This document shows, piece after piece, positions 1 through 64,000 of a DNA stretch of 64,000 nt; positions within the stretch are counted from its first letter, which is position 1; every line of letters begins with the position of its first letter. The position numbers and the translations under genes are program-made. Under the pieces are notes generated by a model. The model saw only the letters and a list, made by a program, of their open reading frames with translations. It had not been told where the DNA came from and did not search any database. The stretch is from Roseivivax halotolerans. GTDB taxonomy: Bacteria > Pseudomonadota > Alphaproteobacteria > Rhodobacterales > Rhodobacteraceae. The stretch spans positions 248,001 to 312,000 of the forward strand of contig NZ_FOXV01000003.1 of the NCBI RefSeq assembly GCF_900115815.1, in the 5' to 3' direction.

Positions 1-274
1 GGCAGAAATCGACAAGCATGGTCGTGCCGCCGCAGGCCGCCGCCCAGGTGCCTGTCTCGAAGGTCTCGGCGGCGGTGGTGCCCATGAAGGGCATCTCGAG
101 ATGGGTATGCGGGTCGATCCCGCCGGGGATCACGTAAGCCCCTTCGGCGTCGATATATTCATCGCCCTTGAGGTCTTCGCCAATCTGCTTGATCGTCTCG
201 CCCTCGATGAGGATGTCCGCCTTCCAGGTGCGGTCGGCGGTGACGATTGTGCCGTTCTTGATGACCTTGGTCAT
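1..274 (-). CDS. hydA: Dihydropyrimidinase (D-hydantoinase), N-terminal part, cut by window edge
   Basis: Only the first 91 codons are in the window; the gene runs off base 1. The protein starts MTKVIKNGTIVTADRTW and has the amidohydrolase entry strand, followed by GGIDPHTHLEMPF, where H56 and H58 are the HxH metal ligands of the cyclic amidohydrolase family. Dihydropyrimidinase opens the ring of dihydrouracil or dihydrothymine to the N-carbamoyl-beta-amino acid, the second step of reductive pyrimidine breakdown. It is the third gene of a reverse-strand run (amidohydrolase, lipoprotein, hydA). With PreA/PreT and the beta-ureidopropionase nearby, the pyrimidine substrate is more likely than hydantoins. 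Confidence 0.9.
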   Translation of the reverse strand, partial: MTKVIKNGTIVTADRTWKADILIEGETIKQIGEDLKGDEYIDAEGAYVIPGGIDPHTHLEMPFMGTTAAETFETGTWAAACGGTTMLVDFC

Positions 275-337
275 GGGGCTCTCCCTTTTGGTTGCCGCGC
301 ATGCGCCGGGGCATGCGGAGAAGTCAGGTTGCGCGCG

Positions 338-586
338 CTATGCGCCGGCATCGATGCAGACCTGGTTGCCGTCCGCATCGGTGACAGGCTCGGCAGGGTC
401 GCCATTCGCCGGCACGACCGACTGGCAGCCGCGCGCGTCGACGATGAGCTGCGCCTCGGACGTGTCGCTCAGGATCGCGGTGCCGTCGGCCAGGATCCGC
501 AGCGGTCCATCGCCACCCCCGCCTCCGCCGAACCGGCCGCAGCCTGCCGCGACGAGGCAGAGCGCGAAGCCGAGGACGATTTTCAT
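338..586 (-). CDS. Small lipoprotein of unknown function in the pyrimidine operon
   Basis: This 82-residue protein begins MKIVLGFALCLVAAGCGRF, a signal peptide with a lipobox (VAAGC, Cys16), so it is predicted to be a lipid-anchored envelope protein. A glycine-rich linker (about residues 19-25) leads to a short acidic domain with two more cysteines near positions 54 and 77. I do not recognise the family. Its ATG overlaps the stop of the upstream amidohydrolase by 4 bases, so the two are probably translationally coupled. The gene sits between two pyrimidine-catabolic enzymes, but nothing in the sequence ties it to that pathway. Confidence 0.75.
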   Translation of the reverse strand: MKIVLGFALCLVAAGCGRFGGGGGGDGPLRILADGTAILSDTSEAQLIVDARGCQSVVPANGDPAEPVTDADGNQVCIDAGA

Positions 587-1833
587 TCCACGATCTCCGC
601 GGTTTCGACGACCGCATGCATCAGAACGTCCGCACCGGCGCTCGCCCAGTCCTTGGTGATCTCTTCAGCCTCGTTATGAGACAGACCATCGACGCAAGGA
701 CACATGACCATCGCCGTCGGAGCGACCTGGTTGATCCAGCAGGCGTCATGACCCGCGCCCGAGACGATGTCACCATGCGAGTAGCCAAGACGTTCCGCCG
801 CATCCCTGACCGCCGAGACGCAGCCCTCGTCGAACGTCACAGGGTCGAAATGGCCGACCGGCTCGATCTCGAGGCCGAGACCGAGATCTTCGGCGATCTG
901 GGCGGCTTCGCGTTCGAGGCGCTCGCGCATCGATGTCAGCTTCTCGAGGTCCGGCGAGCGGAAATCGATGGTGAAGACCGCCTTTCCGGGGATCACGTTG
1001 CGCGAGTTGGGATAGACGTTCGCCTGCCCCACCGCGCCCACGGCATTCGGAAGATGATCCATCGCGATCTGGTGCACCGCCTCGGTGATCCGCGCCATGC
1101 CGAGCCCGGCATTGACCCGCATTTCCATCGGCGTCGAGCCGGTATGCGCGTCCTTGCCGGTGAGGGTGACCTGCAGCCACCAAAGCCCCTGCCCATGCGT
1201 GACAACGCCGATATCCTTGCCTTCGGCTTCGAGGATCGGACCCTGTTCGATATGCAGCTCGAAGAAGGCATGCATCTTGCGCGAGCCCACCGGTTCCTCG
1301 CCGCGCCAGCCGATGCGGTCGAGCTCGTCGCCGAACCGCTTCCCCTCGGCGTCTTGCCGGTCTTCGGCCCAGTCCTGTTGATGCACCCCGGCGAAGACGC
1401 CGGAGGCCAGCATGGCCGGAGCGAAGCGCGTGCCTTCCTCGTTCGTCCAGTTCGTCACGACGATCGGGTGCTTGGTCTTGATTCCGAGATCGTTGAGCGT
1501 CCGCACGACTTCGAGACCGCCCAGCACGCCGAGCACGCCATCGTATTTCCCGCCCGTCGGCTGCGTGTCGAGATGCGAGCCCACATAAACCGGCAGCGCG
1601 TCGGGATCGGTGCCCTCGCGCCGGGCGAACATGTTGCCCATCGTATCAAGGCCCATCGTGCAGCCCGCCGCCTCGCACCAGGACTGGAACAGCGCGCGGC
1701 CCTTCGCGTCGTCATCGGTCAGCGTCTGGCGATTGTTGCCGCCTGCGACACCCGGGCCGATCTTCGCCATCTCCATGATGCTGTCCCAGAGACGGTCGCC
1801 ATCGATCCTGAGGTTCTCGCCCGGTGCTGCCAT
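583..1833 (-). CDS. hydC: Zn-dependent amidohydrolase, beta-ureidopropionase / N-carbamoyl amino acid hydrolase type (M20 family)
   Basis: This is a 416-residue M20-type amidohydrolase of full family length. Visible metal and active-site signatures are GSHLDTQPTGGKYDG (His, Asp), NEEGTRF (Glu pair), HIEQGP (His) and SGAGHDA near the C-terminus. The family includes N-carbamoyl-L-amino acid hydrolase, allantoate amidohydrolase and beta-ureidopropionase. Beside dihydropyrimidinase and PreA/PreT, hydrolysis of N-carbamoyl-beta-alanine to beta-alanine, CO2 and ammonia is the expected job. That assignment rests on context, because the family members look alike. It is first in a reverse-strand operon with the lipoprotein and hydA, and a RutR-like operator lies 57 bases upstream of its start. 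Confidence 0.85.
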   Translation of the reverse strand: MAAPGENLRIDGDRLWDSIMEMAKIGPGVAGGNNRQTLTDDDAKGRALFQSWCEAAGCTMGLDTMGNMFARREGTDPDALPVYVGSHLDTQPTGGKYDGVLGVLGGLEVVRTLNDLGIKTKHPIVVTNWTNEEGTRFAPAMLASGVFAGVHQQDWAEDRQDAEGKRFGDELDRIGWRGEEPVGSRKMHAFFELHIEQGPILEAEGKDIGVVTHGQGLWWLQVTLTGKDAHTGSTPMEMRVNAGLGMARITEAVHQIAMDHLPNAVGAVGQANVYPNSRNVIPGKAVFTIDFRSPDLEKLTSMRERLEREAAQIAEDLGLGLEIEPVGHFDPVTFDEGCVSAVRDAAERLGYSHGDIVSGAGHDACWINQVAPTAMVMCPCVDGLSHNEAEEITKDWASAGADVLMHAVVETAEIVE

Positions 1834-1889
1834 GTCACATCCCTGTTGTCTCGTGCCGGCGCCCTGCTTGACCGGGGCGGCATCTGTTT

Positions 1890-1905
1890 TTTACCATTTG
1901 GTCAA
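1890..1905. promoter_or_regulatory. RutR-type operator
   Basis: The sequence TTTACCATTTGGTCAA matches the Escherichia coli RutR consensus TTGACCA-NN-TGGTCAA at 13 of 14 defined positions. It lies between the divergent hydC-type gene (start 1833) and the RutR-like regulator gene (start 2018), where an autoregulated catabolic repressor would bind. The match is read directly from the sequence; binding is inferred. Confidence 0.7.
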
Positions 1906-2017
1906 GGCACGATTGCAATGCCCCCCGGTCCTGTCAAGTTCACCCGGGACGGAAAGACCGGATTGACTGATTAAAGCTTATCGCCTTTGCACAACATGTC
2001 ATCATCGGAATAACCCT

Positions 2018-2653
2018 ATGGCCGCAGACGGCACCGCGCTTCCGGCCAAAGGCCGCAGCCGCATTCAGGAGCGGAACAGAACGCGCATCCTCGATGCGGC
2101 GCTCGACGTGTTCTCGGCGCATGGCTTCCGCGGCGCGACACTCGACCAGATTGCCGAGCGGGCGGGCATGTCGAAGCCGAACATCCTGTATTATTTCGAC
2201 GGCAAGGAAGCGATCCACGTTGCGCTGCTGGGCGCACTGATGGAAACTTGGATCGCCCCGCTGCGCGCACTCGGCCAGACCGCGGAGCCGAAAGCCGCGC
2301 TCATGGATTACATTCATGCCAAGCTCGAGATGAGCCGGACGATGCCGCGAGAGAGTCGCCTCTTCGCCAACGAAATCCTGCAAGGGGCGCCCCGGATGGG
2401 TCCTCACCTCGAGAGCGAGCTGAAACCGCTTTTCGACGAGAAATGCGCGCTCATTCGAGGCTGGGTGAGCACGCGACGGATCGCACCGATAGACGCGGAG
2501 CACTTCCTGATGACGATCTGGGCGGTGACGCAGCATTACGCGGATTTCGAAGCGCAGATCGACACGCTTGTCCCGCGTGACGCGCATTGGGCGCGCGCAC
2601 GGCGGCATGTCGATGCGGTCTTTGCGCCCATGCTCGAGCCAGGCGCCGATTAA
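2018..2653 (+). CDS. rutR: TetR-family regulator, RutR-like (pyrimidine-responsive)
   Basis: This 211-residue protein has an N-terminal TetR helix-turn-helix at about residues 18-65 (ILDAALDVFSAHGFRGATLDQIAERAGMSKPNILYYF, quoted only as motif extent) and a helical C-terminal ligand domain. The DNA-binding helix ending in SKPNILYYF is the form found in RutR, which in E. coli senses uracil and thymine and controls pyrimidine breakdown. The gene is divergent from the catabolic operon and has a near-consensus RutR operator upstream. Both points support the assignment over a generic TetR. It probably represses hydC-lipoprotein-hydA and possibly preTA and the ABC importer. Confidence 0.82.
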   Translation: MAADGTALPAKGRSRIQERNRTRILDAALDVFSAHGFRGATLDQIAERAGMSKPNILYYFDGKEAIHVALLGALMETWIAPLRALGQTAEPKAALMDYIHAKLEMSRTMPRESRLFANEILQGAPRMGPHLESELKPLFDEKCALIRGWVSTRRIAPIDAEHFLMTIWAVTQHYADFEAQIDTLVPRDAHWARARRHVDAVFAPMLEPGAD

Positions 2654-2688
2654 CGAAATCTTCAGGTCGCGCGCGGTAGGGTCGGCAC

Positions 2689-2925
2689 ATGCAGATGACG
2701 CGCGTCACCTCCAGCCAGACCCGGGACCAATGGCTGGCTCAGCTTTTCGGGGCCCAGGCCGTCCACAAAGGCGGCGTGGTGCGGCGATCGGTGCGGGACG
2801 TGGATCGGATGATCGGACGGGAGCCGTTCAAGCGCGAAGTGCAGTTGCGTGGATTTCACCTGCTGGAATGCGGGGGGCAATTCATCGTGATCTGCAATTC
2901 GGGCCGAATGGTCGTTCATGTATGA
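2689..2925 (+). CDS. Conserved-looking small protein, function unknown
   Basis: A 78-residue protein rich in Arg and Gln (MQMTRVTSSQTRDQWLAQLF), followed by a beta-rich C-terminal half ending CNSGRMVVHV. It has no signal peptide or membrane segment. Similar short proteins in Rhodobacterales are sometimes labelled phosphoribosylanthranilate isomerase; at a third of that enzyme's length and with no barrel motifs, I do not accept that name here. It starts 35 bases after the regulator stop and could be co-transcribed with it. A second in-frame ATG at 2695 is an alternative start. Confidence 0.6.
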   Translation: MQMTRVTSSQTRDQWLAQLFGAQAVHKGGVVRRSVRDVDRMIGREPFKREVQLRGFHLLECGGQFIVICNSGRMVVHV

Positions 2926-2935
2926 CCCGTTAATG

Positions 2936-2983
2936 ACGATCTTATCTAAGATCGTATTGATAAAATTATCTAATTTTATCAAT
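2936..2983. repeat. Two abutting perfect inverted repeats in an AT-rich island
   Basis: The first palindrome (2936-2955) is ACGATCTTATCTAAGATCGT, with 9-base arms and a 2-base centre. The second (2956-2983) starts on the next base and has 11-base arms (ATTGATAAAAT and its complement) around TATCTA. Both contain TTATCTAA. They lie between the small forward gene ending at 2925 and preA, which ends at 3096 on the reverse strand, so a bidirectional transcription barrier is the simplest reading. An operator is possible. The island is much more AT-rich than its surroundings. Confidence 0.75.
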
Positions 2984-3095
2984 CTTGGGCAACTTTCTGC
3001 CCGTGCGACAGCATCATCTACCGCTTCCCATGACGCCGCTGACGCCACTGCCGTCCCGGCCGCGCGTCTTGCGCACGACCAGGACGGGAAGGATA

Positions 3096-4400
3096 TCACT
3101 CCGCCGCCTGTGCCGCGGGGTTGTTCGGATGGGTCGTCCAATTGGCGTATTCGGACTCGACCACGCGGCCCGTCCGCGGATCGGTGGCCCCTGGCTCCAG
3201 TTCGACCATCGTGATGCAGTCCTCGACGGGACAGACGTCCACACAGAGATTGCAGGCAACGCATTCTTCGTCGACCACCTCGAACACGCGACCGGGCTTC
3301 ATCGCGATCGCCTGGTGCGAGGTGTCCTCGCACGCCGCGTAGCACCGGCCGCACTGGATGCAGGCATCCTGGTCGATGCGCGCCTTCGTGACGTAGTTCA
3401 GATTGAGATATTGCCAGTCGGTGACATTGGGCACGGCGCGGCCGACGATCTCTGCGGTGCTGGTATACCCTTTCTCATCCATCCAGGCAGACAAACCGCG
3501 TGTCATCTCCTCCACGATGCGGAACCCGTAGGTCATCGCAGCGGTGCAGACCTGCACGTTGCCGCAGCCAAGCGCCATGAACTCCGCCGCATCGCGCCAG
3601 GTCGTCACGCCGCCGATACCCGAGATAGGCATGCCGCGCGTCGCCTCGGCGCGCGCGATCTCAGACACCATCGACAGCGCGATCGGCTTGACCGCCGGGC
3701 CGCAATAGCCGCCGTGGCTTCCCTTGCCATCGATGGTCGGCTGCGGGCACATCTGATCGAGATCGACCGAGGTGATCGAGTTGATCGTGTTGATGAGGGA
3801 GACGGCATCCGCCCCGCCGTTCCGTGCCGCCTCGGCCGGCTTGCGGATGTCGGTGATGTTCGGCGTGAGTTTCACGATCACCGGCCTGTCGTAATATTCC
3901 TTGCACCAGCGCGTGACCATCTCGATGTATTCCGGCACCTGACCGACAGCCGAGCCCATGCCCCGCTCGCTCATCCCGTGCGGGCAGCCGAAATTCAGCT
4001 CGATCCCGTCCGCACCGGTTTCGGCGACGCGCGGCAGGATCGCTTTCCAGGCGGCCTCCTCGCAGGGCACCATGATCGAGGCGATGAGGGCGCGGTCGGG
4101 ATAATCCGCCTTCACCCGCGCCATCTCCTCGAGGTTCACCTCGAGCGGACGATCGGTGATGAGCTCGATATTGTTGAGACCCAGAAGCCGCCGGTCCGCA
4201 CCGTAGATCGCGCCGTAACGCGGGCCGTTCACGTTGACGACGGGCGGTCCCTCGGCGCCGAGCGTCTTCCAGACGACGCCGCCCCAGCCCGCCTCGAAGG
4301 CGCGGCGCACGTTGTATTCCTTGTCAGTCGGCGGCGCGGAGGCCAGCCAGAACGGGTTGGGGCTCTTGATGCCCACGAAATCGGTCGTCAGATCAGCCAT
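3096..4400 (-). CDS. preA: NAD-dependent dihydropyrimidine dehydrogenase, PreA subunit
   Basis: This 434-residue protein has an FMN-binding barrel of the dihydroorotate/dihydropyrimidine dehydrogenase fold (about residues 1-310). The catalytic cysteine sits in NFGCPHGMSERG (Cys139), as in mammalian DPD. A C-terminal 2x[4Fe-4S] ferredoxin domain follows, with CIQCGRCYAAC and CVACNLCVDVC. PreA with PreT reduces uracil and thymine to the dihydro forms with NADH, the first step of the reductive pathway completed by the hydantoinase and ureidopropionase genes nearby. It follows preT on the same strand with a 54-base gap, consistent with a preTA operon. Confidence 0.95.
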   Translation of the reverse strand: MADLTTDFVGIKSPNPFWLASAPPTDKEYNVRRAFEAGWGGVVWKTLGAEGPPVVNVNGPRYGAIYGADRRLLGLNNIELITDRPLEVNLEEMARVKADYPDRALIASIMVPCEEAAWKAILPRVAETGADGIELNFGCPHGMSERGMGSAVGQVPEYIEMVTRWCKEYYDRPVIVKLTPNITDIRKPAEAARNGGADAVSLINTINSITSVDLDQMCPQPTIDGKGSHGGYCGPAVKPIALSMVSEIARAEATRGMPISGIGGVTTWRDAAEFMALGCGNVQVCTAAMTYGFRIVEEMTRGLSAWMDEKGYTSTAEIVGRAVPNVTDWQYLNLNYVTKARIDQDACIQCGRCYAACEDTSHQAIAMKPGRVFEVVDEECVACNLCVDVCPVEDCITMVELEPGATDPRTGRVVESEYANWTTHPNNPAAQAAE

Positions 4401-4454
4401 ATCCGTGTTCCCTCCTGGGATCTGTTATTCTGTGCCAGAGCGATGCCGCGGCAA

Positions 4455-5840
4455 TCATTCCGCCGCCGCACCCCGCGCGGCCTCACCGAGACGTGCGCCG
4501 GTCGCAGTGGCGGCCACACCCATCAGCTCGGCGTGAATATCCTCGGCCGCATCGCGTCCTTCGGCGACGGCGACCACGGTGAGATCCTCGCCCGGCGTGC
4601 AATCGCCGCCCGCCCAGATCCCGGCTTTCGACGTGCGGCCCGTCGCGGAGACACTGATCTTGCGGCCATCCATCTCGAGCCCATCTACCGGAACCAGCGT
4701 CTGGCCGATGGCGCGGAACACCTGATCCGCCGGCAGGCGCAAGGTCTCGCCCGTGCCCTTCAGTCCCGACCCGTCATCGGCGGTGTATTCGAGCTCGATC
4801 TCGGCGGCGGCACCGTTGCCGTGAATGGCCTTGGGCTGGGCGTTGCAGACAATCCGCACGCCCCTGGACGTCGCAAGATCCTGCTCGTAGCGCGACGCGC
4901 CCATCCGGTCCTTACCCCGGCGATAGGCGATCGTGACGTTCTCCGCCCCGAGGAGCTTGGCCTGTACGCCCGCGTCGATGGCCGTCATGCCGCCGCCGAT
5001 CACCACCACGTTGCGCCCCACCGGCAGGGAGGAGAGATCCGGAGACTGGCGCAGCTCGGCGATGAAATCGACGGCGGCGTCGACGCCGCCACGATCCGCG
5101 CCGTCGACATCCAATGCGTTCACGTCGGCGAGACCGACACCGAGAAAGACCGCGTCATGCTCCGCGGCGAGCCCGTCGAGCGACAGATCGCGACCGAGCG
5201 CCTTGCCATATTCCATCGAAATCCCGCCGATCTGGACCAGCCAGGCCACTTCCTTCTGCGCGAAATCATCTGTCGACTTGTAGGCGGCGATACCGAATTC
5301 ATTGAGCCCGCCCGGCTTTTCCTTGGCCTCGAAGATCGTCACGGAGTGACCCTTCATCGCGAGGCGATGCGCGCAGGCAAGACCCGCGGGCCCTGCCCCG
5401 ACGACCGCGACACGCTTGCCGGTCTCGGGCGCGCGGGAATAGGGATGGCTCTGCCGGGCCATCAGCGCGTCGGTTGCATGGCGCTGGAGGCGGCCGATCT
5501 CCACGGGCTTGCCTTCGGCGATCTCACGCACGCAGGCGCCTTCGCACAGATCCTCTGTCGGGCAGACGCGCGCGCACATGCCGCCGAGGATATTCTGGTC
5601 AAATATCGTCCGCCCCGCTGCCTCGGCCTGTCCGGTCGCGATCTGCCGGATGAAGAGCGGAATGTCGATCTCGGTCGGGCAGGCTGTGACGCAGGGCGCG
5701 TCATAGCAGAAATAGCAGCGATCGGCGGCAACGGCCGCCTCGTGCGGATCGAGCGGCTTGTGCAGATCGGCGAAGTTCTCGGCAATCTCGTCGCCGGGCA
5801 TTCGCCCGGGCACGATGCCCGGCGTGAGCGGGTCGGCCAT
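4455..5840 (-). CDS. preT: NAD-dependent dihydropyrimidine dehydrogenase, PreT subunit
   Basis: This 461-residue protein resembles the small subunit of glutamate synthase. An N-terminal iron-sulfur domain (CYFCYDAPCVTACPTEID, then MCARVCPTEDLCEGAC) is followed by two dinucleotide-binding folds, the first with VVGAGPAGLACAHRLA and the second with VVVIGGGMTAIDAG. It passes electrons from NADH through FAD and Fe-S clusters to PreA. It is first of two genes on the reverse strand and divergent from an ABC importer. The 235-base intergenic region holds a degenerate RutR-like palindrome. Confidence 0.95.
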   Translation of the reverse strand: MADPLTPGIVPGRMPGDEIAENFADLHKPLDPHEAAVAADRCYFCYDAPCVTACPTEIDIPLFIRQIATGQAEAAGRTIFDQNILGGMCARVCPTEDLCEGACVREIAEGKPVEIGRLQRHATDALMARQSHPYSRAPETGKRVAVVGAGPAGLACAHRLAMKGHSVTIFEAKEKPGGLNEFGIAAYKSTDDFAQKEVAWLVQIGGISMEYGKALGRDLSLDGLAAEHDAVFLGVGLADVNALDVDGADRGGVDAAVDFIAELRQSPDLSSLPVGRNVVVIGGGMTAIDAGVQAKLLGAENVTIAYRRGKDRMGASRYEQDLATSRGVRIVCNAQPKAIHGNGAAAEIELEYTADDGSGLKGTGETLRLPADQVFRAIGQTLVPVDGLEMDGRKISVSATGRTSKAGIWAGGDCTPGEDLTVVAVAEGRDAAEDIHAELMGVAATATGARLGEAARGAAAE

Positions 5841-5888
5841 TGGTTCCCTCCTGTTTATTCTTGCAGGAAGCCTGCCACGGAAATTTTT

Positions 5889-5904
5889 TTTATCAAACGG
5901 TAAA
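5889..5904. promoter_or_regulatory. Possible second, degenerate RutR-like operator
   Basis: TTTATCAAACGGTAAA is a partial palindrome sharing 12 of 16 positions with the stronger operator at 1890-1905. It lies 49 bases upstream of preT and within the divergent region serving the ABC importer. The match to the E. coli consensus is only 10 of 14, so this is a candidate supported mainly by position. Confidence 0.4.
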
Positions 5905-6075
5905 TTTTCTCAGTGGCATTTTTCCGGCCTGCGTCGCTCCTCGAGACGCTCGAATTGCCCGTTTTTCCATCACCAATCGTCAATGCGCCCGCAAACGCGC
6001 GCATCCCTGGGGGTAGCGCCCTGCCCGGCATCCGACTAACAATCGTCCGCAACACCGAAAACAGGGAGGGACGAG

Positions 6076-7206
6076 ATGAAGAAATGGATGCTGGGAGCTG
6101 CGCTCTGCGCGATCTCCTCGATGGCGGCGGCCGATGTGAAGGTCGGCATGATCACGACTCTGTCGGGCGGCGGCGCAGGCCTCGGGATCGATGTGCGCGA
6201 CGGCTTCCTGCTGGCACTCGAGCAAGCCGGTCGTGACGACATCGAGATGGTCATCGAGGATGACGAGCGCGCGCCGGATGCCGCCGTGCGGATCGCCGAC
6301 CGGATGATCCAGTCCGAGCGCGTGGACATCATGACCGGAATCATCTGGTCGAACCTCGCGATGGCGGTCGTGCCGGGCGCGGTCGCGCAAGGCGTCTTCT
6401 ACCTCTCGCCCAATGCCGGGCCCTCGCAGCTTGCAGGGCAAGGCTGCCACGAGAACTACTTCAATGTCGCCTGGCAGAACGACAACCTGCACGAAGCCGC
6501 GGGCGCATGGGCGAACGAGACAGGCTACTCCAACAGCTTCATCCTCGCGCCGAACTATCCGGCAGGACAGGATGCACTGACCGGCTACAAGCGGATGTAC
6601 GAGGGCGACCTCGCGGGCGAGATCTACACCGATCTCGGCCAGACCGACTATGCCGCCGAAATTGCCCAGATCCGGGCGTCGGGTGCCGACAGCGTCTTCT
6701 TTTTCCTGCCTGGCGGCATGGGGATCTCGTTCCTGAAGCAATATGCCGATAGCGGCGTCGAGCTGCCGGTGATCGGGCCCGCCTTCTCGTTCGACCAGGG
6801 AATCCTGCAGGCGGTGGGCGACGCCGCGCTCGGCGTCGTGAACACCTCGCAATGGTCCAAGGACATCGAGAACGAGACCAATGCCGCCTTCGTCGAAAGC
6901 TTCGAGGCGGAATACGGCCGCCTGCCGTCGCTCTATGCGAGCCAGGGTTTCGACACAGCGAACCTTTTGATCTCGGCGCTCGACGTGGCGGATCCGTCCG
7001 AAGACCCGGACGCCTTCCGCGAGGCGCTGCGCGCGGCGAATTTCGACAGCACGCGCGGCGACTTTGCATTCGGGCCGAACCACCATCCGGTGCAGGACAT
7101 CTATGCGCGCGAGGTTATCCAGGAGGACGACGTCTTCACCAACCGCATCATCGGCACCGCGCTCGAAGATCACGCGGACGCCTACGCCGCCGAGTGCCAG
7201 ATGTGA
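6076..7206 (+). CDS. ABC transporter periplasmic binding protein, branched-chain amino acid/amide type
   Basis: This 376-residue protein has signal peptide MKKWMLGAALCAISSMAAA, then VKVGMITTLSGGGAGLGIDVRDGFLLA, the typical opening of type I periplasmic binding proteins of the LivJ/urea family. It heads a five-gene importer operon. No sequence motif fixes the ligand. Position beside the pyrimidine-degradation genes and a RutR-like site suggests import of a pyrimidine, a dihydropyrimidine or a related amide; this is inference. A GAGGGAC ribosome-binding site precedes the ATG. A strong stem-loop follows the stop codon. Confidence 0.88.
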   Translation: MKKWMLGAALCAISSMAAADVKVGMITTLSGGGAGLGIDVRDGFLLALEQAGRDDIEMVIEDDERAPDAAVRIADRMIQSERVDIMTGIIWSNLAMAVVPGAVAQGVFYLSPNAGPSQLAGQGCHENYFNVAWQNDNLHEAAGAWANETGYSNSFILAPNYPAGQDALTGYKRMYEGDLAGEIYTDLGQTDYAAEIAQIRASGADSVFFFLPGGMGISFLKQYADSGVELPVIGPAFSFDQGILQAVGDAALGVVNTSQWSKDIENETNAAFVESFEAEYGRLPSLYASQGFDTANLLISALDVADPSEDPDAFREALRAANFDSTRGDFAFGPNHHPVQDIYAREVIQEDDVFTNRIIGTALEDHADAYAAECQM

Positions 7207-7214
7207 GCCGGCTC

Positions 7215-7239
7215 GGGCGGGGGCCTCGCGCCCCTGCCC
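7215..7239 (+). other. Intercistronic stem-loop after the binding-protein gene
   Basis: A 10-base-pair GC stem (GGGCGGGGGC pairing with GCCCCTGCCC, one G-U) with a 5-base loop sits 9 bases after the stop. No T-run follows, so it is more likely a 3-prime stabiliser or attenuator than a full terminator. Confidence 0.6.
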
Positions 7240-7286
7240 GTCCGATCTGACCCCGCCGTCCACTCCGCCTGCCGAGTCCGCTTTCC

Positions 7287-8207
7287 ATGTCCACGATCCT
7301 CGTCATCGAACAGGTCATCAACGGCCTGCAATTCGGCGTCATGCTGTTTCTCATGGCGGCGGGCCTCACGCTGATCTTCGGCGTGATGGGCCTCATCAAC
7401 CTCGCGCATGGCTCGCTCTACATGATCGGGGCCTTCGCGGCGGCCTGGGTCGCAGGGCTGACCGGATCGTTCCTGCTGGCGCTCGTCGCCGCGATGGCCG
7501 CCGCAGCGCTTGCCGGCGCGCTCGTGGAGATGGTCGTCATCCGCAGGCTCTACGCCGCCGATCACCTCGACCAGGTACTCGCAACCTTCGCGCTGATCCT
7601 GATCTTCTCGGAGGGGACGCGCTGGGTGTTCGGTTCCTTTCCGCTCTACCTCGACATTCCGGAGGCCCTGTCGGGCACCGTGACGCTGCCTGGCGGCATC
7701 GCCTACCCGCTCTACCGGCTCGTGCTGATCGGGATCGGGCTTACCGTGGGCCTCGCGCTCTGGGCACTGATCGAGCGCACGAGGATCGGAATGCAGATCC
7801 GCGCGGGCCGCGACGACAGGGAGATGATCGCGGCGCTGGGCGTCGATATCTCACGGCTTTACACGGGCATCTTCGCGCTTGGCGCGCTTTTGGCCGGGCT
7901 TGCCGGGGCGTTGGTCGGCGCGATCCAGTCGGTGCAGGTCGGCATGGGTGAGCCGGTGCTGATCCTCGCCTTCGTGGTCATCGTGATCGGCGGGATCGGC
8001 TCTATCAAGGGCGCGTTCATCGGCGCGCTACTGGTCGGGCTCACGGACACGCTGGGCGGCATTTTCCTGCCCGAGATCTTCAAGCTGTTCACCGACGCCT
8101 CGACGGCGACGCAGGCCGGGTCGGCCCTCGCCTCGATGGCGATCTACATCCTCATGAGCCTCGTTCTGATCTGGCGGCCCACCGGATTGTTTGGGCGGGC
8201 CGCATGA
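7287..8207 (+). CDS. ABC transporter permease, LivH family
   Basis: A 306-residue multi-span membrane protein beginning MSTILVIEQVINGLQFGVMLF, followed by GLTLIFGVMGLINLAHGS, the conserved first-helix signature of LivH-type permeases (the LAHG element). Around eight hydrophobic segments can be seen. It is the first of two permeases in the putative pyrimidine-locus importer. Its stop overlaps the next permease by 4 bases. It follows the binding-protein gene after an 80-base gap holding a stem-loop. Confidence 0.9.
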   Translation: MSTILVIEQVINGLQFGVMLFLMAAGLTLIFGVMGLINLAHGSLYMIGAFAAAWVAGLTGSFLLALVAAMAAAALAGALVEMVVIRRLYAADHLDQVLATFALILIFSEGTRWVFGSFPLYLDIPEALSGTVTLPGGIAYPLYRLVLIGIGLTVGLALWALIERTRIGMQIRAGRDDREMIAALGVDISRLYTGIFALGALLAGLAGALVGAIQSVQVGMGEPVLILAFVVIVIGGIGSIKGAFIGALLVGLTDTLGGIFLPEIFKLFTDASTATQAGSALASMAIYILMSLVLIWRPTGLFGRAA

Positions 8208-9187
8208 TCCCCGAACGCCACCTCAACATCGCGGTGCTGATGCTGTTCTTCGCGGTGCCCGCCTGGGCGCTGATCATGGACGAGCCCTTCACCATCACGC
8301 TCGCGACGCGCGCCGCAATCCTCGCGCTCGCGGCTACCGGCCTCAATATCGCGCTCGGGCTGGGCGGTCTCGTCAGCCTCGGCCATGCGATCTTCTTCGG
8401 GATCGGCGGCTACGCGATGGGTGTCCTGGCTTTCCACGCGCAAACCTATACGCCGATGCAGCTTGGCGGCTTCGAGATCGCGGGCACGAAGTCCATGCCG
8501 GTGATCTGGCTGGTGGCGCTGGTCGCATCTGGCATTGCGGCGGTCTTGGTCGGGCTTCTGTCGCTCAGGACGAGCGGTGTTTATTTCATCATGATCACGC
8601 TCGCCTTCGGGCAGATGTTCTACTACTTCGCGATCTCCTGGCGCGCCTATGGGGGCGAGGACGGGTTGTCGATCTATGTTCGAAACGACTTTCCCGGCCT
8701 GAACACGCTTGACCCGATCCAGTTCTTCGGCCTCTGCGCGACGCTCCTCTGTCTTGCGCTTCTGGTCTTCTGGCGGCTCGCCCGTTCGCCCTTCGGCCTT
8801 GCGCTCGGGGCCGCGCGGCAGGTGCCCCAGAGGGTCGAGACGGTCGGGCTCGATCCGGTGCGGCTCAAGCTCGTGGCCTTCGTTCTCTCGGGCATGATGA
8901 CCGGCCTCGCGGGCGCGCTCTTCGCCGATCTCAACCGGTTCGTGAGCCCGACAATGTTCTCCTGGCAGTTCTCGGGCGAGCTGATCGTGCTTGTCATCCT
9001 CGGCGGTGTCGGGCGGCTGATGGGCCCGCTCATCGGCGCGGGTCTGTTCGTGACGCTCGAACATGTTCTCGGCGACATCACCGATTTCTGGCACGTGATC
9101 CTCGGCGCGATCCTGTTGGTGATCGTGCTCTTCGCGCGCGGCGGCGTGGTCGGGCTCTTTTGCGGAAAGGCACGGCCCGATGCCTGA
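8204..9187 (+). CDS. ABC transporter permease, LivM family
   Basis: A 327-residue inner-membrane permease with the LivM signature ATGLNIALGLGGLVSLGHA near residues 42-62 and a conserved LGGVGRLMGPLIGA segment near the C-terminus, which is the coupling-helix region facing the ATPases. It overlaps the LivH-type gene upstream by 4 bases and the ATPase gene downstream by 8 bases, so it is firmly part of the five-gene operon. Confidence 0.9.
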   Translation: MIPERHLNIAVLMLFFAVPAWALIMDEPFTITLATRAAILALAATGLNIALGLGGLVSLGHAIFFGIGGYAMGVLAFHAQTYTPMQLGGFEIAGTKSMPVIWLVALVASGIAAVLVGLLSLRTSGVYFIMITLAFGQMFYYFAISWRAYGGEDGLSIYVRNDFPGLNTLDPIQFFGLCATLLCLALLVFWRLARSPFGLALGAARQVPQRVETVGLDPVRLKLVAFVLSGMMTGLAGALFADLNRFVSPTMFSWQFSGELIVLVILGGVGRLMGPLIGAGLFVTLEHVLGDITDFWHVILGAILLVIVLFARGGVVGLFCGKARPDA

Positions 9188-9929
9188 TCCGATCCTCACC
9201 ACGACGAACCTGCAAAAGAGCTTCGGCGCGCTGAAGGCGACGGATAGCGTTTCCCTTGATCTGAGGCAAGGTGAGATCCACGCCATCATCGGCCCGAACG
9301 GCGCGGGAAAGTCGACGCTGATCGATCTCATCTCGGGGCGCACCCAGCCCGATGCGGGCAGCGTCACGCTGCTGGGCCAAGACGTGACCCATGCGGGCAC
9401 GGCGGCACGGGCACGGGCGGGGCTTGGCCGCACCTTCCAGATCTCCGCGCTCGCGATGGAGGATACCGTCCTTCAGAACGCGGTCCTCGGCGCGATGGGC
9501 GCGAGCGGCAAGCCGTGGCGTTTCTGGCGTCCCGCGCTCTGGGATGCGGACTTGCGGATGCGGGCCGAGGAAGCGCTGAGGCGCGTCGGGCTTGCAGATG
9601 ATGCAGGCAAGCGTTGTGCCGAGCTCAGCCACGGGCAGCGCCGCCAGCTCGAGGTGGCCGTCGCTCTGACACTCTCCCCGCACGCCTTCATCATGGACGA
9701 GCCGATGGCGGGCCTCGGGGCCGAGGGCTCACGGCTTCTCACGGGCTTTCTCGACAGCCTTCGCAGCGAAGCGCCGATCCTTCTGGTCGAGCACGACATG
9801 GACGCGGTCTTCGCGCTCGCCGACCGGATCAGCGTTCTCGTTTACGGACGGGTGATCGCCACCGGCACCGCCGCAGAGATCCGCGCCAGCCGCGAGGTTC
9901 GTGATGCCTATCTCGGGGAGGATGCATGA
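9180..9929 (+). CDS. ABC transporter ATP-binding protein, LivG family
   Basis: A 249-residue ATPase with Walker A GPNGAGKST (about residues 38-46), an ABC signature written LSHGQRRQLE instead of LSGGQ (a variant usual in LivG proteins), Walker B HAFIMDEP and a switch histidine in LLVEHDMD. The C-terminal tail YGRVIATGTAAEIR is the LivG ending. It pairs with the next gene to power the LivHM-type permease. The start overlaps the permease by 8 bases. Confidence 0.92.
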   Translation: MPDPILTTTNLQKSFGALKATDSVSLDLRQGEIHAIIGPNGAGKSTLIDLISGRTQPDAGSVTLLGQDVTHAGTAARARAGLGRTFQISALAMEDTVLQNAVLGAMGASGKPWRFWRPALWDADLRMRAEEALRRVGLADDAGKRCAELSHGQRRQLEVAVALTLSPHAFIMDEPMAGLGAEGSRLLTGFLDSLRSEAPILLVEHDMDAVFALADRISVLVYGRVIATGTAAEIRASREVRDAYLGEDA

Positions 9930-10612
9930 GCCTTCTCGAAATTCGAGACCTGACCGCAAGCTACGGCGTCACGCAGGCGCTGCACGGCGTCGACCTCAGT
10001 ATCGATGCGGGCGAGATCGTCGCGCTGATGGGCCGGAACGGCATGGGCAAGACGACAACCGTCAAGGCGATCTGCCGGATCATCGCGTCGGAGGGCACGC
10101 TGCGGCTCGGCGGGACGGATCTGCACCGGTTGCCAAGCCATCGCGCCGCACGGCTCGGGATCGGGCTCGTGCCCGAGGGGCGGCGCTGCTTTCGCGATCT
10201 GACGGTGTCGGAGAACCTCGTCGCGACGGCGCGGCCCGGAGAGTGGACGCAGGCGCGCGTCGAGGAACTTCTGCCCAAGCTCGGCCAGCGCCGCGATCAG
10301 CGGGCGGCATCGCTTTCAGGCGGCGAGCAGCAGATGCTCGCCATCGGGCGCGCGCTGATGACCAATCCGCGCCTTCTGATCCTCGACGAGGCGACCGAGG
10401 GTCTCGCCCCTCTCGTCCGGCAGGAAATCTGGCAGGCCATCGCCGAGCTCGGGCACTCCTCGGGCATGGCGATCCTCGTCATCGACAAGGCGCTGCGCGA
10501 GATGGCCCGGATCGCAAGCCGCGCGGTCATTCTGGAGCGTGGGCGGTCGGTCTGGTCTGGGCGGATGGACGCCCTCGACGAGGAAACGGCGCGCCGACTG
10601 ATCGGGGTGTGA
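9926..10612 (+). CDS. ABC transporter ATP-binding protein, LivF family
   Basis: A 228-residue ATPase with Walker A GRNGMGKTT, the signature LSGGEQQMLAIGRAL and Walker B LLILDEATEGLAP, which is the LivF-specific form. It overlaps the LivG-type gene by 4 bases and is the last gene of the importer operon. It ends 19 bases from a convergent small exported-protein gene, so the operon stops here. Confidence 0.92.
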   Translation: MSLLEIRDLTASYGVTQALHGVDLSIDAGEIVALMGRNGMGKTTTVKAICRIIASEGTLRLGGTDLHRLPSHRAARLGIGLVPEGRRCFRDLTVSENLVATARPGEWTQARVEELLPKLGQRRDQRAASLSGGEQQMLAIGRALMTNPRLLILDEATEGLAPLVRQEIWQAIAELGHSSGMAILVIDKALREMARIASRAVILERGRSVWSGRMDALDEETARRLIGV

Positions 10613-10631
10613 TCGTGGCCACGACCGGCGG

Positions 10632-10940
10632 TCAGAGATCTTTCGACGCCCCGTCGGCGCCCGACAGTGTCAGCCCTTCCCAAGCCTCTCCCATCGCCAC
10701 GATGCAGGATTGCCCGTTGGCATAGCTCTGCACGAGCGTCCATTTGCCTGTCTCCGGCACGGTCCAGATCTCGAGAACCACGTCCGGCGCGCGCAGGCCG
10801 CGCCCGGTGAGTTCGGCCCCGTAGCTGAGCGTCAGCTTCCGTTCGAGCCGGTCCTCGGCATCGCACAGAACATCCGCCACCTGCGCCGCGGCGGGCGATG
10901 CGGCGAGGCACGCGAGAACGGGAATGACAAATCGCTTCAT
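10632..10940 (-). CDS. Small exported protein, function unknown
   Basis: This 102-residue protein starts with a clear Sec signal peptide, MKRFVIPVLACLAASPAAAQ, with an AxA cleavage site. The mature part is about 82 residues with two cysteines (in DVLCDAED and GQSCIVAM) that could form a disulfide in the periplasm, and a beta-rich sequence (WTVPETGKWTLVQS). I do not recognise a named family. It converges with the importer operon and is divergent from the phn genes. Confidence 0.75.
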   Translation of the reverse strand: MKRFVIPVLACLAASPAAAQVADVLCDAEDRLERKLTLSYGAELTGRGLRAPDVVLEIWTVPETGKWTLVQSYANGQSCIVAMGEAWEGLTLSGADGASKDL

Positions 10941-11057
10941 GTTCAGGGCTCTAAGGGCTGACCAGTCCAGTATGTAACACTTTTATAACAAAAGACCCGA
11001 ATTTTCCGTTATCGCCCGTGCGATTGCCCGCCGGACCGTCACGCAATCGATACGTTT

Positions 11058-11101
11058 CTGTCGCGAAACTTTTTCCGAAGTGTCGCGGAACTTTCTCATC
11101 G
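11058..11101 (+). promoter_or_regulatory. Pho-box-like direct repeat upstream of phnC
   Basis: Four 11-base units run in register: CTGTCGCGAAA, CTTTTTCCGAA, GTGTCGCGGAA, CTTTCTCATCG. Units one and three are near copies 22 bases apart, and both carry the TGTC core of PhoB boxes, which are built from 11-base repeats. The array lies 36 bases upstream of the phnC start, so PhoB activation of phnCDE under phosphate limitation is the inference. Confidence 0.6.
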
Positions 11102-11136
11102 CGCCTGTAGCTCGCTCCCAGCTTAGGGGGACAGGC

Positions 11137-11958
11137 ATGCTGGAAATCGACGCGCTGACCAAAAGGTTCGGCCCGAACACCGCCGTGGATGCGGTGAGCC
11201 TTACATTCGACAAGCCGGCGATGATCGGCATCATCGGTGCATCGGGCGCGGGTAAATCGACATTCCTGCGAATGGTGAACCGGCTGACGGACGCCACCGA
11301 GGGCCGCATCATCTTCGAAGGCACCGACGTGACGGCGCTCAAGGGCAAGGCACGGCGCGGATGGCAATCGCGCTGCGCGATGATCTTCCAGCAGTTCAAT
11401 CTCGTGCCCCGGATGGACGTCGTCTCGAACGTGCTGCACGGCACGCTCAATCGCCGCTCGACGCTGGCCACGATGTTCAACGTCTATCCCGAGGCCGACA
11501 TTCACCGCGCGATCGAGATTCTCGACCGTCTCGGGATTGCCGAGCAGGCGCCGAAGCGCGCCGAGGCGCTGTCTGGCGGACAACAGCAGCGTGTCGCGAT
11601 CGCCCGCGCGCTAATGCAGGATCCCGCGATGATCCTTGCCGACGAGCCCATCGCCTCGCTCGATCCGATGAACGCGCAGATCGTCATGGATAGCCTGCGC
11701 CGCATTCACGAAGAAGACGGGCGCATGGTGATCGCCAACCTGCACACGCTCGACACCGCGCGGCGCTATTGCGACCGCGTGATCGGGATGCGTCACGGCC
11801 GCGTCGTCTTCGACGGAAGGCCCGACCAGCTCACGGTCGGTGTCGCACGCGACATCTACGGTGCGGGGGCGGATTTCTCCGAAAGCGCCACCTCCACCGA
11901 TCTCGAAACCCTGGACAGACAACCGGATGCTGCGGCCACGGCCAAAGCCTTCGTCTGA
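11137..11958 (+). CDS. phnC: Phosphonate ABC transporter ATP-binding protein
   Basis: This 273-residue ATPase begins [20 protein letters not shown], with Walker [10 protein letters not shown], signature [15 protein letters not shown], Walker [13 protein letters not shown] and a [18 protein letters not shown] segment typical of PhnC. The start at 11137 is preferred to an in-frame ATG 57 bases upstream because it sits 6 bases after AGGGGGAC and gives the normal PhnC N-terminus. It energises phosphonate import with PhnD and the two PhnE proteins. A Pho-box-like array precedes it. Confidence 0.95.
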
Positions 11959-12011
11959 GCCAGTACCCTGCCCGCCTGCCAGCGGGCCTATCCTCAATGG
12001 AGAGAATGATG

Positions 12012-12920
12012 ATGAAGACCACCATCGCACTTGCACTCGCAACCACCGCCCTGGTCGGCACCGCGCAGGCCCAGGAGATCGAAGAGTTCCGCATCGGCAT
12101 CCTCGGCGGCGAGAACGCTCAGGACCGCCTGAACTCCTATGCTTGCCTTCAGGAATACACCACCGAAGCGCTCGGTGTTGAGACCAAGCTCTTCGCCCCC
12201 GCCGACTACAACGGCGTGATCCAGGGCCTCCTCGGCGGCACCATCGACATGGCCTGGCTCGGCGCATCCGCCTATGCCGCGACCTATCTGCAGGACCCCG
12301 AGGCGGTCGATCCGGTTCTGGTGAAAGTGAACCTCGACGGCACGATCGGCTACCACTCCATCGGCTTCGCGCGCGTCGATAGCGGCATCACCTCGCTCGA
12401 GGAGATGGAAGGCAAGGTCTTCGGCTTCGGCGATCCGAACTCGACATCGGGCTACCTCATCCCCTCGATCGAAATCCCGCAGGCGGGTGAGGAGATCACG
12501 ATGGAGCCCGGCGCGTACTTCGGCGACGTCGTCTTCACCGGCGGCCACGAGCAGACCATCGTTGCGGTCGCCAACGGCGACATCGACGGCGGCGTGACTT
12601 GGGCCGACGCCCAAGGCAACTGGGAAGACGGCTACAATTCGGGCGCACTGCGCAAGGCCGTCGATGCGGGGCTCGTCGACATGAACGAGCTCGTGCAGAT
12701 CTGGCAGTCCAAGGTCATTCCCGAAGGTCCGATCGTTCTCCGCAAGGCCCTGCCCGAGGACGTGAAGGCCACCATGACCGAGCTGGTCGACGGTCTGCAT
12801 GAGCGCGATGAAACCTGCGCCTACAACGTCGCCGCTGGCGAGACGCTCGGCTTTCAGCCGGTCGATCACGACACCTACCAGTCGGTCATCGACGCCCGCA
12901 AAGCCGTGATCGGCAACTAA
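12012..12920 (+). CDS. phnD: Phosphonate ABC transporter periplasmic binding protein
   Basis: The 302-residue precursor has signal peptide MKTTIALALATTALVGTAQAQ. The mature part contains EEFRIGILGGENAQDRL, LFAPADYNGVIQGLLGG and DMAWLGASAYAATYL, the PhnD pocket pattern. Three consecutive ATG codons occur (12006, 12009, 12012); the last is 7 bases from GGAGAG and was chosen. PhnD binds phosphonates such as 2-aminoethylphosphonate in the periplasm and delivers them to PhnE. The stop is followed by two stem-loops, as for the other binding-protein genes here. Confidence 0.95.
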   Translation: MKTTIALALATTALVGTAQAQEIEEFRIGILGGENAQDRLNSYACLQEYTTEALGVETKLFAPADYNGVIQGLLGGTIDMAWLGASAYAATYLQDPEAVDPVLVKVNLDGTIGYHSIGFARVDSGITSLEEMEGKVFGFGDPNSTSGYLIPSIEIPQAGEEITMEPGAYFGDVVFTGGHEQTIVAVANGDIDGGVTWADAQGNWEDGYNSGALRKAVDAGLVDMNELVQIWQSKVIPEGPIVLRKALPEDVKATMTELVDGLHERDETCAYNVAAGETLGFQPVDHDTYQSVIDARKAVIGN

Positions 12921-12943
12921 GACACCGGGTTTTCGACCCGAAC

Positions 12944-12967
12944 GGTCCGGGCCCTTTGGCCCGGACC
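12944..12967 (+). other. Stem-loop between phnD and phnE
   Basis: A perfect 10-base-pair stem (GGTCCGGGCC, loop CTTT, GGCCCGGACC) is followed by ACCCTTTT. A smaller hairpin (CGGGT-TTTCG-ACCCG, 12926-12940) precedes it. It may limit read-through or protect the phnD message. Confidence 0.65.
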
Positions 12968-12996
12968 ACCCTTTTCGCAGGCATCCCGAGGCAAAG

Positions 12997-13875
12997 ATGA
13001 GCGACACGACCCTGAGCCGGGCTGATCCTTCACACGTGGCAACGATCCAGTCGAGCTACATGGCCGAAGTTCAGCGCCGCCGCCTTTACGGTGGATTGAC
13101 GCTATTGATCTTCGTCCTTCTCATGGTGTCGGGCTTCATGATCGCCGACGACCGGAACGCGGGCGGCTTCTGGGAAGGGCTCTCGCAGGTCGGCGACTAC
13201 CCCGCCGAGGTTCTCTCGGAAGCCTGGGAGAAGCGGGCGGACCTGCCCGGCCTTCTCGTGAAATACTTCCCCGCGCTCATCGAGACGATCAACATCGCGG
13301 CGGTCTCCACCCTGATCGGGGCAGCGGCGGGCCTTGTGCTGTCGCTTCTCTCGACACGGGGGCTGGCACGATGGCCGCGTCTCATCGGACTCTTCCGCCG
13401 GATCATGGACATCATGCGTGCCGTCCCCGAGATCGTGATCGCGCTGGTCCTGATCTTCGTCCTGGGCGGCGGGCCCGTCCCGGCGATGATCGCCATCGCG
13501 ATCCACACCGCCGGTGCGCTCGGCAAGCTCTTTTCCGAAGTGGCCGAGAACGCCGATCTCAAGCCGGTCGAGGGCCTTGCCTCCACAGGCGCGACATGGG
13601 GCCAGCGAATGTGGCTGGGCGTGATCCCCCAGGTCGCCCCCAATTATCTCAGCTATGGGCTTCTGCGCTTCGAGATCAATATCCGCGCCTCCGCGATCCT
13701 CGGTTTCGTCGGTGCAGGCGGGCTTGGCTATGAGCTGCGCAACTCGATGGCATGGGGGCCGGGCCGCTTCGACGAGGCCGCCGCCATTTTCCTGCTGCTC
13801 TTCGGCACGATCGTCTTCTTTGACCAACTTTCGAGCCGCTACCGCAACCGTCTGACCGAGGGAGACCGGACATGA
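12997..13875 (+). CDS. phnE: Phosphonate ABC transporter permease, first PhnE
   Basis: A 292-residue inner-membrane permease with about six hydrophobic segments. It has the binding-protein-dependent transport domain from about residue 88 and a PhnE-type coupling segment (EGLASTGATWGQRMWLGVIPQVAPNYLSY). The family normally forms the channel for PhnD-delivered phosphonates. It overlaps the second, larger PhnE gene by 4 bases, so the channel is probably a heterodimer. Confidence 0.93.
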   Translation: MSDTTLSRADPSHVATIQSSYMAEVQRRRLYGGLTLLIFVLLMVSGFMIADDRNAGGFWEGLSQVGDYPAEVLSEAWEKRADLPGLLVKYFPALIETINIAAVSTLIGAAAGLVLSLLSTRGLARWPRLIGLFRRIMDIMRAVPEIVIALVLIFVLGGGPVPAMIAIAIHTAGALGKLFSEVAENADLKPVEGLASTGATWGQRMWLGVIPQVAPNYLSYGLLRFEINIRASAILGFVGAGGLGYELRNSMAWGPGRFDEAAAIFLLLFGTIVFFDQLSSRYRNRLTEGDRT

Positions 13876-15188
13876 GCGACGCGATGACACTCGATACCGC
13901 CAAGACCGACATCTCGGCGCTTTTCCGGCGCAAGCGGCTGACCGCCTTCGCGGTCCCTTCGGTAATCCTAGCCTATTTCGTCTATATCTTCTTCGCCTTC
14001 GACATCCCCGGCCTTGCCCAGCGCGCCGATTGGGACAATGCCGTGACGCTTGCCTCGGACAGCTGGTCGCACAAGGTGCACGTGACCCGTGACAATTCCT
14101 CGGGCGAGATGGAATATTCGGTCGAGGGCGAGCGGAAGGGCAACTACCCCGACGGCCAGCGCCCGGCCTGGGTCTCGGGCGAGGACATCGTCACCGTCGA
14201 TCTCGGCGGCGATCACGTCGTGCGCTTTCTGGACGGCACCGCGACGGAAATCGAGATTCCCGGCTTCGGCCTCGTCGAGGCCCGCACCGAAGGCCGCACC
14301 GTTCTAACCAATCTGCCCGAGGCCGTGCCCGAGTGGATCAGCGTCTCGGATCGCCGCGTCGGGATCACGACGCCCGAGGGCCGGATCACCATCACCGGCT
14401 CGAAGACCGAGGTCTTCAACTACTTCCCCGGCTGGGAGCTCTTCTTCTTCACCTTCGAGAGCCCCTATCATGGTCAGCCTGCGACCCGCATCCTCTTCGG
14501 CGACCGCATCGACCCAGAGCGCGCCAACATCGTCGGTGCCGTGCAGGATTTCTGGAACAACGCCATGTGGCGGCACAAGGACGTGGTCTGGGCCATCGGC
14601 GAGACGATCCTGATGGCCTTCCTCGGCACGTTCGGCGCGGCCATTATCGCGCTGCCGCTGGCCTTCCTCGGCGCGAAGCGGTTCGCGCCCGTTCAGGCGG
14701 CACGCTTCGGCATAAGGCGCATCTTCGACTTCGTGCGCGGCGTCGACGCGCTGATCTGGACCGTGGTCCTCGCCCGCGCCTTCGGGCCCGGCCCGATGAC
14801 CGGCGCGCTTGCCATCCTCGTCACCGATACCGGCACGTTCGGCAAGATCTTCTCCGAAGCGCTTGAGAACGTGGAGGAAAAACAGATCGAGGGCGTGCAA
14901 TCGACTGGCGCGAAACCCCTTCAACGCTACCGCTTCGGCGTGATCCCCCAGGTCGTGCCGGTGCTCCTGAGCCAGATCCTCTACTTCCTCGAGTCGAACA
15001 CGCGCTCGGCCACGATCATCGGCGCGATCACCGGCGGCGGGATCGGTCTGATGCTCACGCAGGCGATCCAGACGCAGAAGGATTGGGAAGAGGTCGCCTA
15101 TTACATCATCCTCATCGTGCTGATGGTGATGCTGATGGACTGGGTCTCGGGCAAGCTGCGCGCGCGGCTGATCAAACGGTCGCACTGA
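13872..15188 (+). CDS. phnE: Phosphonate ABC transporter permease, second PhnE with large periplasmic insert
   Basis: This 438-residue permease is about 150 residues longer than a standard PhnE. One membrane segment (about residues 22-43) is followed by roughly 190 hydrophilic residues (44-235), which are predicted to be periplasmic and beta-rich. The transport domain then begins near [19 protein letters not shown], with the coupling segment [24 protein letters not shown]. Long second PhnE proteins are known in alphaproteobacteria, but the role of the extra domain is not evident from sequence. It overlaps the first PhnE by 4 bases, and the acetyltransferase gene follows after 1 base. Confidence 0.92.
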
Positions 15189-15189
15189 G

Positions 15190-15807
15190 ATGACGCGCCT
15201 CAAGGCGGACGGGCCGATCATCCATGACGGTTGCCAGATCAGCGAGGCCCAGTTCGGTGCCTATACCGAGATCGGCGCGGGCTCGCGGCTGTCGCATGTG
15301 GTCATGGGCGATTATTCCTATTGCGATCGCTTCGCGGATATCGCCAATGCCGAGATCGGCAAGTTCGCGAATATCGCCGCCTTCGCACGGATCGGCGCGA
15401 CGGATCATCCGCTGGACACGGCGGCCTGCCATCATTTCCTCTACCGATCTGACGATTACTGGGACGATGCGGAGGCAGATGCCGACTTTTTCGCGCATCG
15501 TCAGTCGCGCCGCGCCTCTATCGGGCACGACACCTGGATCGGCGCGGGCGCGATGGTGAAACCCGAGGTGACGCTCGGGCATGGAGCAGTGGTCGCGGCC
15601 GGGGCCATCGTGACCAGGGATGTGGCCCCCTACACGATCGTGGCGGGCAACCCGGCGCGCGTGTTGCGCCAGCGCCAGCCGGAGCGGATCGCCGAACGCC
15701 TGATCGCGCTCGCTTGGTGGGATTGGCCGCACGAGGCTTTGCGCGGGGCGCTCCAGGATTTCCGGTCACTCTCTGCCGAGGCCTTCCTCGACGCGTATGG
15801 CGGCTGA
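15190..15807 (+). CDS. Hexapeptide-repeat acetyltransferase of phosphonate operons
   Basis: This 205-residue protein has left-handed beta-helix hexapeptide repeats ([27 protein letters not shown], then [31 protein letters not shown]) and the ending [15 protein letters not shown], typical of chloramphenicol/virginiamycin-type acetyltransferases. A subgroup of this family is linked to phn operons and is thought to acetylate aminoalkylphosphonates or related intermediates, a role PhnO fills in enterics. It starts 1 base after phnE2, so it belongs to the transport operon. The substrate is inferred. Confidence 0.85.
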
Positions 15808-15816
15808 GCGCTCATG

Positions 15817-16560
15817 TCAGCCGGCTGAGTCTTCCCCGAGCGTCAGCGTGACCCGGTCCCCCGCGAACCAGGTCCGGCCGTATTCGACGGGCACGCCTGC
15901 GCCGTCCACGTTCACCCCGGTCGTCCGTAACAGCGGATCACCCTCGCGCAGACGCAGATGCAGCGCGCGCGTCGCATCCGCCGCGACGGCCGTCATCCGG
16001 GTCGAAGCGCGGATGAAGTCGGGCACGCCGCACCGCGCGAGCGCCGCGCTGACCCCGGTTTCCTCTGACAATGCTGCGGCGATGCCGGGCAAGCGCGCTT
16101 CGGGAAAGACGCTCTCGAATATCGCGATGGCCTGCCCGTCTGCGAGCGAGAGCCCATGATAAGCAACGACGCCCGCGCCTTCCTCGATGGCGAGCGCATG
16201 CGCCTCACCGGGTGTCGCAGCCCGGGTCTCGATGCTCAGAATGCGCTTTTCCGGCCGGCGCCCCGCGGCGTGCAGGTTCTCGTGGAAACGCACGCGCCGC
16301 CCGATCGGGTAATCGGTGGGCCGCGCCGAAACGAACGCCCCTGCCCCGCGCCTTGTATGGACGAGTCCGTCCTCGCCGAGCCGTGCCAGCGCGTGCCGAA
16401 CCGTGTGGCGATTGACGCCGAACCGCTCGCTGAGCTGCGCCTCGGTCGGCAGCTTGTCGCCCGGCGCGTATCGCCCTTCGGAGATGTCGTCCCGGAGCGC
16501 GGAGGCGATCGCCTGCCAAAGCGGCGTGCGGCGGGAGGAGGCGCGGGCCATGTCACTCAA
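15817..16560 (-). CDS. phnF: GntR/HutC-family regulator of phosphonate metabolism
   Basis: This 247-residue protein has an N-terminal winged helix (about residues 12-80) with the recognition region FGVNRHTVRHALARLGEDGLVHTRRGAGAFV, followed by a UTRA ligand-binding domain (about 98-240). That architecture and the position between phnCDE and phnG match PhnF. It ends 9 bases from the convergent acetyltransferase gene and is divergent from phnG. An inverted GTCAAT/ATTGAC repeat lies in the 82-base divergent region and is a candidate operator. Confidence 0.9.
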   Translation of the reverse strand: MSDMARASSRRTPLWQAIASALRDDISEGRYAPGDKLPTEAQLSERFGVNRHTVRHALARLGEDGLVHTRRGAGAFVSARPTDYPIGRRVRFHENLHAAGRRPEKRILSIETRAATPGEAHALAIEEGAGVVAYHGLSLADGQAIAIFESVFPEARLPGIAAALSEETGVSAALARCGVPDFIRASTRMTAVAADATRALHLRLREGDPLLRTTGVNVDGAGVPVEYGRTWFAGDRVTLTLGEDSAG

Positions 16561-16598
16561 AATTCACAAAACTCCACTGGCCGCCGTGGCGGCAATAT

Positions 16599-16630
16599 GT
16601 CAATATTTGTCTAGTTGTATAGTAATTGAC
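16599..16630. promoter_or_regulatory. Candidate PhnF operator between phnF and phnG
   Basis: GTCAAT (16599-16604) and its complement ATTGAC (16625-16630) flank two tandem related elements, TTTGTCTAG and TTGTATAG. HutC/PhnF-type regulators bind short inverted repeats built on TCTAGA or TATAGA cores, so the region is a reasonable operator candidate. The symmetry is seen; the binding is inferred. Confidence 0.4.
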
Positions 16631-16642
16631 GGATTTGTCGAG

Positions 16643-17095
16643 ATGAAAGATCACGGCGGCACCGAAGACAGACGGAGCTGGATGGGCATACTCGCCCGCG
16701 CGCCCGAGGGCCGCGCCGCAGCGTGCCTCGACGCTGCGATGGCCCGTCCCGGTTTCACCTGGCTGCGCGCGCCCGAGATCGGCACCGTCATGGTCCGCGG
16801 CCGCGCGGGCGGCACCGGCGCGCCGTTCAACCTCGGCGAGACGACACTCACGCGCTGCGCGCTGAAGCTCGCGGACGGCACGGTCGGCCATGCTTATATC
16901 CAAGGCCGCCGCAAGGCCGACGCGGAAGTGGCGGCGCTTTGCGACGCGCTCATGCAGACCGAGGACGCGGCACGAATCCGCCGCGCGGTGATCGAGCCCT
17001 TGCGGACGGAGGCCGATGCCGCGCGCGCCAGCCGCGCCCGCAAGGCCGCGGCCACCAAGGTCGATTTCTTCACGATGGTCCGGGGGGAAGATTGA
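16643..17095 (+). CDS. phnG: C-P lyase core subunit PhnG
   Basis: This 150-residue protein has the usual PhnG length. It starts MKDHGGTEDRRSWMGILARA and contains PGFTWLRAPEIGTVMVRGRAGGTGAPFNLGETTLTRCA, the conserved PhnG block. PhnG is part of the PhnGHIJ complex that displaces adenine from ATP with the phosphonate. The start at 16643 was preferred to a longer upstream frame that would overlap phnF; GTCGAGATG gives a modest ribosome site. Its TGA overlaps the phnH ATG by one base. Confidence 0.93.
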   Translation: MKDHGGTEDRRSWMGILARAPEGRAAACLDAAMARPGFTWLRAPEIGTVMVRGRAGGTGAPFNLGETTLTRCALKLADGTVGHAYIQGRRKADAEVAALCDALMQTEDAARIRRAVIEPLRTEADAARASRARKAAATKVDFFTMVRGED

Positions 17096-17658
17096 TGCGC
17101 GCCGACGCTCTCGAAGGCGGGTTTGCCGATCCCGCGCCCGATGCCGCGCACGCCTTCCGCGCGATCATGGAGGCGATGGCGCGGCCCGGCAAGATCCACG
17201 ATCTTGTCGGCGCGGCCCCGCCGGCGCCACTGTCGGTCGCGGCTGGCGCGGCGCTGCTGACGCTGGCGGACGGCACGACGCCGGTTCACCTGGCGGGAGA
17301 GGCCGATTGCGAGCCCGTGCGCCGCTGGCTTGCCTTCCATACCGGCGCGCCGGTGACGGGCGCCGAGACCTGCGCCTTCGCGGTCGGGACATGGCCCGCG
17401 CTGCTGCCGCTTTCGAGCTATCCCGTCGGCACGCCGGAATACCCTGATCGCTCCGCGACGCTGATCGTGGAGGTGGATCGCCTCGCAGCCGAAGGCGCGA
17501 CGCTGTGCGGGCCGGGTATCCGCGAGACGGCGGAGCTTTCCTTGCCCGAGACGCGCGCCTTCGCAGAGAACCATGCGCGGGCCCCGCTGGGGCTGGATTT
17601 CATCTTCACCTGCGGCGCGCAGGTCGCCGCCCTGCCACGTTCGACGGAGGTCGGCTGA
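17095..17658 (+). CDS. phnH: C-P lyase core subunit PhnH
   Basis: A 187-residue PhnH with the conserved FRAIMEAMARPGKIHDL motif near residues 20-38 and SSYPVGTPEYPDRSATLIVEV in the middle. It ends in GLDFIFTCGAQVAALPRST, the usual PhnH C-terminus. PhnH is a structural subunit of the PhnGHIJ complex. It is joined to both neighbours by one-base TGATG overlaps, so phnGHI are translated as a coupled set. Confidence 0.95.
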   Translation: MRADALEGGFADPAPDAAHAFRAIMEAMARPGKIHDLVGAAPPAPLSVAAGAALLTLADGTTPVHLAGEADCEPVRRWLAFHTGAPVTGAETCAFAVGTWPALLPLSSYPVGTPEYPDRSATLIVEVDRLAAEGATLCGPGIRETAELSLPETRAFAENHARAPLGLDFIFTCGAQVAALPRSTEVG

Positions 17659-18752
17659 TGTATGTTGCGGTCAAGGGTGGCGAGCGCGCCATCGACAACG
17701 CCCATGCCTGGCTCGCCGAGGAACGGCGCGGCGATGCGTCCGTCGCGGAGCTGAGCGTCGCGCAGATCCGCGAACAGCTCGCCCTCGCGGTGAACCGGGT
17801 GATGGCCGAGGGCTCGCTTTACGATCCGGATCTTGCCGCGCTCGCGATCAAGCAGGCACGCGGCGATCTGATCGAAGCGGTTTTCCTGATCCGCGCCTAC
17901 CGCACCACCCTGCCCCGGTTCGGCACGTCGCATCCGGTCGATACCGGCGCGATGGCCTGCGACCGGCGCATCTCGGCGACGTTCAAGGATTTGCCTGGCG
18001 GACAGGTTCTGGGGCCGACCTTCGACTATACGCACCGTCTTCTGGATTTCGCGCTCGCCGCTGAAGGCGAGGCCCCGCACACACCCGAACGCGAGGCGGA
18101 CGATGCGGCGATGCCGCGCGTGATGGACTTTCTCAACCGCGAGGGCCTGATCGAAGAAGCGCGGCCCTCCGACGACGTGCCACCCGATGTCACGCGCGAG
18201 CCCTTGGCGATGCCCGCGGACCGGGCGCTGCGGCTGCAGGTCCTGTCGCGCGCGGATGAGGGGTTCATCCTTGGCCTCGCCTACTCGACCCAGCGGGGCT
18301 ATGCGCGCAACCACCCTTTCGTGGGCGAGCTCCGCATCGGCACGGTCGCGGTCGAGATGGACGTGCCCGAGCTGGGCTTCGCCGTCGAGATCGGAGAGAT
18401 CGCGCTGACCGAATGCGAGACGGTCAACCAGTTCACCGGCTCGAAAACCGAGCCCGCGCAATTCACCCGTGGGTACGGGCTGGTCTTCGGACAGACGGAG
18501 CGGAAAGCAATTTCGATGGCGCTCGTCGACCGGGCGCTGCGCTGGGAGGAGCTTGGCGAGGACGACGTCGGCGCGCCCGCACAGGATGCCGAGTTCGTTC
18601 TCTACCATGCGGACAATATCCAGGCGACGGGCTTTCTCGAGCACATCAAGCTGCCCCATTACGTCGACTTCCAGTCAGAGCTGGAACTGGTGCGAAAGCT
18701 GCGCCGCGAGGCAAGCGCTGACGCGGACGGCCATCAGGAGGCCGCGGAATGA
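17658..18752 (+). CDS. phnI: C-P lyase core subunit PhnI
   Basis: A 364-residue PhnI starting MYVAVKGGERAIDNAHAWL, with the conserved QARGDLIEAVFLIRAYRTTLPRFG block and the C-terminal segment SALVDRALRWEELGED-like region followed by HADNIQATGFLEHIKLPHYVDFQSELEL (quoted here in parts). PhnI carries the nucleosidase activity that transfers the phosphonate to ribose C1 of ATP within the core complex. The start at 17658 gives the family N-terminus and a TGATG overlap with phnH. The stop overlaps a HAD phosphatase gene by 4 bases. Confidence 0.95.
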   Translation: MYVAVKGGERAIDNAHAWLAEERRGDASVAELSVAQIREQLALAVNRVMAEGSLYDPDLAALAIKQARGDLIEAVFLIRAYRTTLPRFGTSHPVDTGAMACDRRISATFKDLPGGQVLGPTFDYTHRLLDFALAAEGEAPHTPEREADDAAMPRVMDFLNREGLIEEARPSDDVPPDVTREPLAMPADRALRLQVLSRADEGFILGLAYSTQRGYARNHPFVGELRIGTVAVEMDVPELGFAVEIGEIALTECETVNQFTGSKTEPAQFTRGYGLVFGQTERKAISMALVDRALRWEELGEDDVGAPAQDAEFVLYHADNIQATGFLEHIKLPHYVDFQSELELVRKLRREASADADGHQEAAE

Positions 18753-19348
18753 GGGTCGATACGGTCGTCTTCGATATTGGCGGCGTGCTGGTTGACTGGC
18801 AGCCGCATCTCGCCTGGTCCGGCGAGATGTGCGAGGACGCGGCTCGCGCCTTTCTGACCCGGATCAGGTTCGAGAAGATCAACCTGGCCTGCGATGCCGG
18901 CGCGCGGTTTGAAGATGCGGCGGCTGGGTTGTCCGATAAGGAAGACGAGGCCCGGCTTGCCGCCTATGTCGCGCGCTACACCCGCACGGTTCCCGACAAG
19001 ATCGCCGGGACGTGGGATTTGCTTTACGGCCTGAAGGCGCGCGGCACGCCGCTTCACGCCATCACGAATTGGTCGGCGGAGACCTGGCCGGAAGGACTCA
19101 AGGCGCATCCCGAGCTTGACGAGGTCTTCGGCACGGTCGTCGTCTCGGGAGAGGTCGGGATCATCAAGCCCAGCACCCAGATCTATCAGCTTCTGTGTTC
19201 CCGCGCCGGGGTTGCGCCGGAACGCTGCGTGTTCATCGATGACGGATTGCATAATTGCATCGGCGCGCGGGCTGCCGGGATGGATGCCATCCACTTCACG
19301 GATGCAGGTGCTCTCGAGGCGGCGCTCGTCGAAAGAGGTCTCTTATGA
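18749..19348 (+). CDS. HAD-superfamily phosphatase, YihX-like, inside the C-P lyase operon
   Basis: This 199-residue HAD protein has motif I VVFDIGGVLVDW with nucleophile Asp9, motif II in ITNWSAETW, motif III Lys in GIIKPS and motif IV FIDDG. Gly replaces the usual second acidic residue of DxD, as in the YihX group, whose E. coli member removes phosphate from alpha-D-glucose 1-phosphate. The ATG overlaps the phnI stop by 4 bases, so it is co-expressed with the core C-P lyase. A role on a ribosyl phosphate intermediate is plausible but inferred; general HAD house-cleaning is the alternative. Confidence 0.88.
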   Translation: MRVDTVVFDIGGVLVDWQPHLAWSGEMCEDAARAFLTRIRFEKINLACDAGARFEDAAAGLSDKEDEARLAAYVARYTRTVPDKIAGTWDLLYGLKARGTPLHAITNWSAETWPEGLKAHPELDEVFGTVVVSGEVGIIKPSTQIYQLLCSRAGVAPERCVFIDDGLHNCIGARAAGMDAIHFTDAGALEAALVERGLL

Positions 19349-19350
19349 GC

Positions 19351-19530
19351 CTAGTCGCCTCCGCCATCCCCGCCGCAGGACTCCCCGTCCTCGCCCGCGC
19401 CAGACCACTCGCCGTCGAGCAGGCAGTTCAGCCAATGCGTCTCGGGCAGGGTCATACCTATGACAAGACGTCCGCCGAAAAACAGCGCGGCGCAGCCGAC
19501 CACCAGGACCAGGATCATATCGTCGGACAT
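19351..19530 (-). CDS. Possible small membrane protein antisense within the phn cluster
   Basis: This 59-residue frame has one strong membrane segment (DMILVLVVGCAALFFGGRL) and a glycine- and acid-rich C-terminal tail. A good ribosome site, AAGGA, lies 6 bases before the ATG at 19530. It occupies most of the 238-base gap between the HAD gene and phnJ but points the other way. I do not recognise it. The hydrophobic segment and ribosome site argue for a real gene; the short length and position leave doubt. Confidence 0.45.
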   Translation of the reverse strand: MSDDMILVLVVGCAALFFGGRLVIGMTLPETHWLNCLLDGEWSGAGEDGESCGGDGGGD

Positions 19531-19586
19531 CACGCGTCCTTCGCTGTGAACTCGCCCAGACCATGCTTCGCGAACGGGGCCATTTC

Positions 19587-20429
19587 ATGACCGAAACCGC
19601 TTATAATTTCGCCTATCTCGACGAGGAGACGAAGCGCATGATCCGCCGCGCGATCCTCAAAGGGCTCGCGATCCCCGGCTATCAGGTGCCCTTCGCGAGC
19701 CGCGAGATGCCGATGCCCTATGGCTGGGGCACCGGCGGCGTGCAGGTTTCCGCGGCGGTGATGACCCCCGAGGATCGCTTCAAGGTGATCGACCAGGGGG
19801 CGGATGACACGACCAACGCCGTCTCGATCCGCAAGTTCTTCGAGCGCACGGCGGGCGTCGCCACGACGACCCGCACGGAGGAGGCGAGCCTCATCCAGAC
19901 GCGCCACCGCATCCCCGAGGCGGCGCTCGCCGAAGGCCAGATTCTCGTCTACCAGGTACCGATCCCGGAGCCCCTGCGCTTCCTCGAACCGCGCGAGAGC
20001 GAGACGCGCAAGATGCACGCGCTTGAAGAATACGGGCTCATGCATGTGAAGCTCTACGAGGACATCTCGCGGCACGGGCATATCGCGACCGCCTACGCGT
20101 ACCCCGTCAGGGTCGAGGGCCGCTACGTGATGGACCCCTCGCCGATTCCGAAATTCGACAACCCGAAACTTTCCGATTGCCCGGCGATCCAGCTTTTCGG
20201 AGCGGGACGCGAGCAGCGGATCTATGCGCTGCCGCCCTATACCCGGGCGGCCAGCCTCGATTTCGAGGATTACCCGTTCGAGGCGTCGAAGGCCGAGCAT
20301 CCCTGCGCGCTTTGCGGGGCGGACGATACCTATCTCGACGAGGTGATCACCGACGATGCCGGGGGCCGGATGTTCGTCTGCTCGGACACCGATTACTGCG
20401 AAACCCGCCAGAAGGAGCGCGCGGCATGA
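19587..20429 (+). CDS. phnJ: Alpha-D-ribose 1-methylphosphonate 5-phosphate C-P lyase
   Basis: A 280-residue radical-SAM enzyme that cleaves the carbon-phosphorus bond. The characteristic cysteine set CX2CX21CX5C is intact at Cys240, 243, 265 and 271: three iron-sulfur ligands plus the catalytic thiyl cysteine. The N-terminal block YNFAYLDEETKRMIRRA and the GWGTGGVQVSAAVM region are also conserved. The start at 19587 gives the normal N-terminus; an upstream ATG adds 8 unsupported residues. It opens the second part of the operon and overlaps phnK by 4 bases. Confidence 0.97.
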   Translation: MTETAYNFAYLDEETKRMIRRAILKGLAIPGYQVPFASREMPMPYGWGTGGVQVSAAVMTPEDRFKVIDQGADDTTNAVSIRKFFERTAGVATTTRTEEASLIQTRHRIPEAALAEGQILVYQVPIPEPLRFLEPRESETRKMHALEEYGLMHVKLYEDISRHGHIATAYAYPVRVEGRYVMDPSPIPKFDNPKLSDCPAIQLFGAGREQRIYALPPYTRAASLDFEDYPFEASKAEHPCALCGADDTYLDEVITDDAGGRMFVCSDTDYCETRQKERAA

Positions 20430-21196
20430 GCCCTCTTCTCTCCGTCCGCGACATCGAGAAGCGCTACGGCGCGCATATCGGCTGCACCGGGGTCAGTTTC
20501 GATCTCTGGCCCGGCGAGGTGCTTGGCATCGTTGGCGAGAGCGGATCGGGCAAGTCGACGCTGCTGAGTTGCCTTGCCGGACACCTGGCCCCGGATCGCG
20601 GCGAGGTGATCTTCGACACCCGCACTGACGGTCCGCGCGACACGATAACCATGTCCGAGCCCGAGCGGCGGATGCTCTCGCGCACCGATTGGGCCTTCGT
20701 GCACCAGCATGCCCGCGACGGGCTTCGGATGGGCGTCTCGGCGGGCGGCAATGTCGGCGAGCGGCTGATGGCCGTGGGCGCGCGGCATTACGGCGAGATC
20801 CGCGAAAGCGCGAGCGATTGGCTCGGCCGGGTCGAGATCGACGAGGGCCGCATCGACGACCGCCCCTCCACCTTCTCGGGCGGGATGCAGCAGCGCCTTC
20901 AGATCGCGCGCAACCTCGTTACCGGCCCGCGCCTCGTCTTCATGGACGAGCCGACGGGCGGGCTCGACGTGAGCGTCCAGGCGCGGCTTCTCGACCTTCT
21001 TCGAGGGCTTGTCCGCGACATGGGGCTTTCGGTCATCATCGTGACCCACGACCTTGCCGTGGTCCGCCTTCTGGCCGACCGGCTGATGGTGATGAAATCG
21101 GGGCGCGTCGTCGAGACCGGCCTCACCGACCAGGTGCTCGACGACCCCCAGCATGCCTATACCCAGCTTCTTGTCTCCAGCGTCCTGCAGGTCTGA
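20426..21196 (+). CDS. phnK: C-P lyase ABC-type subunit PhnK
   Basis: This 256-residue ABC ATPase has Walker A GESGSGKST, an ABC signature FSGGMQQRLQIARNL and Walker B LVFMDEPTGGLDVSVQARLLDL. The oligopeptide-transporter-like C-terminal part with DPQHAYTQLL fits PhnK. PhnK docks on the PhnGHIJ core and is needed for turnover, and is not a transporter subunit. The start is fixed by the ATGA overlap with phnJ. phnL follows after 3 bases. Confidence 0.95.
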   Translation: MSPLLSVRDIEKRYGAHIGCTGVSFDLWPGEVLGIVGESGSGKSTLLSCLAGHLAPDRGEVIFDTRTDGPRDTITMSEPERRMLSRTDWAFVHQHARDGLRMGVSAGGNVGERLMAVGARHYGEIRESASDWLGRVEIDEGRIDDRPSTFSGGMQQRLQIARNLVTGPRLVFMDEPTGGLDVSVQARLLDLLRGLVRDMGLSVIIVTHDLAVVRLLADRLMVMKSGRVVETGLTDQVLDDPQHAYTQLLVSSVLQV

Positions 21197-21199
21197 GCC

Positions 21200-21883
21200 A
21201 TGATCGAGATCGAAAACGTCTCCAAACGCTTCACGCTGCACAACCAGGGCGGCGCGTCCATCGAGGTGATGACCGGCGCGGCGCTGTCGGTGCGACCCGG
21301 TGAATGCGTCGCGCTCACCGGCGCGTCGGGTGCCGGCAAGTCGACGCTGATGCGGATGATCTACGGCAATTACCTGGCCGAGACCGGACGGATCATGGTC
21401 GGCGGGCTCGACGTCGCCCGCGCCGATCCGCGCGAGATCATCACGCTCCGCCGGGAGACGCTGGGCTATGTCAGCCAGTTCCTCCGGGTCGTGCCGCGCG
21501 TGCCGACGCTCGACGTTGTGGCGGAGCCTTTGCGCGCGACCGGCACGGGAGTGGACGAAGCGCGGAGCCGCGCGGCAGACCTGCTGAGCCAGCTCAACAT
21601 TCCCGAAACGCTGTGGCAGCTTTCGCCGACCACCTTCTCGGGCGGCGAACAGCAACGGGTCAACATCGCCCGAGGTTTCGCTCACCCCTACCCGGCGCTT
21701 CTGCTGGACGAGCCGACCGCGAGCCTCGATGCGATGAACCGCGAGGTCGTGCTCGGGCTGATCGAGGATGCCAAGGCGCGCGGTGCGGCCATCGTCGGCA
21801 TTTTCCACGACAGCGAGGCGCGCGAGCGCGTCGCCGATCGCAACGTGGACGTCACCGCCTTCACCCCGAGGCGCGCGGCATGA
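21200..21883 (+). CDS. phnL: C-P lyase ABC-type subunit PhnL
   Basis: A 227-residue ATPase with Walker [10 protein letters not shown], a conserved YVSQFLRVVPRVPTLDVVAEPL block typical of PhnL, the signature FSGGEQQRVNIARGF and Walker B ALLLDEPTASLD. PhnL works with PhnK as the second ABC protein of the C-P lyase assembly. It overlaps phnN by 4 bases and lies 3 bases after phnK. Confidence 0.95.
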   Translation: MIEIENVSKRFTLHNQGGASIEVMTGAALSVRPGECVALTGASGAGKSTLMRMIYGNYLAETGRIMVGGLDVARADPREIITLRRETLGYVSQFLRVVPRVPTLDVVAEPLRATGTGVDEARSRAADLLSQLNIPETLWQLSPTTFSGGEQQRVNIARGFAHPYPALLLDEPTASLDAMNREVVLGLIEDAKARGAAIVGIFHDSEARERVADRNVDVTAFTPRRAA

Positions 21884-22422
21884 GCGGACGCCTCATCGCG
21901 GTTGTCGGCCCGTCGGGTGTCGGCAAGGACAGCCTCATCGCCGGGATCGTCGCCGTTCGGCCCGACGTAAGGCCCGTGCGCCGGACCATAACACGCGCCG
22001 CGGGACTTCCCGGAGAGGATTACGACGCGGTGAGCGACGCAGATTTCGAGACCCTAGAGGCCGAAGGCGCGTTCTGCCTTGCCTGGCGCGCGCACGGACT
22101 GGCCTACGGCATCCCGCGCGACGTTTTGCGGGATGTAAACGGCGGTGCCGAGAGGATCGTCAACCTGTCGCGCGGAGTTCTGGCTGAGGCCGACCGGGTC
22201 TTTCCCGCGCTTCTGGTTCTCAACGTCACCGCTCGGCGGGACGTTCTGGCCCAGCGGCTTGCAGCACGGGGCCGTGAGGATGCGGCGGATATAGACCAGC
22301 GGCTCGCACAGGCGGCCCGGCCGCTGCCGGATGGTCTTCACGCTGTCGAGATCGCCAATGACGGCCCGCTCGAGAACAGCGTCGCGCAGGCTCTTGCCGC
22401 GCTTGGCCCGGTTAAGGTCTGA
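21880..22422 (+). CDS. phnN: Ribose 1,5-bisphosphate phosphokinase PhnN
   Basis: A 180-residue guanylate-kinase-fold protein with P-loop GPSGVGKDS near residues 10-18 and a RPVRRTITRAAGLPGEDYDAVS segment typical of PhnN. It phosphorylates ribose 1,5-bisphosphate to PRPP, returning the C-P lyase ribose product to nucleotide metabolism. Making ribose 1,5-bisphosphate from the cyclic phosphate normally needs PhnP, which is not in this window. The start is set by the ATGA overlap with phnL. Confidence 0.93.
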   Translation: MSGRLIAVVGPSGVGKDSLIAGIVAVRPDVRPVRRTITRAAGLPGEDYDAVSDADFETLEAEGAFCLAWRAHGLAYGIPRDVLRDVNGGAERIVNLSRGVLAEADRVFPALLVLNVTARRDVLAQRLAARGREDAADIDQRLAQAARPLPDGLHAVEIANDGPLENSVAQALAALGPVKV

Positions 22423-22445
22423 ACGATGGCAACGCGCGCTCGAAC

Positions 22446-23666
22446 ATGGAATGGTCACGGGACCGGAAAGTGCAGGCTTTGATGAATTCACCCAAACACG
22501 TCGCGGGCACCGAAACGCCCGCCCCCACGGAGACGCTTTGCCTTGCCAATGCCCGGCTTGTGCTCCGCGACGAGGTCGTGAGCGGCGCCTTGACCGTCGA
22601 AGCCGGGCGCATCGCCGAGATCCGCCAAGGCACAGGCGTGCCCCGCGGCGCGGTCGATTGCGGCGGCGATTACGTGATTCCGGGGCTTTTCGAGCTGCAC
22701 ACGGATAATCTCGAGCGGCATATCGAGCCGCGTCCTTCGGTCGACTGGCCGCACCTTCCCGCGATACTCGCCCATGACGGCGAGCTTGCTTCCACGGGCA
22801 TCACCACGGTGTTCGATGCGCTGCGTGTCGGTTCCATTCACGGCGGCAAGGCGCGCTATGATCCCTATGCGCGCCGTCTTGCCGACGAGCTTCTCGCGCT
22901 GCGCTCCGAGAACGTCCTGCGGATCAGCCACTTCCTGCACCTGCGGGCGGAGATCTGTTCAGAGACGCTGCTCGAGGAGCTTGCCGATTTCGGACCCGAG
23001 GACAGGGTCGGCATCCTGAGCCTCATGGATCACACGCCCGGCCAACGGCAGTTCCGCGACACCACGCAGCTGAAAACCTACATCGCCAAGAAACGTGGCC
23101 TCGACGATGCGGAGTTCGAGGCGCATGTCGCCAATCTCAAGCGGCTTCAGGAAACCTATGGCGCAAGGCACGAAGCGGGCGCGGTGGCGGAGGCCGGCCG
23201 TATCGGCGCGGTCCTGGCGAGCCACGACGACACGACCGCCGATCACGTAGAGACGTCGCGCGCGCATGGCGTGCGGTTCGCCGAGTTCCCAACGACGCTC
23301 GAAGCGGCGGAGGCCTGCCGCGAGGCCGGGATCGCCGTCATGATGGGCGCGCCGAACGTGATCCGGGGCGGTTCGCATTCCGGCAATGTCGCCGCGCATG
23401 ACCTCGCGGCGGCGGGCCTTCTGGATATCCTGTCGTCCGATTACGTGCCCTCGGCGCTGCTCTATGCCGCGTTCCAGCTGGCCGAGGCGTGGAAGGATCT
23501 GCCGCGCGCCATCGCCACGGTCACCGCGCGGCCGGCCGAGGTGACCGGGCTCAAGGATCGCGGAACCCTCGAGACCGGAAAACTCGCCGATCTCGTGCGG
23601 GTGCATGCTTTGGGCGAAGTGCCGGTGGTCCGGTCAGTCTGGAGCCGGGGGCGTCAGGTCGCCTGA
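22446..23666 (+). CDS. phnM: Alpha-D-ribose 1-methylphosphonate 5-triphosphate diphosphatase PhnM
   Basis: This amidohydrolase-fold protein (406 residues from this start) contains YVIPGLFELHTDNLERHI (metal-binding HTD), SLMDHTPGQRQF, a SHDDTTADHV histidine block and SSDYVPSALL. PhnM removes pyrophosphate from the triphosphate made by PhnGHI before PhnJ acts. ATG 22482 would give 394 residues and is also possible; neither start has a strong ribosome site. It is the last gene of the phn cluster, ending 2 bases from a convergent kinase gene. Confidence 0.93.
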   Translation: MEWSRDRKVQALMNSPKHVAGTETPAPTETLCLANARLVLRDEVVSGALTVEAGRIAEIRQGTGVPRGAVDCGGDYVIPGLFELHTDNLERHIEPRPSVDWPHLPAILAHDGELASTGITTVFDALRVGSIHGGKARYDPYARRLADELLALRSENVLRISHFLHLRAEICSETLLEELADFGPEDRVGILSLMDHTPGQRQFRDTTQLKTYIAKKRGLDDAEFEAHVANLKRLQETYGARHEAGAVAEAGRIGAVLASHDDTTADHVETSRAHGVRFAEFPTTLEAAEACREAGIAVMMGAPNVIRGGSHSGNVAAHDLAAAGLLDILSSDYVPSALLYAAFQLAEAWKDLPRAIATVTARPAEVTGLKDRGTLETGKLADLVRVHALGEVPVVRSVWSRGRQVA

Positions 23667-23668
23667 CG

Positions 23669-25081
23669 TCAGGCCGCCTGCTCCCCGACAAGGCCCAACG
23701 GCTCCTGATCTCGATCGAGCTCGATCGTGAAGGTCGTCCCGCGTCCCGGCTCGGCGGTGAACCAGATCCGGCCCCCGTGCGCGTCGACGATACGCTTGGC
23801 GATACTGAGGCCGAGGCCGCTGCCCTCGTGGCGGCGCGTTTCGTACTGAGCGGCCTGCTGGAATTCCTGGAAAACCTTGTCATGGAATTCCTCGGGGATG
23901 CCCTCCCCGTTGTCGGAGATCGCGATCCGCGCCTTGTCGCCGCTGGCTTTGAGCGACACGCGGACATGCCCCGCGCCTTCCTTCGAGAACTTGGCGGCGT
24001 TCGACAGAAGGTTCGAGATCACCTGATCGAAGCGGCTCGGGTCGATACGCGACCAAAGAGGCTCCGAGGGCAGATCGAGATAGATCTCGGCCTTCATGCT
24101 TTCGGCGAAGGGACCGAAGCGGTCGACGATATCGCGCAGCATGGCGCCAAGGTCGGCAGCCTCGGGGTTGATCTCGATCTTGCCCGATTCCGCGCGCTGC
24201 AGAAGAAGAAGATCGCTGACCAGAGTGGCAAGACGATGGGAGTTGCGCCCGGCGACGTCGAGTGGACCTTTCATGCGGTCCGGCACCGGGCCGAGCGCGC
24301 CGGAGTTCAGCACGTCCAGCGCGCCCTTGATGGATGTCAACGGCGTACGCAATTCGTGGCTCACGGTTGCGAGAAATTGCGTCTTTGCGCGGTATGCCGC
24401 CTTTGTGCGCTCATGCTCCTCCTCGAGCGCCTTTCGACTTTTCAGATGCGCTGTATAGCTCGTCAGGAAGCTGCGCGCGCATTCCAGAAGGAACATTGTC
24501 ACGTAGATCGTCGTGAAGAAGTGCAGCCAGGTCTCCGAACCGATGCCGTCGCCGGTTACCAATATATCGCGCAGCGGAATGAACAGGATCGCAAGCACGT
24601 AGATGATGAGCCGCAGCGCCAGGATCGGCAGAAACTGGTGATTGTTGATCGCCGCGAAAATCGCGGCCGAGAACAGAACGATCATCGGCAGGAAGTGCCC
24701 GCTTTCGGGGCCCTGCAGTTCTGCCAGTGAGATCGCGAAGTAAGAGATCGCCATAGCACTGATAGCAGTGCTGATATACAGCATCGCCACCGCGCGCCGC
24801 ACTTTGTGGACGTCCCAGCACCGTACGGTGAGAATACTGCGGACCACGAAGGCGTCGATCGTCTCGGAGACCAGCGTCACGCAGAAGAAGATCGCGCCGA
24901 GCTGCCAGCTATAGTACGATGACGTCAGAACGAGCATCGTGACATAGATGATCAGCCGCTGCCCAAAGAGGCGCTGGCCCACGCGCGCGTAGTCGCGCAA
25001 CCGTCTCCGGTTGGACCAGATTTCGTCCTCACGGGCCAGAAGTGCCGGTAATTTCACCAGGATCTCTCCGGTTGTGGTCAT
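23669..25081 (-). CDS. Membrane sensor histidine kinase
   Basis: A 470-residue kinase. An N-terminal membrane module of about five to six hydrophobic segments spans roughly residues 42-203. A short coiled linker and the phospho-acceptor helix FLATVSHELRTPLTS (His242) follow. The ATPase domain has N-box DQVISNLLSNAAKFS, G1 DNGEGIPEEF and G2 GSGLGLSIAKRIVDAHGG. No PAS or HAMP domain is evident, so signal sensing is probably by the membrane module. It is divergent from a LuxI-type synthase gene, and a response regulator follows that gene, suggesting one signalling locus. The pairing is inferred from position. Confidence 0.93.
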   Translation of the reverse strand: MTTTGEILVKLPALLAREDEIWSNRRRLRDYARVGQRLFGQRLIIYVTMLVLTSSYYSWQLGAIFFCVTLVSETIDAFVVRSILTVRCWDVHKVRRAVAMLYISTAISAMAISYFAISLAELQGPESGHFLPMIVLFSAAIFAAINNHQFLPILALRLIIYVLAILFIPLRDILVTGDGIGSETWLHFFTTIYVTMFLLECARSFLTSYTAHLKSRKALEEEHERTKAAYRAKTQFLATVSHELRTPLTSIKGALDVLNSGALGPVPDRMKGPLDVAGRNSHRLATLVSDLLLLQRAESGKIEINPEAADLGAMLRDIVDRFGPFAESMKAEIYLDLPSEPLWSRIDPSRFDQVISNLLSNAAKFSKEGAGHVRVSLKASGDKARIAISDNGEGIPEEFHDKVFQEFQQAAQYETRRHEGSGLGLSIAKRIVDAHGGRIWFTAEPGRGTTFTIELDRDQEPLGLVGEQAA

Positions 25082-25110
25082 TTCGGCAATACAAACCGAG
25101 AACTCGCCCT

Positions 25111-25161
25111 CAGATAGTTCATAATACCATTGAACCTATCTGCAATTGTGTCCAGATTAGG
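25111..25161. promoter_or_regulatory. Inverted repeats in the kinase/luxI divergent promoter
   Basis: CAGATAGTTCA (25111-25121) and TGAACCTATCTG (25131-25142) form an inverted repeat with one unpaired base around a 9-base centre. A third copy, CAGATTAGG, sits at 25153-25161. The repeated CAGAT(T)AG unit in this 133-base region looks like a regulator binding site, but does not match a canonical lux box. Confidence 0.5.
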
Positions 25162-25214
25162 GAAAAAACGTGTGTGGTGTGGAAAACTCAATCACCTACG
25201 CCTGAGGCTCCCGA

Positions 25215-25955
25215 TTGTCATTTCAAGAGCGCAAAGCCGACATTGCATTTCCGGAACTCGAGCCGGAACTGCCGTCAGAGAAAAAAACCAGAAATCCGGC
25301 ATTTTTAAGGAATGTCGGATCAAGAGTCCTGCTCGCGCAGCATCCACGCCTCAAAACCAGTGTTATCTCGGTCCATAACCAACATCTTCACGGAGAGCTC
25401 TATCTCGAGTTTCTCCGCGCTCGAAAGCGCGTATTCATCGAACAGAAGAAATGGGACCTGCCCTTCGAGAAGGATCTCGAATTCGATCAATACGATACGC
25501 CACAGAGCCGTTGCGTCATCATCCACGAATTCGGCGAGGTGCTCGGCGGATTGCGCCTTTTGCCGACGACTGCACGCTGCGCGTGTTACACCTACATGAT
25601 CCGGGACGCACAGCGCGGGCTTCTGCCGGACATTCCGGATTATATCCTCTACGAAAAAGCACCGGTCGCAGATCATATCTGGGAAGGCACGCGGCTCTTC
25701 GTCTCGCAGGACATCTCGGCTGAAAGACGGGTCGGCGTGCAGACGCGCCTGATGCTCGCCATGGCCGAAACCGCCGTTGAGGCGGGCGCGACGCATGTCA
25801 TCGGGCTGGTGCCGGCCCTTTATCAGCGCTGGGTGGCACGCCTCGGGATCGGAGCACTGCCGCTCGGACCCAAGATGAACATCGACGGGGAGAACACGCA
25901 GGCCGCCGTGATGCATGTCGCAGCGGTCGCCAAAAACGGGAAGACCCACCATTGA
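25215..25955 (+). CDS. LuxI-family acyl-homoserine-lactone synthase
   Basis: A 246-residue protein carrying the invariant LuxI set with normal spacing: Arg70, Phe74, Trp80, Asp91 and Asp94 (in EFDQYD), Arg114 (in GGLRLLPT), Glu157 and Arg160 (in WEGTRLF). Such enzymes make N-acyl-homoserine lactones from S-adenosylmethionine and acyl-ACP. The only start in frame after the upstream stop is TTG at 25215, with GAGG 7 bases before it. This gives about 45 extra N-terminal residues, low in recognisable structure, compared with classical LuxI. No luxR lies nearby; the neighbours are a sensor kinase and a response regulator. Confidence 0.85.
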   Translation: MSFQERKADIAFPELEPELPSEKKTRNPAFLRNVGSRVLLAQHPRLKTSVISVHNQHLHGELYLEFLRARKRVFIEQKKWDLPFEKDLEFDQYDTPQSRCVIIHEFGEVLGGLRLLPTTARCACYTYMIRDAQRGLLPDIPDYILYEKAPVADHIWEGTRLFVSQDISAERRVGVQTRLMLAMAETAVEAGATHVIGLVPALYQRWVARLGIGALPLGPKMNIDGENTQAAVMHVAAVAKNGKTHH

Positions 25956-26058
25956 TGTTTGGGCAGGCAAGAATCCGCTCCGGCATCATTTGGCCGGGAA
26001 TATATCACAATTCGGCCTCAAAACGCTGGCTCTTTGGAAACAGTTTACGCAACTTTAA

Positions 26059-27045
26059 ATGAAAGTCGTGCCCATGCGAATTCTGGCAGTAGACGACGAC
26101 CCCATCGTTCTGGATCTTCTCGAGGTTGCGCTGACGGGAGCTTCGCTTGACGATCTGACCCGTGCGACCTCTGCGGAGGAAGCGCTCGATCTCATCGACG
26201 AGACCGAGGAATCCTTCGAATGTATCCTTCTCGACATCAACATGCCCGGCATCGACGGCATCGAGCTGTGCCGCAGGGTTCGGGAATATCCCGAATACGA
26301 GACGGTTCCGATCATCATGATCACCCGCCTTGATCACCGCAGCTACCTCGAGAAGGCGATCCGCATGGGCGCCTCCGACTATGTCGTGAAGCCCTTCGAC
26401 GGCACCGAGGTCGTCACCCGCATCGAGCTTGCCGCGCTGCGCCGGGCTCGCGACGCCGACCAGATCCCGGCACAGGGGCCGATCCCGCTGACCGATCCCG
26501 TTTCGCGCGCCGATCGCGAATGCGCCGAGTTCATCGAGCTGCCCGCCGCGCTCTCGTTCGAGACGATGAAATCCAGCATCACCTTCATTCCCGAAGAGAC
26601 GCTGCTGAAGTTCAGCGCGATCAAGATCGCCAATTTCGATGCGCTGCGTGGTTCGCTCTCGCGGGACGAGCTCTCTCAGGCGATCATGCGGGTGGGCCGT
26701 AGCGTCGCGACCCGTCTGAAAGGCACCGACTTCATGATGGCATACGCGGGCGCAGGCACGATCGTTGCGGTCGTGCGCGGCCTGCACCAGACCTCGGCCA
26801 GCGCGCTCGGCTCCTCTTTGCAGGCGGCGCTGCTCGAGACCGTGCCCACGGAGGCTGTCATCCCGGAGATCGTGGTCGCGACCGCGGGCCCGTCCAACAC
26901 GGTCCACCGCCAGGATCGGATGACCCGGATCCGCTACGCGATCTACTGCGCCGACGAGGCTGCCCGCGAGACATGGTCCTTCGGCAAGCAGATCCGCGCG
27001 ACCGTCGCCGCGGCCGAAGAGCTGGAAACGGAACGGACGCACTGA
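26059..27045 (+). CDS. Response regulator with degenerate GGDEF-like output domain
   Basis: This 328-residue protein has an N-terminal receiver domain (about residues 7-125) with acidic pocket VDDD, phospho-acceptor Asp59 in LLDINMPG, Thr89 and Lys111 in VVKPFDG. The C-terminal part (about 170-320) reads like a diguanylate cyclase fold: FSAIKIANFDALRG, then a helix, then TDFMMAYAGAGTIVAVV. The GGDEF signature is replaced by AGAGT, so cyclase activity is unlikely. It follows the luxI-type gene by 103 bases. An alternative start is the in-frame ATG at 26074. Confidence 0.85.
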   Translation: MKVVPMRILAVDDDPIVLDLLEVALTGASLDDLTRATSAEEALDLIDETEESFECILLDINMPGIDGIELCRRVREYPEYETVPIIMITRLDHRSYLEKAIRMGASDYVVKPFDGTEVVTRIELAALRRARDADQIPAQGPIPLTDPVSRADRECAEFIELPAALSFETMKSSITFIPEETLLKFSAIKIANFDALRGSLSRDELSQAIMRVGRSVATRLKGTDFMMAYAGAGTIVAVVRGLHQTSASALGSSLQAALLETVPTEAVIPEIVVATAGPSNTVHRQDRMTRIRYAIYCADEAARETWSFGKQIRATVAAAEELETERTH

Positions 27046-27061
27046 ACCACTGCGCGGGGCC

Positions 27062-27090
27062 GGCCCGACGCGGGCTGGCCCGACGCGGGC
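27062..27090. repeat. Tandem 15-base GC hairpin repeat after the response regulator gene
   Basis: GGCCCGACGCGGGCT is followed directly by GGCCCGACGCGGGC. Each copy folds on itself (GCCCG-ACG-CGGGC). A T-rich stretch with TTTTT lies about 10 bases further on. It may act as a transcription terminator for the response regulator gene. Confidence 0.55.
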
Positions 27091-27150
27091 GTGATTTGAC
27101 TTTTTCGCTCATGTCGCCACGCTTTGGTGCATCCCGACAGGAGCCCTTGC

Positions 27151-27915
27151 GTGCGGACCGCCCTCGTTCTCAGCATTGCCTGCCTTTCGAGTTCGGCCGC
27201 AGCGCTGGAGCTGACGATGACCGGCAGCTACGCGCTCGCCCGACCGTCGAGCCTCGACTACGACCCGACATTCTGCGGCCTCTGGATCGCCAATGAAGGC
27301 CCCGAAGCCGTTCTGGTCACGCTCCAGGGAGACGAGCTTCGGCGGATCGGTTCGGATCTGAGCAGGATAAAGGCGATCTCGATCGAAGGAGACGGTCTCA
27401 TCGTCGCGGACGGTCTGGGGCTCTTTCAGCGCCTGACGAAGGATGGCGAGCCCCTCGCAGCGCCATTCCGCATCTCGAGCGGCTGGGCCGATACCGAAGG
27501 AATCGCGATCGACGAGGATGGCAGCCTCATCACCGTCGAGGATGATCCCGAATATCTCTCATGGCTGTCGCCGGACGGCGACGTGCTGCGCCGGATCGAC
27601 ACGATGCAACTCGACCCGCCCTTGTCGGAGGCGCAAGGCATCGCCCGCGATCCGCGCACGGGGCATCTGTTGATCGTGGACGATTGGGAAGGCACCAACA
27701 GCCTTTACGAATTCGACGCAGAGGGCACGTTGATCGCCACGCAATCGCTGGTGCCGTTTGGCACGGATCCCGAAGGCATCGCGATCCGTCCGGGTTCGGG
27801 CCAGCTTTTCGTCGCGTTCGACATGGGCGCACGGATCGCGAGCTTCGACTATGTCCCGACCCTGCCGCCCGGATCGGAGCCGCTGCCGCCAGGCGCGGAT
27901 TGCATGATGTTCTGA
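27151..27915 (+). CDS. Exported beta-propeller-like protein (SdiA-regulated/SMP-30-like)
   Basis: Starting at GTG 27151, 7 bases after AGGAG, the protein has 254 residues and a signal peptide (VRTALVLSIACLSSSAAALE). The mature part has repeated strand patterns such as DTEGIAIDEDGSLITVEDDPEYLSW, EAQGIARDPRTGHLLIVDDWEG and DPEGIAIRPGSGQLFVAFD. These look like propeller blades of the SdiA-regulated or gluconolactonase-like families. The longer frame from 27124 has no ribosome site and would spoil the signal peptide. A periplasmic location is likely; substrate unknown. Confidence 0.78.
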   Translation: MRTALVLSIACLSSSAAALELTMTGSYALARPSSLDYDPTFCGLWIANEGPEAVLVTLQGDELRRIGSDLSRIKAISIEGDGLIVADGLGLFQRLTKDGEPLAAPFRISSGWADTEGIAIDEDGSLITVEDDPEYLSWLSPDGDVLRRIDTMQLDPPLSEAQGIARDPRTGHLLIVDDWEGTNSLYEFDAEGTLIATQSLVPFGTDPEGIAIRPGSGQLFVAFDMGARIASFDYVPTLPPGSEPLPPGADCMMF

Positions 27916-28111
27916 AACGGCAAACTCCGCCAAGGCAGCCTTCGGAGCCCGGCGAGGCTCCACATCACGCGGCGCGCGCGCCCGTTCATGCCCCGCTTGA
28001 TCCGTGTCGTTGCAGTCAGCTCTTCCTGTCCCGCCGGTCGCGGGCCGCCTTGGAATGGCGACCGTGCCGGGCTAGGAGAAGGCTTCCGCCCGGAAACGCT
28101 TGAGGTCTGAA

Positions 28112-28750
28112 ATGACGGACGCTCCTTCCCTCGACGAAACTGCCCGGAAACTGGCCGATCGGGTCGCTGCCCTGCCCGCGCGAACGCCGCGCCTTCTGGT
28201 GGCCGTGGCCGGACCGCCGGCATCGGGCAAGACGACGCTGGCCGAACGCCTGACCGAGATGCTGTGCGAAGGCGGGCATGAGGCGCGGCACGTGCCGATG
28301 GACGGCTTTCATCTAGACAATTCAGTGATCGAGCCGCGCGGGCTTCTTCACCGGAAAGGCGCGCCCGAGACCTTCGACGCGCAGGGTTTCGTTCACGCGA
28401 TGCAGCGGCTTGCGAGCGAGCAGGAGGTGATCCTGCCGGCCTTCGACCGCGCCCGCGATATCGCCGTTGCAGGCCGGATCGCCATCGGCCCCGAGACGCG
28501 CATCGCGGTCGTTGAAGGCAATTACCTCTGCTTCACGGAAGATCCTTGGTGCGCGCTCGCCGAACTGTGGCAGTTCAGCGTTTTTCTCGACGTGCCCGAT
28601 GACGTCCTTCGCACCCGCCTCGTCGAGCGCTGGCGCGACCACGGACTGAGCGAGGCGGCCGCGCTGGCCCGCGCCGAAGAGAACGATCTGCCGAACGGGC
28701 TGCGTGTTCTTCAGAAAAGAGCCGAAACAAGCCTGACGCTTGGCGGCTGA
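28112..28750 (+). CDS. P-loop small-molecule kinase, uridine kinase/pantothenate kinase-like
   Basis: The 212-residue protein has Walker A AGPPASGKTT, followed by HVPMDGFHLDN, IVVEGNYLCF-like VVEGNYLCF and LVERWRDHGLSEAAA, a pattern shared by the uridine kinase/phosphoribulokinase group (for example YggC-type proteins). The start at 28112 was chosen because GAGG lies 6 bases upstream; an upstream TTG adds only four residues. The substrate is not evident and may be a sugar or nucleoside. It ends 5 bases from the convergent BKACE gene. Confidence 0.78.
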   Translation: MTDAPSLDETARKLADRVAALPARTPRLLVAVAGPPASGKTTLAERLTEMLCEGGHEARHVPMDGFHLDNSVIEPRGLLHRKGAPETFDAQGFVHAMQRLASEQEVILPAFDRARDIAVAGRIAIGPETRIAVVEGNYLCFTEDPWCALAELWQFSVFLDVPDDVLRTRLVERWRDHGLSEAAALARAEENDLPNGLRVLQKRAETSLTLGG

Positions 28751-28755
28751 CCGGG

Positions 28756-29598
28756 CTAGGCTGCTCGCAAGCCGAGGATCTCGCGCGCCTCGACCGGGCT
28801 GGCGACAGGGCGCTCGTATTTCGCACAGAGCTCCGCCGCGCGGGCGATGAGCGCCGCGTTGGATGGTGCGAGCCTGTCGCGATCGAGACGCACGTTGTCC
28901 TCGAGCCCCGCCCGCGTATGTCCCCCCGCCGCGATTGCCCATTCGTTGACGACGAGCTGGCTGGCGCCGATCCCGGCGGCGCACCAGTTTGCCTCGGGCG
29001 CGCGGGAGCGCATCGTCTCGACGTAGAAGTCGAACACGGCGCGGTCAGCGGGCATGGCGTTCTTCACGCCCATCACGAACTGCACGTAAAGCTTGCCGTA
29101 AAGATGCCCAGCCTCATGGCGGCGGATCGCCTGGATGATATGGCTGAGATCGAAGGCTTCGACCTCGGGCGTGACTTCGTAGGTCCGCATCTCTGAGGCG
29201 AGCCAATCGACGAGATCGGGCGGATTCTCGTAGACACGCGTCGGGAAGTTGTTCGAGCCGACCGAGAGCGACGCCATGTCCGGCCGCAATGGCAGCATCC
29301 CGCCCCGCGCCTGCCCGGCGCCCGACCGTCCGCCAGTCGAGAACTGCACGATCATGCCGGGGCAATGCGCCTCGATGCCTTCCTTAAGAAGCGCGAATTT
29401 CTCAGGGTCGGAGGATGGCGTCTCGTCGTCGTTGCGCACGTGGCAATGGGCGATGGCGGCCCCCGCCTCGAAGGCTTCATGCGTCGACTCGACCTGTTCG
29501 GCCACCGTGATCGGCACCGCCGGATTGTTCGCCTTGGTCGGCAACGATCCGGTAATCGCAACGCACAGAATACAGGGCTTCCCCGCGACATCGGCCAT
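28756..29598 (-). CDS. BKACE family (DUF849) beta-keto acid cleavage enzyme
   Basis: This 280-residue protein has the BKACE signature: PCILCVAITGSLPTKANNPAVPIT at the N-terminus, AAIAHCHVRNDDETPSSDP (HxH zinc ligands) and MIVQFSTGGRSGAG. BKACE enzymes cleave a beta-keto acid with acetyl-CoA to acetoacetate and a CoA thioester; the founder, Kce, acts on 3-keto-5-aminohexanoate in lysine fermentation, and the substrates of most members differ. The gene stands alone between a kinase and the arsenic operon, so no substrate can be inferred. Confidence 0.9.
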   Translation of the reverse strand: MADVAGKPCILCVAITGSLPTKANNPAVPITVAEQVESTHEAFEAGAAIAHCHVRNDDETPSSDPEKFALLKEGIEAHCPGMIVQFSTGGRSGAGQARGGMLPLRPDMASLSVGSNNFPTRVYENPPDLVDWLASEMRTYEVTPEVEAFDLSHIIQAIRRHEAGHLYGKLYVQFVMGVKNAMPADRAVFDFYVETMRSRAPEANWCAAGIGASQLVVNEWAIAAGGHTRAGLEDNVRLDRDRLAPSNAALIARAAELCAKYERPVASPVEAREILGLRAA

Positions 29599-29668
29599 AT
29601 TTCATCTCCTCCCCGGCAATCTCGGGACAAAGACTACCCTGCCCAGCGGCGGATACAATGGCCGCCTC

Positions 29669-30937
29669 TCACGCGGGCGCGGGCTCTGCCTCGGGCTTGA
29701 GAGTGCGCGCAGCCAGCCAACTGAGCGCCACGAAAACGGCCGCCGTCGCAAGGCACAGGGGCAGCCCCCCGATCTGGTAGCTGAGCCCGGACATCAGCGT
29801 GCCAAGAAGGCGACCGGCGGCGTTGGCCATGTAGTAGAAGCCCACATCCATCGTCACCCGCTCCACCCCCGCGAAATTGAGGATCAGGTAGGAATGCAGC
29901 GCCGAGTTGACGGCGAAGATCGCGCCGAAGACCAGAAGGACGACAACGATGGTGACGGTAAGCCAGGTCGCAGGCTCTCCCGCGATCCAGACGAGAAGCG
30001 CCAGCGCGGCAGGCAGCGCGAAGAGCCGCCCGGTCCATGCCTGCGCCTCGGGCACCAGCTCCGCCTCGGGGCGGTCTGCGGCGCGCAGGAGCTTCGGGGC
30101 GGATGCCTGCACCGCTCCGTAAAGAATCGTCCAGACGGCCATGAAACTGCCGATCATGAAGAATGCCGCGCGGTTGCCCTCTTCGGTGCCGTCGGACAGC
30201 ACCGCGTAGAAGTAGATCGGGATGCCGACCACGAACCAGACATCGCGCGCACCGAAGAGGAAGACGCGCGCGAGAGAGAGCCGGTTGATGTTCTGGTCCT
30301 TGGAGATCACCTCGGAGAACTTCGCATCCTTGCGCCCGACCGGCAGCCCGGACGGCATTTTGAGCGCGATCGCGGCGAGGATCACCGACAGCACCGCCGC
30401 CATCGCCAGAACCGAAGCGGTGAAGCCAAGCAGCGCCAGCAGGCCAGCGCCCAGAAGGAAGCCCACACCCTTCACCGCATTCTTGGACCCCGTCAGAACC
30501 GCGACCCATCGGAAGAGCCCGCCTTGCGCCTTGGGCGCGAGCGTCTTCACGGCACTCTTGGCCGAGGTCTTGGCAAGATCCTTGGCGACGCCCGATGCGC
30601 CTTGCACCGCCATGACATAGGCGACCGACGCCCAGAGCGCCCATCCCGGATCGAGCGCGGCAAGCGCCAGCAGCGCCACGACCTGAAGGCCAAGCCCGGC
30701 ATACAGCGTCGAGGTCATCCCGAACCGCGCCGCGATCCAGCCCGCGCAAAGATTGGTGATGATCCCGGCAATCTCGTAAAGGATGAAAAGGTAGGCCAGT
30801 TGCACGGGCGAGAAGCCGAGCGTGTGGAAGTGCAAGAGCACCAGCATCCTCAGCGCGCCATCGGTGAGCATGAAGGCCCAATAGGCCGCCGTCACCGCGA
30901 TATAGGCGGAAAGCCCGTCCTGCCGCGCCGCGCTCAT
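29669..30937 (-). CDS. arsJ: Organoarsenical efflux MFS permease ArsJ
   Basis: A 422-residue major facilitator protein with about 12 membrane segments, starting [24 protein letters not shown]. The central loop [22 protein letters not shown] is characteristic of ArsJ. With the adjacent GAPDH it forms a known arsenate resistance pathway, in which GAPDH makes 1-arseno-3-phosphoglycerate and ArsJ exports it. The start at 30937 is set by the ATGA overlap with gapdh. It is last in the arsRC-gapdh-arsJ operon. Confidence 0.92.
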
Positions 30938-31932
30938 AGGGACGCGCCCACCATGCGTGCCACGTCGACGAGGCGGTAAGCATACCCCATCTCGTTGTCG
31001 TACCACGCATAGATCTTGGCCTGCGTGCCGTTCACCACCATCGTCGAGAGCGCATCCACGATGCCCGAGCGGGTGTCATTGGTGTAATCGGCCGAGACGA
31101 GCGGGCGCTCCTCGTAGCCGAGAATGCCCTTCAGTGGGCCCTCTGCGGCCTCCTTGAAGAGCGCGTTCAGCTCCTCCGTGGTGGTCTCGCGCTCCAGTTC
31201 GAAGACGCAATCGGTGATCGAGGCGTTGAGGAGCGGCACGCGGACCGCGTGCCCGTTGAGACGTCCCTTGAGCTCGGGATAGATCAATGTGATCGCCGTG
31301 GCAGACCCCGTGGTCGTCGGAATGAGCGAGGTCAGCGCGGAGCGCGCACGGCGGAGATCCTTGGCGGGCCGGTCCACGATGGTCTGCGTGTTGGTGACAT
31401 CGTGGATCGTTGTGATCGAGCCGTGCCGGATGCCGATCGCCTCTTGCACGACCTTCACGACCGGTGCGAGGCAGTTCGTCGTGCAGGAGGCCGCGGTCAC
31501 GATCCGGTGCTCCGCGGGGTCGTAGATGTCATGGTTGACGCCGTAGACGACATTCGCCGCATTACCGTCCTTCACGGGCGCGGAGACCACGACCTTCTTC
31601 ACACCAGCCTCGAAATACGGGGCAAGCTTGGCCTCGGTCTTGAAGACGCCGGTGCAGTCGATGACCACGTCGACGCCGTCCAGCGGCAGATCCTCGATCC
31701 GACGTTCGGAATGGACCGGCAGGCGCATGCCGTTCACCGTGATGCTGCCTGCATCATGGGCGAACTCGGCGTCCCAGCGGCCATGAACGGAATCGAATTC
31801 CAGAAGATGCGCGTGCATCTCGGGATCGCCGACCGCGTCGTTGATCCAGGCGATCTTTGTGCCTTGGTCGATCAAGGGTTTCAGCGCAAGTTTTCCGATA
31901 CGGCCAAGGCCGTTCAGCGCGTAGGTGGTCAT
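30934..31932 (-). CDS. ArsJ-associated glyceraldehyde-3-phosphate dehydrogenase
   Basis: A 332-residue type I GAPDH with nucleotide-binding motif NGLGRIGK, catalytic Cys150 in AASCTTNC, His177 and the C-terminal [14 protein letters not shown]. Its position between arsRC and arsJ, with 4-base overlaps on both sides, marks it as the arsenic-specific copy and not the glycolytic enzyme. It can use arsenate instead of phosphate to form 1-arseno-3-phosphoglycerate, which ArsJ then exports. Confidence 0.92.
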
Positions 31933-32774
31933 GCGGGCTCCCCGGCATTGGTCTGGCCGATGTCATCGACGGCGTGTTGCAGCGAGATCCGGTCGAGCGT
32001 GCCGATGGGCAGCGCGACGAAGGCCTGAATGCGATTGCGAAGGGCGCCATAGGCGTGCTGGAAGGCGAGGCTCTTCTCGGCATCGGTGCCGACCGTCTTC
32101 ACCGGGTCGGGCATACCCCAATGCGCGCTGACAGGCTGGCCTGCCCAGGCCGGGCAATCCTCGTTTGCCGCGCGGTCGCAGACGGTAAAGACGAAATCGA
32201 ATTGCGGCGCGTCCGGGCCTTGGAATTCCTCGACATTCTTGGCGCGCAGCGCGTCGATGTCGTAGCCTTTCTTGCGAAGCGTCTCCACCGCGAAGGGGTT
32301 CAGCTCCGAATAGGGCCTGGTGCCCGCCGAATAGACGTTGAAGCGATCTCCCCCCTCCCGGCGCAGGATCGATTCAGCGAAGATCGAGCGGGCGGAATTG
32401 CCCGTACAGATAAAGAGAACGTTGTATTTGCGGCTGGGCATGATCGCGTTTCCTTCTGGCAGGGGGAATGCGGATGGCCCGCAGAGATCCGGGCGGCCCC
32501 GGCAGCACTCCGCGAACAGGAAATCCATCAATCCCCGCGATCTCGTCGCATCGAGCCGGTAAAGCAGCGAGCGACCCTCACGGGACTGAGTAATCAGACC
32601 GACGTGACGCAGGGATGACAGGTAGGTGGAGGCGGTATTGGCGCGCGCGCCGATCGCGTCGGCCAGCTCGCCCGCCGGAACGGCATCGGGGTAGCGGCGC
32701 ACAAGGAGCCGAAAGAGCGCGAGGCGCTGCGGATGGCCGAGGACGGCGAGCTGATCTGCGTGGTACGATTCCAT
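31929..32774 (-). CDS. ArsR-ArsC fusion: arsenic-responsive repressor joined to LMW-PTP-type arsenate reductase
   Basis: This 281-residue two-domain protein has an ArsR winged helix at residues 1-85 followed by the As(III)-type cysteine cluster CCRGRPDLC (Cys90, Cys91, Cys98). From residue 112 a low-molecular-weight phosphatase-type arsenate reductase begins, with the catalytic loop CTGNSARS (Cys123-Arg129) and [13 protein letters not shown]. It therefore combines sensor and enzyme. There is no stop or frameshift at the junction. It leads the operon and overlaps gapdh by 4 bases. A palindrome covers its start codon, and no ribosome site is visible, so the message may be leaderless. Confidence 0.9.
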
Positions 32775-32796
32775 ATTTCAGGAAATATTGAAATAT
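32773..32796. promoter_or_regulatory. Likely ArsR operator over the arsRC start
   Basis: ATATTTC-AG-GAAATAT is a perfect 7+2+7 palindrome, followed after one T by another GAAATAT. ATATTTCA and the last TGAAATAT also form an 8-base inverted repeat. AT-rich dyads of this type are usual ArsR operators, and this one overlaps the start codon of the repressor fusion gene. Confidence 0.65.
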
Positions 32797-32833
32797 AGCG
32801 CGGGTCGTCAAGAGCCTTTCGCCCGTGGCGCGT

Positions 32834-32880
32834 GCGGGAGCGAGGGGCCAGCCCCTCGCGCTCCCCGCGGTATTTTCACC
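32834..32880 (+). repeat. REP-like hairpin with GTATTTT tail (copy 1)
   Basis: A long hairpin pairs GCGAGGGGC with GCCCCTCGC around CA, and its outer arms GCGGGA/TCCCCGC extend it. It is followed by GGTATTTTCACC. The layout matches the element at 53853-53896 and the hairpin-plus-GTATTTT sequences common between genes in Rhodobacterales. Confidence 0.6.
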
Positions 32881-32908
32881 AATCCAAAGAGGGGGCGCAG
32901 CGCGCCCG

Positions 32909-33676
32909 TCAGGTCGTCTCGCGCTCTGCCCAGCCGGCGAAGACGCGCTCGAGAAAGACCACCGCGTAGTAAAGGGCGATGCCGAGCACCGCGAGCGCGA
33001 TCAGCACCGCGAACATCAGGGGATAGTTCGAGTTCGTCTGGCCCGAGAGGAACAGCGCGCCGAGGCCGCGCCCGTGCGGCGAGACGATCTCCACGAGATT
33101 GGTGCCGATGAAGGCAAGCGTGACCGAGACTTTCAGCGCGCCGAAGAATTCGGGCAGCGTCTTCGGCAGCGCGATCTTGCGGAAGATCGTCACCCGGCTC
33201 GCGCCGAGCGAGCGCAGGATGTCCCGATATTCGGGTTCGAGCGTCGAGAGGCCGATCCCGACCGAGACGGCGATCGGGAAGAAGGAGATGAGGAACGCCA
33301 TCATCACCGTGTTGAAATCGTGCTGGCCGATGAAGAGAAGCGCCAGCACCGGCACAAGTGTCGCCTTCGGGATCGCGTTGAACCCCACGAGCAGCGGATA
33401 GAGCGCATCGCGCATGATGCGCGAAAAGCCCATGACCATGCCGATCAGAACGCCGACGATCACCGCGAGCAGAAGGCCCGCGACCGTCCGCCAGAGCGTT
33501 TGCCAGGCGCCGACGAGGAACAACTCCCAGAACCGCGCATAGGCCTGCGGCAGATCGGAGGGAGACGCCATGACGTAGTCGGGCCAGCCGTTCAGGCGAA
33601 CGAGTGCCTCCCAGAGAACGAGAAAGACAAGGATGGCGGCGATGGGCACGCCGATTTTCTGAAGGCTTTCCATCAC
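32909..33676 (-). CDS. ABC transporter permease, nitrate/taurine/THI5 family
   Basis: A 255-residue inner-membrane permease of the SsuC/ThiX type, with about six hydrophobic segments and the coupling loop RDILRSLGASRVTIFRKIALPKTLPEFFGALK. It overlaps the ATPase gene by 4 bases and is the last gene of a three-gene reverse-strand importer operon. The substrate is set by the binding protein and cannot be named from the permease. Confidence 0.9.
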   Translation of the reverse strand: MMESLQKIGVPIAAILVFLVLWEALVRLNGWPDYVMASPSDLPQAYARFWELFLVGAWQTLWRTVAGLLLAVIVGVLIGMVMGFSRIMRDALYPLLVGFNAIPKATLVPVLALLFIGQHDFNTVMMAFLISFFPIAVSVGIGLSTLEPEYRDILRSLGASRVTIFRKIALPKTLPEFFGALKVSVTLAFIGTNLVEIVSPHGRGLGALFLSGQTNSNYPLMFAVLIALAVLGIALYYAVVFLERVFAGWAERETT

Positions 33677-34464
33677 TGCGCCTCCGCCGCGCCGCGCCCT
33701 TGGGCGATCTTGATCTGGTCGCGCAGGATATGCAGCATCTCGCCCGCCTCGCGTTCGTAGAGAATGTCGATGGTCCGGTCATCCGGAAGGGTCACGTCGA
33801 GCACATATTGAGTGCGTGCGGGTCGGCCCGACAGGACGATCACCTGATCGCCGAGAAAGACGCTCTCGCGCAGATCGTGGGTGATGAGGACTGCGGTGAA
33901 CGGCTCCTTGGCGCGCAGATCGCGCATGGTCTGCCAGAGATCCTCCCGCGTGAAATTGTCGAGCGCGCCGAAAGGCTCGTCCATGATCAGCACGTCCGGT
34001 TTGTGCACGATGGCGCGGCAGAGCGAGGCGCGCTGACGCATGCCGCCCGAAAGCTCGGAGGGACGTTTGCCCTCGAAGCCCGACAGCCCCACCATCTCGA
34101 GCAGCGCCTCGGCGCGGGCCACGCGGTCGCGGCGCGGCATCGACGGAGCGACGATCTCGAGCGGCAGGATCACGTTGTCGAGGATGTTGCGCCATTCGAG
34201 AAGGACGGGGTTCTGAAAGGCCATGCCGACGGTCTTGCGCGGGCTCGTCACGCGCTTGCCGTGCAGCCAGACCTCGCCCTCGTCGGGACGCATGAGACCC
34301 GCGACAAGGCGCGTCAGCGTGGACTTGCCGCAACCCGAGGGACCGACCACCGCGCAGAATTCCGATTCCGCCACCTGGATGTCGAGCCCGTCGAGCACGG
34401 GCAGCGGGCCGGCCTTTGTGCGGTAGGCATGGCGCACGCCCTTGATGTCGATGAGATTGTCCAT
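33673..34464 (-). CDS. ABC transporter ATP-binding protein, nitrate/taurine/THI5 family
   Basis: A 263-residue ATPase with Walker A GPSGCGKST, signature LSGGMRQRASLCRAI, Walker B VLIMDEPFGALDNF and a switch histidine in LITHDLRESVFLGD, the pattern of SsuB/TauB/ThiZ proteins. It is the middle gene of the importer operon, 56 bases after the binding-protein gene and overlapping the permease by 4 bases. Confidence 0.92.
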   Translation of the reverse strand: MDNLIDIKGVRHAYRTKAGPLPVLDGLDIQVAESEFCAVVGPSGCGKSTLTRLVAGLMRPDEGEVWLHGKRVTSPRKTVGMAFQNPVLLEWRNILDNVILPLEIVAPSMPRRDRVARAEALLEMVGLSGFEGKRPSELSGGMRQRASLCRAIVHKPDVLIMDEPFGALDNFTREDLWQTMRDLRAKEPFTAVLITHDLRESVFLGDQVIVLSGRPARTQYVLDVTLPDDRTIDILYEREAGEMLHILRDQIKIAQGRGAAEAQ

Positions 34465-34520
34465 GTCCCCTGCCCCTTTGCCTTGCGGACCGGAGGCGCA
34501 TGACCCCCGATCCGGTCGTT

Positions 34521-35528
34521 TTATTCGGACAGCATCCGCGCCTCTGCCTCGGGCAGGTAGCTGTCGTCGAAAAGCGCCGCGATGTCCGGCTCGTTCTGGA
34601 ACTCGTAGACCGTGCGTGTCTGTTCGATGGCGGCAGCAAACCGCTCGGGGTCGATTCCGCCCATGCCGTTCTCGGCGACGTAATCGGTAAGGACATTGGC
34701 CTCGATCGACAATTGCAGACGGCGCTGTTCGAGATCGGCATCGGCCGCCGGGTTACGCTCGAGGAGCGAGGCGATGGCCGCCTCGGGGTCGGAGATCGCC
34801 GCCTGCCAGCCTTCGGCGATACCGGTCAGGAAACCTGTCACGGCTTCTGGGTTCTCGGAGGCGAAGTCGGTGTTCACGATAATCGCGTTGCCATAGAGAT
34901 CGACGCCGTAATCGGCCATCAGAAGCACCGAGATGTCGTCCTCTGGGACGCCGAGCCGGATGAGGTTCAGCGTCGAGGAGAAGGAAAAGCCGGTGACGGC
35001 GTCCACTTCGCCCGAGGCCAACATCGGCTCGCGGGTCGGAAAGCCCACGGGCTCCACGGTAATCGCATCCATGTCGAGATCGTTCTCGGCGGCGAAGATC
35101 GGGAACTGCGCCCAGGCGCCGTCCGGCGGCGGCGCGCCGAGCGTTGCGCCTTCAAGATCGCCGGGCGCTTCGATGCCCTGGCTGATCCGGCCGACGACGG
35201 CGAAGGGCGGCTTGTCGTAGACCATCATCACCGGAACGACGGGCGCGCCGGGGTTCTGGTCGAGAAAGCGGATGACCGAATTGATATCGGCAAAGCCGAC
35301 CGGGAAGGCACCGGTGGCGACTTTCGGGATCGCGTCGAGCGAGCCCTGACCTTCGGTGATCGTCACCTCGAGGCCCTTGTCTGAAAAGATGCCCTCGTCG
35401 ATCGCCAGGGTGTATGGCGCGGCGGGACCTTCGAACTTCCAATCGAGTGCGAAGGGCATCGAGGTCTGCGCGAGCCCGGCGCTGGCGATCAGCCCGAACG
35501 CGGCGGCGGCGAAAGAGGTTTTCAGCAT
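34521..35528 (-). CDS. ABC transporter binding protein, NMT1/THI5-like
   Basis: The 335-residue precursor has signal peptide MLKTSFAAAAFGLIASAGLAQ, then FALDWKFEGPAAPYTLAIDEGIFSDKGLEVTI, the NMT1/THI5 fold opening. Members bind thiamine pyrimidine precursors, riboflavin, sulfonates or aromatic acids. I see no TPP riboswitch upstream and no thi, rib or ssu gene beside it, so the ligand stays open. A 7-base-pair stem with a long loop (34488-34517) lies just after the stop. Confidence 0.88.
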   Translation of the reverse strand: MLKTSFAAAAFGLIASAGLAQTSMPFALDWKFEGPAAPYTLAIDEGIFSDKGLEVTITEGQGSLDAIPKVATGAFPVGFADINSVIRFLDQNPGAPVVPVMMVYDKPPFAVVGRISQGIEAPGDLEGATLGAPPPDGAWAQFPIFAAENDLDMDAITVEPVGFPTREPMLASGEVDAVTGFSFSSTLNLIRLGVPEDDISVLLMADYGVDLYGNAIIVNTDFASENPEAVTGFLTGIAEGWQAAISDPEAAIASLLERNPAADADLEQRRLQLSIEANVLTDYVAENGMGGIDPERFAAAIEQTRTVYEFQNEPDIAALFDDSYLPEAEARMLSE

Positions 35529-35734
35529 GTATGTCTCCCTGTTGACGGGCCATCTTTCTCGGGACGTCTGATGGCTTGGCCGCTACCCTTGCGCGGCGCA
35601 GGCCAGTGAACCACAGCCGATGCCTGCACTCGACCATTTTTTCGGCACCCTGCCGATTTTTCGAGCAATCCTGAAAGGCCATTGCCGCAGGTCACACCTT
35701 TCCGTGAGGGCCGAGACCGCTATCTGTCCGGTCC

Positions 35735-36880
35735 ATGACGCATTTTTCGCTCGCTCTGCCGCCCCGCATCGCATTTGGCAGGACTTGTTCGGACGCTGCG
35801 CCGGACGCTTGTCTCGCATTGGGGCAGCGCGTTCTGATGCTCCGAAGTCCGTCCGTCTCCGCTGCGGGCCGGATCGGCCGTGCGCTGGAGGAAAAAGGCG
35901 CGGAGCTGGTCACGGAAGACCATCGCGGCGAGCCGACGATCGACGCGCTCCGCGCCGCGCTCGACCGCTGGCGGACGGCCCCGCCTGACGTGATCCTTGC
36001 GATTGGCGGCGGATCGGTGATCGACATGGGAAAGGCGCTGGCGGCTTTGCTACCGCAGCCGGGTCCGGCCGAAGATCATCTCGAAATCGTGGGGGCCGGG
36101 CGTCCGCTCGACACGCCGCCACTGCCTGTGATCGCCGTGCCCACCACGGCGGGCACGGGGGCCGAGGCGACAAAGAACGCGGTGATCGGCGTGCCGGAGG
36201 CGGGGCGAAAAGTGTCCTTGCGCGATCCGGGGATGATCCCGGCCCGCGCTTTCGTCGATCCCGCCCTGACCGATGAAAGCCCGCGCAACGTTACGCTAGC
36301 GTCGGGGCTCGATGCGATCACGCAAGTGATCGAGCCGTATCTCTCCGCGCGGGCGAACCTCGTGACGGATGCGCTCTGCCGCGACGCGATCAGCCGCGGA
36401 ATCGATGCACTGCACTGGCTGATGGCCGAAGAGACCGCCGAGGCGCGGGACACGATGGCCTATGTCAGCCTGATTGGCGGTATCGCCCTGGCCAATGCGG
36501 GCCTTGGTGCCGTTCACGGGCTTGCGGGCGTGGTCGGCGGTCAGACGGGGCTCGCGCACGGTGCGATTTGCGGACGGCTCCTCGTGCCAGTCCTCAGGGC
36601 CAACGAGGAAGCGCTGGCGGTGGACCGTGACACCGCGCGGATCGATTTCGTCGCGCGCATCCTTGCGGACCAGTTCGGGGTGCCGAAGATGGGGGCATTC
36701 GACGCCTTCCAGGACTGGATTGACGACCAGGGCCTGCCCTATATTCCGCGGCCCGAAAACAGTGAGACAGTGTTGGGCAGCTGGGCCGAGGCGGCGGCGG
36801 ACGCCTCCTCGATGAAAGCCAACCCGGTCCCGTTGCCGCGCGAAAGGCTTGCCGCGATCCTGTCCGAAGCCAGCGCCTGA
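35735..36880 (+). CDS. Iron-containing alcohol dehydrogenase family protein with altered metal site
   Basis: A 381-residue group III alcohol dehydrogenase with the nucleotide motif AIGGGSVIDMGKALA and PTTAGTGAEAT. In the metal region, LDAITQVIEPYLS keeps the Asp but has Gln where FucO-type enzymes have a His ligand. GAVHGLAG keeps the first His and loses the second, which is not a ligand. LAHG keeps the last ligand His. Activity with another metal, or on an unusual substrate, is possible. It stands alone, divergent from the THI5-type operon. No clear ribosome site precedes the ATG. Confidence 0.85.
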   Translation: MTHFSLALPPRIAFGRTCSDAAPDACLALGQRVLMLRSPSVSAAGRIGRALEEKGAELVTEDHRGEPTIDALRAALDRWRTAPPDVILAIGGGSVIDMGKALAALLPQPGPAEDHLEIVGAGRPLDTPPLPVIAVPTTAGTGAEATKNAVIGVPEAGRKVSLRDPGMIPARAFVDPALTDESPRNVTLASGLDAITQVIEPYLSARANLVTDALCRDAISRGIDALHWLMAEETAEARDTMAYVSLIGGIALANAGLGAVHGLAGVVGGQTGLAHGAICGRLLVPVLRANEEALAVDRDTARIDFVARILADQFGVPKMGAFDAFQDWIDDQGLPYIPRPENSETVLGSWAEAAADASSMKANPVPLPRERLAAILSEASA

Positions 36881-36954
36881 TCCGCAATATCCCGCGAAGG
36901 GCGGCGCATCACGTCAATCGGTTGCTCCTGCCGGCGGTTCCGATCTCCGCACGC

Positions 36955-40209
<3,255 letters not shown>

Positions 40210-40230
40210 GCCCAGCTCCCTCTGCAAATG

Positions 40231-40261
40231 AAACGCGCGCCCCGAGGGGCGCGCGTTTTTC
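40231..40261 (+). terminator. Intrinsic terminator of katG
   Basis: A stem of 9-10 GC pairs (CGCGCGCCCC with GGGGCGCGCG, short loop) is flanked by AAA on the left and followed by TTTTT, the classical rho-independent layout, just after the katG stop. Confidence 0.85.
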
Positions 40262-40293
40262 GTTCTGAGGCCCCTGCCCTGTCCCTTGAAACC

Positions 40294-40785
40294 TCAGGGC
40301 ATCAGAACGGTATCAATGACGTGGATCACGCCGTTCGTTGCCATGATGTCGGCTGTGGTGACGCGGGCATTGTCCACATGCACGCCGTTGCGGCCGTCGA
40401 TATGCACGTCCGAGCCCTGAACCGTCGTCACCGACATGCGCTGACCGGCAAGCTGGTCGGAGGTCACCGCACCCGGCACCACGTGATAGGTCAGGATCGA
40501 GGTGAGCTGGTCCTTGTTCTCGGGGAGCAGAAGGCTTTCAACCGTGCCTGCAGGCAGCTTGGCGAAGGCCGCGTTGGTCGGCGCGAAGACGGTGAAAGGC
40601 CCGTCGCTCTTGAGCGTGTCGACAAGCCCGGCGGCCTCCACAGCGGCCACGAGTGTCGAAAAGTCGTCGTTTGCCGCAGCGATATCGACGATGTCGTCTC
40701 CGTCATCCATCGCCGGAGCGCAGGCGGCGGCCAAGGCTGCGACGCTGAGCGCGGCGAAGGTCTTGATGGCAAAACGTCGTTTCAT
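40294..40785 (-). CDS. Fasciclin-domain (FAS1) lipoprotein
   Basis: This 163-residue protein starts [24 protein letters not shown], with a lipobox ending in Cys22. A single FAS1 domain follows (about residues 33-163), with the H1 motif [18 protein letters not shown] and the H2 region ILTYHVVPG, ending [13 protein letters not shown]. Such proteins are secreted or surface-anchored and often linked to adhesion or stress, but no specific role is shown. The start at 40785 is chosen over a 37-residue longer frame because it gives the signal peptide. It converges with katG. Confidence 0.88.
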
Positions 40786-40967
40786 GGGACGTCCTTCCTC
40801 GGTTTTTTCCAATCTGGGTGCTGCGCCGTCTCGCCCGGCGCTGGTTAGGTTTACGCGACGTCGCCCATGCCGGATCAGTTTTGCCTGTATCGCCACCCGG
40901 GCACGGGTTCAAAGCGGCGGACCTGTGGTCTAGGCTCAAGGCCTCAACGCCCGTCGAAAGGCCTCGC

Positions 40968-41975
40968 ATGACGCTTTCCCTCGCCCATATCCTCTCGGCC
41001 CGGCGCACCTTGCGGGGCGTCGCCGATGCGACCCCCTTCGTGCCCTCGCCGTTCATGACGAAGGCTGCCGGGCAGGACTTCCTGCTCAAGCTCGAGAACA
41101 TGCAGCCGATCGGGGCCTTCAAACTGCGCGGCGCGATGAACGCGGTGATGGCCTTGCCAGAGGGCACGGCGGGCGTGACCTGCTGCTCCACCGGCAATCA
41201 CGGGCGGGGCGTTGCCTATGCGGCCGGCCTGCGCGGCATTCGCGCGGTGATCTGCATGTCCGAGCTGGTACCGCAGGCGAAGGTCGACGGCATCCGGGCG
41301 CTCGGCGCTGAGGTGCGGATCAAGGGGCGCAGCCAGGACGAGGCGCTGGCCGAGAGCCTCAGGCTCGTCAAGGAAGACGGGCTGGTGGAGATCTCGCCCT
41401 TCGACGATCCGCATGTCATCGCGGGACAGGGAACGATCGGCCTCGAGATGCTGGAGGCGCGGCCCGATCTTCACACGATCCTCGTGCCTCTTTCGGGCGG
41501 CGGGCTGGCCGCGGGCGTCGCGCTTGCCGCCAAGTCGATCAATCCGGACATCCGCGTCATCGGCGTCTCGATGGATCGCGGCGCGGCGATGCACCTCTCC
41601 ATCGCGGCGGGGCATCCCGTCGAGGTGGAGGAAGTCGCGAGCCTCGCCGACAGCCTCGGCGGCGGGATCGGGATGCAGAACCGGCTCTCCTTCCCACTCT
41701 GCCGCGACCTTCTGGACGACACCGTCCTGGTGACAGAGGACGAGATCTATCACGCCATGCAGGTTCTTTTCTACGAAGACCGGATCGTCGCCGAGGGAGC
41801 CTGTGTGGTCGGCCTTGCGGCAAAGCTGGCGGGCAAAGTGCCCGCAGCCGAGGGGCCCGTCGGCACGATCATCACCGGGCGGAACCTCGACATGACCATG
41901 TTCCATGACATCATGGCCGGGCGCGATGTGCAGCTCGGCGACGTGACCGTGAAAGGCAAACCCTATGGCGCATGA
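40968..41975 (+). CDS. eutB: EutB-type threonine dehydratase-like PLP enzyme (hydroxyectoine utilisation type)
   Basis: A 335-residue fold-type II PLP enzyme with Schiff-base Lys52 in IGAFKLRGA and the glycine loop LSGGGLAAG. The segments STGNHGRGVAYAA, MSELVPQAKVDGIRALGAEVRIKGRSQDEA and GGGIGMQNR agree with the EutB pattern as I recall it. EutB acts in ectoine/hydroxyectoine breakdown; the closest known alternative is BhcB, beta-hydroxyaspartate dehydratase. EutD/EutE and BhcA/BhcC are all absent here, so the exact substrate is unsettled. It overlaps eutC by 11 bases. Confidence 0.75.
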   Translation: MTLSLAHILSARRTLRGVADATPFVPSPFMTKAAGQDFLLKLENMQPIGAFKLRGAMNAVMALPEGTAGVTCCSTGNHGRGVAYAAGLRGIRAVICMSELVPQAKVDGIRALGAEVRIKGRSQDEALAESLRLVKEDGLVEISPFDDPHVIAGQGTIGLEMLEARPDLHTILVPLSGGGLAAGVALAAKSINPDIRVIGVSMDRGAAMHLSIAAGHPVEVEEVASLADSLGGGIGMQNRLSFPLCRDLLDDTVLVTEDEIYHAMQVLFYEDRIVAEGACVVGLAAKLAGKVPAAEGPVGTIITGRNLDMTMFHDIMAGRDVQLGDVTVKGKPYGA

Positions 41976-42948
41976 CGTTCGTGTGGTCACGGAGGCCGAA
42001 CTGCGCGCAGTCGTCGCGCTCGATCTGGAGACGGTCGACGTGATCGAGGCGGCCTTTGCGGCGCTTGCCTCGGGCCGCGTGGTGATGCCGCCGATCCTGT
42101 CGATGGAGCTGGCGGAAGCCAATGGCGAGGTCGACGTGAAGACCGCCTATATTCCGGGATTCGACGGCTTCGCGATCAAGGTCTCGCCGGGCTTTTTCGA
42201 CAATCCCTTGCTTGGCCTGCCGAGCCTCAACGGCTTGATGATCCTCTTTTCCGCCAAGACAGGCCTCGTGGAGACTGTCTTCCTCGACAACGGCTACCTG
42301 ACCGACATCCGCACCGCCGCCGCGGGCGCGGTCGCCGCGCGGCACCTCGCGCGTTCAGAGATCGAAACCGCGGGCGTGATCGGAACAGGCGTGCAGGCGC
42401 GGCTTCAGATGAAGGCGGCGCATCTCGTCCGACCGTTCTCGAGGCTCTTGGTGCATGGCCGCGACGCCGCGAAAGCGCGCGCCTGCGCCGAGGAACTGGC
42501 CGCAGAGCTTGGCATCGAAGCAGACGCGGTGGATGCGGAGACCTGTGTGCGGGAAAGCCAGCTCGTGGTGACGACCACGCCCGCGCGCGACCCTGTGGTT
42601 CACGCCGACTGGCTGCATCCGGGACTGCACATCACCGCGATGGGCTCGGACCAGGCCGGCAAGAACGAGATCGCGCCCGAAGCGCTCGCCGCAGCCGATC
42701 TTTACGTCTGCGACAGGGTCAGCCAATGCGAGGTTTCGGGCGAGCTTGAAGCAGCGCACGCGGCGGGGCTTCTGATGGACAGAACGCCCCCAGAGCTTGG
42801 AGAGATCGTGGCCGGCACCCATCCCGGCCGCACCGATGCCACACAGGTCACGATCTGCGATCTGACGGGCACTGGCGCGCAGGACACGGCGATCGCGAGC
42901 CATGTCTCCACCCGGCTTTCCGGGGCCGGAACGCTCGTGCGCGCCTAG
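41965..42948 (+). CDS. eutC: EutC-type ornithine cyclodeaminase-like enzyme
   Basis: This 327-residue protein of the ornithine cyclodeaminase/mu-crystallin family contains GEVDVKTAYIPGFDGFAIKVSPGFFDNP, DNGYLTDIRTAAAGAVAARHLAR, the Rossmann motif GVIGTGVQARLQ, and ITAMGSDQAGKNE with CDLTGTGAQDTAIA near the end. These fit EutC; the related BhcD is an iminosuccinate reductase. Its start lies inside eutB, with AAAGG 8 bases upstream, so the two are coupled. Its stop overlaps the convergent aminotransferase by 4 bases. Confidence 0.75.
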   Translation: MAHDVRVVTEAELRAVVALDLETVDVIEAAFAALASGRVVMPPILSMELAEANGEVDVKTAYIPGFDGFAIKVSPGFFDNPLLGLPSLNGLMILFSAKTGLVETVFLDNGYLTDIRTAAAGAVAARHLARSEIETAGVIGTGVQARLQMKAAHLVRPFSRLLVHGRDAAKARACAEELAAELGIEADAVDAETCVRESQLVVTTTPARDPVVHADWLHPGLHITAMGSDQAGKNEIAPEALAAADLYVCDRVSQCEVSGELEAAHAAGLLMDRTPPELGEIVAGTHPGRTDATQVTICDLTGTGAQDTAIASHVSTRLSGAGTLVRA

Positions 42949-44123
42949 CGCGCGGCGAGGACCGCGCCGATCCGCTCTATCGCCTTGGAAATGTTCGCCT
43001 CTGAATTGGCGTAGGAAATTCGTAGGAACCCCTCGCCATTTGCGCCGAACGACGTGCCCGCGACGGTCGCGACGCCCGCTTCCTCGAGAAACAGCGTCTG
43101 CGCGTCCATCGAGGTCAGGCCCGTCCCACGAATATCGGCAAAAGCGTAGAACGCCCCGCCCGGATCGGCGCAGGAGACCCCCGGCAGAGCGTTCAGCGCC
43201 TCCACCGTCACGATGCGGCGGCGATCGAAGGCGGCGACCATCTCGGCCACGGCGTCCTGCGGGCCGGTCAGCGCCGCGAGCCCTGCATATTGTGCCGAGG
43301 CGTTCACGCAGGAATGGTCGTTGATGCAAAGCCGCGTGACGTGATCGACCGCCGCTTCCGGCCAGACCGCGTAGCCGAGCCGCCAGCCCGTCATCGCGTA
43401 GGTCTTGGACCACCCGTCGAGCAGGATCAGCCGGTCGCGGATCTCGGGATAGCGCAGGAGCGAGACATGCTCGCGCCCGCCATAGAGCATCTGCGAGTAG
43501 ATCTCGTCCGACAGGATCGCGACGTGCGGATGCTTGGCGAGGCCCGCGACGAGCGCATCGATCTCGGCTTTCGGCATCACCCCGCCGGTGGGATTGCCGG
43601 GCGAGTTCACCACGATCAGGCGCGTTCGATCCGTGATCCGGGACAGGATCGCCTCGGCCTCGGGCGCGTGTCCCAACGTTTCGGACAAGGGATAGGGCAC
43701 GGCTGTCGCGCCGGAATAAGCGATGGCGGAGCCGTAGATGGGAAAGCCGGGATCGGGGTAGAGAATCTCCGCCCCCGGCTCGCCGAACATCAGCATGGCG
43801 AAGAACATCGTGGGCTTGCCGCCCGGCACCGCGACCACGTGGCCCGGATCGACCTCGGCCCCGTGGCGGCGGGCAAGGTCCGCGGCCACGGCTTCGCGCA
43901 GCGCCGGAATACCGTTCGCCGGTGTGTAGCCGTGATGGCCATCCCTCAGCGCCGCAATTCCGGCCTCGACGATATGGGGCGGTGTCGGAAAATCCGGCTG
44001 GCCGATACCGAGATTGACGATGTCGTGTCCCTCGGCGGCAAGCGCGTTGGCCCGCGCGAGGACTGTAAAGGCGGATTCCGTGCCCAGCCGCGAGAGCGAG
44101 GCGGCAAACCTGAGTTGAGACAT
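42945..44123 (-). CDS. Class I/II PLP aminotransferase, aspartate aminotransferase-like
   Basis: A 392-residue fold-type I enzyme with NSPGNPTGGV, SDEIYSQMLYGG and the PLP lysine Lys240 in DGWSKTYAMTGWRLGY. The C-terminal arginine motif is in GEGFLRISYANSE. The start at 44123 gives the family N-terminus MSQLRFAASLSRLG; a longer frame adds 19 unsupported residues. It converges on eutBC and is divergent from the proX-type genes. It might transaminate an intermediate of that locus, but amino donor and acceptor are not readable from sequence. Confidence 0.85.
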   Translation of the reverse strand: MSQLRFAASLSRLGTESAFTVLARANALAAEGHDIVNLGIGQPDFPTPPHIVEAGIAALRDGHHGYTPANGIPALREAVAADLARRHGAEVDPGHVVAVPGGKPTMFFAMLMFGEPGAEILYPDPGFPIYGSAIAYSGATAVPYPLSETLGHAPEAEAILSRITDRTRLIVVNSPGNPTGGVMPKAEIDALVAGLAKHPHVAILSDEIYSQMLYGGREHVSLLRYPEIRDRLILLDGWSKTYAMTGWRLGYAVWPEAAVDHVTRLCINDHSCVNASAQYAGLAALTGPQDAVAEMVAAFDRRRIVTVEALNALPGVSCADPGGAFYAFADIRGTGLTSMDAQTLFLEEAGVATVAGTSFGANGEGFLRISYANSEANISKAIERIGAVLAAR

Positions 44124-44237
44124 TCCCGCATCCTCCCGATTGCGAAGATCATGGCTATCGCCGGGCGCAGGCGGGGGCAAGGGCGCGGTGTTCGGGAGGT
44201 TCAGACCGCAGCAGAGGCTACCGTCCGTTGCCTGAAA

Positions 44238-44254
44238 GCGACATATAATGTCGC
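44238..44254. promoter_or_regulatory. Palindrome over a TATAAT box upstream of the first proX-type gene
   Basis: GCGACATATAATGTCGC is a 7+3+7 perfect palindrome whose centre contains TATAAT, a consensus -10 element on the forward strand, 117 bases before the first binding-protein gene. No good -35 is visible, which suits a regulated promoter. The regulator is unknown. Confidence 0.5.
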
Positions 44255-44370
44255 ATCCGGGCGATTCATCCCTTTACCGTCGTGTCGTGACAGATAGCTT
44301 AAGCTTCATCGCGTGTGGTGCCAAAGGTGCCCACGCCACCAAAAATGACAAAGCACAGATAGGGAAGATC

Positions 44371-45351
44371 ATGAAGACACTCGCTTACAGCGCGGCAGCC
44401 ATTGCGCTTTTCGCCGCCGCACCGGCATTGGCGCAGGAAGATTGCGGCGAAGTCTCCATCACGGAGATGAATTGGGCATCGGCCTCGATCGTGACCAATG
44501 TCGCGAACTTCATCCTGACGCAGGGCTATGGATGTGACGTCAGCGTGGTGCCGTCCGACACCGTGCCTGCGATCACCTCGCTCGTGGAGAACGGCGAGCC
44601 CGACATCGTGACCGAGCTCTGGACCAATTCCACCGGTGACGCCTATGCCCGCCTTGTCGAAGAGGGCCGCGTACAGGAAATCGGCACGATCCTCGATCCC
44701 GGCGGCATCGAAGGCTGGTGGGTGCCTGCCTATCTCGTCGAAGAGCATCCCGAACTCGCCGATGTCGAAGGTGTGCTTGCCAATCCCGACCTTGTCGGCG
44801 GGCGCTTCCACAACTGCCCCGAAGGCTGGGGCTGCCGAATCTCGAACGACAACCTGACCGAAGCCTTCGGCGTCGCGGAAGCGGGCATCGAGATCTTCAA
44901 CCACGGCTCGGGCGAGACGCTCGCAACCTCGCTGGCCTCCGCCTACGAGGCCGAGGAGCCCTGGTTCGGCTATTACTGGTCCCCGACCGCGCTTCTGGGC
45001 TCCTACGACATGGTCAGCGTCGATATGGGCCCCTACAACGAAGAGGAATTCCGCAAGGCGACCCAGCCCGATTCCGAGAATGTGGGACGGTCCTCCTTCC
45101 CCGCATCGCCTGTGAAAACAGCCGTGGTCGCGGATTTTGCAGAGGCGCATCCGGCAATCGCTGATTTCCTGTCGAAGATGACCTACCCGACCTCGACCAT
45201 GAGCGAGATCGTCGCCTGGATGGATGAGAACTCCGCCTCCGCCGAGGAGGGCGCGGTCTATTTCCTGACGAATTACCAGGACGTCTGGGGCGCCTGGCTC
45301 GACGAAGGGGCGACACAGCGCCTTCAATCCGTCCTGAACCAGCAGGGCTGA
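44371..45351 (+). CDS. ProX/OpuAC-type binding protein, first of three paralogues
   Basis: The 326-residue precursor has signal peptide MKTLAYSAAAIALFAAAPALAQ. The mature domain has ITEMNWASASIVTNVANFIL, ELWTNST, GGIEGWWVPAYLVEE and GYYWSPTALLGSYD, rich in Trp and Tyr as expected for a quaternary-ammonium-binding aromatic cage. It probably binds glycine betaine, choline or a related solute for the ProW/ProV-type pair downstream. The start is fixed by AGGGAAG 7 bases before the ATG. The next gene encodes a close copy. Confidence 0.9.
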   Translation: MKTLAYSAAAIALFAAAPALAQEDCGEVSITEMNWASASIVTNVANFILTQGYGCDVSVVPSDTVPAITSLVENGEPDIVTELWTNSTGDAYARLVEEGRVQEIGTILDPGGIEGWWVPAYLVEEHPELADVEGVLANPDLVGGRFHNCPEGWGCRISNDNLTEAFGVAEAGIEIFNHGSGETLATSLASAYEAEEPWFGYYWSPTALLGSYDMVSVDMGPYNEEEFRKATQPDSENVGRSSFPASPVKTAVVADFAEAHPAIADFLSKMTYPTSTMSEIVAWMDENSASAEEGAVYFLTNYQDVWGAWLDEGATQRLQSVLNQQG

Positions 45352-45355
45352 ATTC

Positions 45356-45381
45356 AAGAGCGGCCTCTCGGGGCCGCTCTT
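45356..45381 (+). other. Stem-loop after the first proX-type gene
   Basis: A perfect 10-base-pair stem (AAGAGCGGCC, loop TCTCGG, GGCCGCTCTT) begins 5 bases after the stop. The following sequence is only moderately T-rich, so partial termination or 3-prime protection is likely. Confidence 0.65.
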
Positions 45382-45431
45382 CGCTTCTTGGCCGACCGCA
45401 TGGCCGGTTCCCAAGCACAGGGAGAAACATC

Positions 45432-46406
45432 ATGAAACTTCAACTGACCGCTGGCGCCGTCACCGCGCTTCTCGCAGCACCTGCCTTCGCGCAAGAGAGC
45501 TGCGGCGATGTCTCGATCACCGAAATGAACTGGGCCTCGGCCTCCGTCGTGACCAATGTCGCGAACTTCATCCTGACCCAGGGCTACGGATGCACTGTCA
45601 GCGTCGTGCCGTCGGACACCGTGCCCGCGATCACCTCGCTCGTGGAGAACGGCGAGCCCGACATCGTGACCGAGCTCTGGACCAACTCGACGGGCGAAGC
45701 CTATACGCGCCTTGTTGAGGAAGGCCGCGTGCAGGAATTGGGCGACATCCTCGATCCCGGCGGAATCGAAGGCTGGTGGGTGCCCTCCTACCTGGTCGAG
45801 GAGCATCCCGAGCTGGCCACGATCGAAGGCGTGCTGGAGAACCCCGAGCTTGTTGGCGGGCGTTTTCACAACTGTCCCGAAGGCTGGGGGTGCCGGATCA
45901 CCAACGACAACCTTCTTCCCGCCTTCGGCGTCGAGGAAGCCGGTTTCGAGATCTTCAACCACGGCTCCGGCGAGACGCTCGCAACGTCGATGGCCTCCGC
46001 CTTCGAGGCAGAAGAGCCCTGGTTTGGCTATTACTGGGCCCCGACCTCACTTCTGGGCTCTTACGACATGGTCAGCGTCGACATGGGCGAGTTCAACGCC
46101 GAAGAGCATGCCAAGGCCACGCAGCAGGACGCCGAGGATGTGGGACGCACGTCCTACCCCGCGGCGCCGGTGAAAACCGCCGTCGTGTCGGACTTCGCCG
46201 AGAGCAATCCCGAAGTGACCGACTTTCTGTCGAACATGACCTTCCCGACCGCCACCATGAGCGAGATCGTTGCCTGGATGGACGAGAACTCGGCCTCGGC
46301 AGAGGAAGGCGCGGTATTCTTCCTCACCAACTACCAGAATGTCTGGACGGACTGGCTGAGCGACAGCGCGACCGAGAACCTGCAATCGGTTCTGGCCCGC
46401 CAGTAA
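45432..46406 (+). CDS. ProX/OpuAC-type binding protein, second paralogue
   Basis: A 324-residue precursor with signal peptide MKLQLTAGAVTALLAAPAFAQ. Its mature sequence matches the first copy over long stretches (for example SVVPSDTVPAITSLVENG and PDIVTELWTNSTG), showing a recent tandem duplication. Differences cluster after residue 200. The same Trp/Tyr positions are kept. AGGGAG precedes the ATG. It lies 80 bases after the first copy, with a stem-loop between them. Confidence 0.9.
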   Translation: MKLQLTAGAVTALLAAPAFAQESCGDVSITEMNWASASVVTNVANFILTQGYGCTVSVVPSDTVPAITSLVENGEPDIVTELWTNSTGEAYTRLVEEGRVQELGDILDPGGIEGWWVPSYLVEEHPELATIEGVLENPELVGGRFHNCPEGWGCRITNDNLLPAFGVEEAGFEIFNHGSGETLATSMASAFEAEEPWFGYYWAPTSLLGSYDMVSVDMGEFNAEEHAKATQQDAEDVGRTSYPAAPVKTAVVSDFAESNPEVTDFLSNMTFPTATMSEIVAWMDENSASAEEGAVFFLTNYQNVWTDWLSDSATENLQSVLARQ

Positions 46407-46415
46407 GGCCGTCAG

Positions 46416-46438
46416 GGGCGGTCCTAAATGGATCGCCC
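46416..46438 (+). other. Stem-loop after the second proX-type gene
   Basis: A 9-base-pair stem (GGGCGGTCC with GGATCGCCC, one G-U pair, loop TAAAT) starts 10 bases after the stop. No T-run follows. Confidence 0.55.
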
Positions 46439-46516
46439 TGCCTTCGCTTCGCAGGTTCGAGGCCGCCCCGACACCCCGCGGGAAGCTAGGACTCGCAATC
46501 ATGGCCCGACCGTGTC

Positions 46517-46534
46517 TATAATTGACTGGTCAAT
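46517..46534. promoter_or_regulatory. TATAAT box and ATTGAC-TG-GTCAAT palindrome before the third proX-type gene
   Basis: TATAAT (46517-46522) runs into the perfect palindrome ATTGACTGGTCAAT (46521-46534), 58 bases upstream of the third binding-protein gene. This gene may therefore have its own regulated promoter. The palindrome differs from the one before the first copy. Confidence 0.45.
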
Positions 46535-46591
46535 CAAAAGCCCCGCTCAAGAGGGTGCATGATCCACAACCGTAAACAGGGATAAATCCGA

Positions 46592-47569
46592 ATGAACCGC
46601 ACCATCACCTTGGCGGCCTCTGCCGCCGCAACGCTTTTCGCAGCCCCCGCCCTCGCGCAGGAGGAATGCGGCGAGATTTCCATCACCGAAATGAACTGGG
46701 CGTCGGCCTCGGTCGTCACGCAAGTCGCGAACTTCATCCTGACGCAAGGCTATGGCTGCGACGTATCGGTCATCCCCTCCTCGACCAACCCGGCGCTGAC
46801 CTCCGTCGCCGAGACCGGCGAGCCTGATGTTCTGACCGAGCTCTGGACCAATTCCGCACCCGCCTATGCGCGGCTTCGCGACGAAGGCAAGCTCGTCAAG
46901 CTCGCGGACGTCCTCTCCGATGGCGGTGTCGAGGGCTGGTGGGTTCCGAACTACCTCGTGGAAGAGAACCCCGAACTCGCCACGATCGAGGGCGTGCTGG
47001 CGAACCCGGAGCTTCTGGGCGGACGTCTGCACCAGTGCCCTGATGGCTGGGCCTGCAAATCCGTCAATGCGAGCCTCGCCGAGGCGGCGGGCCTTGAGGA
47101 GGCCGGTTTCGAGATCTTCGTGCATGGCTCGGGCGAGACACTCGCGACGTCCATCGCCTCGGCCTATGAGAGCCAAGACCCCTGGCTCGGCTATTACTGG
47201 TCGCCGACCTCGGTACTGGGCCAGTATCCGATGACGATGGTCGACATGGGGGGCACCGATATGGAGGCGCATGAGTGCAACGCGCAGGAAGATTGCGCCG
47301 ATCCGCAGCTGTCGAACTATCCCTCCTCCGAGGTGCTGACCGCCGTCACCGCCGATTTCGTGGAGCGCGAGCCGGCCGCCTCCGAGTTCCTGTCCAAGAT
47401 GAGCTTCACCAACGCGCAGATGAACGAGGTTCTGGCCTGGATGGAAGAGAACGCGGCCTCCTCCGAGGAAGGCGCGGTTTACTTCCTGACGAGCTTCCAG
47501 GACAACTGGACCGGCTGGCTGAGCGACGGCGCACGCGAGAACCTGCAATCGGTCCTCGCCTCGCAATAA
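46592..47569 (+). CDS. ProX/OpuAC-type binding protein, third, more diverged paralogue
   Basis: The 325-residue precursor has signal peptide MNRTITLAASAAATLFAAPALAQ. It keeps ITEMNWASASVVTQVANFIL, ELWTNSA, GGVEGWWVPNYLVEE and GYYWSPTSVLGQY, but differs elsewhere. The DTVPAITS loop becomes STNPALTS, HNCPEGWGC becomes HQCPDGWAC, and an insert with two cysteines (ECNAQEDCADP) appears near residue 230. This suggests a shifted ligand preference within the same importer. AGGGATAA precedes the ATG. Confidence 0.9.
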   Translation: MNRTITLAASAAATLFAAPALAQEECGEISITEMNWASASVVTQVANFILTQGYGCDVSVIPSSTNPALTSVAETGEPDVLTELWTNSAPAYARLRDEGKLVKLADVLSDGGVEGWWVPNYLVEENPELATIEGVLANPELLGGRLHQCPDGWACKSVNASLAEAAGLEEAGFEIFVHGSGETLATSIASAYESQDPWLGYYWSPTSVLGQYPMTMVDMGGTDMEAHECNAQEDCADPQLSNYPSSEVLTAVTADFVEREPAASEFLSKMSFTNAQMNEVLAWMEENAASSEEGAVYFLTSFQDNWTGWLSDGARENLQSVLASQ

Positions 47570-47577
47570 GGCAAAGC

Positions 47578-47605
47578 GGCGGGCGTGTCTCAGGGCACGC
47601 CTGCC
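47578..47605 (+). other. Stem-loop after the third proX-type gene
   Basis: A 10-base-pair stem (GGCGGGCGTG with CACGCCTGCC, one G-U pair, 8-base loop) starts 9 bases after the stop. It is the same arrangement as after the other binding-protein genes. Confidence 0.6.
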
Positions 47606-47757
47606 CCGCCCCGTGCCGGAGCCTTGCATTGCGTCCGGCGATCGGGGTCAAATGAAAGGAAGTGGCGGGCCGCGACGTTGCGCCTGCCGATCTTGCGATC
47701 ACGCGATGGGTCCGGTCACAAGGGCCCGACAAAGAAAAGACAGGGGAAAGGATCGCC

Positions 47758-48795
47758 ATGGCGACCTATGATTGGATATTCGACGGTCTCGGACTTCGGG
47801 GCTGGTGTGACGGGGACGGCTCCGGGAGCGGAGCCCCGATGTCGATGTCGGACCTGATGAACCAGGCTTCGGGAGAACAGCCGGACGTCTCGGTCTGGGA
47901 GACGCCCTTTCCCTCGATGGACGCGCTCAACGATGCCTGCGATGCCTTTCCGCAGTCGCGCGAGGTGACCAAGGGACTCGAGCGGGGCTTTCTCGACGTC
48001 AAGGACGCGCTCTCGACGGTGCTCGACCCGATCACTCAGCCCCTGAGCTGGGCGCTCGAATACGCGCTCTGGGCGTTCCAGGGTGTGCCGTGGTGGATCA
48101 TGATCCCTCTCCTGGCGCTTCTCATCAAGGTCGTCAGCCGCTCTTGGGGCCTCGCGGCCTTCGTCGCGGGCTCCTTCGCGGCGCTCGCCTTCATCGATTA
48201 CTACGATTACACGATGCAGACGCTGGCGGTGATCTTCGTCTGCGCGCTGATCTGCGTCGCCCTCGGCGTGCCCATCGGAATCGCCATGTCGCGATCCGAC
48301 AAGCTCCAGCAAGCGATGATCCCGGTCTTGGACATGCTGCAGACGCTGCCGCCCTTCGTGTACCTGATCCCGCTGATCTTCCTCTTCTCGGTGACCGAAC
48401 CCAAGCTCTACGGCATCGCGATCATTCTCTATGCCATCGTGCCGGTGATCCGCCTGACCAATCTCGGTATCCGGCTCGTCGACAAGGAGGTGATCGAGGC
48501 CGCGGACGCCTTCGGCATGACCAAGCGCCAGAAACTTTACGGCGTGCAGATCCCGCTCGCGCTGCCGAACATCATGGCCGGCGTGAACCAGACCATCATG
48601 ATGAGCCTCGCGATGGTGGTGATCGCCTCGCTCGTCTCGGCCCCGGGCCTCGGCGTTCTTGTCCTCCGCGGCATTCGCAATCTCGAGCTTGGCGTCGGGC
48701 TGATCTCGGGTCTCGGCATCGTGCTGCTCGCGGTCATCCTCGACCGCTCCACCAAGGCGGCGCTGGCGCGCGTCAACGCCGCGCAGAAGCATTAA
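47758..48795 (+). CDS. proW: Betaine/ProU-type ABC transporter permease (ProW-like)
   Basis: A 345-residue permease with a soluble N-terminal region of about 95 residues, then six or so membrane segments. The conserved core GVPIGIAMSRSDKLQQAMIPVLDMLQTLPPFVYLIPL and the coupling loop EAADAFGMTKRQKLYGVQIPLALPNIMAGVNQT are typical of ProW/OpuAB. It forms the channel for solutes delivered by the three upstream binding proteins. The start at 47758 is preferred because GGGGAAAGGA lies just upstream. proV follows 12 bases later. Confidence 0.92.
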   Translation: MATYDWIFDGLGLRGWCDGDGSGSGAPMSMSDLMNQASGEQPDVSVWETPFPSMDALNDACDAFPQSREVTKGLERGFLDVKDALSTVLDPITQPLSWALEYALWAFQGVPWWIMIPLLALLIKVVSRSWGLAAFVAGSFAALAFIDYYDYTMQTLAVIFVCALICVALGVPIGIAMSRSDKLQQAMIPVLDMLQTLPPFVYLIPLIFLFSVTEPKLYGIAIILYAIVPVIRLTNLGIRLVDKEVIEAADAFGMTKRQKLYGVQIPLALPNIMAGVNQTIMMSLAMVVIASLVSAPGLGVLVLRGIRNLELGVGLISGLGIVLLAVILDRSTKAALARVNAAQKH

Positions 48796-48807
48796 GGAGG
48801 GCGCGAC

Positions 48808-49863
48808 ATGGCCGATCCCAAGATTTCCATCCGCAATCTCTACAAGATCTTCGGCAGCGACCCGCAGATGGCGCTGAAGCACGCGAAGGAAGGCATGCAC
48901 AAGACCGAGCTGTTGGAGCAGCACCGGCATGTCCTCGGTCTGCGCGACATCAACGTCGATATGCAGGCGGGCGAGATCACCGTCATCATGGGCCTTTCGG
49001 GCTCGGGCAAGTCGACGCTGATCCGGCATCTCAACCGGCTGATCGACCCCACGGACGGCGAGGTTTGGGTCGAGGATTCGAACATCATGACCTATTCGGA
49101 TGCGCGGCTTCGAGAGATGCGGCGCAAGAAGATGTCGATGGTGTTCCAAAAATTCGCGCTTCTGCCGCACCGCACGGTGCTCGAGAACGCGGCAACCCCG
49201 ATGATCGTCGACGGGGCCAAGCGCGCCGACTGGGAAAAGGAGGCGACCCGCTGGCTCGACCGCGTCGGGCTCGAGGGACAGGGGCCGCAATATCCCCACC
49301 AGCTTTCGGGCGGTATGCAGCAGCGCGTGGGCATCGCGCGGGCGCTGACCTCGAACTCGGACATCATGCTGATGGACGAAGCCTTCTCGGCGCTCGATCC
49401 GCTCATCCGCACCGACATGCAGGATCTCTTGATCGAGCTGCAGCGCGAATTGCAGAAGACCGTGGTCTTCATCACCCACGATCTCGACGAGGCGCTGAAG
49501 CTCGCCGATCACCTGGTGATCCTCAAGGATGGCGAGGTCGTCCAGCAGGGCGAGCCGCAGCATATCCTGATGAACCCCAACGATCCCTACATCGTGGACT
49601 TCATCTCCGACATCAACCGCGCCCGCGTTCTGCGCGCCCGGACGGTGATGAAGAAAACCTCGGAGAATCCGGGCGACACCTCCGGCGAAGTGGACGGCAA
49701 CGACACGCTTGAAAGCGTCATCGCCAAGTCACGCGGCAATGCGGACCTGTCCTACCGCGTCATGCAGGACGGCAAGCAGACCGGCATTTTGACCATGCGC
49801 GACGTCGTCACCGCCCTCGTGCCGACCGAGGCGGCCGAGGACGGCATGCGGAAAGCGTCGTAA
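48808..49863 (+). CDS. proV: Betaine/ProU-type ABC transporter ATP-binding protein (ProV-like)
   Basis: A 351-residue ATPase with the ProV-specific N-terminus ISIRNLYKIFGSDPQMAL, Walker A GLSGSGKST, signature LSGGMQQRVGIARAL and Walker B IMLMDEAFSALDPLIR. A shortened CBS-like tail (SYRVMQDGKQTGILTMRDVVTALVP) follows. CBS regions in OpuA/ProV sense ionic strength, so osmotic control of transport is possible, although only one partial CBS unit can be seen. GGAGG precedes the start. It ends 26 bases from a convergent SDR gene. Confidence 0.93.
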   Translation: MADPKISIRNLYKIFGSDPQMALKHAKEGMHKTELLEQHRHVLGLRDINVDMQAGEITVIMGLSGSGKSTLIRHLNRLIDPTDGEVWVEDSNIMTYSDARLREMRRKKMSMVFQKFALLPHRTVLENAATPMIVDGAKRADWEKEATRWLDRVGLEGQGPQYPHQLSGGMQQRVGIARALTSNSDIMLMDEAFSALDPLIRTDMQDLLIELQRELQKTVVFITHDLDEALKLADHLVILKDGEVVQQGEPQHILMNPNDPYIVDFISDINRARVLRARTVMKKTSENPGDTSGEVDGNDTLESVIAKSRGNADLSYRVMQDGKQTGILTMRDVVTALVPTEAAEDGMRKAS

Positions 49864-49889
49864 CTCCCTACCCGCGCGCCGGCTCCGGC

Positions 49890-50954
49890 TCAGGCGCGCG
49901 GGAAGTAATCGTGCCGGATCATGTAGTCGAACATCTGCATCATGGAGAGCCCGAGCGGGCGGTATTCGAGCCCGAGCTTCTCGCGGCTTTTGGAATTGTC
50001 CGCACGGAACGGCACGTCGACATTCCGCTTGACGTAGCCGCGTTCGAGCCCCGCCTTGGGCGCGATCAGCCAGACGAGCCATTTCGGCGCGGCGCGCGTC
50101 GGTATCGGGTAACTCTCGCCGTAGCTCGGCACCAGTTCCTGCGACACCGAGAAGAGATCGGTGTCGTGCCCGCTCGTGATGTGACGCCCCTGAGCGTCCG
50201 GCAGGAAACCGGCGGCGATATGCGCCTCGGCCACGTCGCGCACATCGACGACACCGATGCCGAGACGCGGCGCGCCTTGCTTGAATTCGCCGTTCCCGAT
50301 CCGCGCGACGATGGAGAAGCTCTCGGAACTCGGCGTGCCGCCGATCGCGGGACCGACCACAAGGCTCGGATTGATCGTCACGAGCCGCCACTGGTCCTGA
50401 TTGTTGGCGATGCGCCATGCCTCGCGCTCCGCGACGGTCTTGGAGTAATTGTAGGGCTGGTAGTCGAGCGAGGCGGTCTCGTTCCAGACATCCTCGGTCA
50501 GCCGGCCGCCCGGCGCATCCTGGCATTCGGTGTTGTCGCTGTAGATCGCGGCACAGGAGGATGTGACGACGACCCGACGCACGGTTTCGGTCTTGCTGGC
50601 CTCGCTGAGAACGTTGCGCGTGCCGTTCAGCGCCGGGTCGATCAGATCCTTCTGCGGATCGTCGTAATCGGAGGTGAAGGGCGAGGCGGTGTGAAAGACG
50701 ACGCCGCATCCTGCCATCGCCTCGGCGTAAGAGCCCTCTTCCAGAAGATCGGCCTCGAAATAGCGAATCGTGCCCGGCGCGTCCTCGGCGATTGCGTCGA
50801 GATGGCGGGTCTTGGCGGAGTTCCCGGCGTCGCGGATGGGCGCATGGACGGTCGCGCCCGCCTCGAGAAGGCGCTTCACGATCCATCCTGCCACGTAGCC
50901 GGTCGCGCCGGTCACGAGAATGGGGGTATCGGCGTCGATCTCGGGTCTCGGCAT
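49890..50954 (-). CDS. Extended SDR, dihydroflavonol 4-reductase-like oxidoreductase
   Basis: A 354-residue NAD(P)-dependent extended short-chain dehydrogenase with VTGATGYVAGWIVKRLLEAG (GxxGxxG), catalytic Ser in VVVTSSCAAI and the YxxxK pair in PYNYSKTVAE. The VFHTASPF segment is characteristic of the dihydroflavonol reductase/cinnamoyl-CoA reductase group; bacterial members reduce aldehydes or ketones of unknown identity. It stands alone, divergent from iorAB, and may supply or consume a carbonyl compound handled by that enzyme, though this is speculative. Confidence 0.88.
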   Translation of the reverse strand: MPRPEIDADTPILVTGATGYVAGWIVKRLLEAGATVHAPIRDAGNSAKTRHLDAIAEDAPGTIRYFEADLLEEGSYAEAMAGCGVVFHTASPFTSDYDDPQKDLIDPALNGTRNVLSEASKTETVRRVVVTSSCAAIYSDNTECQDAPGGRLTEDVWNETASLDYQPYNYSKTVAEREAWRIANNQDQWRLVTINPSLVVGPAIGGTPSSESFSIVARIGNGEFKQGAPRLGIGVVDVRDVAEAHIAAGFLPDAQGRHITSGHDTDLFSVSQELVPSYGESYPIPTRAAPKWLVWLIAPKAGLERGYVKRNVDVPFRADNSKSREKLGLEYRPLGLSMMQMFDYMIRHDYFPRA

Positions 50955-51142
50955 GGTGTATCCTATGAAAATTGTTTGTCTTTGATGCGGGAAAAGCGCG
51001 CAAACCGGCCGCCCGGTTCCCCGTCTGAACGCGCACCTTGCCGTGACCTTGCGTTCCGCGCGCGGGAAGGTGAGCGCGCCGTCATGGCGTTTATGGAACG
51101 GAATGTTATCCTTCCGCCAAGTGATGAGGAGGGGTGCATCGC

Positions 51143-51604
51143 ATGAAACTCACCGTGAACGGCACGTCGCACGAGGTGGATGTCGAGGAAGACATGCCGC
51201 TTCTGTGGGTTCTGCGGGACGAGCTCGGCTACAAGGGCGTCAAATACGGCTGCGGCATCGCGCAATGCGGGGCCTGCACGGTGCATCTCGATGGCGTCGC
51301 GACGCGGTCCTGCCAGATCCCGGCGGGCTCGGCGGAGGGCGCGGAGGTTCTGACCATCGAAGGGCTCGGCCAGCCGGATGCCCTTCACGCGCTTCAGGCC
51401 GCCTGGATCGAGCACCAGGTCGCGCAATGCGGTTACTGCCAGTCGGGCCAGATCATGCAGGCCGCCGATCTTCTCTCGCAGGTGGCGGATCCGACGGATC
51501 AGGACATCGACGACGCGATGGGCGGCAATCTCTGTCGCTGCGGGACCTATCCACGCATCCGCGCCGCCATTCGCAGCGCCGCGCAGGCGATGAAGGAGGT
51601 CTGA
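51143..51604 (+). CDS. iorA: Isoquinoline 1-oxidoreductase-type [2Fe-2S] subunit
   Basis: This 153-residue xanthine-oxidase-family small subunit carries both cluster motifs intact. The plant-type CX4CX2CX11C is in [21 protein letters not shown] (described by spacing), and the C-terminal CX2CX31CXC is in the segment from CGYC to LCRC. It passes electrons from the molybdenum subunit. The ATG at 51143 is preferred to an upstream GTG because AGGAGGGG lies 8 bases before it. iorB starts 1 base after its stop. Confidence 0.93.
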
Positions 51605-51605
51605 G

Positions 51606-53843
51606 ATGAGCCGTATCGGAACCATCGCCCGCCGCACCTTCCTCGTGGGCAGCGTTGCCGTCGTCGGCGGGGCGGCCTTCGGCGTCTATGCCGCGCGAAA
51701 GCCCCACCCCAACCCGCTACAGACCGGCGAGGGAGAAGCCGCGATTACGCCGTATGTTCGGATCGATGGCGGCGGGGTCACGCTCATCACGCCGCGCGCC
51801 GATAGCGGTCAGGGGGTCTACCACGTGCAGGCCGCGCTCATCGCCGAAGAGCTCGACGTCGATCTGGACGCGATCGCCATCGATCCCGGCCCGCCCGCGC
51901 CCGCCTATTGGAACACCGCGCTTGGCGCGGAGGCCGCCGAATTCATGGTGCCCGCGCAAGGGGCGATGCACAACGCGACCGAAGGCGTCGTGACCGCCGC
52001 GATGAAGCTGATGGGGCTGCAGATCACCGGCGGCTCGACCTCGGTGCCGGACGGGTTCGACAAGCTGCGCGCCGCAGGCGCCTCCGCCCGGGAGACGCTG
52101 AAATCGGCAGCCGCCGCGCGGTCGGGCGTGGATGTGACGCTGCTCGAGACCGAAAGCGGGCACGTGATCCTGCCCGATGGCAGCCGCATCGCCTACCCGG
52201 ATCTCGCGCCCGAGCTGGCCGAGACCCCCGTCGTGCAGGACGTGCCGCTGCGTGCGCCGGAGGATTGGCGCTATATCGGCAAGCCCATGCAGCGGCTCGA
52301 TATCGTCGCGAAATCGACCGGTACGCAGACTTACGGGATCGATGTCGAGGTCGAGGGCATGGTCCACGCGACGGTGCTTCTCAATCCCGCCCAAGGCGGC
52401 GATCTGGGAGACTGGGACGCGGCCGAGGCGCTGACCATGCGCGGCGTCACCGACATCGTGCCGATCACCGGCGGGCTCGGCATCGTGGCGGACAACACCT
52501 GGCGCGCTTTCAAGGCGGCGCGGGCGATTTCCGCCGAATGGGGCGCACCAGACTTTCCGGCGGAGCAAGAGGGCCACTGGGCCGCGCTCGAGGCCGCCTT
52601 CACCGAAGAGGCCCGCGACAGCCGCAAGCGCGATGATGGCGATGTCGAGGCCGCGCTGGCTGAAGGCGAGGTCATCGAAGCCGAATACCGCGCGCCTTAC
52701 CTCGCGCATGCGCCGCTTGAGCCGCTCTCGGCCATCGTGCGCGTGAACGCCGACAGCGCCGAGGTCTGGACCGGCACGCAGATCCCCCGCTTCCTGCAGA
52801 ACAACGTGGCGCGGATCGCCGGGATCGACGCGGAGAACGTGATTGTTAACGCGCAGATGATGGGGGGCTCATTCGGCCACCGGCTCGAGGACGAGGTGGT
52901 GAAGCACGCGGCCGAGATCGCGGTGCAGATGCCCGGCGTGCCGGTCAAGCTTACCTATTCGCGCGAGGAGGACATGATCCACGACTATCCCCGCGCCATC
53001 GCGATGGGCCGGATCCGCGGGCGCGTGTCGGAGGGCCGCGTCCAGGCGCTGGACCTGTCGATCGCGCAGCCTTCGGTCATGTCCTCGCAGATGGGACGAC
53101 AGGGGCTCTCGGCACCGGGGCCGGACAGCCAGATCGTTGCGGGCGCGTTCGAGCAGCCCTTCGCCCTGCCCCATCAGCGCGTGACGGGTTACCGGGCGAC
53201 GGGACTTGCGCCGGTGTCCTCCTGGCGGTCGGTCGGCGCGTCGTCGAACGGGTTCTTCTACAATTGCGCGCTCGACGAGCTCATCCATGCTGCCGCGGCC
53301 GATCCCCTGGAGGAGCGGCTGCGGCTCGTTTCGGATCCGCTGGCGCGCGCGGCGCTCGAGGCCGTGGGCGAGATGTCGGGCTGGTCGGGGCCGACGCCCG
53401 AGGCGGGGCTCGGCCGCGGCGTCGCACTCACCCGGTCCTTCGGCGTGCATTGCGCGCAGGTGGTCGAGGTCCGGGATACCGAAGCGGGGCTCCGTATTGC
53501 ACGGGTCTGGGTGGCCGCGGAAGTTGGCCGCATCGTCGATCCGGTGAACTTCGAGAATCTCGTCCAGGGCGGCGTGATCTGGGGCCTCGGGCACGCGATG
53601 AACTCCGAGATCACCTATTCGGGCGGCGTCGCGCAGCCCGACAATTTCCACGACCATGCGGGGATGCGGATCTGGCAGGCCCCCGAGATCGAGGTGCGGG
53701 GGCTCGAGAACGGCGATGCGGTCCGGGGCATCGGCGAGCCGCCGGTGCCGCCGGCCGCCCCGGCGCTTGCCGGCGCGATCTTCGCCGCGACCGGCACGCG
53801 CCTCCGGGAGATGCCGTTCAACAGATCCGTGACATTCGCCTGA
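51606..53843 (+). CDS. iorB: Isoquinoline 1-oxidoreductase-type molybdopterin subunit
   Basis: A 745-residue large subunit of the IorB family of molybdenum hydroxylases. The N-terminus [23 protein letters not shown] is a Tat-type signal (RRTFL), so the enzyme is probably exported folded. Aldehyde-oxidase-like domains follow, with MMGGSFGHR and the C-terminal [21 protein letters not shown] holding the catalytic Glu. The family hydroxylates N-heterocycles or oxidises aldehydes. The true substrate is unknown, and no cytochrome partner or XdhC-type chaperone gene is adjacent. Confidence 0.92.
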
Positions 53844-53852
53844 CGGGGAACG

Positions 53853-53896
53853 CCGGGGGCGCTGCCCCCGGACCCCCGGAGTATTTTCGGCCAGAT
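53853..53896 (+). repeat. REP-like hairpin with GTATTTT tail (copy 2)
   Basis: A perfect 8-base-pair hairpin (CCGGGGGC, loop GCT, GCCCCCGG) is followed by ACCCCCGGA and GTATTTTCGGCCAGA. It shares the hairpin-plus-GTATTTT design with 32834-32880, and sits 10 bases after the iorB stop, where it may also stop transcription. Confidence 0.65.
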
Positions 53897-53994
53897 CATG
53901 GGCAAGGCGCGCATCGCCCCAGCCCATTGCACCCCGGCGCGTCATGCGGTTGTCTTGTGCCAACAGGCACATCGGCAGACACGGGAGGCGCCGC

Positions 53995-55482
53995 ATGACC
54001 CATATTCTCGCCATCGACCAGGGCACGACCTCGAGCCGGGCGATCCTGTTCGACGAGACGCTGAAGATCACGGCCATAGCGCAGGAGGAGTTCGACCAGC
54101 ATTACCCTGCGAGCGGCTGGGTCGAGCACGAGGCCTCCGACCTTTGGACGACAACCGCCGCGACTTGCCGGGGCGTGATCGAGAAGGCCGAGATCGGCGC
54201 GGGCGACATTGCTGCTATCGGGATCACCAACCAGCGAGAAACAACGGTGGTCTGGGATGCAGAGACCGGCCATGCGGTCCACCGCGCCATCGTCTGGCAG
54301 GACCGCCGCACCTCCGCGCTCTGCCAGGAATTGAAGGCCGCGGGCCACGAGGAGATGGTCACGGATCGCACGGGACTGCTGCTCGATCCCTATTTCTCGT
54401 CGACCAAGCTGAAGGTGATCCTGGATGAGGTCGATCCGGACCGCTCGAAGGCGCGGGCGGGCAAGCTCCTGTTCGGAACAGTCGACACGTTCCTCATCTG
54501 GAAGCTCACGGGCGGCAAGGTCCACGCGACGGATGCGACCAATGCCTGCCGGACGATGCTGTATGATACGTTCAAGGGCCGCTGGTCCTCCTCGATCTGC
54601 GAGCTTCTCGATATCCCGATGGAGATGCTACCCGAGGTCCGAGACAGCGCCGGCGATTTCGGCGTGACACGGTCGGATCTCTTCGGGCGCGAGATCCCGA
54701 TCCTCGGCGTGGCGGGGGATCAGCAGGCAGCGACGATCGGTCAGGCCTGTTTCAAGCCCGGCATGCTGAAATCGACCTATGGGACGGGGTGTTTTGCACT
54801 GTTGAACACGGGCGATACGCCGGTCCGGTCGGAAAACCGGCTTCTGACGACAGTGGCCTACCAGCTGAACGGCACGCCGACCTATGCGCTCGAAGGATCG
54901 ATCTTCATCGCGGGCGCCGTGGTTCAATGGCTGCGTGACGGGCTCAAGATCATCCGCGAGGCAAAAGAGACGCAGCCCTTGGCAGAACGCGCGGACGACG
55001 CGCAGAACGTCGTGCTCGTTCCCGCGTTCACGGGCCTCGGCGCACCCTACTGGAACGCCGAATGCCGTGGCGCGATCTTCGGCCTCACGCGAAATTCGGG
55101 CCCCGAGGAATTCGCGCGTGCCGCGCTCGAGAGCGTTGGCTATCAGACCCGCGATCTTCTCGATGCGATGCGCGCCGACTGGCAGGGCGAGAACGCCGCC
55201 GACACCCTGCGCGTCGATGGCGGCATGAGCGCGTCCGACTGGGCGATGCAGTTCCTCGCCGACATCATCGGCGCAAATGTGGACCGCCCGGATGTGCTCG
55301 AGACGACGGCGATGGGCGCTGCGTGGCTTGCAGGAATGCAGGCCGGGATCTACCCGGACCAGCAAGGTTTTGCGGATATGTGGCAGCTCGACCGGAAATT
55401 CGAACCAGCGATGGATAAGATGCGGCGGGAAGAGAAATACGCCGCCTGGCAACGCGCGGTGGCGGCGGCTCAGGGGTTTTGA
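53995..55482 (+). CDS. glpK: Glycerol kinase
   Basis: A full-length 495-residue FGGY kinase. The N-terminus [20 protein letters not shown] holds the phosphate-binding motif. QDRRTSALC, the ATP motif [14 protein letters not shown] and the [20 protein letters not shown] region are typical of GlpK. It makes glycerol 3-phosphate from glycerol and ATP. GGGAGG lies before the chosen ATG; the frame from 53944 adds 17 unsupported residues. No glpF, glpD or glpR is beside it. Confidence 0.95.
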
Positions 55483-55596
55483 TCCGGCGCGCAGAATAGC
55501 TCGGCGCCTCTCCGCCTCCGGCTCAGCGCGCTCTTGCCGATATGAGGCCGCGCGGTCATGCTTCGGCAAAAGCTTCGAAGCAGGAGGCCGAGCAGA

Positions 55597-56838
55597 ATGA
55601 CACGACTGACACGACGCGGTTTCACATCCCTCGCCGCGATGGCGGCCCTATCGGCATGCGGCGGCGTGCCGGCCGGCAGCGGATCGGGGCCGGCCCCCGC
55701 CCCGGATCCGAGCCTCCGTCCGGTTCCGAATTCGGGCTACGATCAGTGGGTCGCGGCGTTCCGGAGCCGCGCTGCGTCGAGCGGGATTTCGAACACCACG
55801 CTCGACACCGCCTTCCGCAGCGCGGGCTTCCTGCCCGGCGTGGTGGAGCGCGATCGCAACCAGACCGAGTTCAAACGAAGCTTCGAGGATTACCTCAACA
55901 TCGTCGCAGGCGAAGCACGCGTCACCACGGGCCGGGAGAAGTTTCGCCAGTTCGGCGGCATCCTGTCCGAGATCGCGAACCGCTACGGCGTGCCGCCCGA
56001 GATCACCTGCGCCATCTGGGGCGTCGAGAGCCGCTTCGGCGCGCGGCGTGGCGATATCTCGGTCATCTCGGCCACCTCCACCCTCGCCTATGACGGCCGG
56101 CGGGGCGATTTCTTCGAAGCGCAGCTTCTGGCGGCCCTGCGGATTCTCGAGCGCGGCGATACGAGCGCAGGCCAGCTACAGGGGTCCTGGGCAGGCGCGA
56201 TGGGGCATACGCAGTTCATTCCCACGACTTACCAGGCCCATGCGGTCGATTTCCGTGGCGACGGGCGGCGCGACATCTGGTCGGAAGATCCGACCGACGC
56301 GCTGGCCTCGGCGGCGGCCTACCTTTCGGACAGCGGCTGGCGGCGCGGCGTGCCCTGGGGTCTTGAGGTCAACGCACCAAGCGGTCTGCCAGTCGGGCGC
56401 GGCACGCGCCGGTCGGTCTCGAGCTGGGCCTCCTCGGGGGTCACGCCTGCGCGCGGGGGCAGCCTGCCCGCGCTCGGCGACGCAGCGCTTCTGCGGCCCG
56501 ATGGCAGCACGGGCCCGGCCTTCCTCGTGTCGCGGAATTTCGACGTGATCCTGCGCTACAACAACTCGGAGAATTACGCGCTCGGCGTGGGATACCTCGC
56601 CTCGCGGATCGCGGGCGGGCCGCCGCTGTCGGCGTCGTTTGGTCCCGACAGGTACGGTCTGACCGTCGAGGACCGCCGACTTCTGCAGGAGCGGCTGACG
56701 GCGCGCGGCTTCGATACAGGCGGCACCGACGGGGTCATCGGTCCCAATACGATCGAGGCGATCGAGGCTTACCAGGCGAGCGCCGGTCTTGCCGTGACAG
56801 GAGAGCCGTCGCAGGCCCTCCTCAACACGCTGCGCTAA
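55597..56838 (+). CDS. MltB-type lytic murein transglycosylase, predicted Tat lipoprotein
   Basis: A 413-residue enzyme. The N-terminus TRRGFTSLAAMAALSACGG combines a twin-arginine motif with a lipobox (Cys21), so export by Tat and lipid anchoring are predicted. The SLT domain (about 45-330) has catalytic Glu144 in AIWGVESRFGARRG and QLQGSWAGAMGHTQFIPTTY. A peptidoglycan-binding domain (about 350-413) ends the protein. It cuts glycan strands to 1,6-anhydro ends. AGGAGG lies 9 bases before the ATG. It converges on nagA with a 4-base overlap. Confidence 0.92.
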   Translation: MTRLTRRGFTSLAAMAALSACGGVPAGSGSGPAPAPDPSLRPVPNSGYDQWVAAFRSRAASSGISNTTLDTAFRSAGFLPGVVERDRNQTEFKRSFEDYLNIVAGEARVTTGREKFRQFGGILSEIANRYGVPPEITCAIWGVESRFGARRGDISVISATSTLAYDGRRGDFFEAQLLAALRILERGDTSAGQLQGSWAGAMGHTQFIPTTYQAHAVDFRGDGRRDIWSEDPTDALASAAAYLSDSGWRRGVPWGLEVNAPSGLPVGRGTRRSVSSWASSGVTPARGGSLPALGDAALLRPDGSTGPAFLVSRNFDVILRYNNSENYALGVGYLASRIAGGPPLSASFGPDRYGLTVEDRRLLQERLTARGFDTGGTDGVIGPNTIEAIEAYQASAGLAVTGEPSQALLNTLR

Positions 56839-57944
56839 GCGTCGAGTGGCACCACGCGAAAGCCATCCGCCGTTTCCCTGAGGCGGATGGCGCGACACGG
56901 CGCCCTGGCCTTCAGACAGCCGATATGCGGCGCGAGCCCGGCTGCCTCGGCGGGAAGTCGCGTCGCCATGGCAAGCGCGCGGGACAGCGGCACATCGCAC
57001 TGCCGCACAAGCACGGTGACAGCCCGCGCCATATCGAGGTAGGCACCCGCGAGCGTGCCATCCTCAAGGCGCAGTTCTCCGTCCCGGCGCAGAATTTTCC
57101 GGCCATTGAGCGTGAAGTGGTCCAGTGTGGTGCCGGCCACCGCCATCGCATCCGATACGAGAAAGATCTTTGGGGACGCAGCCAGCGCAACGCGCATCAC
57201 ATCGGGCGCGACGTGAACGCCATCCGCGATCAGCCCCGCCCATGCTTGGGACGCGAGCGCTGCGCCGACAAGGCCCGGTGCGCGCGACTGCATCTGGCTC
57301 ATGGCGTTGAACAAATGCGTGACGCCACGCGCACCAGCAGCAAATGCACGCTGGGCGGTCCCGGCATCGCACGCGCTGTGGCCGAGCGAGACATAGATCC
57401 CGGCCTCGGAGAGCCGCGCGATCTGATCGGTCGTCACGGTCTCGGGCGCGACAGTGACCTTGAGGCAGCCGACCCGCGCTTTCGCCTCGATGAGAGCAGC
57501 GAGATCCGCTGTCTCTATCGGCCGGATCAACTCGGGCGCATGCGCGCCGTGCTTCGCGGCGGAAAGGTGGGGGCCTTCGAGATGAAGACCCTCGATGCCG
57601 GTCATAGTGCGGGTTCGGGCCTCGGCGACAGCGTCGATGGCGGCTGCGGTAATCTCGGGCCTGTCGGTGATGAGCGTGGGCAGCAGCGACCCTGTGCCGA
57701 GCGCGATATGGGCATCTGCGATGCGCTGAAGGGTCTCCACGCTCGGATCATCGTTGAAGAGCACACCGCCGCCGCCATTGACCTGCAGATCGACGAATGC
57801 CGGGGCGAGGATATCGCCGGAGAGGTCTATCGGATGCCCCTCAGCGCCTTCGATTATATAACAATCTTCGATAGTTATCGCGCCATTCTCATGCAGGACA
57901 TGACCATCGAAGACCCGGCCGCCGTGATAGGTTACGCGTTCCAT
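56835..57944 (-). CDS. nagA: N-acetylglucosamine-6-phosphate deacetylase
   Basis: A 369-residue amidohydrolase-fold enzyme with ILAPAFVDLQVNGGGGVLFND, IEGLHLEGPHLSAAKHGAH (metal Glu and the following loop), SLGHSACDAGTAQRAFAAGARGVTHLFNAM (two metal His) and FLVSDAMAVAG (catalytic Asp). It converts GlcNAc-6-phosphate to GlcN-6-phosphate. The start at 57944 gives the NagA N-terminus and overlaps the upstream kinase-like gene by 13 bases, so the pair recycle amino sugars, perhaps from cell wall released by the adjacent transglycosylase. Confidence 0.94.
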   Translation of the reverse strand: MERVTYHGGRVFDGHVLHENGAITIEDCYIIEGAEGHPIDLSGDILAPAFVDLQVNGGGGVLFNDDPSVETLQRIADAHIALGTGSLLPTLITDRPEITAAAIDAVAEARTRTMTGIEGLHLEGPHLSAAKHGAHAPELIRPIETADLAALIEAKARVGCLKVTVAPETVTTDQIARLSEAGIYVSLGHSACDAGTAQRAFAAGARGVTHLFNAMSQMQSRAPGLVGAALASQAWAGLIADGVHVAPDVMRVALAASPKIFLVSDAMAVAGTTLDHFTLNGRKILRRDGELRLEDGTLAGAYLDMARAVTVLVRQCDVPLSRALAMATRLPAEAAGLAPHIGCLKARAPCRAIRLRETADGFRVVPLDA

Positions 57945-58801
57945 GTCGCCCCCGAGATCCAACGCTGTGCGAGAGAGAGCGCTCCGTCGAGAGGCGTGCC
58001 CACAGGCTCGATGACGCGATGACGCGCACGCTCCGGTAGCCGCGATGCGAGATTCGGGCCGAGCCCGCCCGTCAGGCATATCGGGGCGTCTTGAGACAAG
58101 CCAATTTCCTTTGCCACATCATATAATTGCTCTGCGGAATTGATGAGAATTCCGTCAGCAGCAGGATCATTGGCCGCAGCTTCCGTCACGAGCCGCGCCA
58201 GCGCGGCGACCTCTTCGGTCGACGCACCGGCCGCAAAGCGAATAATCGCCGCGCGATCACCGATCCGATCTCGGATCGCGCGGCTCAACCACCCCTCGGC
58301 TGCACGGCACTCGAAGAACGCCATCGCGTGCCGGAGCGCCGCGCGTCCGACCTCGTAGGCGGACCCGTCATCGCCAAGGCGCGCGCCCCATCCGCCGGCG
58401 AAGCGAAGAGGGCCGTTATCGCGCACGGCGACGAAAGACCCCGTGCCGGAATGAAGGACGCAGCCATTCCCCGGACCGAGCGCACCTTCAACCGCGCAAA
58501 ACCGGTCTTCTTCGACCTTCACATGCGTCAGCGGCAGCGCCGCTTCAGCCTCACGTGCGAGCGCATCCGAGACGACGCCAGCGAGTCCGCAATAGGTCGG
58601 AACGTCTGTCAGCGCGCGTCCGGCCTTGTCTGACAAAAGGTCAAGACCGCCCCACAATACATTGATACCGCGTCTAAAATCGCTCGAAAGATTGCATGGT
58701 CCGACCTCAAGCTCGGTGCGCTCACCCGCCTCGAGCAGCGCGAGCCGGCATCTTGTGCCGCCGCCGTCTATACCGATGACCGGCGCATGTTCTGACCGCA
58801 T
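57932..58801 (-). CDS. N-acetylglucosamine kinase-like protein, BadF/BadG/BcrA/BcrD ATPase family
   Basis: A 289-residue ASKHA-fold protein with phosphate-1 motif GIDGGGTRCRLAL, LHSGTGSFVAV (phosphate-2) and GGWGARLGDDGSAYEVGRAAL, the pattern of eukaryote-type GlcNAc kinases and related sugar kinases. Coupled to nagA, it likely makes GlcNAc-6-phosphate. The start at 58801 follows AGG by 6 bases; a longer frame runs into the lexA promoter. It is first of the nag pair and divergent from lexA. Confidence 0.88.
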   Translation of the reverse strand: MRSEHAPVIGIDGGGTRCRLALLEAGERTELEVGPCNLSSDFRRGINVLWGGLDLLSDKAGRALTDVPTYCGLAGVVSDALAREAEAALPLTHVKVEEDRFCAVEGALGPGNGCVLHSGTGSFVAVRDNGPLRFAGGWGARLGDDGSAYEVGRAALRHAMAFFECRAAEGWLSRAIRDRIGDRAAIIRFAAGASTEEVAALARLVTEAAANDPAADGILINSAEQLYDVAKEIGLSQDAPICLTGGLGPNLASRLPERARHRVIEPVGTPLDGALSLAQRWISGATWNA

Positions 58802-58840
58802 CGAAAGCCTCGTGGATCGGATCGCTGATTCGCACGGGCG

Positions 58841-58869
58841 TTGACACAAAACGCGAACGCACGTAGAAC
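58841..58869 (+). promoter_or_regulatory. lexA promoter with overlapping SOS box
   Basis: A -35 TTGACA (58841-58846), 17-base spacer and -10 TAGAAC (58864-58869) form a good sigma-70-type promoter. GAACGCACGTAGAAC (58855-58869) is an exact alphaproteobacterial SOS box, GAAC-N7-GAAC, covering the -10. A third GAAC follows after 6 bases. LexA autorepression is strongly implied. Confidence 0.88.
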
Positions 58870-58898
58870 AAAGCGGAACGGGTGAAGGAAATCATCTC

Positions 58899-59594
58899 AT
58901 GTTGACCAAGAAACAACTCGATCTTCTCGACTTCATCAACCGCCGCGTGCAGCGCGATGGCGTGCCCCCGAGTTTCGACGAAATGAAAGAGGCGCTCGAC
59001 CTTCGGTCGAAGTCCGGCATTCACCGCCTGATCACCGCGCTGGAGGAGCGTGGCTTCATCCGGCGGCTGGCCCACCGGGCCCGCGCGATCGAGATCGTGA
59101 AGCTGCCCGAGAGCCTTGGCGGTCTCGCCAGCGGCTTCCAGCCAAAGGTGATCGACGGCGACCGCCCCGACAGCAAGCCGCTGGCCGCGCAACCCATCGA
59201 AACGGCACATGCGACCGAGCTGCCGCTCATGGGCCGGATCGCCGCCGGTCAGCCCATCGAGGCGATCAACGATGCGCCTCCGGGAATCGCGGTGCCGGGT
59301 CAGATGTTGTCTGGGTCGGGCAAGCATTACGCGCTCGAGGTCAAGGGCGACTCGATGATCGAGGCGGGGATCAACGATGGCGACGTCGTGGTGATCCGCG
59401 AGACGAGCGATGCACAGAACGGCGATATCGTGGTCGCTCAGGTCGAAGGCTACGAGGCGACGCTGAAGCGCTTCAAGCGCAAGGATGACATGATCATCCT
59501 CGAAGCCGCGAACCCCGCCTACGAGCCGCGCGTGCTGCCGAAAGGATCGGTCAGCGTGCAAGGACGGCTGGTCGGGCTGATCCGCACCTATTGA
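58899..59594 (+). CDS. lexA: SOS repressor LexA
   Basis: A 231-residue LexA with N-terminal winged helix ([21 protein letters not shown]), the self-cleavage site Ala116-Gly117 in GRIAAGQP, catalytic Ser152 in [10 protein letters not shown] and Lys190 in EATLKRFK. All residues needed for RecA-stimulated autocleavage are present. The upstream SOS box overlaps the promoter. AAGGA is a modest ribosome site. Its 3-prime end overlaps convergent comEC by 7 bases. Confidence 0.97.
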
Positions 59595-61630
59595 CGGGCA
59601 GCGTGACCGGACGGGCCATGGGGCTCGATCCGGTCCGCCCATATCCGGCGGCCGGTCTGGTCCGCGACGGTTCGGATCAGGAAGCCCTGCCCGCGGCGGG
59701 CCACCGCGACAGCACCGGTAGCGGCGAGTTCCTCGGGGCCGAAGGCCAGGCAAGGCAAGTCCGGGGGTAGCGTGTAGCGGCTGACGACGATCTCTTGGTC
59801 GCTGCACCCGCCGAACGCGGCCTCCCCTTTCTTGTCGGCGATGTGGATCACGGCGGTCTCTTGCAGCCAGCGCGCGGCGGCCTGCACCTGATCCGCCGGA
59901 TCGCCATCGTTCTCGAGCCAGAGGCCTGCCGCGAACCCCGCCCCGCGCTCTCGAGACAGCGCCCGCCCCACTGCCGTCATCTCGCCGACAAGAGCGCCGT
60001 TTGCATCGATCAAAAGCCAAGGCCGCTCCGTCTGCCACCACATGAGCCCCGCAAGGGCAGCTGGTCCGAGCGCGACGAGGCGCCCGCGCCCCGCGACAAG
60101 CACCGCGATGAGACCGGCCAGAGCGACGAGGGGCAGAACCGCGCCCGACGGCGCGACGACCTTTCCCACCGCGCCCGGCAGCGCGGCCGCCCAGTCCGCG
60201 ACCCCGAGGATCCAGTCGAGACCGAGGCGCATCACCCAGAGCGGCAAAGCCTCGAGGCCGAACGGCATGAGCGCTAGTGCGATCAAGCCGGCGGGCATGA
60301 CCAGCGCGCCCATGAGCGGCACGGCAAGAAGGTTGGCCAGCAATCCGTAGTGAGCAACCTGATTGAAATGCGCCATCGCGAAGGGAGCTGTGGCCGCTCC
60401 CGCGACGGCGGAGGAGATCACAACCGCCGCCGCGCCGCGCAGCAAAGGCGGCAGGCGCCGCTCCATCCCGGTATCGCGCCAGAGCGCGAACGCCGCGACC
60501 AGTGCTGTGGTGGCTGCGAAGGACATCTGGAACCCGGGCGATAGCAGCGCTTCGGGCCGCAGGAGGAGCACCACCAGCCCCGCAAGCGCGACCGAGCGCA
60601 GGGACAGCGCGCGCCGGTCCGCAAGAACGGCGAGCAGCATCACCGCGACCATGACGAATGCCCGCTCCGTCGCGACATTCCCGCCCGACAGCGCAAGATA
60701 TCCCGCCCCCGCCAGAAGCGCGCCCCCGGCGGCGATTTTCTTCACGGGCCAGACCAGCCCCAAACCCGGCAAGAGAACGAGCGCAAGTCGCAGAGCGGCG
60801 AAGACGATGCCGGTCACCAGCCCCATATGCAGACCGGAGATCGCCAGAAGATGCGCGAGGTTGGACGCGCGCAGCGCCTCCGTGGTGCCTGCTTCGATCG
60901 CGCTTCGGTCGCCTGACAGGAGCGCCGCTGCCACCGCACCCGAGGTCTCGGGCATGGCGGCCCGAACGCGGTTGGAAATCGCGTGGCGCAGGCGAGCGAT
61001 GCGGAAGCTGCCGGGCTCCGCCGGGGCGAGCGCGAGCGCCGGGCTGCGGGTGTAGCCGACACCGCCAATTCCCAGAAACCAGGCATGCCGACGGAAATCG
61101 AATCCGCCCGGCTCGACGGGCCCGTTCGGTGCGGAAAGATGCCCCGTGAGGATAACAAGACTACCGGGCTTTGGATCGATCCAGCGTTGATCGCCGTGAA
61201 GGGAGATCCGCACACGGCGCGGCACGGCCTCTCGAGGCATCCAGGGCAAGGCCACGCGGTCGAGCGTAAGACGCATCTTGTCGGAGGCGGAGCGGTCGAT
61301 CCCGACGACCCGGCCTTCCACCGGACCATAATACCGCCCCTCGATGAGCGGCCCCGCGACGAGATGCGCGCGCGCACCGGCGACCGAGAGGCCGAAGAGC
61401 GGCAAGGACATCGCCAGCGCCAGCACGGCGAGGACCGGCGGGACACGCGAGGCGGTGACGAGGCCCAAGGCCCCGAGACAGGCCGCCGCGACCAGAACCG
61501 GGATCGGCGGTTCGACACGTAAGGCGAAGTAGAACCCGATCCCTGAGGCGAACGCCACCACAGCCCAAGGAAACAGCGCGCCGGTCTGTCGCCCGAGCCA
61601 GGCCTCCAGCCGCGCCTCGATACGGGCCAT
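59588..61630 (-). CDS. comEC: ComEC/Rec2-family DNA uptake channel protein
   Basis: A 680-residue inner-membrane protein with two hydrophobic helices at the N-terminus, an OB-like domain, then the competence domain with [21 protein letters not shown] and about eight further membrane segments. The C-terminal soluble part (about 540-680) lacks a recognisable HxHxDH metallo-beta-lactamase motif, so nuclease activity in this protein is doubtful. ComEC carries single-stranded DNA across the inner membrane in natural transformation. It is divergent from gltX and converges on lexA. Confidence 0.9.
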
Positions 61631-61710
61631 GCTTGTCCTCTGATCGCTGCACCGTTAAGCCTCCGCTCAAGAATGCGCGCGGATCATTATCGAAGGGTTA
61701 ATACACGCCG

Positions 61711-63123
61711 ATGGCAGAGAAGATCGTCACCCGTTTCGCCCCGTCTCCCACGGGGTTTCTGCATATCGGGGGGGCACGCACGGCGCTCTTCAACTGGCTT
61801 TACGCGCGGGGCAGAGGTGGCCAATTCCTGCTGCGGATCGAGGACACCGACCGGGCCCGCTCCACCGAGGCGGCGACCGACGCGATCCTCAAGGGTCTTT
61901 CCTGGCTGGGGCTCGACCACGATGGCGACGTCGTCAGCCAGGCCGCCCGCGCGGATCGTCATGCCGAGGTGGCGCGCGATCTCTTGAGCAAGGGCGCGGC
62001 CTACAAGTGTTTTTCCTCGCAGGAGGAAATCGAGGCGTTCCGCGAGACCGCCCGCGCCGAGGGCCGCTCGACGCTCTTCGTCTCACCCTGGCGCGATGCC
62101 GATCCGTCCACGCATCCCGAAGACGCGCCTTACGTGATCCGTCTCAAGACCTCGCTCGACGGTGAAACGGTGATCCGAGACGAGGTGCAGGGCGATGTCC
62201 GGATCGGAAACGATCAGCTCGACGACATGATCCTGCTGCGCTCGGACGGCTCGCCAGTCTACATGCTGGCCGTGGTCGTGGACGATCACGATATGGGCGT
62301 GACCCACGTGATCCGGGGCGACGATCATCTGAACAATGCCGCGCGGCAGATGGGGATCTACACCGCAATGGGCTGGGATGTGCCCGTCTACGCGCATATC
62401 CCGCTCATCCACGGGCCGGACGGCAAGAAATTGTCGAAACGGCACGGCGCGGTCGGGCTCGAGGAATACCAGGTGATGGGCTACCCCGCGCAGGGGATGC
62501 GGAATTACCTCGCCCGGCTCGGATGGAGCCATGGAGACGACGAGGTCTTCTCCGATGCCGAGGCGCTCGAATGGTTCGACATCACCGGAATCGGAAAATC
62601 GCCGGCGCGGCTCGATTTCAAGAAATTGGAAAGCATTTGCGGTCATCACATCGCCCGGATGGAGGATGCTGCACTGCTGCAAGAAATCGATGCTTTTCTG
62701 GATGCCGCCGGGCGCCCCGCCCTGACCGAAGGGCAGCGCGTGCTCTTGTCGGAGGGCATGTACTGCCTGAAAGATCGCGCCAAGACACTCCCTGAACTCC
62801 TTGAGAAGGGGCAATTTATTTTCGCGGAACGCCCGATTGTCCCGGACGAGAAAGCGGCGAAGGCACTGGACGATGTATCCCAAGGTATACTGTCAGAATT
62901 GACGCCGCAGCTGCGAAATGCTAATTGGTCGCGCGACAATCTGGAGGTTGTTCTCAACGCCTCGGCGGAAGCGCACGGAATTAAATTCGGCAAACTTGCG
63001 GGACCGCTCCGCGCCGCACTCGCAGGGCGCGCCGTCACGCCAAGTGTGTTCGACATGATGCTCGTTTTGGGACGCGATGAAACTATCGCGCGGCTGGACG
63101 ACGCAGCAGGCCGAACGGACTGA
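61711..63123 (+). CDS. gltX: Glutamyl-tRNA synthetase
   Basis: A 470-residue class I synthetase with the HIGH-type motif [19 protein letters not shown] near the N-terminus and the KMSKS-type motif KKLSKRHGA at about residue 240. The anticodon-binding helical region fills the C-terminal third. It charges tRNA-Glu (and possibly tRNA-Gln, since many alphaproteobacteria use the transamidation route). It is divergent from comEC, with an 80-base promoter region, and is followed by gltA. Confidence 0.96.
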
Positions 63124-63214
63124 GACACGGTCGCCAGACCGACCTCGTCCCGGCCAAACGACATTCGCGCGCCGCGCCCGCGGCGTGACAGGGATAGCTT
63201 GAAGGGACGACGCC

Positions 63215-64000
63215 ATGGCTGAAAGCACGAAAAACGCAACGCTCTCCATCGACGGAAAATCGTGGGATCTGCCGATCTATTCGCCCACGGCCGGACCTGA
63301 CGTGATCGACATCCGCAAGCTCTATTCGGATGCCGGTGTCTTCACATACGATCCGGGCTTCACGTCGACGGCGAGCTGCGACTCGACGATCACGTTCATC
63401 GACGGGGCCAAGGGCGAGCTGCTGCACCGCGGCTACCCGATCGATCAGCTCGCCGGCAAATCGCACTATCTTGAGGTTTGCTACCTGCTTCTCTACGGAG
63501 AGCTCCCCTCCGCAGAGCAACTCGAGATCTTCGAGAGCACGATCACCCGGCACACGATGCTGCACGAGCAGATGGTCAACTTCTTCCGTGGCTTCCGCCG
63601 GGACGCGCATCCGATGGCAGTCATGGTCGGTGTCGTCGGCGCGATGTCGGCCTTCTATCATGACAGCACCGACATCTCGGATCCCTACCAGCGCGAGGTC
63701 GCCTCGCACCGCCTGATCGCCAAGATGCCGACGATCGCGGCCTGGGCCTACAAGTATTCCGTGGGACAGCCCTTCGTCTATCCGCGCAACGATCTGTCCT
63801 ACGCGGCGAACTTCCTGCACATGTGCTTTGCCGTGCCGGCAGAGGAATACGTGGTCGATCCGATCCTCGCCCGTGCGATGGACCGCATCTTCACACTGCA
63901 TGCGGATCACGAGCAGAACGCGTCCACGTCGACAGTGCGGCTCGCCTCCTCCTCGGGCGCGAACCCCTTCGCCTGCGTCGCGGCGGGGATCGCCTGCCTG
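63215..64000 (+). CDS. gltA: Citrate synthase, N-terminal part, cut by window edge
   Basis: The first 262 codons are visible. The protein starts [21 protein letters not shown] and has [32 protein letters not shown] and [37 protein letters not shown] (quoted in part), including the catalytic His of LHADHEQN. This is the type II hexameric citrate synthase of proteobacteria, which condenses oxaloacetate and acetyl-CoA. The last active-site His/Asp residues lie beyond the window. gltX lies 91 bases upstream on the same strand. Confidence 0.96.

Follow-up and report, generated by a model that had tools for sequence, protein, structure and literature searches.

The window analysed here is a stretch of 64,000 nucleotides from Roseivivax halotolerans, in which three genes lie next to each other: a sensor histidine kinase (HK; 470 aa, 23669..25081, minus strand), a LuxI-family acyl-homoserine lactone (AHL) synthase (246 aa with a TTG start, 25215..25955, plus strand) and a response regulator (RR; 328 aa, 26059..27045, plus strand). 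Pfam assignments and the open reading frames of the window confirm the original prediction that luxI is divergent from a membrane HK and followed by an RR. The absence of a LuxR from the locus, claimed at the same time, holds both by Pfam on six neighbouring genes and by a profile search within ~7-8 kb. We found no sigma-70-like promoter in the divergent HK-luxI intergenic region (25082..25214). CtrA sites or lux boxes before luxI were considered and rejected: in the 39 of 69 loci whose upstream stretch the pattern could place, neither CtrA-like nor lux-box-like patterns upstream of luxI exceeded the counts in shuffled sequence.

The luxI gene most likely runs from the TTG at 25215 to 25955. 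Its product belongs to the LuxI family (48.6 bits to PF00765, Pfam cut-off 24) and, as had been predicted, carries in the alignment W, D..D, R and E-x-x-R, the catalytic residues of LuxI enzymes. The nearest of the sequences in our 153-row LuxI tree is that of Roseivivax sp. L142, with 64% identity over 239 columns. An N-terminal extension carries an FPxL motif (FPEL, 25248..25259, plus strand), which is found in 25/31 and 11/13 sequences of two HK-linked LuxI clades, in 1/25 of a third HK-linked clade, in 0/63 LuxR-linked sequences and in 1/20 of the outgroup. In the first two clades this extension may dock the synthase to the kinase complex. Elsewhere the host genome encodes one weak LuxI match below the Pfam cut-off, in addition to the one above it, and a single LuxR-type gene on another contig. 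This LuxR solo could bind the signal, which counts against the HK as receptor.

The HK contains HisKA (1.2e-16) and HATPase_c (3.6e-33) domains and no receiver domain by Pfam. Its phospho-acceptor is H242, and the kinase residues are invariant in an alignment of 18 kinases, the window's included. The membrane sensor domain (24467..25027, minus strand) lies ahead of the kinase core and has six N-terminal helices in the AlphaFold model; a hydropathy scan gives four clear peaks, so the count of six rests on the model. Alignments A2 and A4 show seven invariant sensor-domain residues: H129, P132, N147, H148, R157, Y161 and W185. Among PDB sequences the domain has no match. Those in Pfam and NCBIfam are isolated and not consistent, each occurring in 1/18 members, and the domain resembles none of the AHL receptors with which it was compared. 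In a structure search with the HK, the 50 matches listed were kinases and related proteins aligned over ~220-285 columns, none of which pointed to the sensor domain.

The receiver of the RR is well supported (Pfam Response_reg, 1.1e-26) and retains D12, D13, D59, T89 and K111. Pfam finds nothing in the domain that follows, which is a degenerate GGDEF domain as judged from the modelled structure and from profiles. The AlphaFold model (pLDDT 84) has WspR, DgcR and PleD as its best Foldseek matches, with TM-scores of ~0.35 over the whole chain, and 9 of the 11 PDB profile matches of the domain are GGDEF proteins (best E 1.4e-4). The modelled RR thus shows the domain order and fold of PleD and WspR; it differs from them in having GxGx-type residues where they have the GGDEF motif. 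At this position the window RR has YAGAGT (26743..26760, plus strand) and its relatives mostly SYRGxGxF (alignment A5), and GG(D/E)EF is absent from all 20 aligned RR sequences. With the motif so replaced in this hairpin the catalytic acidic residues are missing, and the RR is, from its sequence, not expected to be a diguanylate cyclase. Pfam detects no DNA-binding domain in this RR or in those of nine relatives. An apparent RR-HK fusion at one locus (L065, an 831-aa open frame) was rejected, as its first half is in the wrong frame and the RR lies in another; the RR alignment (A3) was made without it.

We scored the neighbours of 82 LuxI sequences from the window and 79 relatives' loci. In 18 an HK is near and there is no LuxR in the flank; in 63 a LuxR lies directly upstream, with neither HK nor such an RR; one is truncated at a contig boundary; and in 0/82 are HK and LuxR both near the same LuxI. 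An HK with the same sensor is near LuxI in 17/79 relatives' loci, more than expected by chance, and the RR is near 16/18 HK-linked LuxI as against 0/63 LuxR-linked ones. The LuxR-linked sequences form a sister group in Rhodobacteraceae: they are of the same LuxI family (~43-55% identity), have LuxR directly upstream in 63/63 cases and lack the HK, the RR and the FPxL extension. A classical LuxI-LuxR pair needs an adjacent luxR, whereas the window locus has none within ~7-8 kb. Starting from the sensor gives a similar result: of 80 named sensor loci, 55 have LuxI, and none of these 55 has LuxR. Orientation in the 55 is divergent in 48, HK then LuxI in five, LuxI then HK in one and convergent in one. 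The RR is in the flank of 37/55 and not in that of the remaining 18; nor is it on an 18.6-kb plasmid stretch from Sulfitobacter SK025. The search for the three-gene set that had been proposed as a check shows conservation of the HK-LuxI pair, which is kept across genera, and only in part of the RR (16/18 and 37/55).

At the level of whole genomes, HK-linked LuxI occurs in 18 and LuxR-linked LuxI in 62 of 198, with both in none (chance ~8e-4 if independent). This count uses only matches above ~140 bits, below which neighbours were not scored; L062 was counted as LuxR-type, and a LuxI split into two pieces (G022, 143.9 bits) was left out before counting. The RR is present in 25/25 genomes with a strong sensor gene and in 22/173 others. 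In three genomes (G050, G159 and G169) the sensor is unlinked and occurs alongside a LuxR-linked LuxI.

The HK/LuxR counts are not independent, because a single switch between the two partners suffices to explain them on the LuxI tree. This is so both in a 153-row tree, with 20 LuxI matches below ~140 bits as outgroup, and in a 69-row tree with an outgroup of eight, 39 of the 69 HK-linked rows and 22 of the 63 LuxR-linked rows (drawn from 62, one long row being excluded). With the outgroup, the HK pairing looks older than the LuxR pairing; a single HK-linked clade is not rejected (AU p 0.17). The window LuxI groups with that of Roseovarius nubinhibens ISM in HK clade 1 of our tree. Over 69 loci, LuxI distances correlate better with those of the sensor (partial r 0.565) than with those of the kinase core (0.246). 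Within the window's own group the values are 0.34 for the sensor and 0.45 for the kinase core; sensor-specific LuxI-HK co-divergence, positive overall, is rejected for this group.

Lactone quorum sensing is usually taught as LuxI plus LuxR, with LuxN and AinR of Vibrio as the exception. Our results suggest that in some members of the Rhodobacter family an HK may have taken over signal reading from LuxR. At a probability of about 0.55, we favour the view that the three genes form a quorum-sensing module whose membrane HK, in place of a LuxR, is the receptor for the lactone that LuxI makes: since HK and LuxI are kept together and HK and LuxR never both accompany one LuxI, a receptor role of the kinase is likelier than two-component control of synthesis. 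We infer the ligand, the direction of the HK switch, the phosphotransfer and the RR output as follows. Binding of the LuxI product within the membrane sensor domain, or close to it, would shift the kinase/phosphatase balance of the HK, upon which a phosphoryl group would move from the HK to D59 of the RR; the degenerate GGDEF domain would then give the output, probably through a partner or nucleotide binding and not through c-di-GMP synthesis or DNA binding.

The strongest competitor, which we nonetheless consider unlikely, reverses the flow of information: the HK would respond to some other cue, such as a cofactor, the redox state or a molecule from the environment, and, with the RR, gate the expression or activity of luxI, so that lactone synthesis is the output of the system and not its input. 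The sensor is indeed also found away from luxI, with no such LuxI within the flank in 25/80 named sensor loci and 7/25 strong sensor genes, and the invariant membrane histidines H129 and H148 could conceivably bind a cofactor. On the other hand, with no DNA-binding domain recognized in the RRs, there is no obvious way for them to act on the luxI promoter directly, and gating gives no account of why the loci with the HK are the very ones that lack LuxR. It is less probable still that the lactone is read by the host's LuxR solo, with HK and RR as neighbours that have a separate task. A match to the solo is present in 17/18 genomes with HK-linked LuxI; however, such matches are widespread (141/198 genomes) and occur also in genomes without a LuxI match (G041, G056, G088, G124 and G127), so the solo is not tied to the HK-linked synthase, and the conserved HK-LuxI linkage would go unexplained. 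Least of all do we believe that HK and luxI are neighbours only because they were transferred together horizontally, without any functional tie, for although related HK-luxI loci on Sulfitobacter plasmids indicate that the pair can move, it persists while its orientation varies, and unrelated passengers would tend to go.

Reading of the lactone by the HK would parallel LuxM-LuxN and AinS-AinR of Vibrio, whose AHLs are read by membrane receptors. In the four genomes that we looked at, LuxM-type genes are near LuxN-like kinases. The LuxM/AinS synthases belong to PF17327, to which the host genome has no match, whereas the window synthase is of the LuxI type (PF00765). LuxN is a membrane histidine kinase that reads an AHL and has nine helices according to the accessible text of PMC5007282, against six in the model of the window HK. 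We rejected homology of the sensor to LuxN (hhalign of A2 against a profile of four LuxM-linked kinases: probability 0.3%, E 0.21, 11 columns); judged on sequence, the likeness would be functional at best. CqsS, the membrane kinase receptor of the CqsA-CqsS system, has six predicted helices in the same portion of PMC5007282; there synthase and signal differ from those of the window. More tentatively, and with rather more doubt than belief, we consider that the locus may represent a second class of membrane kinases acting as AHL receptors, one that evolved independently and is so far from Rhodobacteraceae, with a LuxI lineage that has switched between kinase and LuxR, possible FPxL docking in two clades and a dead-GGDEF output without LuxR.

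The locus type itself is not an undescribed system, as had been proposed, since Cude and Buchan (2013; PMC3824088) already had orphan luxI genes beside HKs in roseobacters. The available passages of that paper give orphan luxI with upstream HKs as topologies H, I and J (I-delta LuxI), with no adjacent LuxR, as in the window, and liken those HKs to LuxN, with a LuxN-like system as the suggestion. R. nubinhibens ISM, our locus L153, is there as ISM_03755, topology I, the sole LuxI of this strain in the paper's table. In topologies H and I the HK has, according to the paper, the same direction as luxI, whereas we read the ISM locus as divergent. The same passages hold no mention of an RR with a degenerate GGDEF domain, of LuxR exclusion within one LuxI lineage or of the sensor family. 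As far as found in the accessible parts of the open-licence PMC literature, an HK beside an orphan roseobacter luxI is discussed only there. In a model for Dinoroseobacter shibae (PMC6473078), AHLs are detected by CckA or by some other sensor; as available, the model is hypothetical, concerns a different kinase within a network that has LuxR proteins, and names no luxI-linked kinase. A luxI solo near sasA in an Actinomycetota genome, another phylum, is described in the text available from PMC13136126 as having a sensor histidine kinase among the sensing genes around it, and its likeness to the window locus is by description only.

If the HK reads the lactone made by LuxI, receptors of two unrelated classes have served a single synthase lineage, and receptor replacement would be open to study in close relatives. 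This would also account for some of the luxI genes called 'orphan' in marine roseobacters, and would give them a receptor, a sensor domain and an output protein that can be tested. AHL-like masses, called preliminary in the accessible text of PMC9769649, come from R. nubinhibens ISM and Sulfitobacter EE-36, strains described as without any LuxI other than an orphan; the ISM orphan LuxI of that report is presumably the LuxI of L153.

Comparison across relatives lends strong support to the view that the Roseivivax halotolerans HK-luxI system is real and is a quorum-sensing variant conserved in evolution, with lactone sensing putative. The sensor histidine kinase (HK; 23669-25081, minus strand; HisKA and HATPase_c), the acyl-homoserine lactone synthase LuxI and the response regulator (RR), which has a receiver domain, all carry Pfam domains, and their predicted positions are borne out. 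LuxI lies above its Pfam cut-off (48.6 versus 24 bits). Its frame contains no ATG upstream of the conserved domain. Translation probably begins at the TTG at 25215, since the extension thereby added holds an FPEL motif common to relatives.

Of 198 genomes from the family, taken at one per listed genus, 125 match the LuxI domain. Neighbourhoods of up to about 8 kb either side, some shortened by contig ends, were fetched for 79 relatives' loci (every LuxI match above about 140 bits, minus a split copy in G022) and the neighbours were scored with profiles; with the window and tandem copies in two loci this gives 82 LuxI. An HK with the same sensor domain lies beside 18 of them, and LuxR is found in the fetched flanks of none of these 18, the window locus, originally described as devoid of LuxR, being among them. 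LuxR is directly upstream on the same strand in 63, none of which has the HK; the upstream side of the remaining one (L062) is truncated by a contig end. The RR, recognized by its C-terminal domain, is in the flank of 16 of the 18 HK-linked and none of the 63 LuxR-linked LuxI, and the two HK-linked loci without it (L034 and L036) come from genomes with an RR copy elsewhere. The sensor profile has strong matches in 25 of the 198 genomes and weak ones in three others; 18 of the 25 strong sensor genes are LuxI-linked and seven are not. All 25 strong-sensor genomes have the RR versus 22 of the 173 others, a count possibly too low because at most 15 candidates per genome were scored in the first pass. 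Among 385 sampled Alphaproteobacteria the sensor was found in two, both of the same family as the window genome.

A sensor scan of named genomes, overlapping in part with those of the survey, confirmed at least 165 loci, 80 of them listed. Among the matches listed, LuxI is present in the fetched flank of 55 and the RR in that of 50, with 37 having the two together; LuxR is present in two, neither with LuxI, and 18 of the 55 HK-LuxI loci therefore have no flanking RR. The HK-LuxI pairing is conserved, and the RR, frequently present, is the likely third part of the module. HK and luxI are divergent in 48 of these 55 HK-LuxI loci (five HK then LuxI, one LuxI then HK, one convergent). Most of the listed titles give a genus or a bin belonging to Rhodobacteraceae, Roseobacteraceae or Paracoccaceae; one is a Bacteroidota metagenome bin (L186) and two are given as Alphaproteobacteria only (L191 and L216). 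A divergent pair is also found on a plasmid of Sulfitobacter sp. SK025 (L232), with neither such an RR nor LuxR along the 18.6-kb stretch; its kinase is annotated 'HAMP domain-containing' and a cytochrome P450 gene adjoins the pair. Two loci whose fetched flanks contain no luxI look as though both receptor kinds had been kept together: in L117 a LuxR-type frame (5538-7784, minus) accompanies the HK (6197-7702, minus), and L213 (3700-5051) likewise has LuxR-type sequence adjoining the sensor kinase. One has its LuxR-type gene on the HK strand, the other two LuxR-type frames.

The 153-row LuxI tree needs one change between HK and LuxR linkage, as does a more careful 69-row tree (39 HK-linked, 22 LuxR-linked, eight outgroups). 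Because one switch explains them, the HK and LuxR counts are not independent observations. Rooted on the outgroups, whose branches are long in the 153-row tree, the HK-linked LuxI form a paraphyletic group, which would make the HK pairing the older; a single HK-linked clade is not rejected (AU test, p 0.172). Above about 140 bits, HK-linked and LuxR-linked LuxI occur in 18 and 62 of the 198 genomes and never in the same one (about 8e-4 by chance if independent, with L062 taken as LuxR-type). Three genomes (G050, G159 and G169) each combine an unlinked sensor kinase with a LuxR-linked LuxI. An N-terminal FPxL extension is carried by 25 of 31 rows in one HK-linked clade, 11 of 13 in another and 1 of 25 in the third, against none of 63 LuxR-linked and 1 of 20 outgroup rows. 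Neither lux-box nor CtrA patterns show enrichment ahead of luxI. In 20 of the named loci listed, from Shimia and similar genera, luxI and HK are about 0.7-1.1 kb apart, and in L173 (7307-7765) and L193 (7373-7762) this gap contains an open frame, about 130-150 aa long, with no Pfam match.

The HK is the best candidate for reading the LuxI lactone, given the lack of LuxR at the same luxI, the frequent HK/RR company and the intact phosphotransfer residues. Its AlphaFold model (pLDDT 78.9, 18 sequences) places six helices ahead of the kinase core, versus four clear hydropathy peaks. H129, P132, N147, H148, R157, Y161, W185 and the residues round H242 do not vary among 18 kinases. The sensor domain matches no PDB sequence and yields only isolated hits in Pfam and NCBIfam (each in 1 of 18 members; best 3e-4, DUF6056); comparison with a profile built from four LuxM-linked kinases is negative (probability 0.3%). 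LuxI and sensor distances correlate beyond the kinase core (partial r 0.565 versus 0.246, 69 loci); we do not lean on this, since in the window's own group the signal is not sensor-specific (0.34 versus 0.45 for the kinase core). The main rival receptor is the LuxR solo L003 (G000:C38:48363-49154), the only LuxR-type gene of the window genome. Of the 18 genomes whose LuxI is HK-linked, 17 have a match to it, as do 141 of all 198, including five without a LuxI match.

In the RR model the C-terminal part runs beta-alpha-alpha-beta-beta-alpha-beta-alpha. The best whole-chain Foldseek hits are WspR, DgcR and PleD at low TM-scores (about 0.35), in our view owing to a different placement of the two domains relative to each other. 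A profile of the C-terminal domain matches 11 PDB sequences at E values down to 1.4e-4, and nine of these are GGDEF proteins; Pfam gives nothing for the window domain and a weak GGDEF_2 match in one of 20 aligned domains. At the GGDEF hairpin the window has YAGAGT and relatives mostly have SYRGxGxF, which makes catalytic activity unlikely.

The system is not undescribed, as originally proposed: Cude and Buchan (2013; PMC3824088) outline I-delta orphan luxI genes with an upstream HK (topologies H, I and J), report 26% or less identity of these HKs to LuxN and suggest a LuxN-similar system. ISM_03755, a topology I gene there, is from the strain of our locus L153. PMC9769649 describes Roseovarius nubinhibens ISM and Sulfitobacter sp. 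EE-36 with orphan LuxI only and reports AHL-like masses from both, termed preliminary; PMC3907830 counts 17 luxI solos in roseobacters; a figure legend in PMC6473078 suggests that CckA or another sensor might detect a lactone in Dinoroseobacter shibae; PMC13136126 lists luxI among sensing genes, including a histidine kinase, of an Actinomycetota genome; and PMC5007282 treats LuxN, AinR and CqsS. The open-licence literature searched yielded no experiment on such a LuxI-linked kinase and, as far as seen there, four points are new: an RR whose GGDEF is degenerate often belongs to the module, LuxR is excluded inside one LuxI lineage, the HK sensor forms a separate family, and LuxI carries the extension.

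Around the window locus, phnL and phnM of a phosphonate (C-P lyase) gene set occupy 21200-23666, phnM and HK lying tail to tail with ends 2 bases apart. The gene next after RR (27124-27915; weak Pfam matches, Phytase-like and SdiA-regulated) follows a gap of about 80 bases and may therefore be co-transcribed with it. Further on lies an arsenic set (29669-32774) of an ArsJ transporter and, identified by eye, GAPDH-like and ArsR-phosphatase fusion-like frames.
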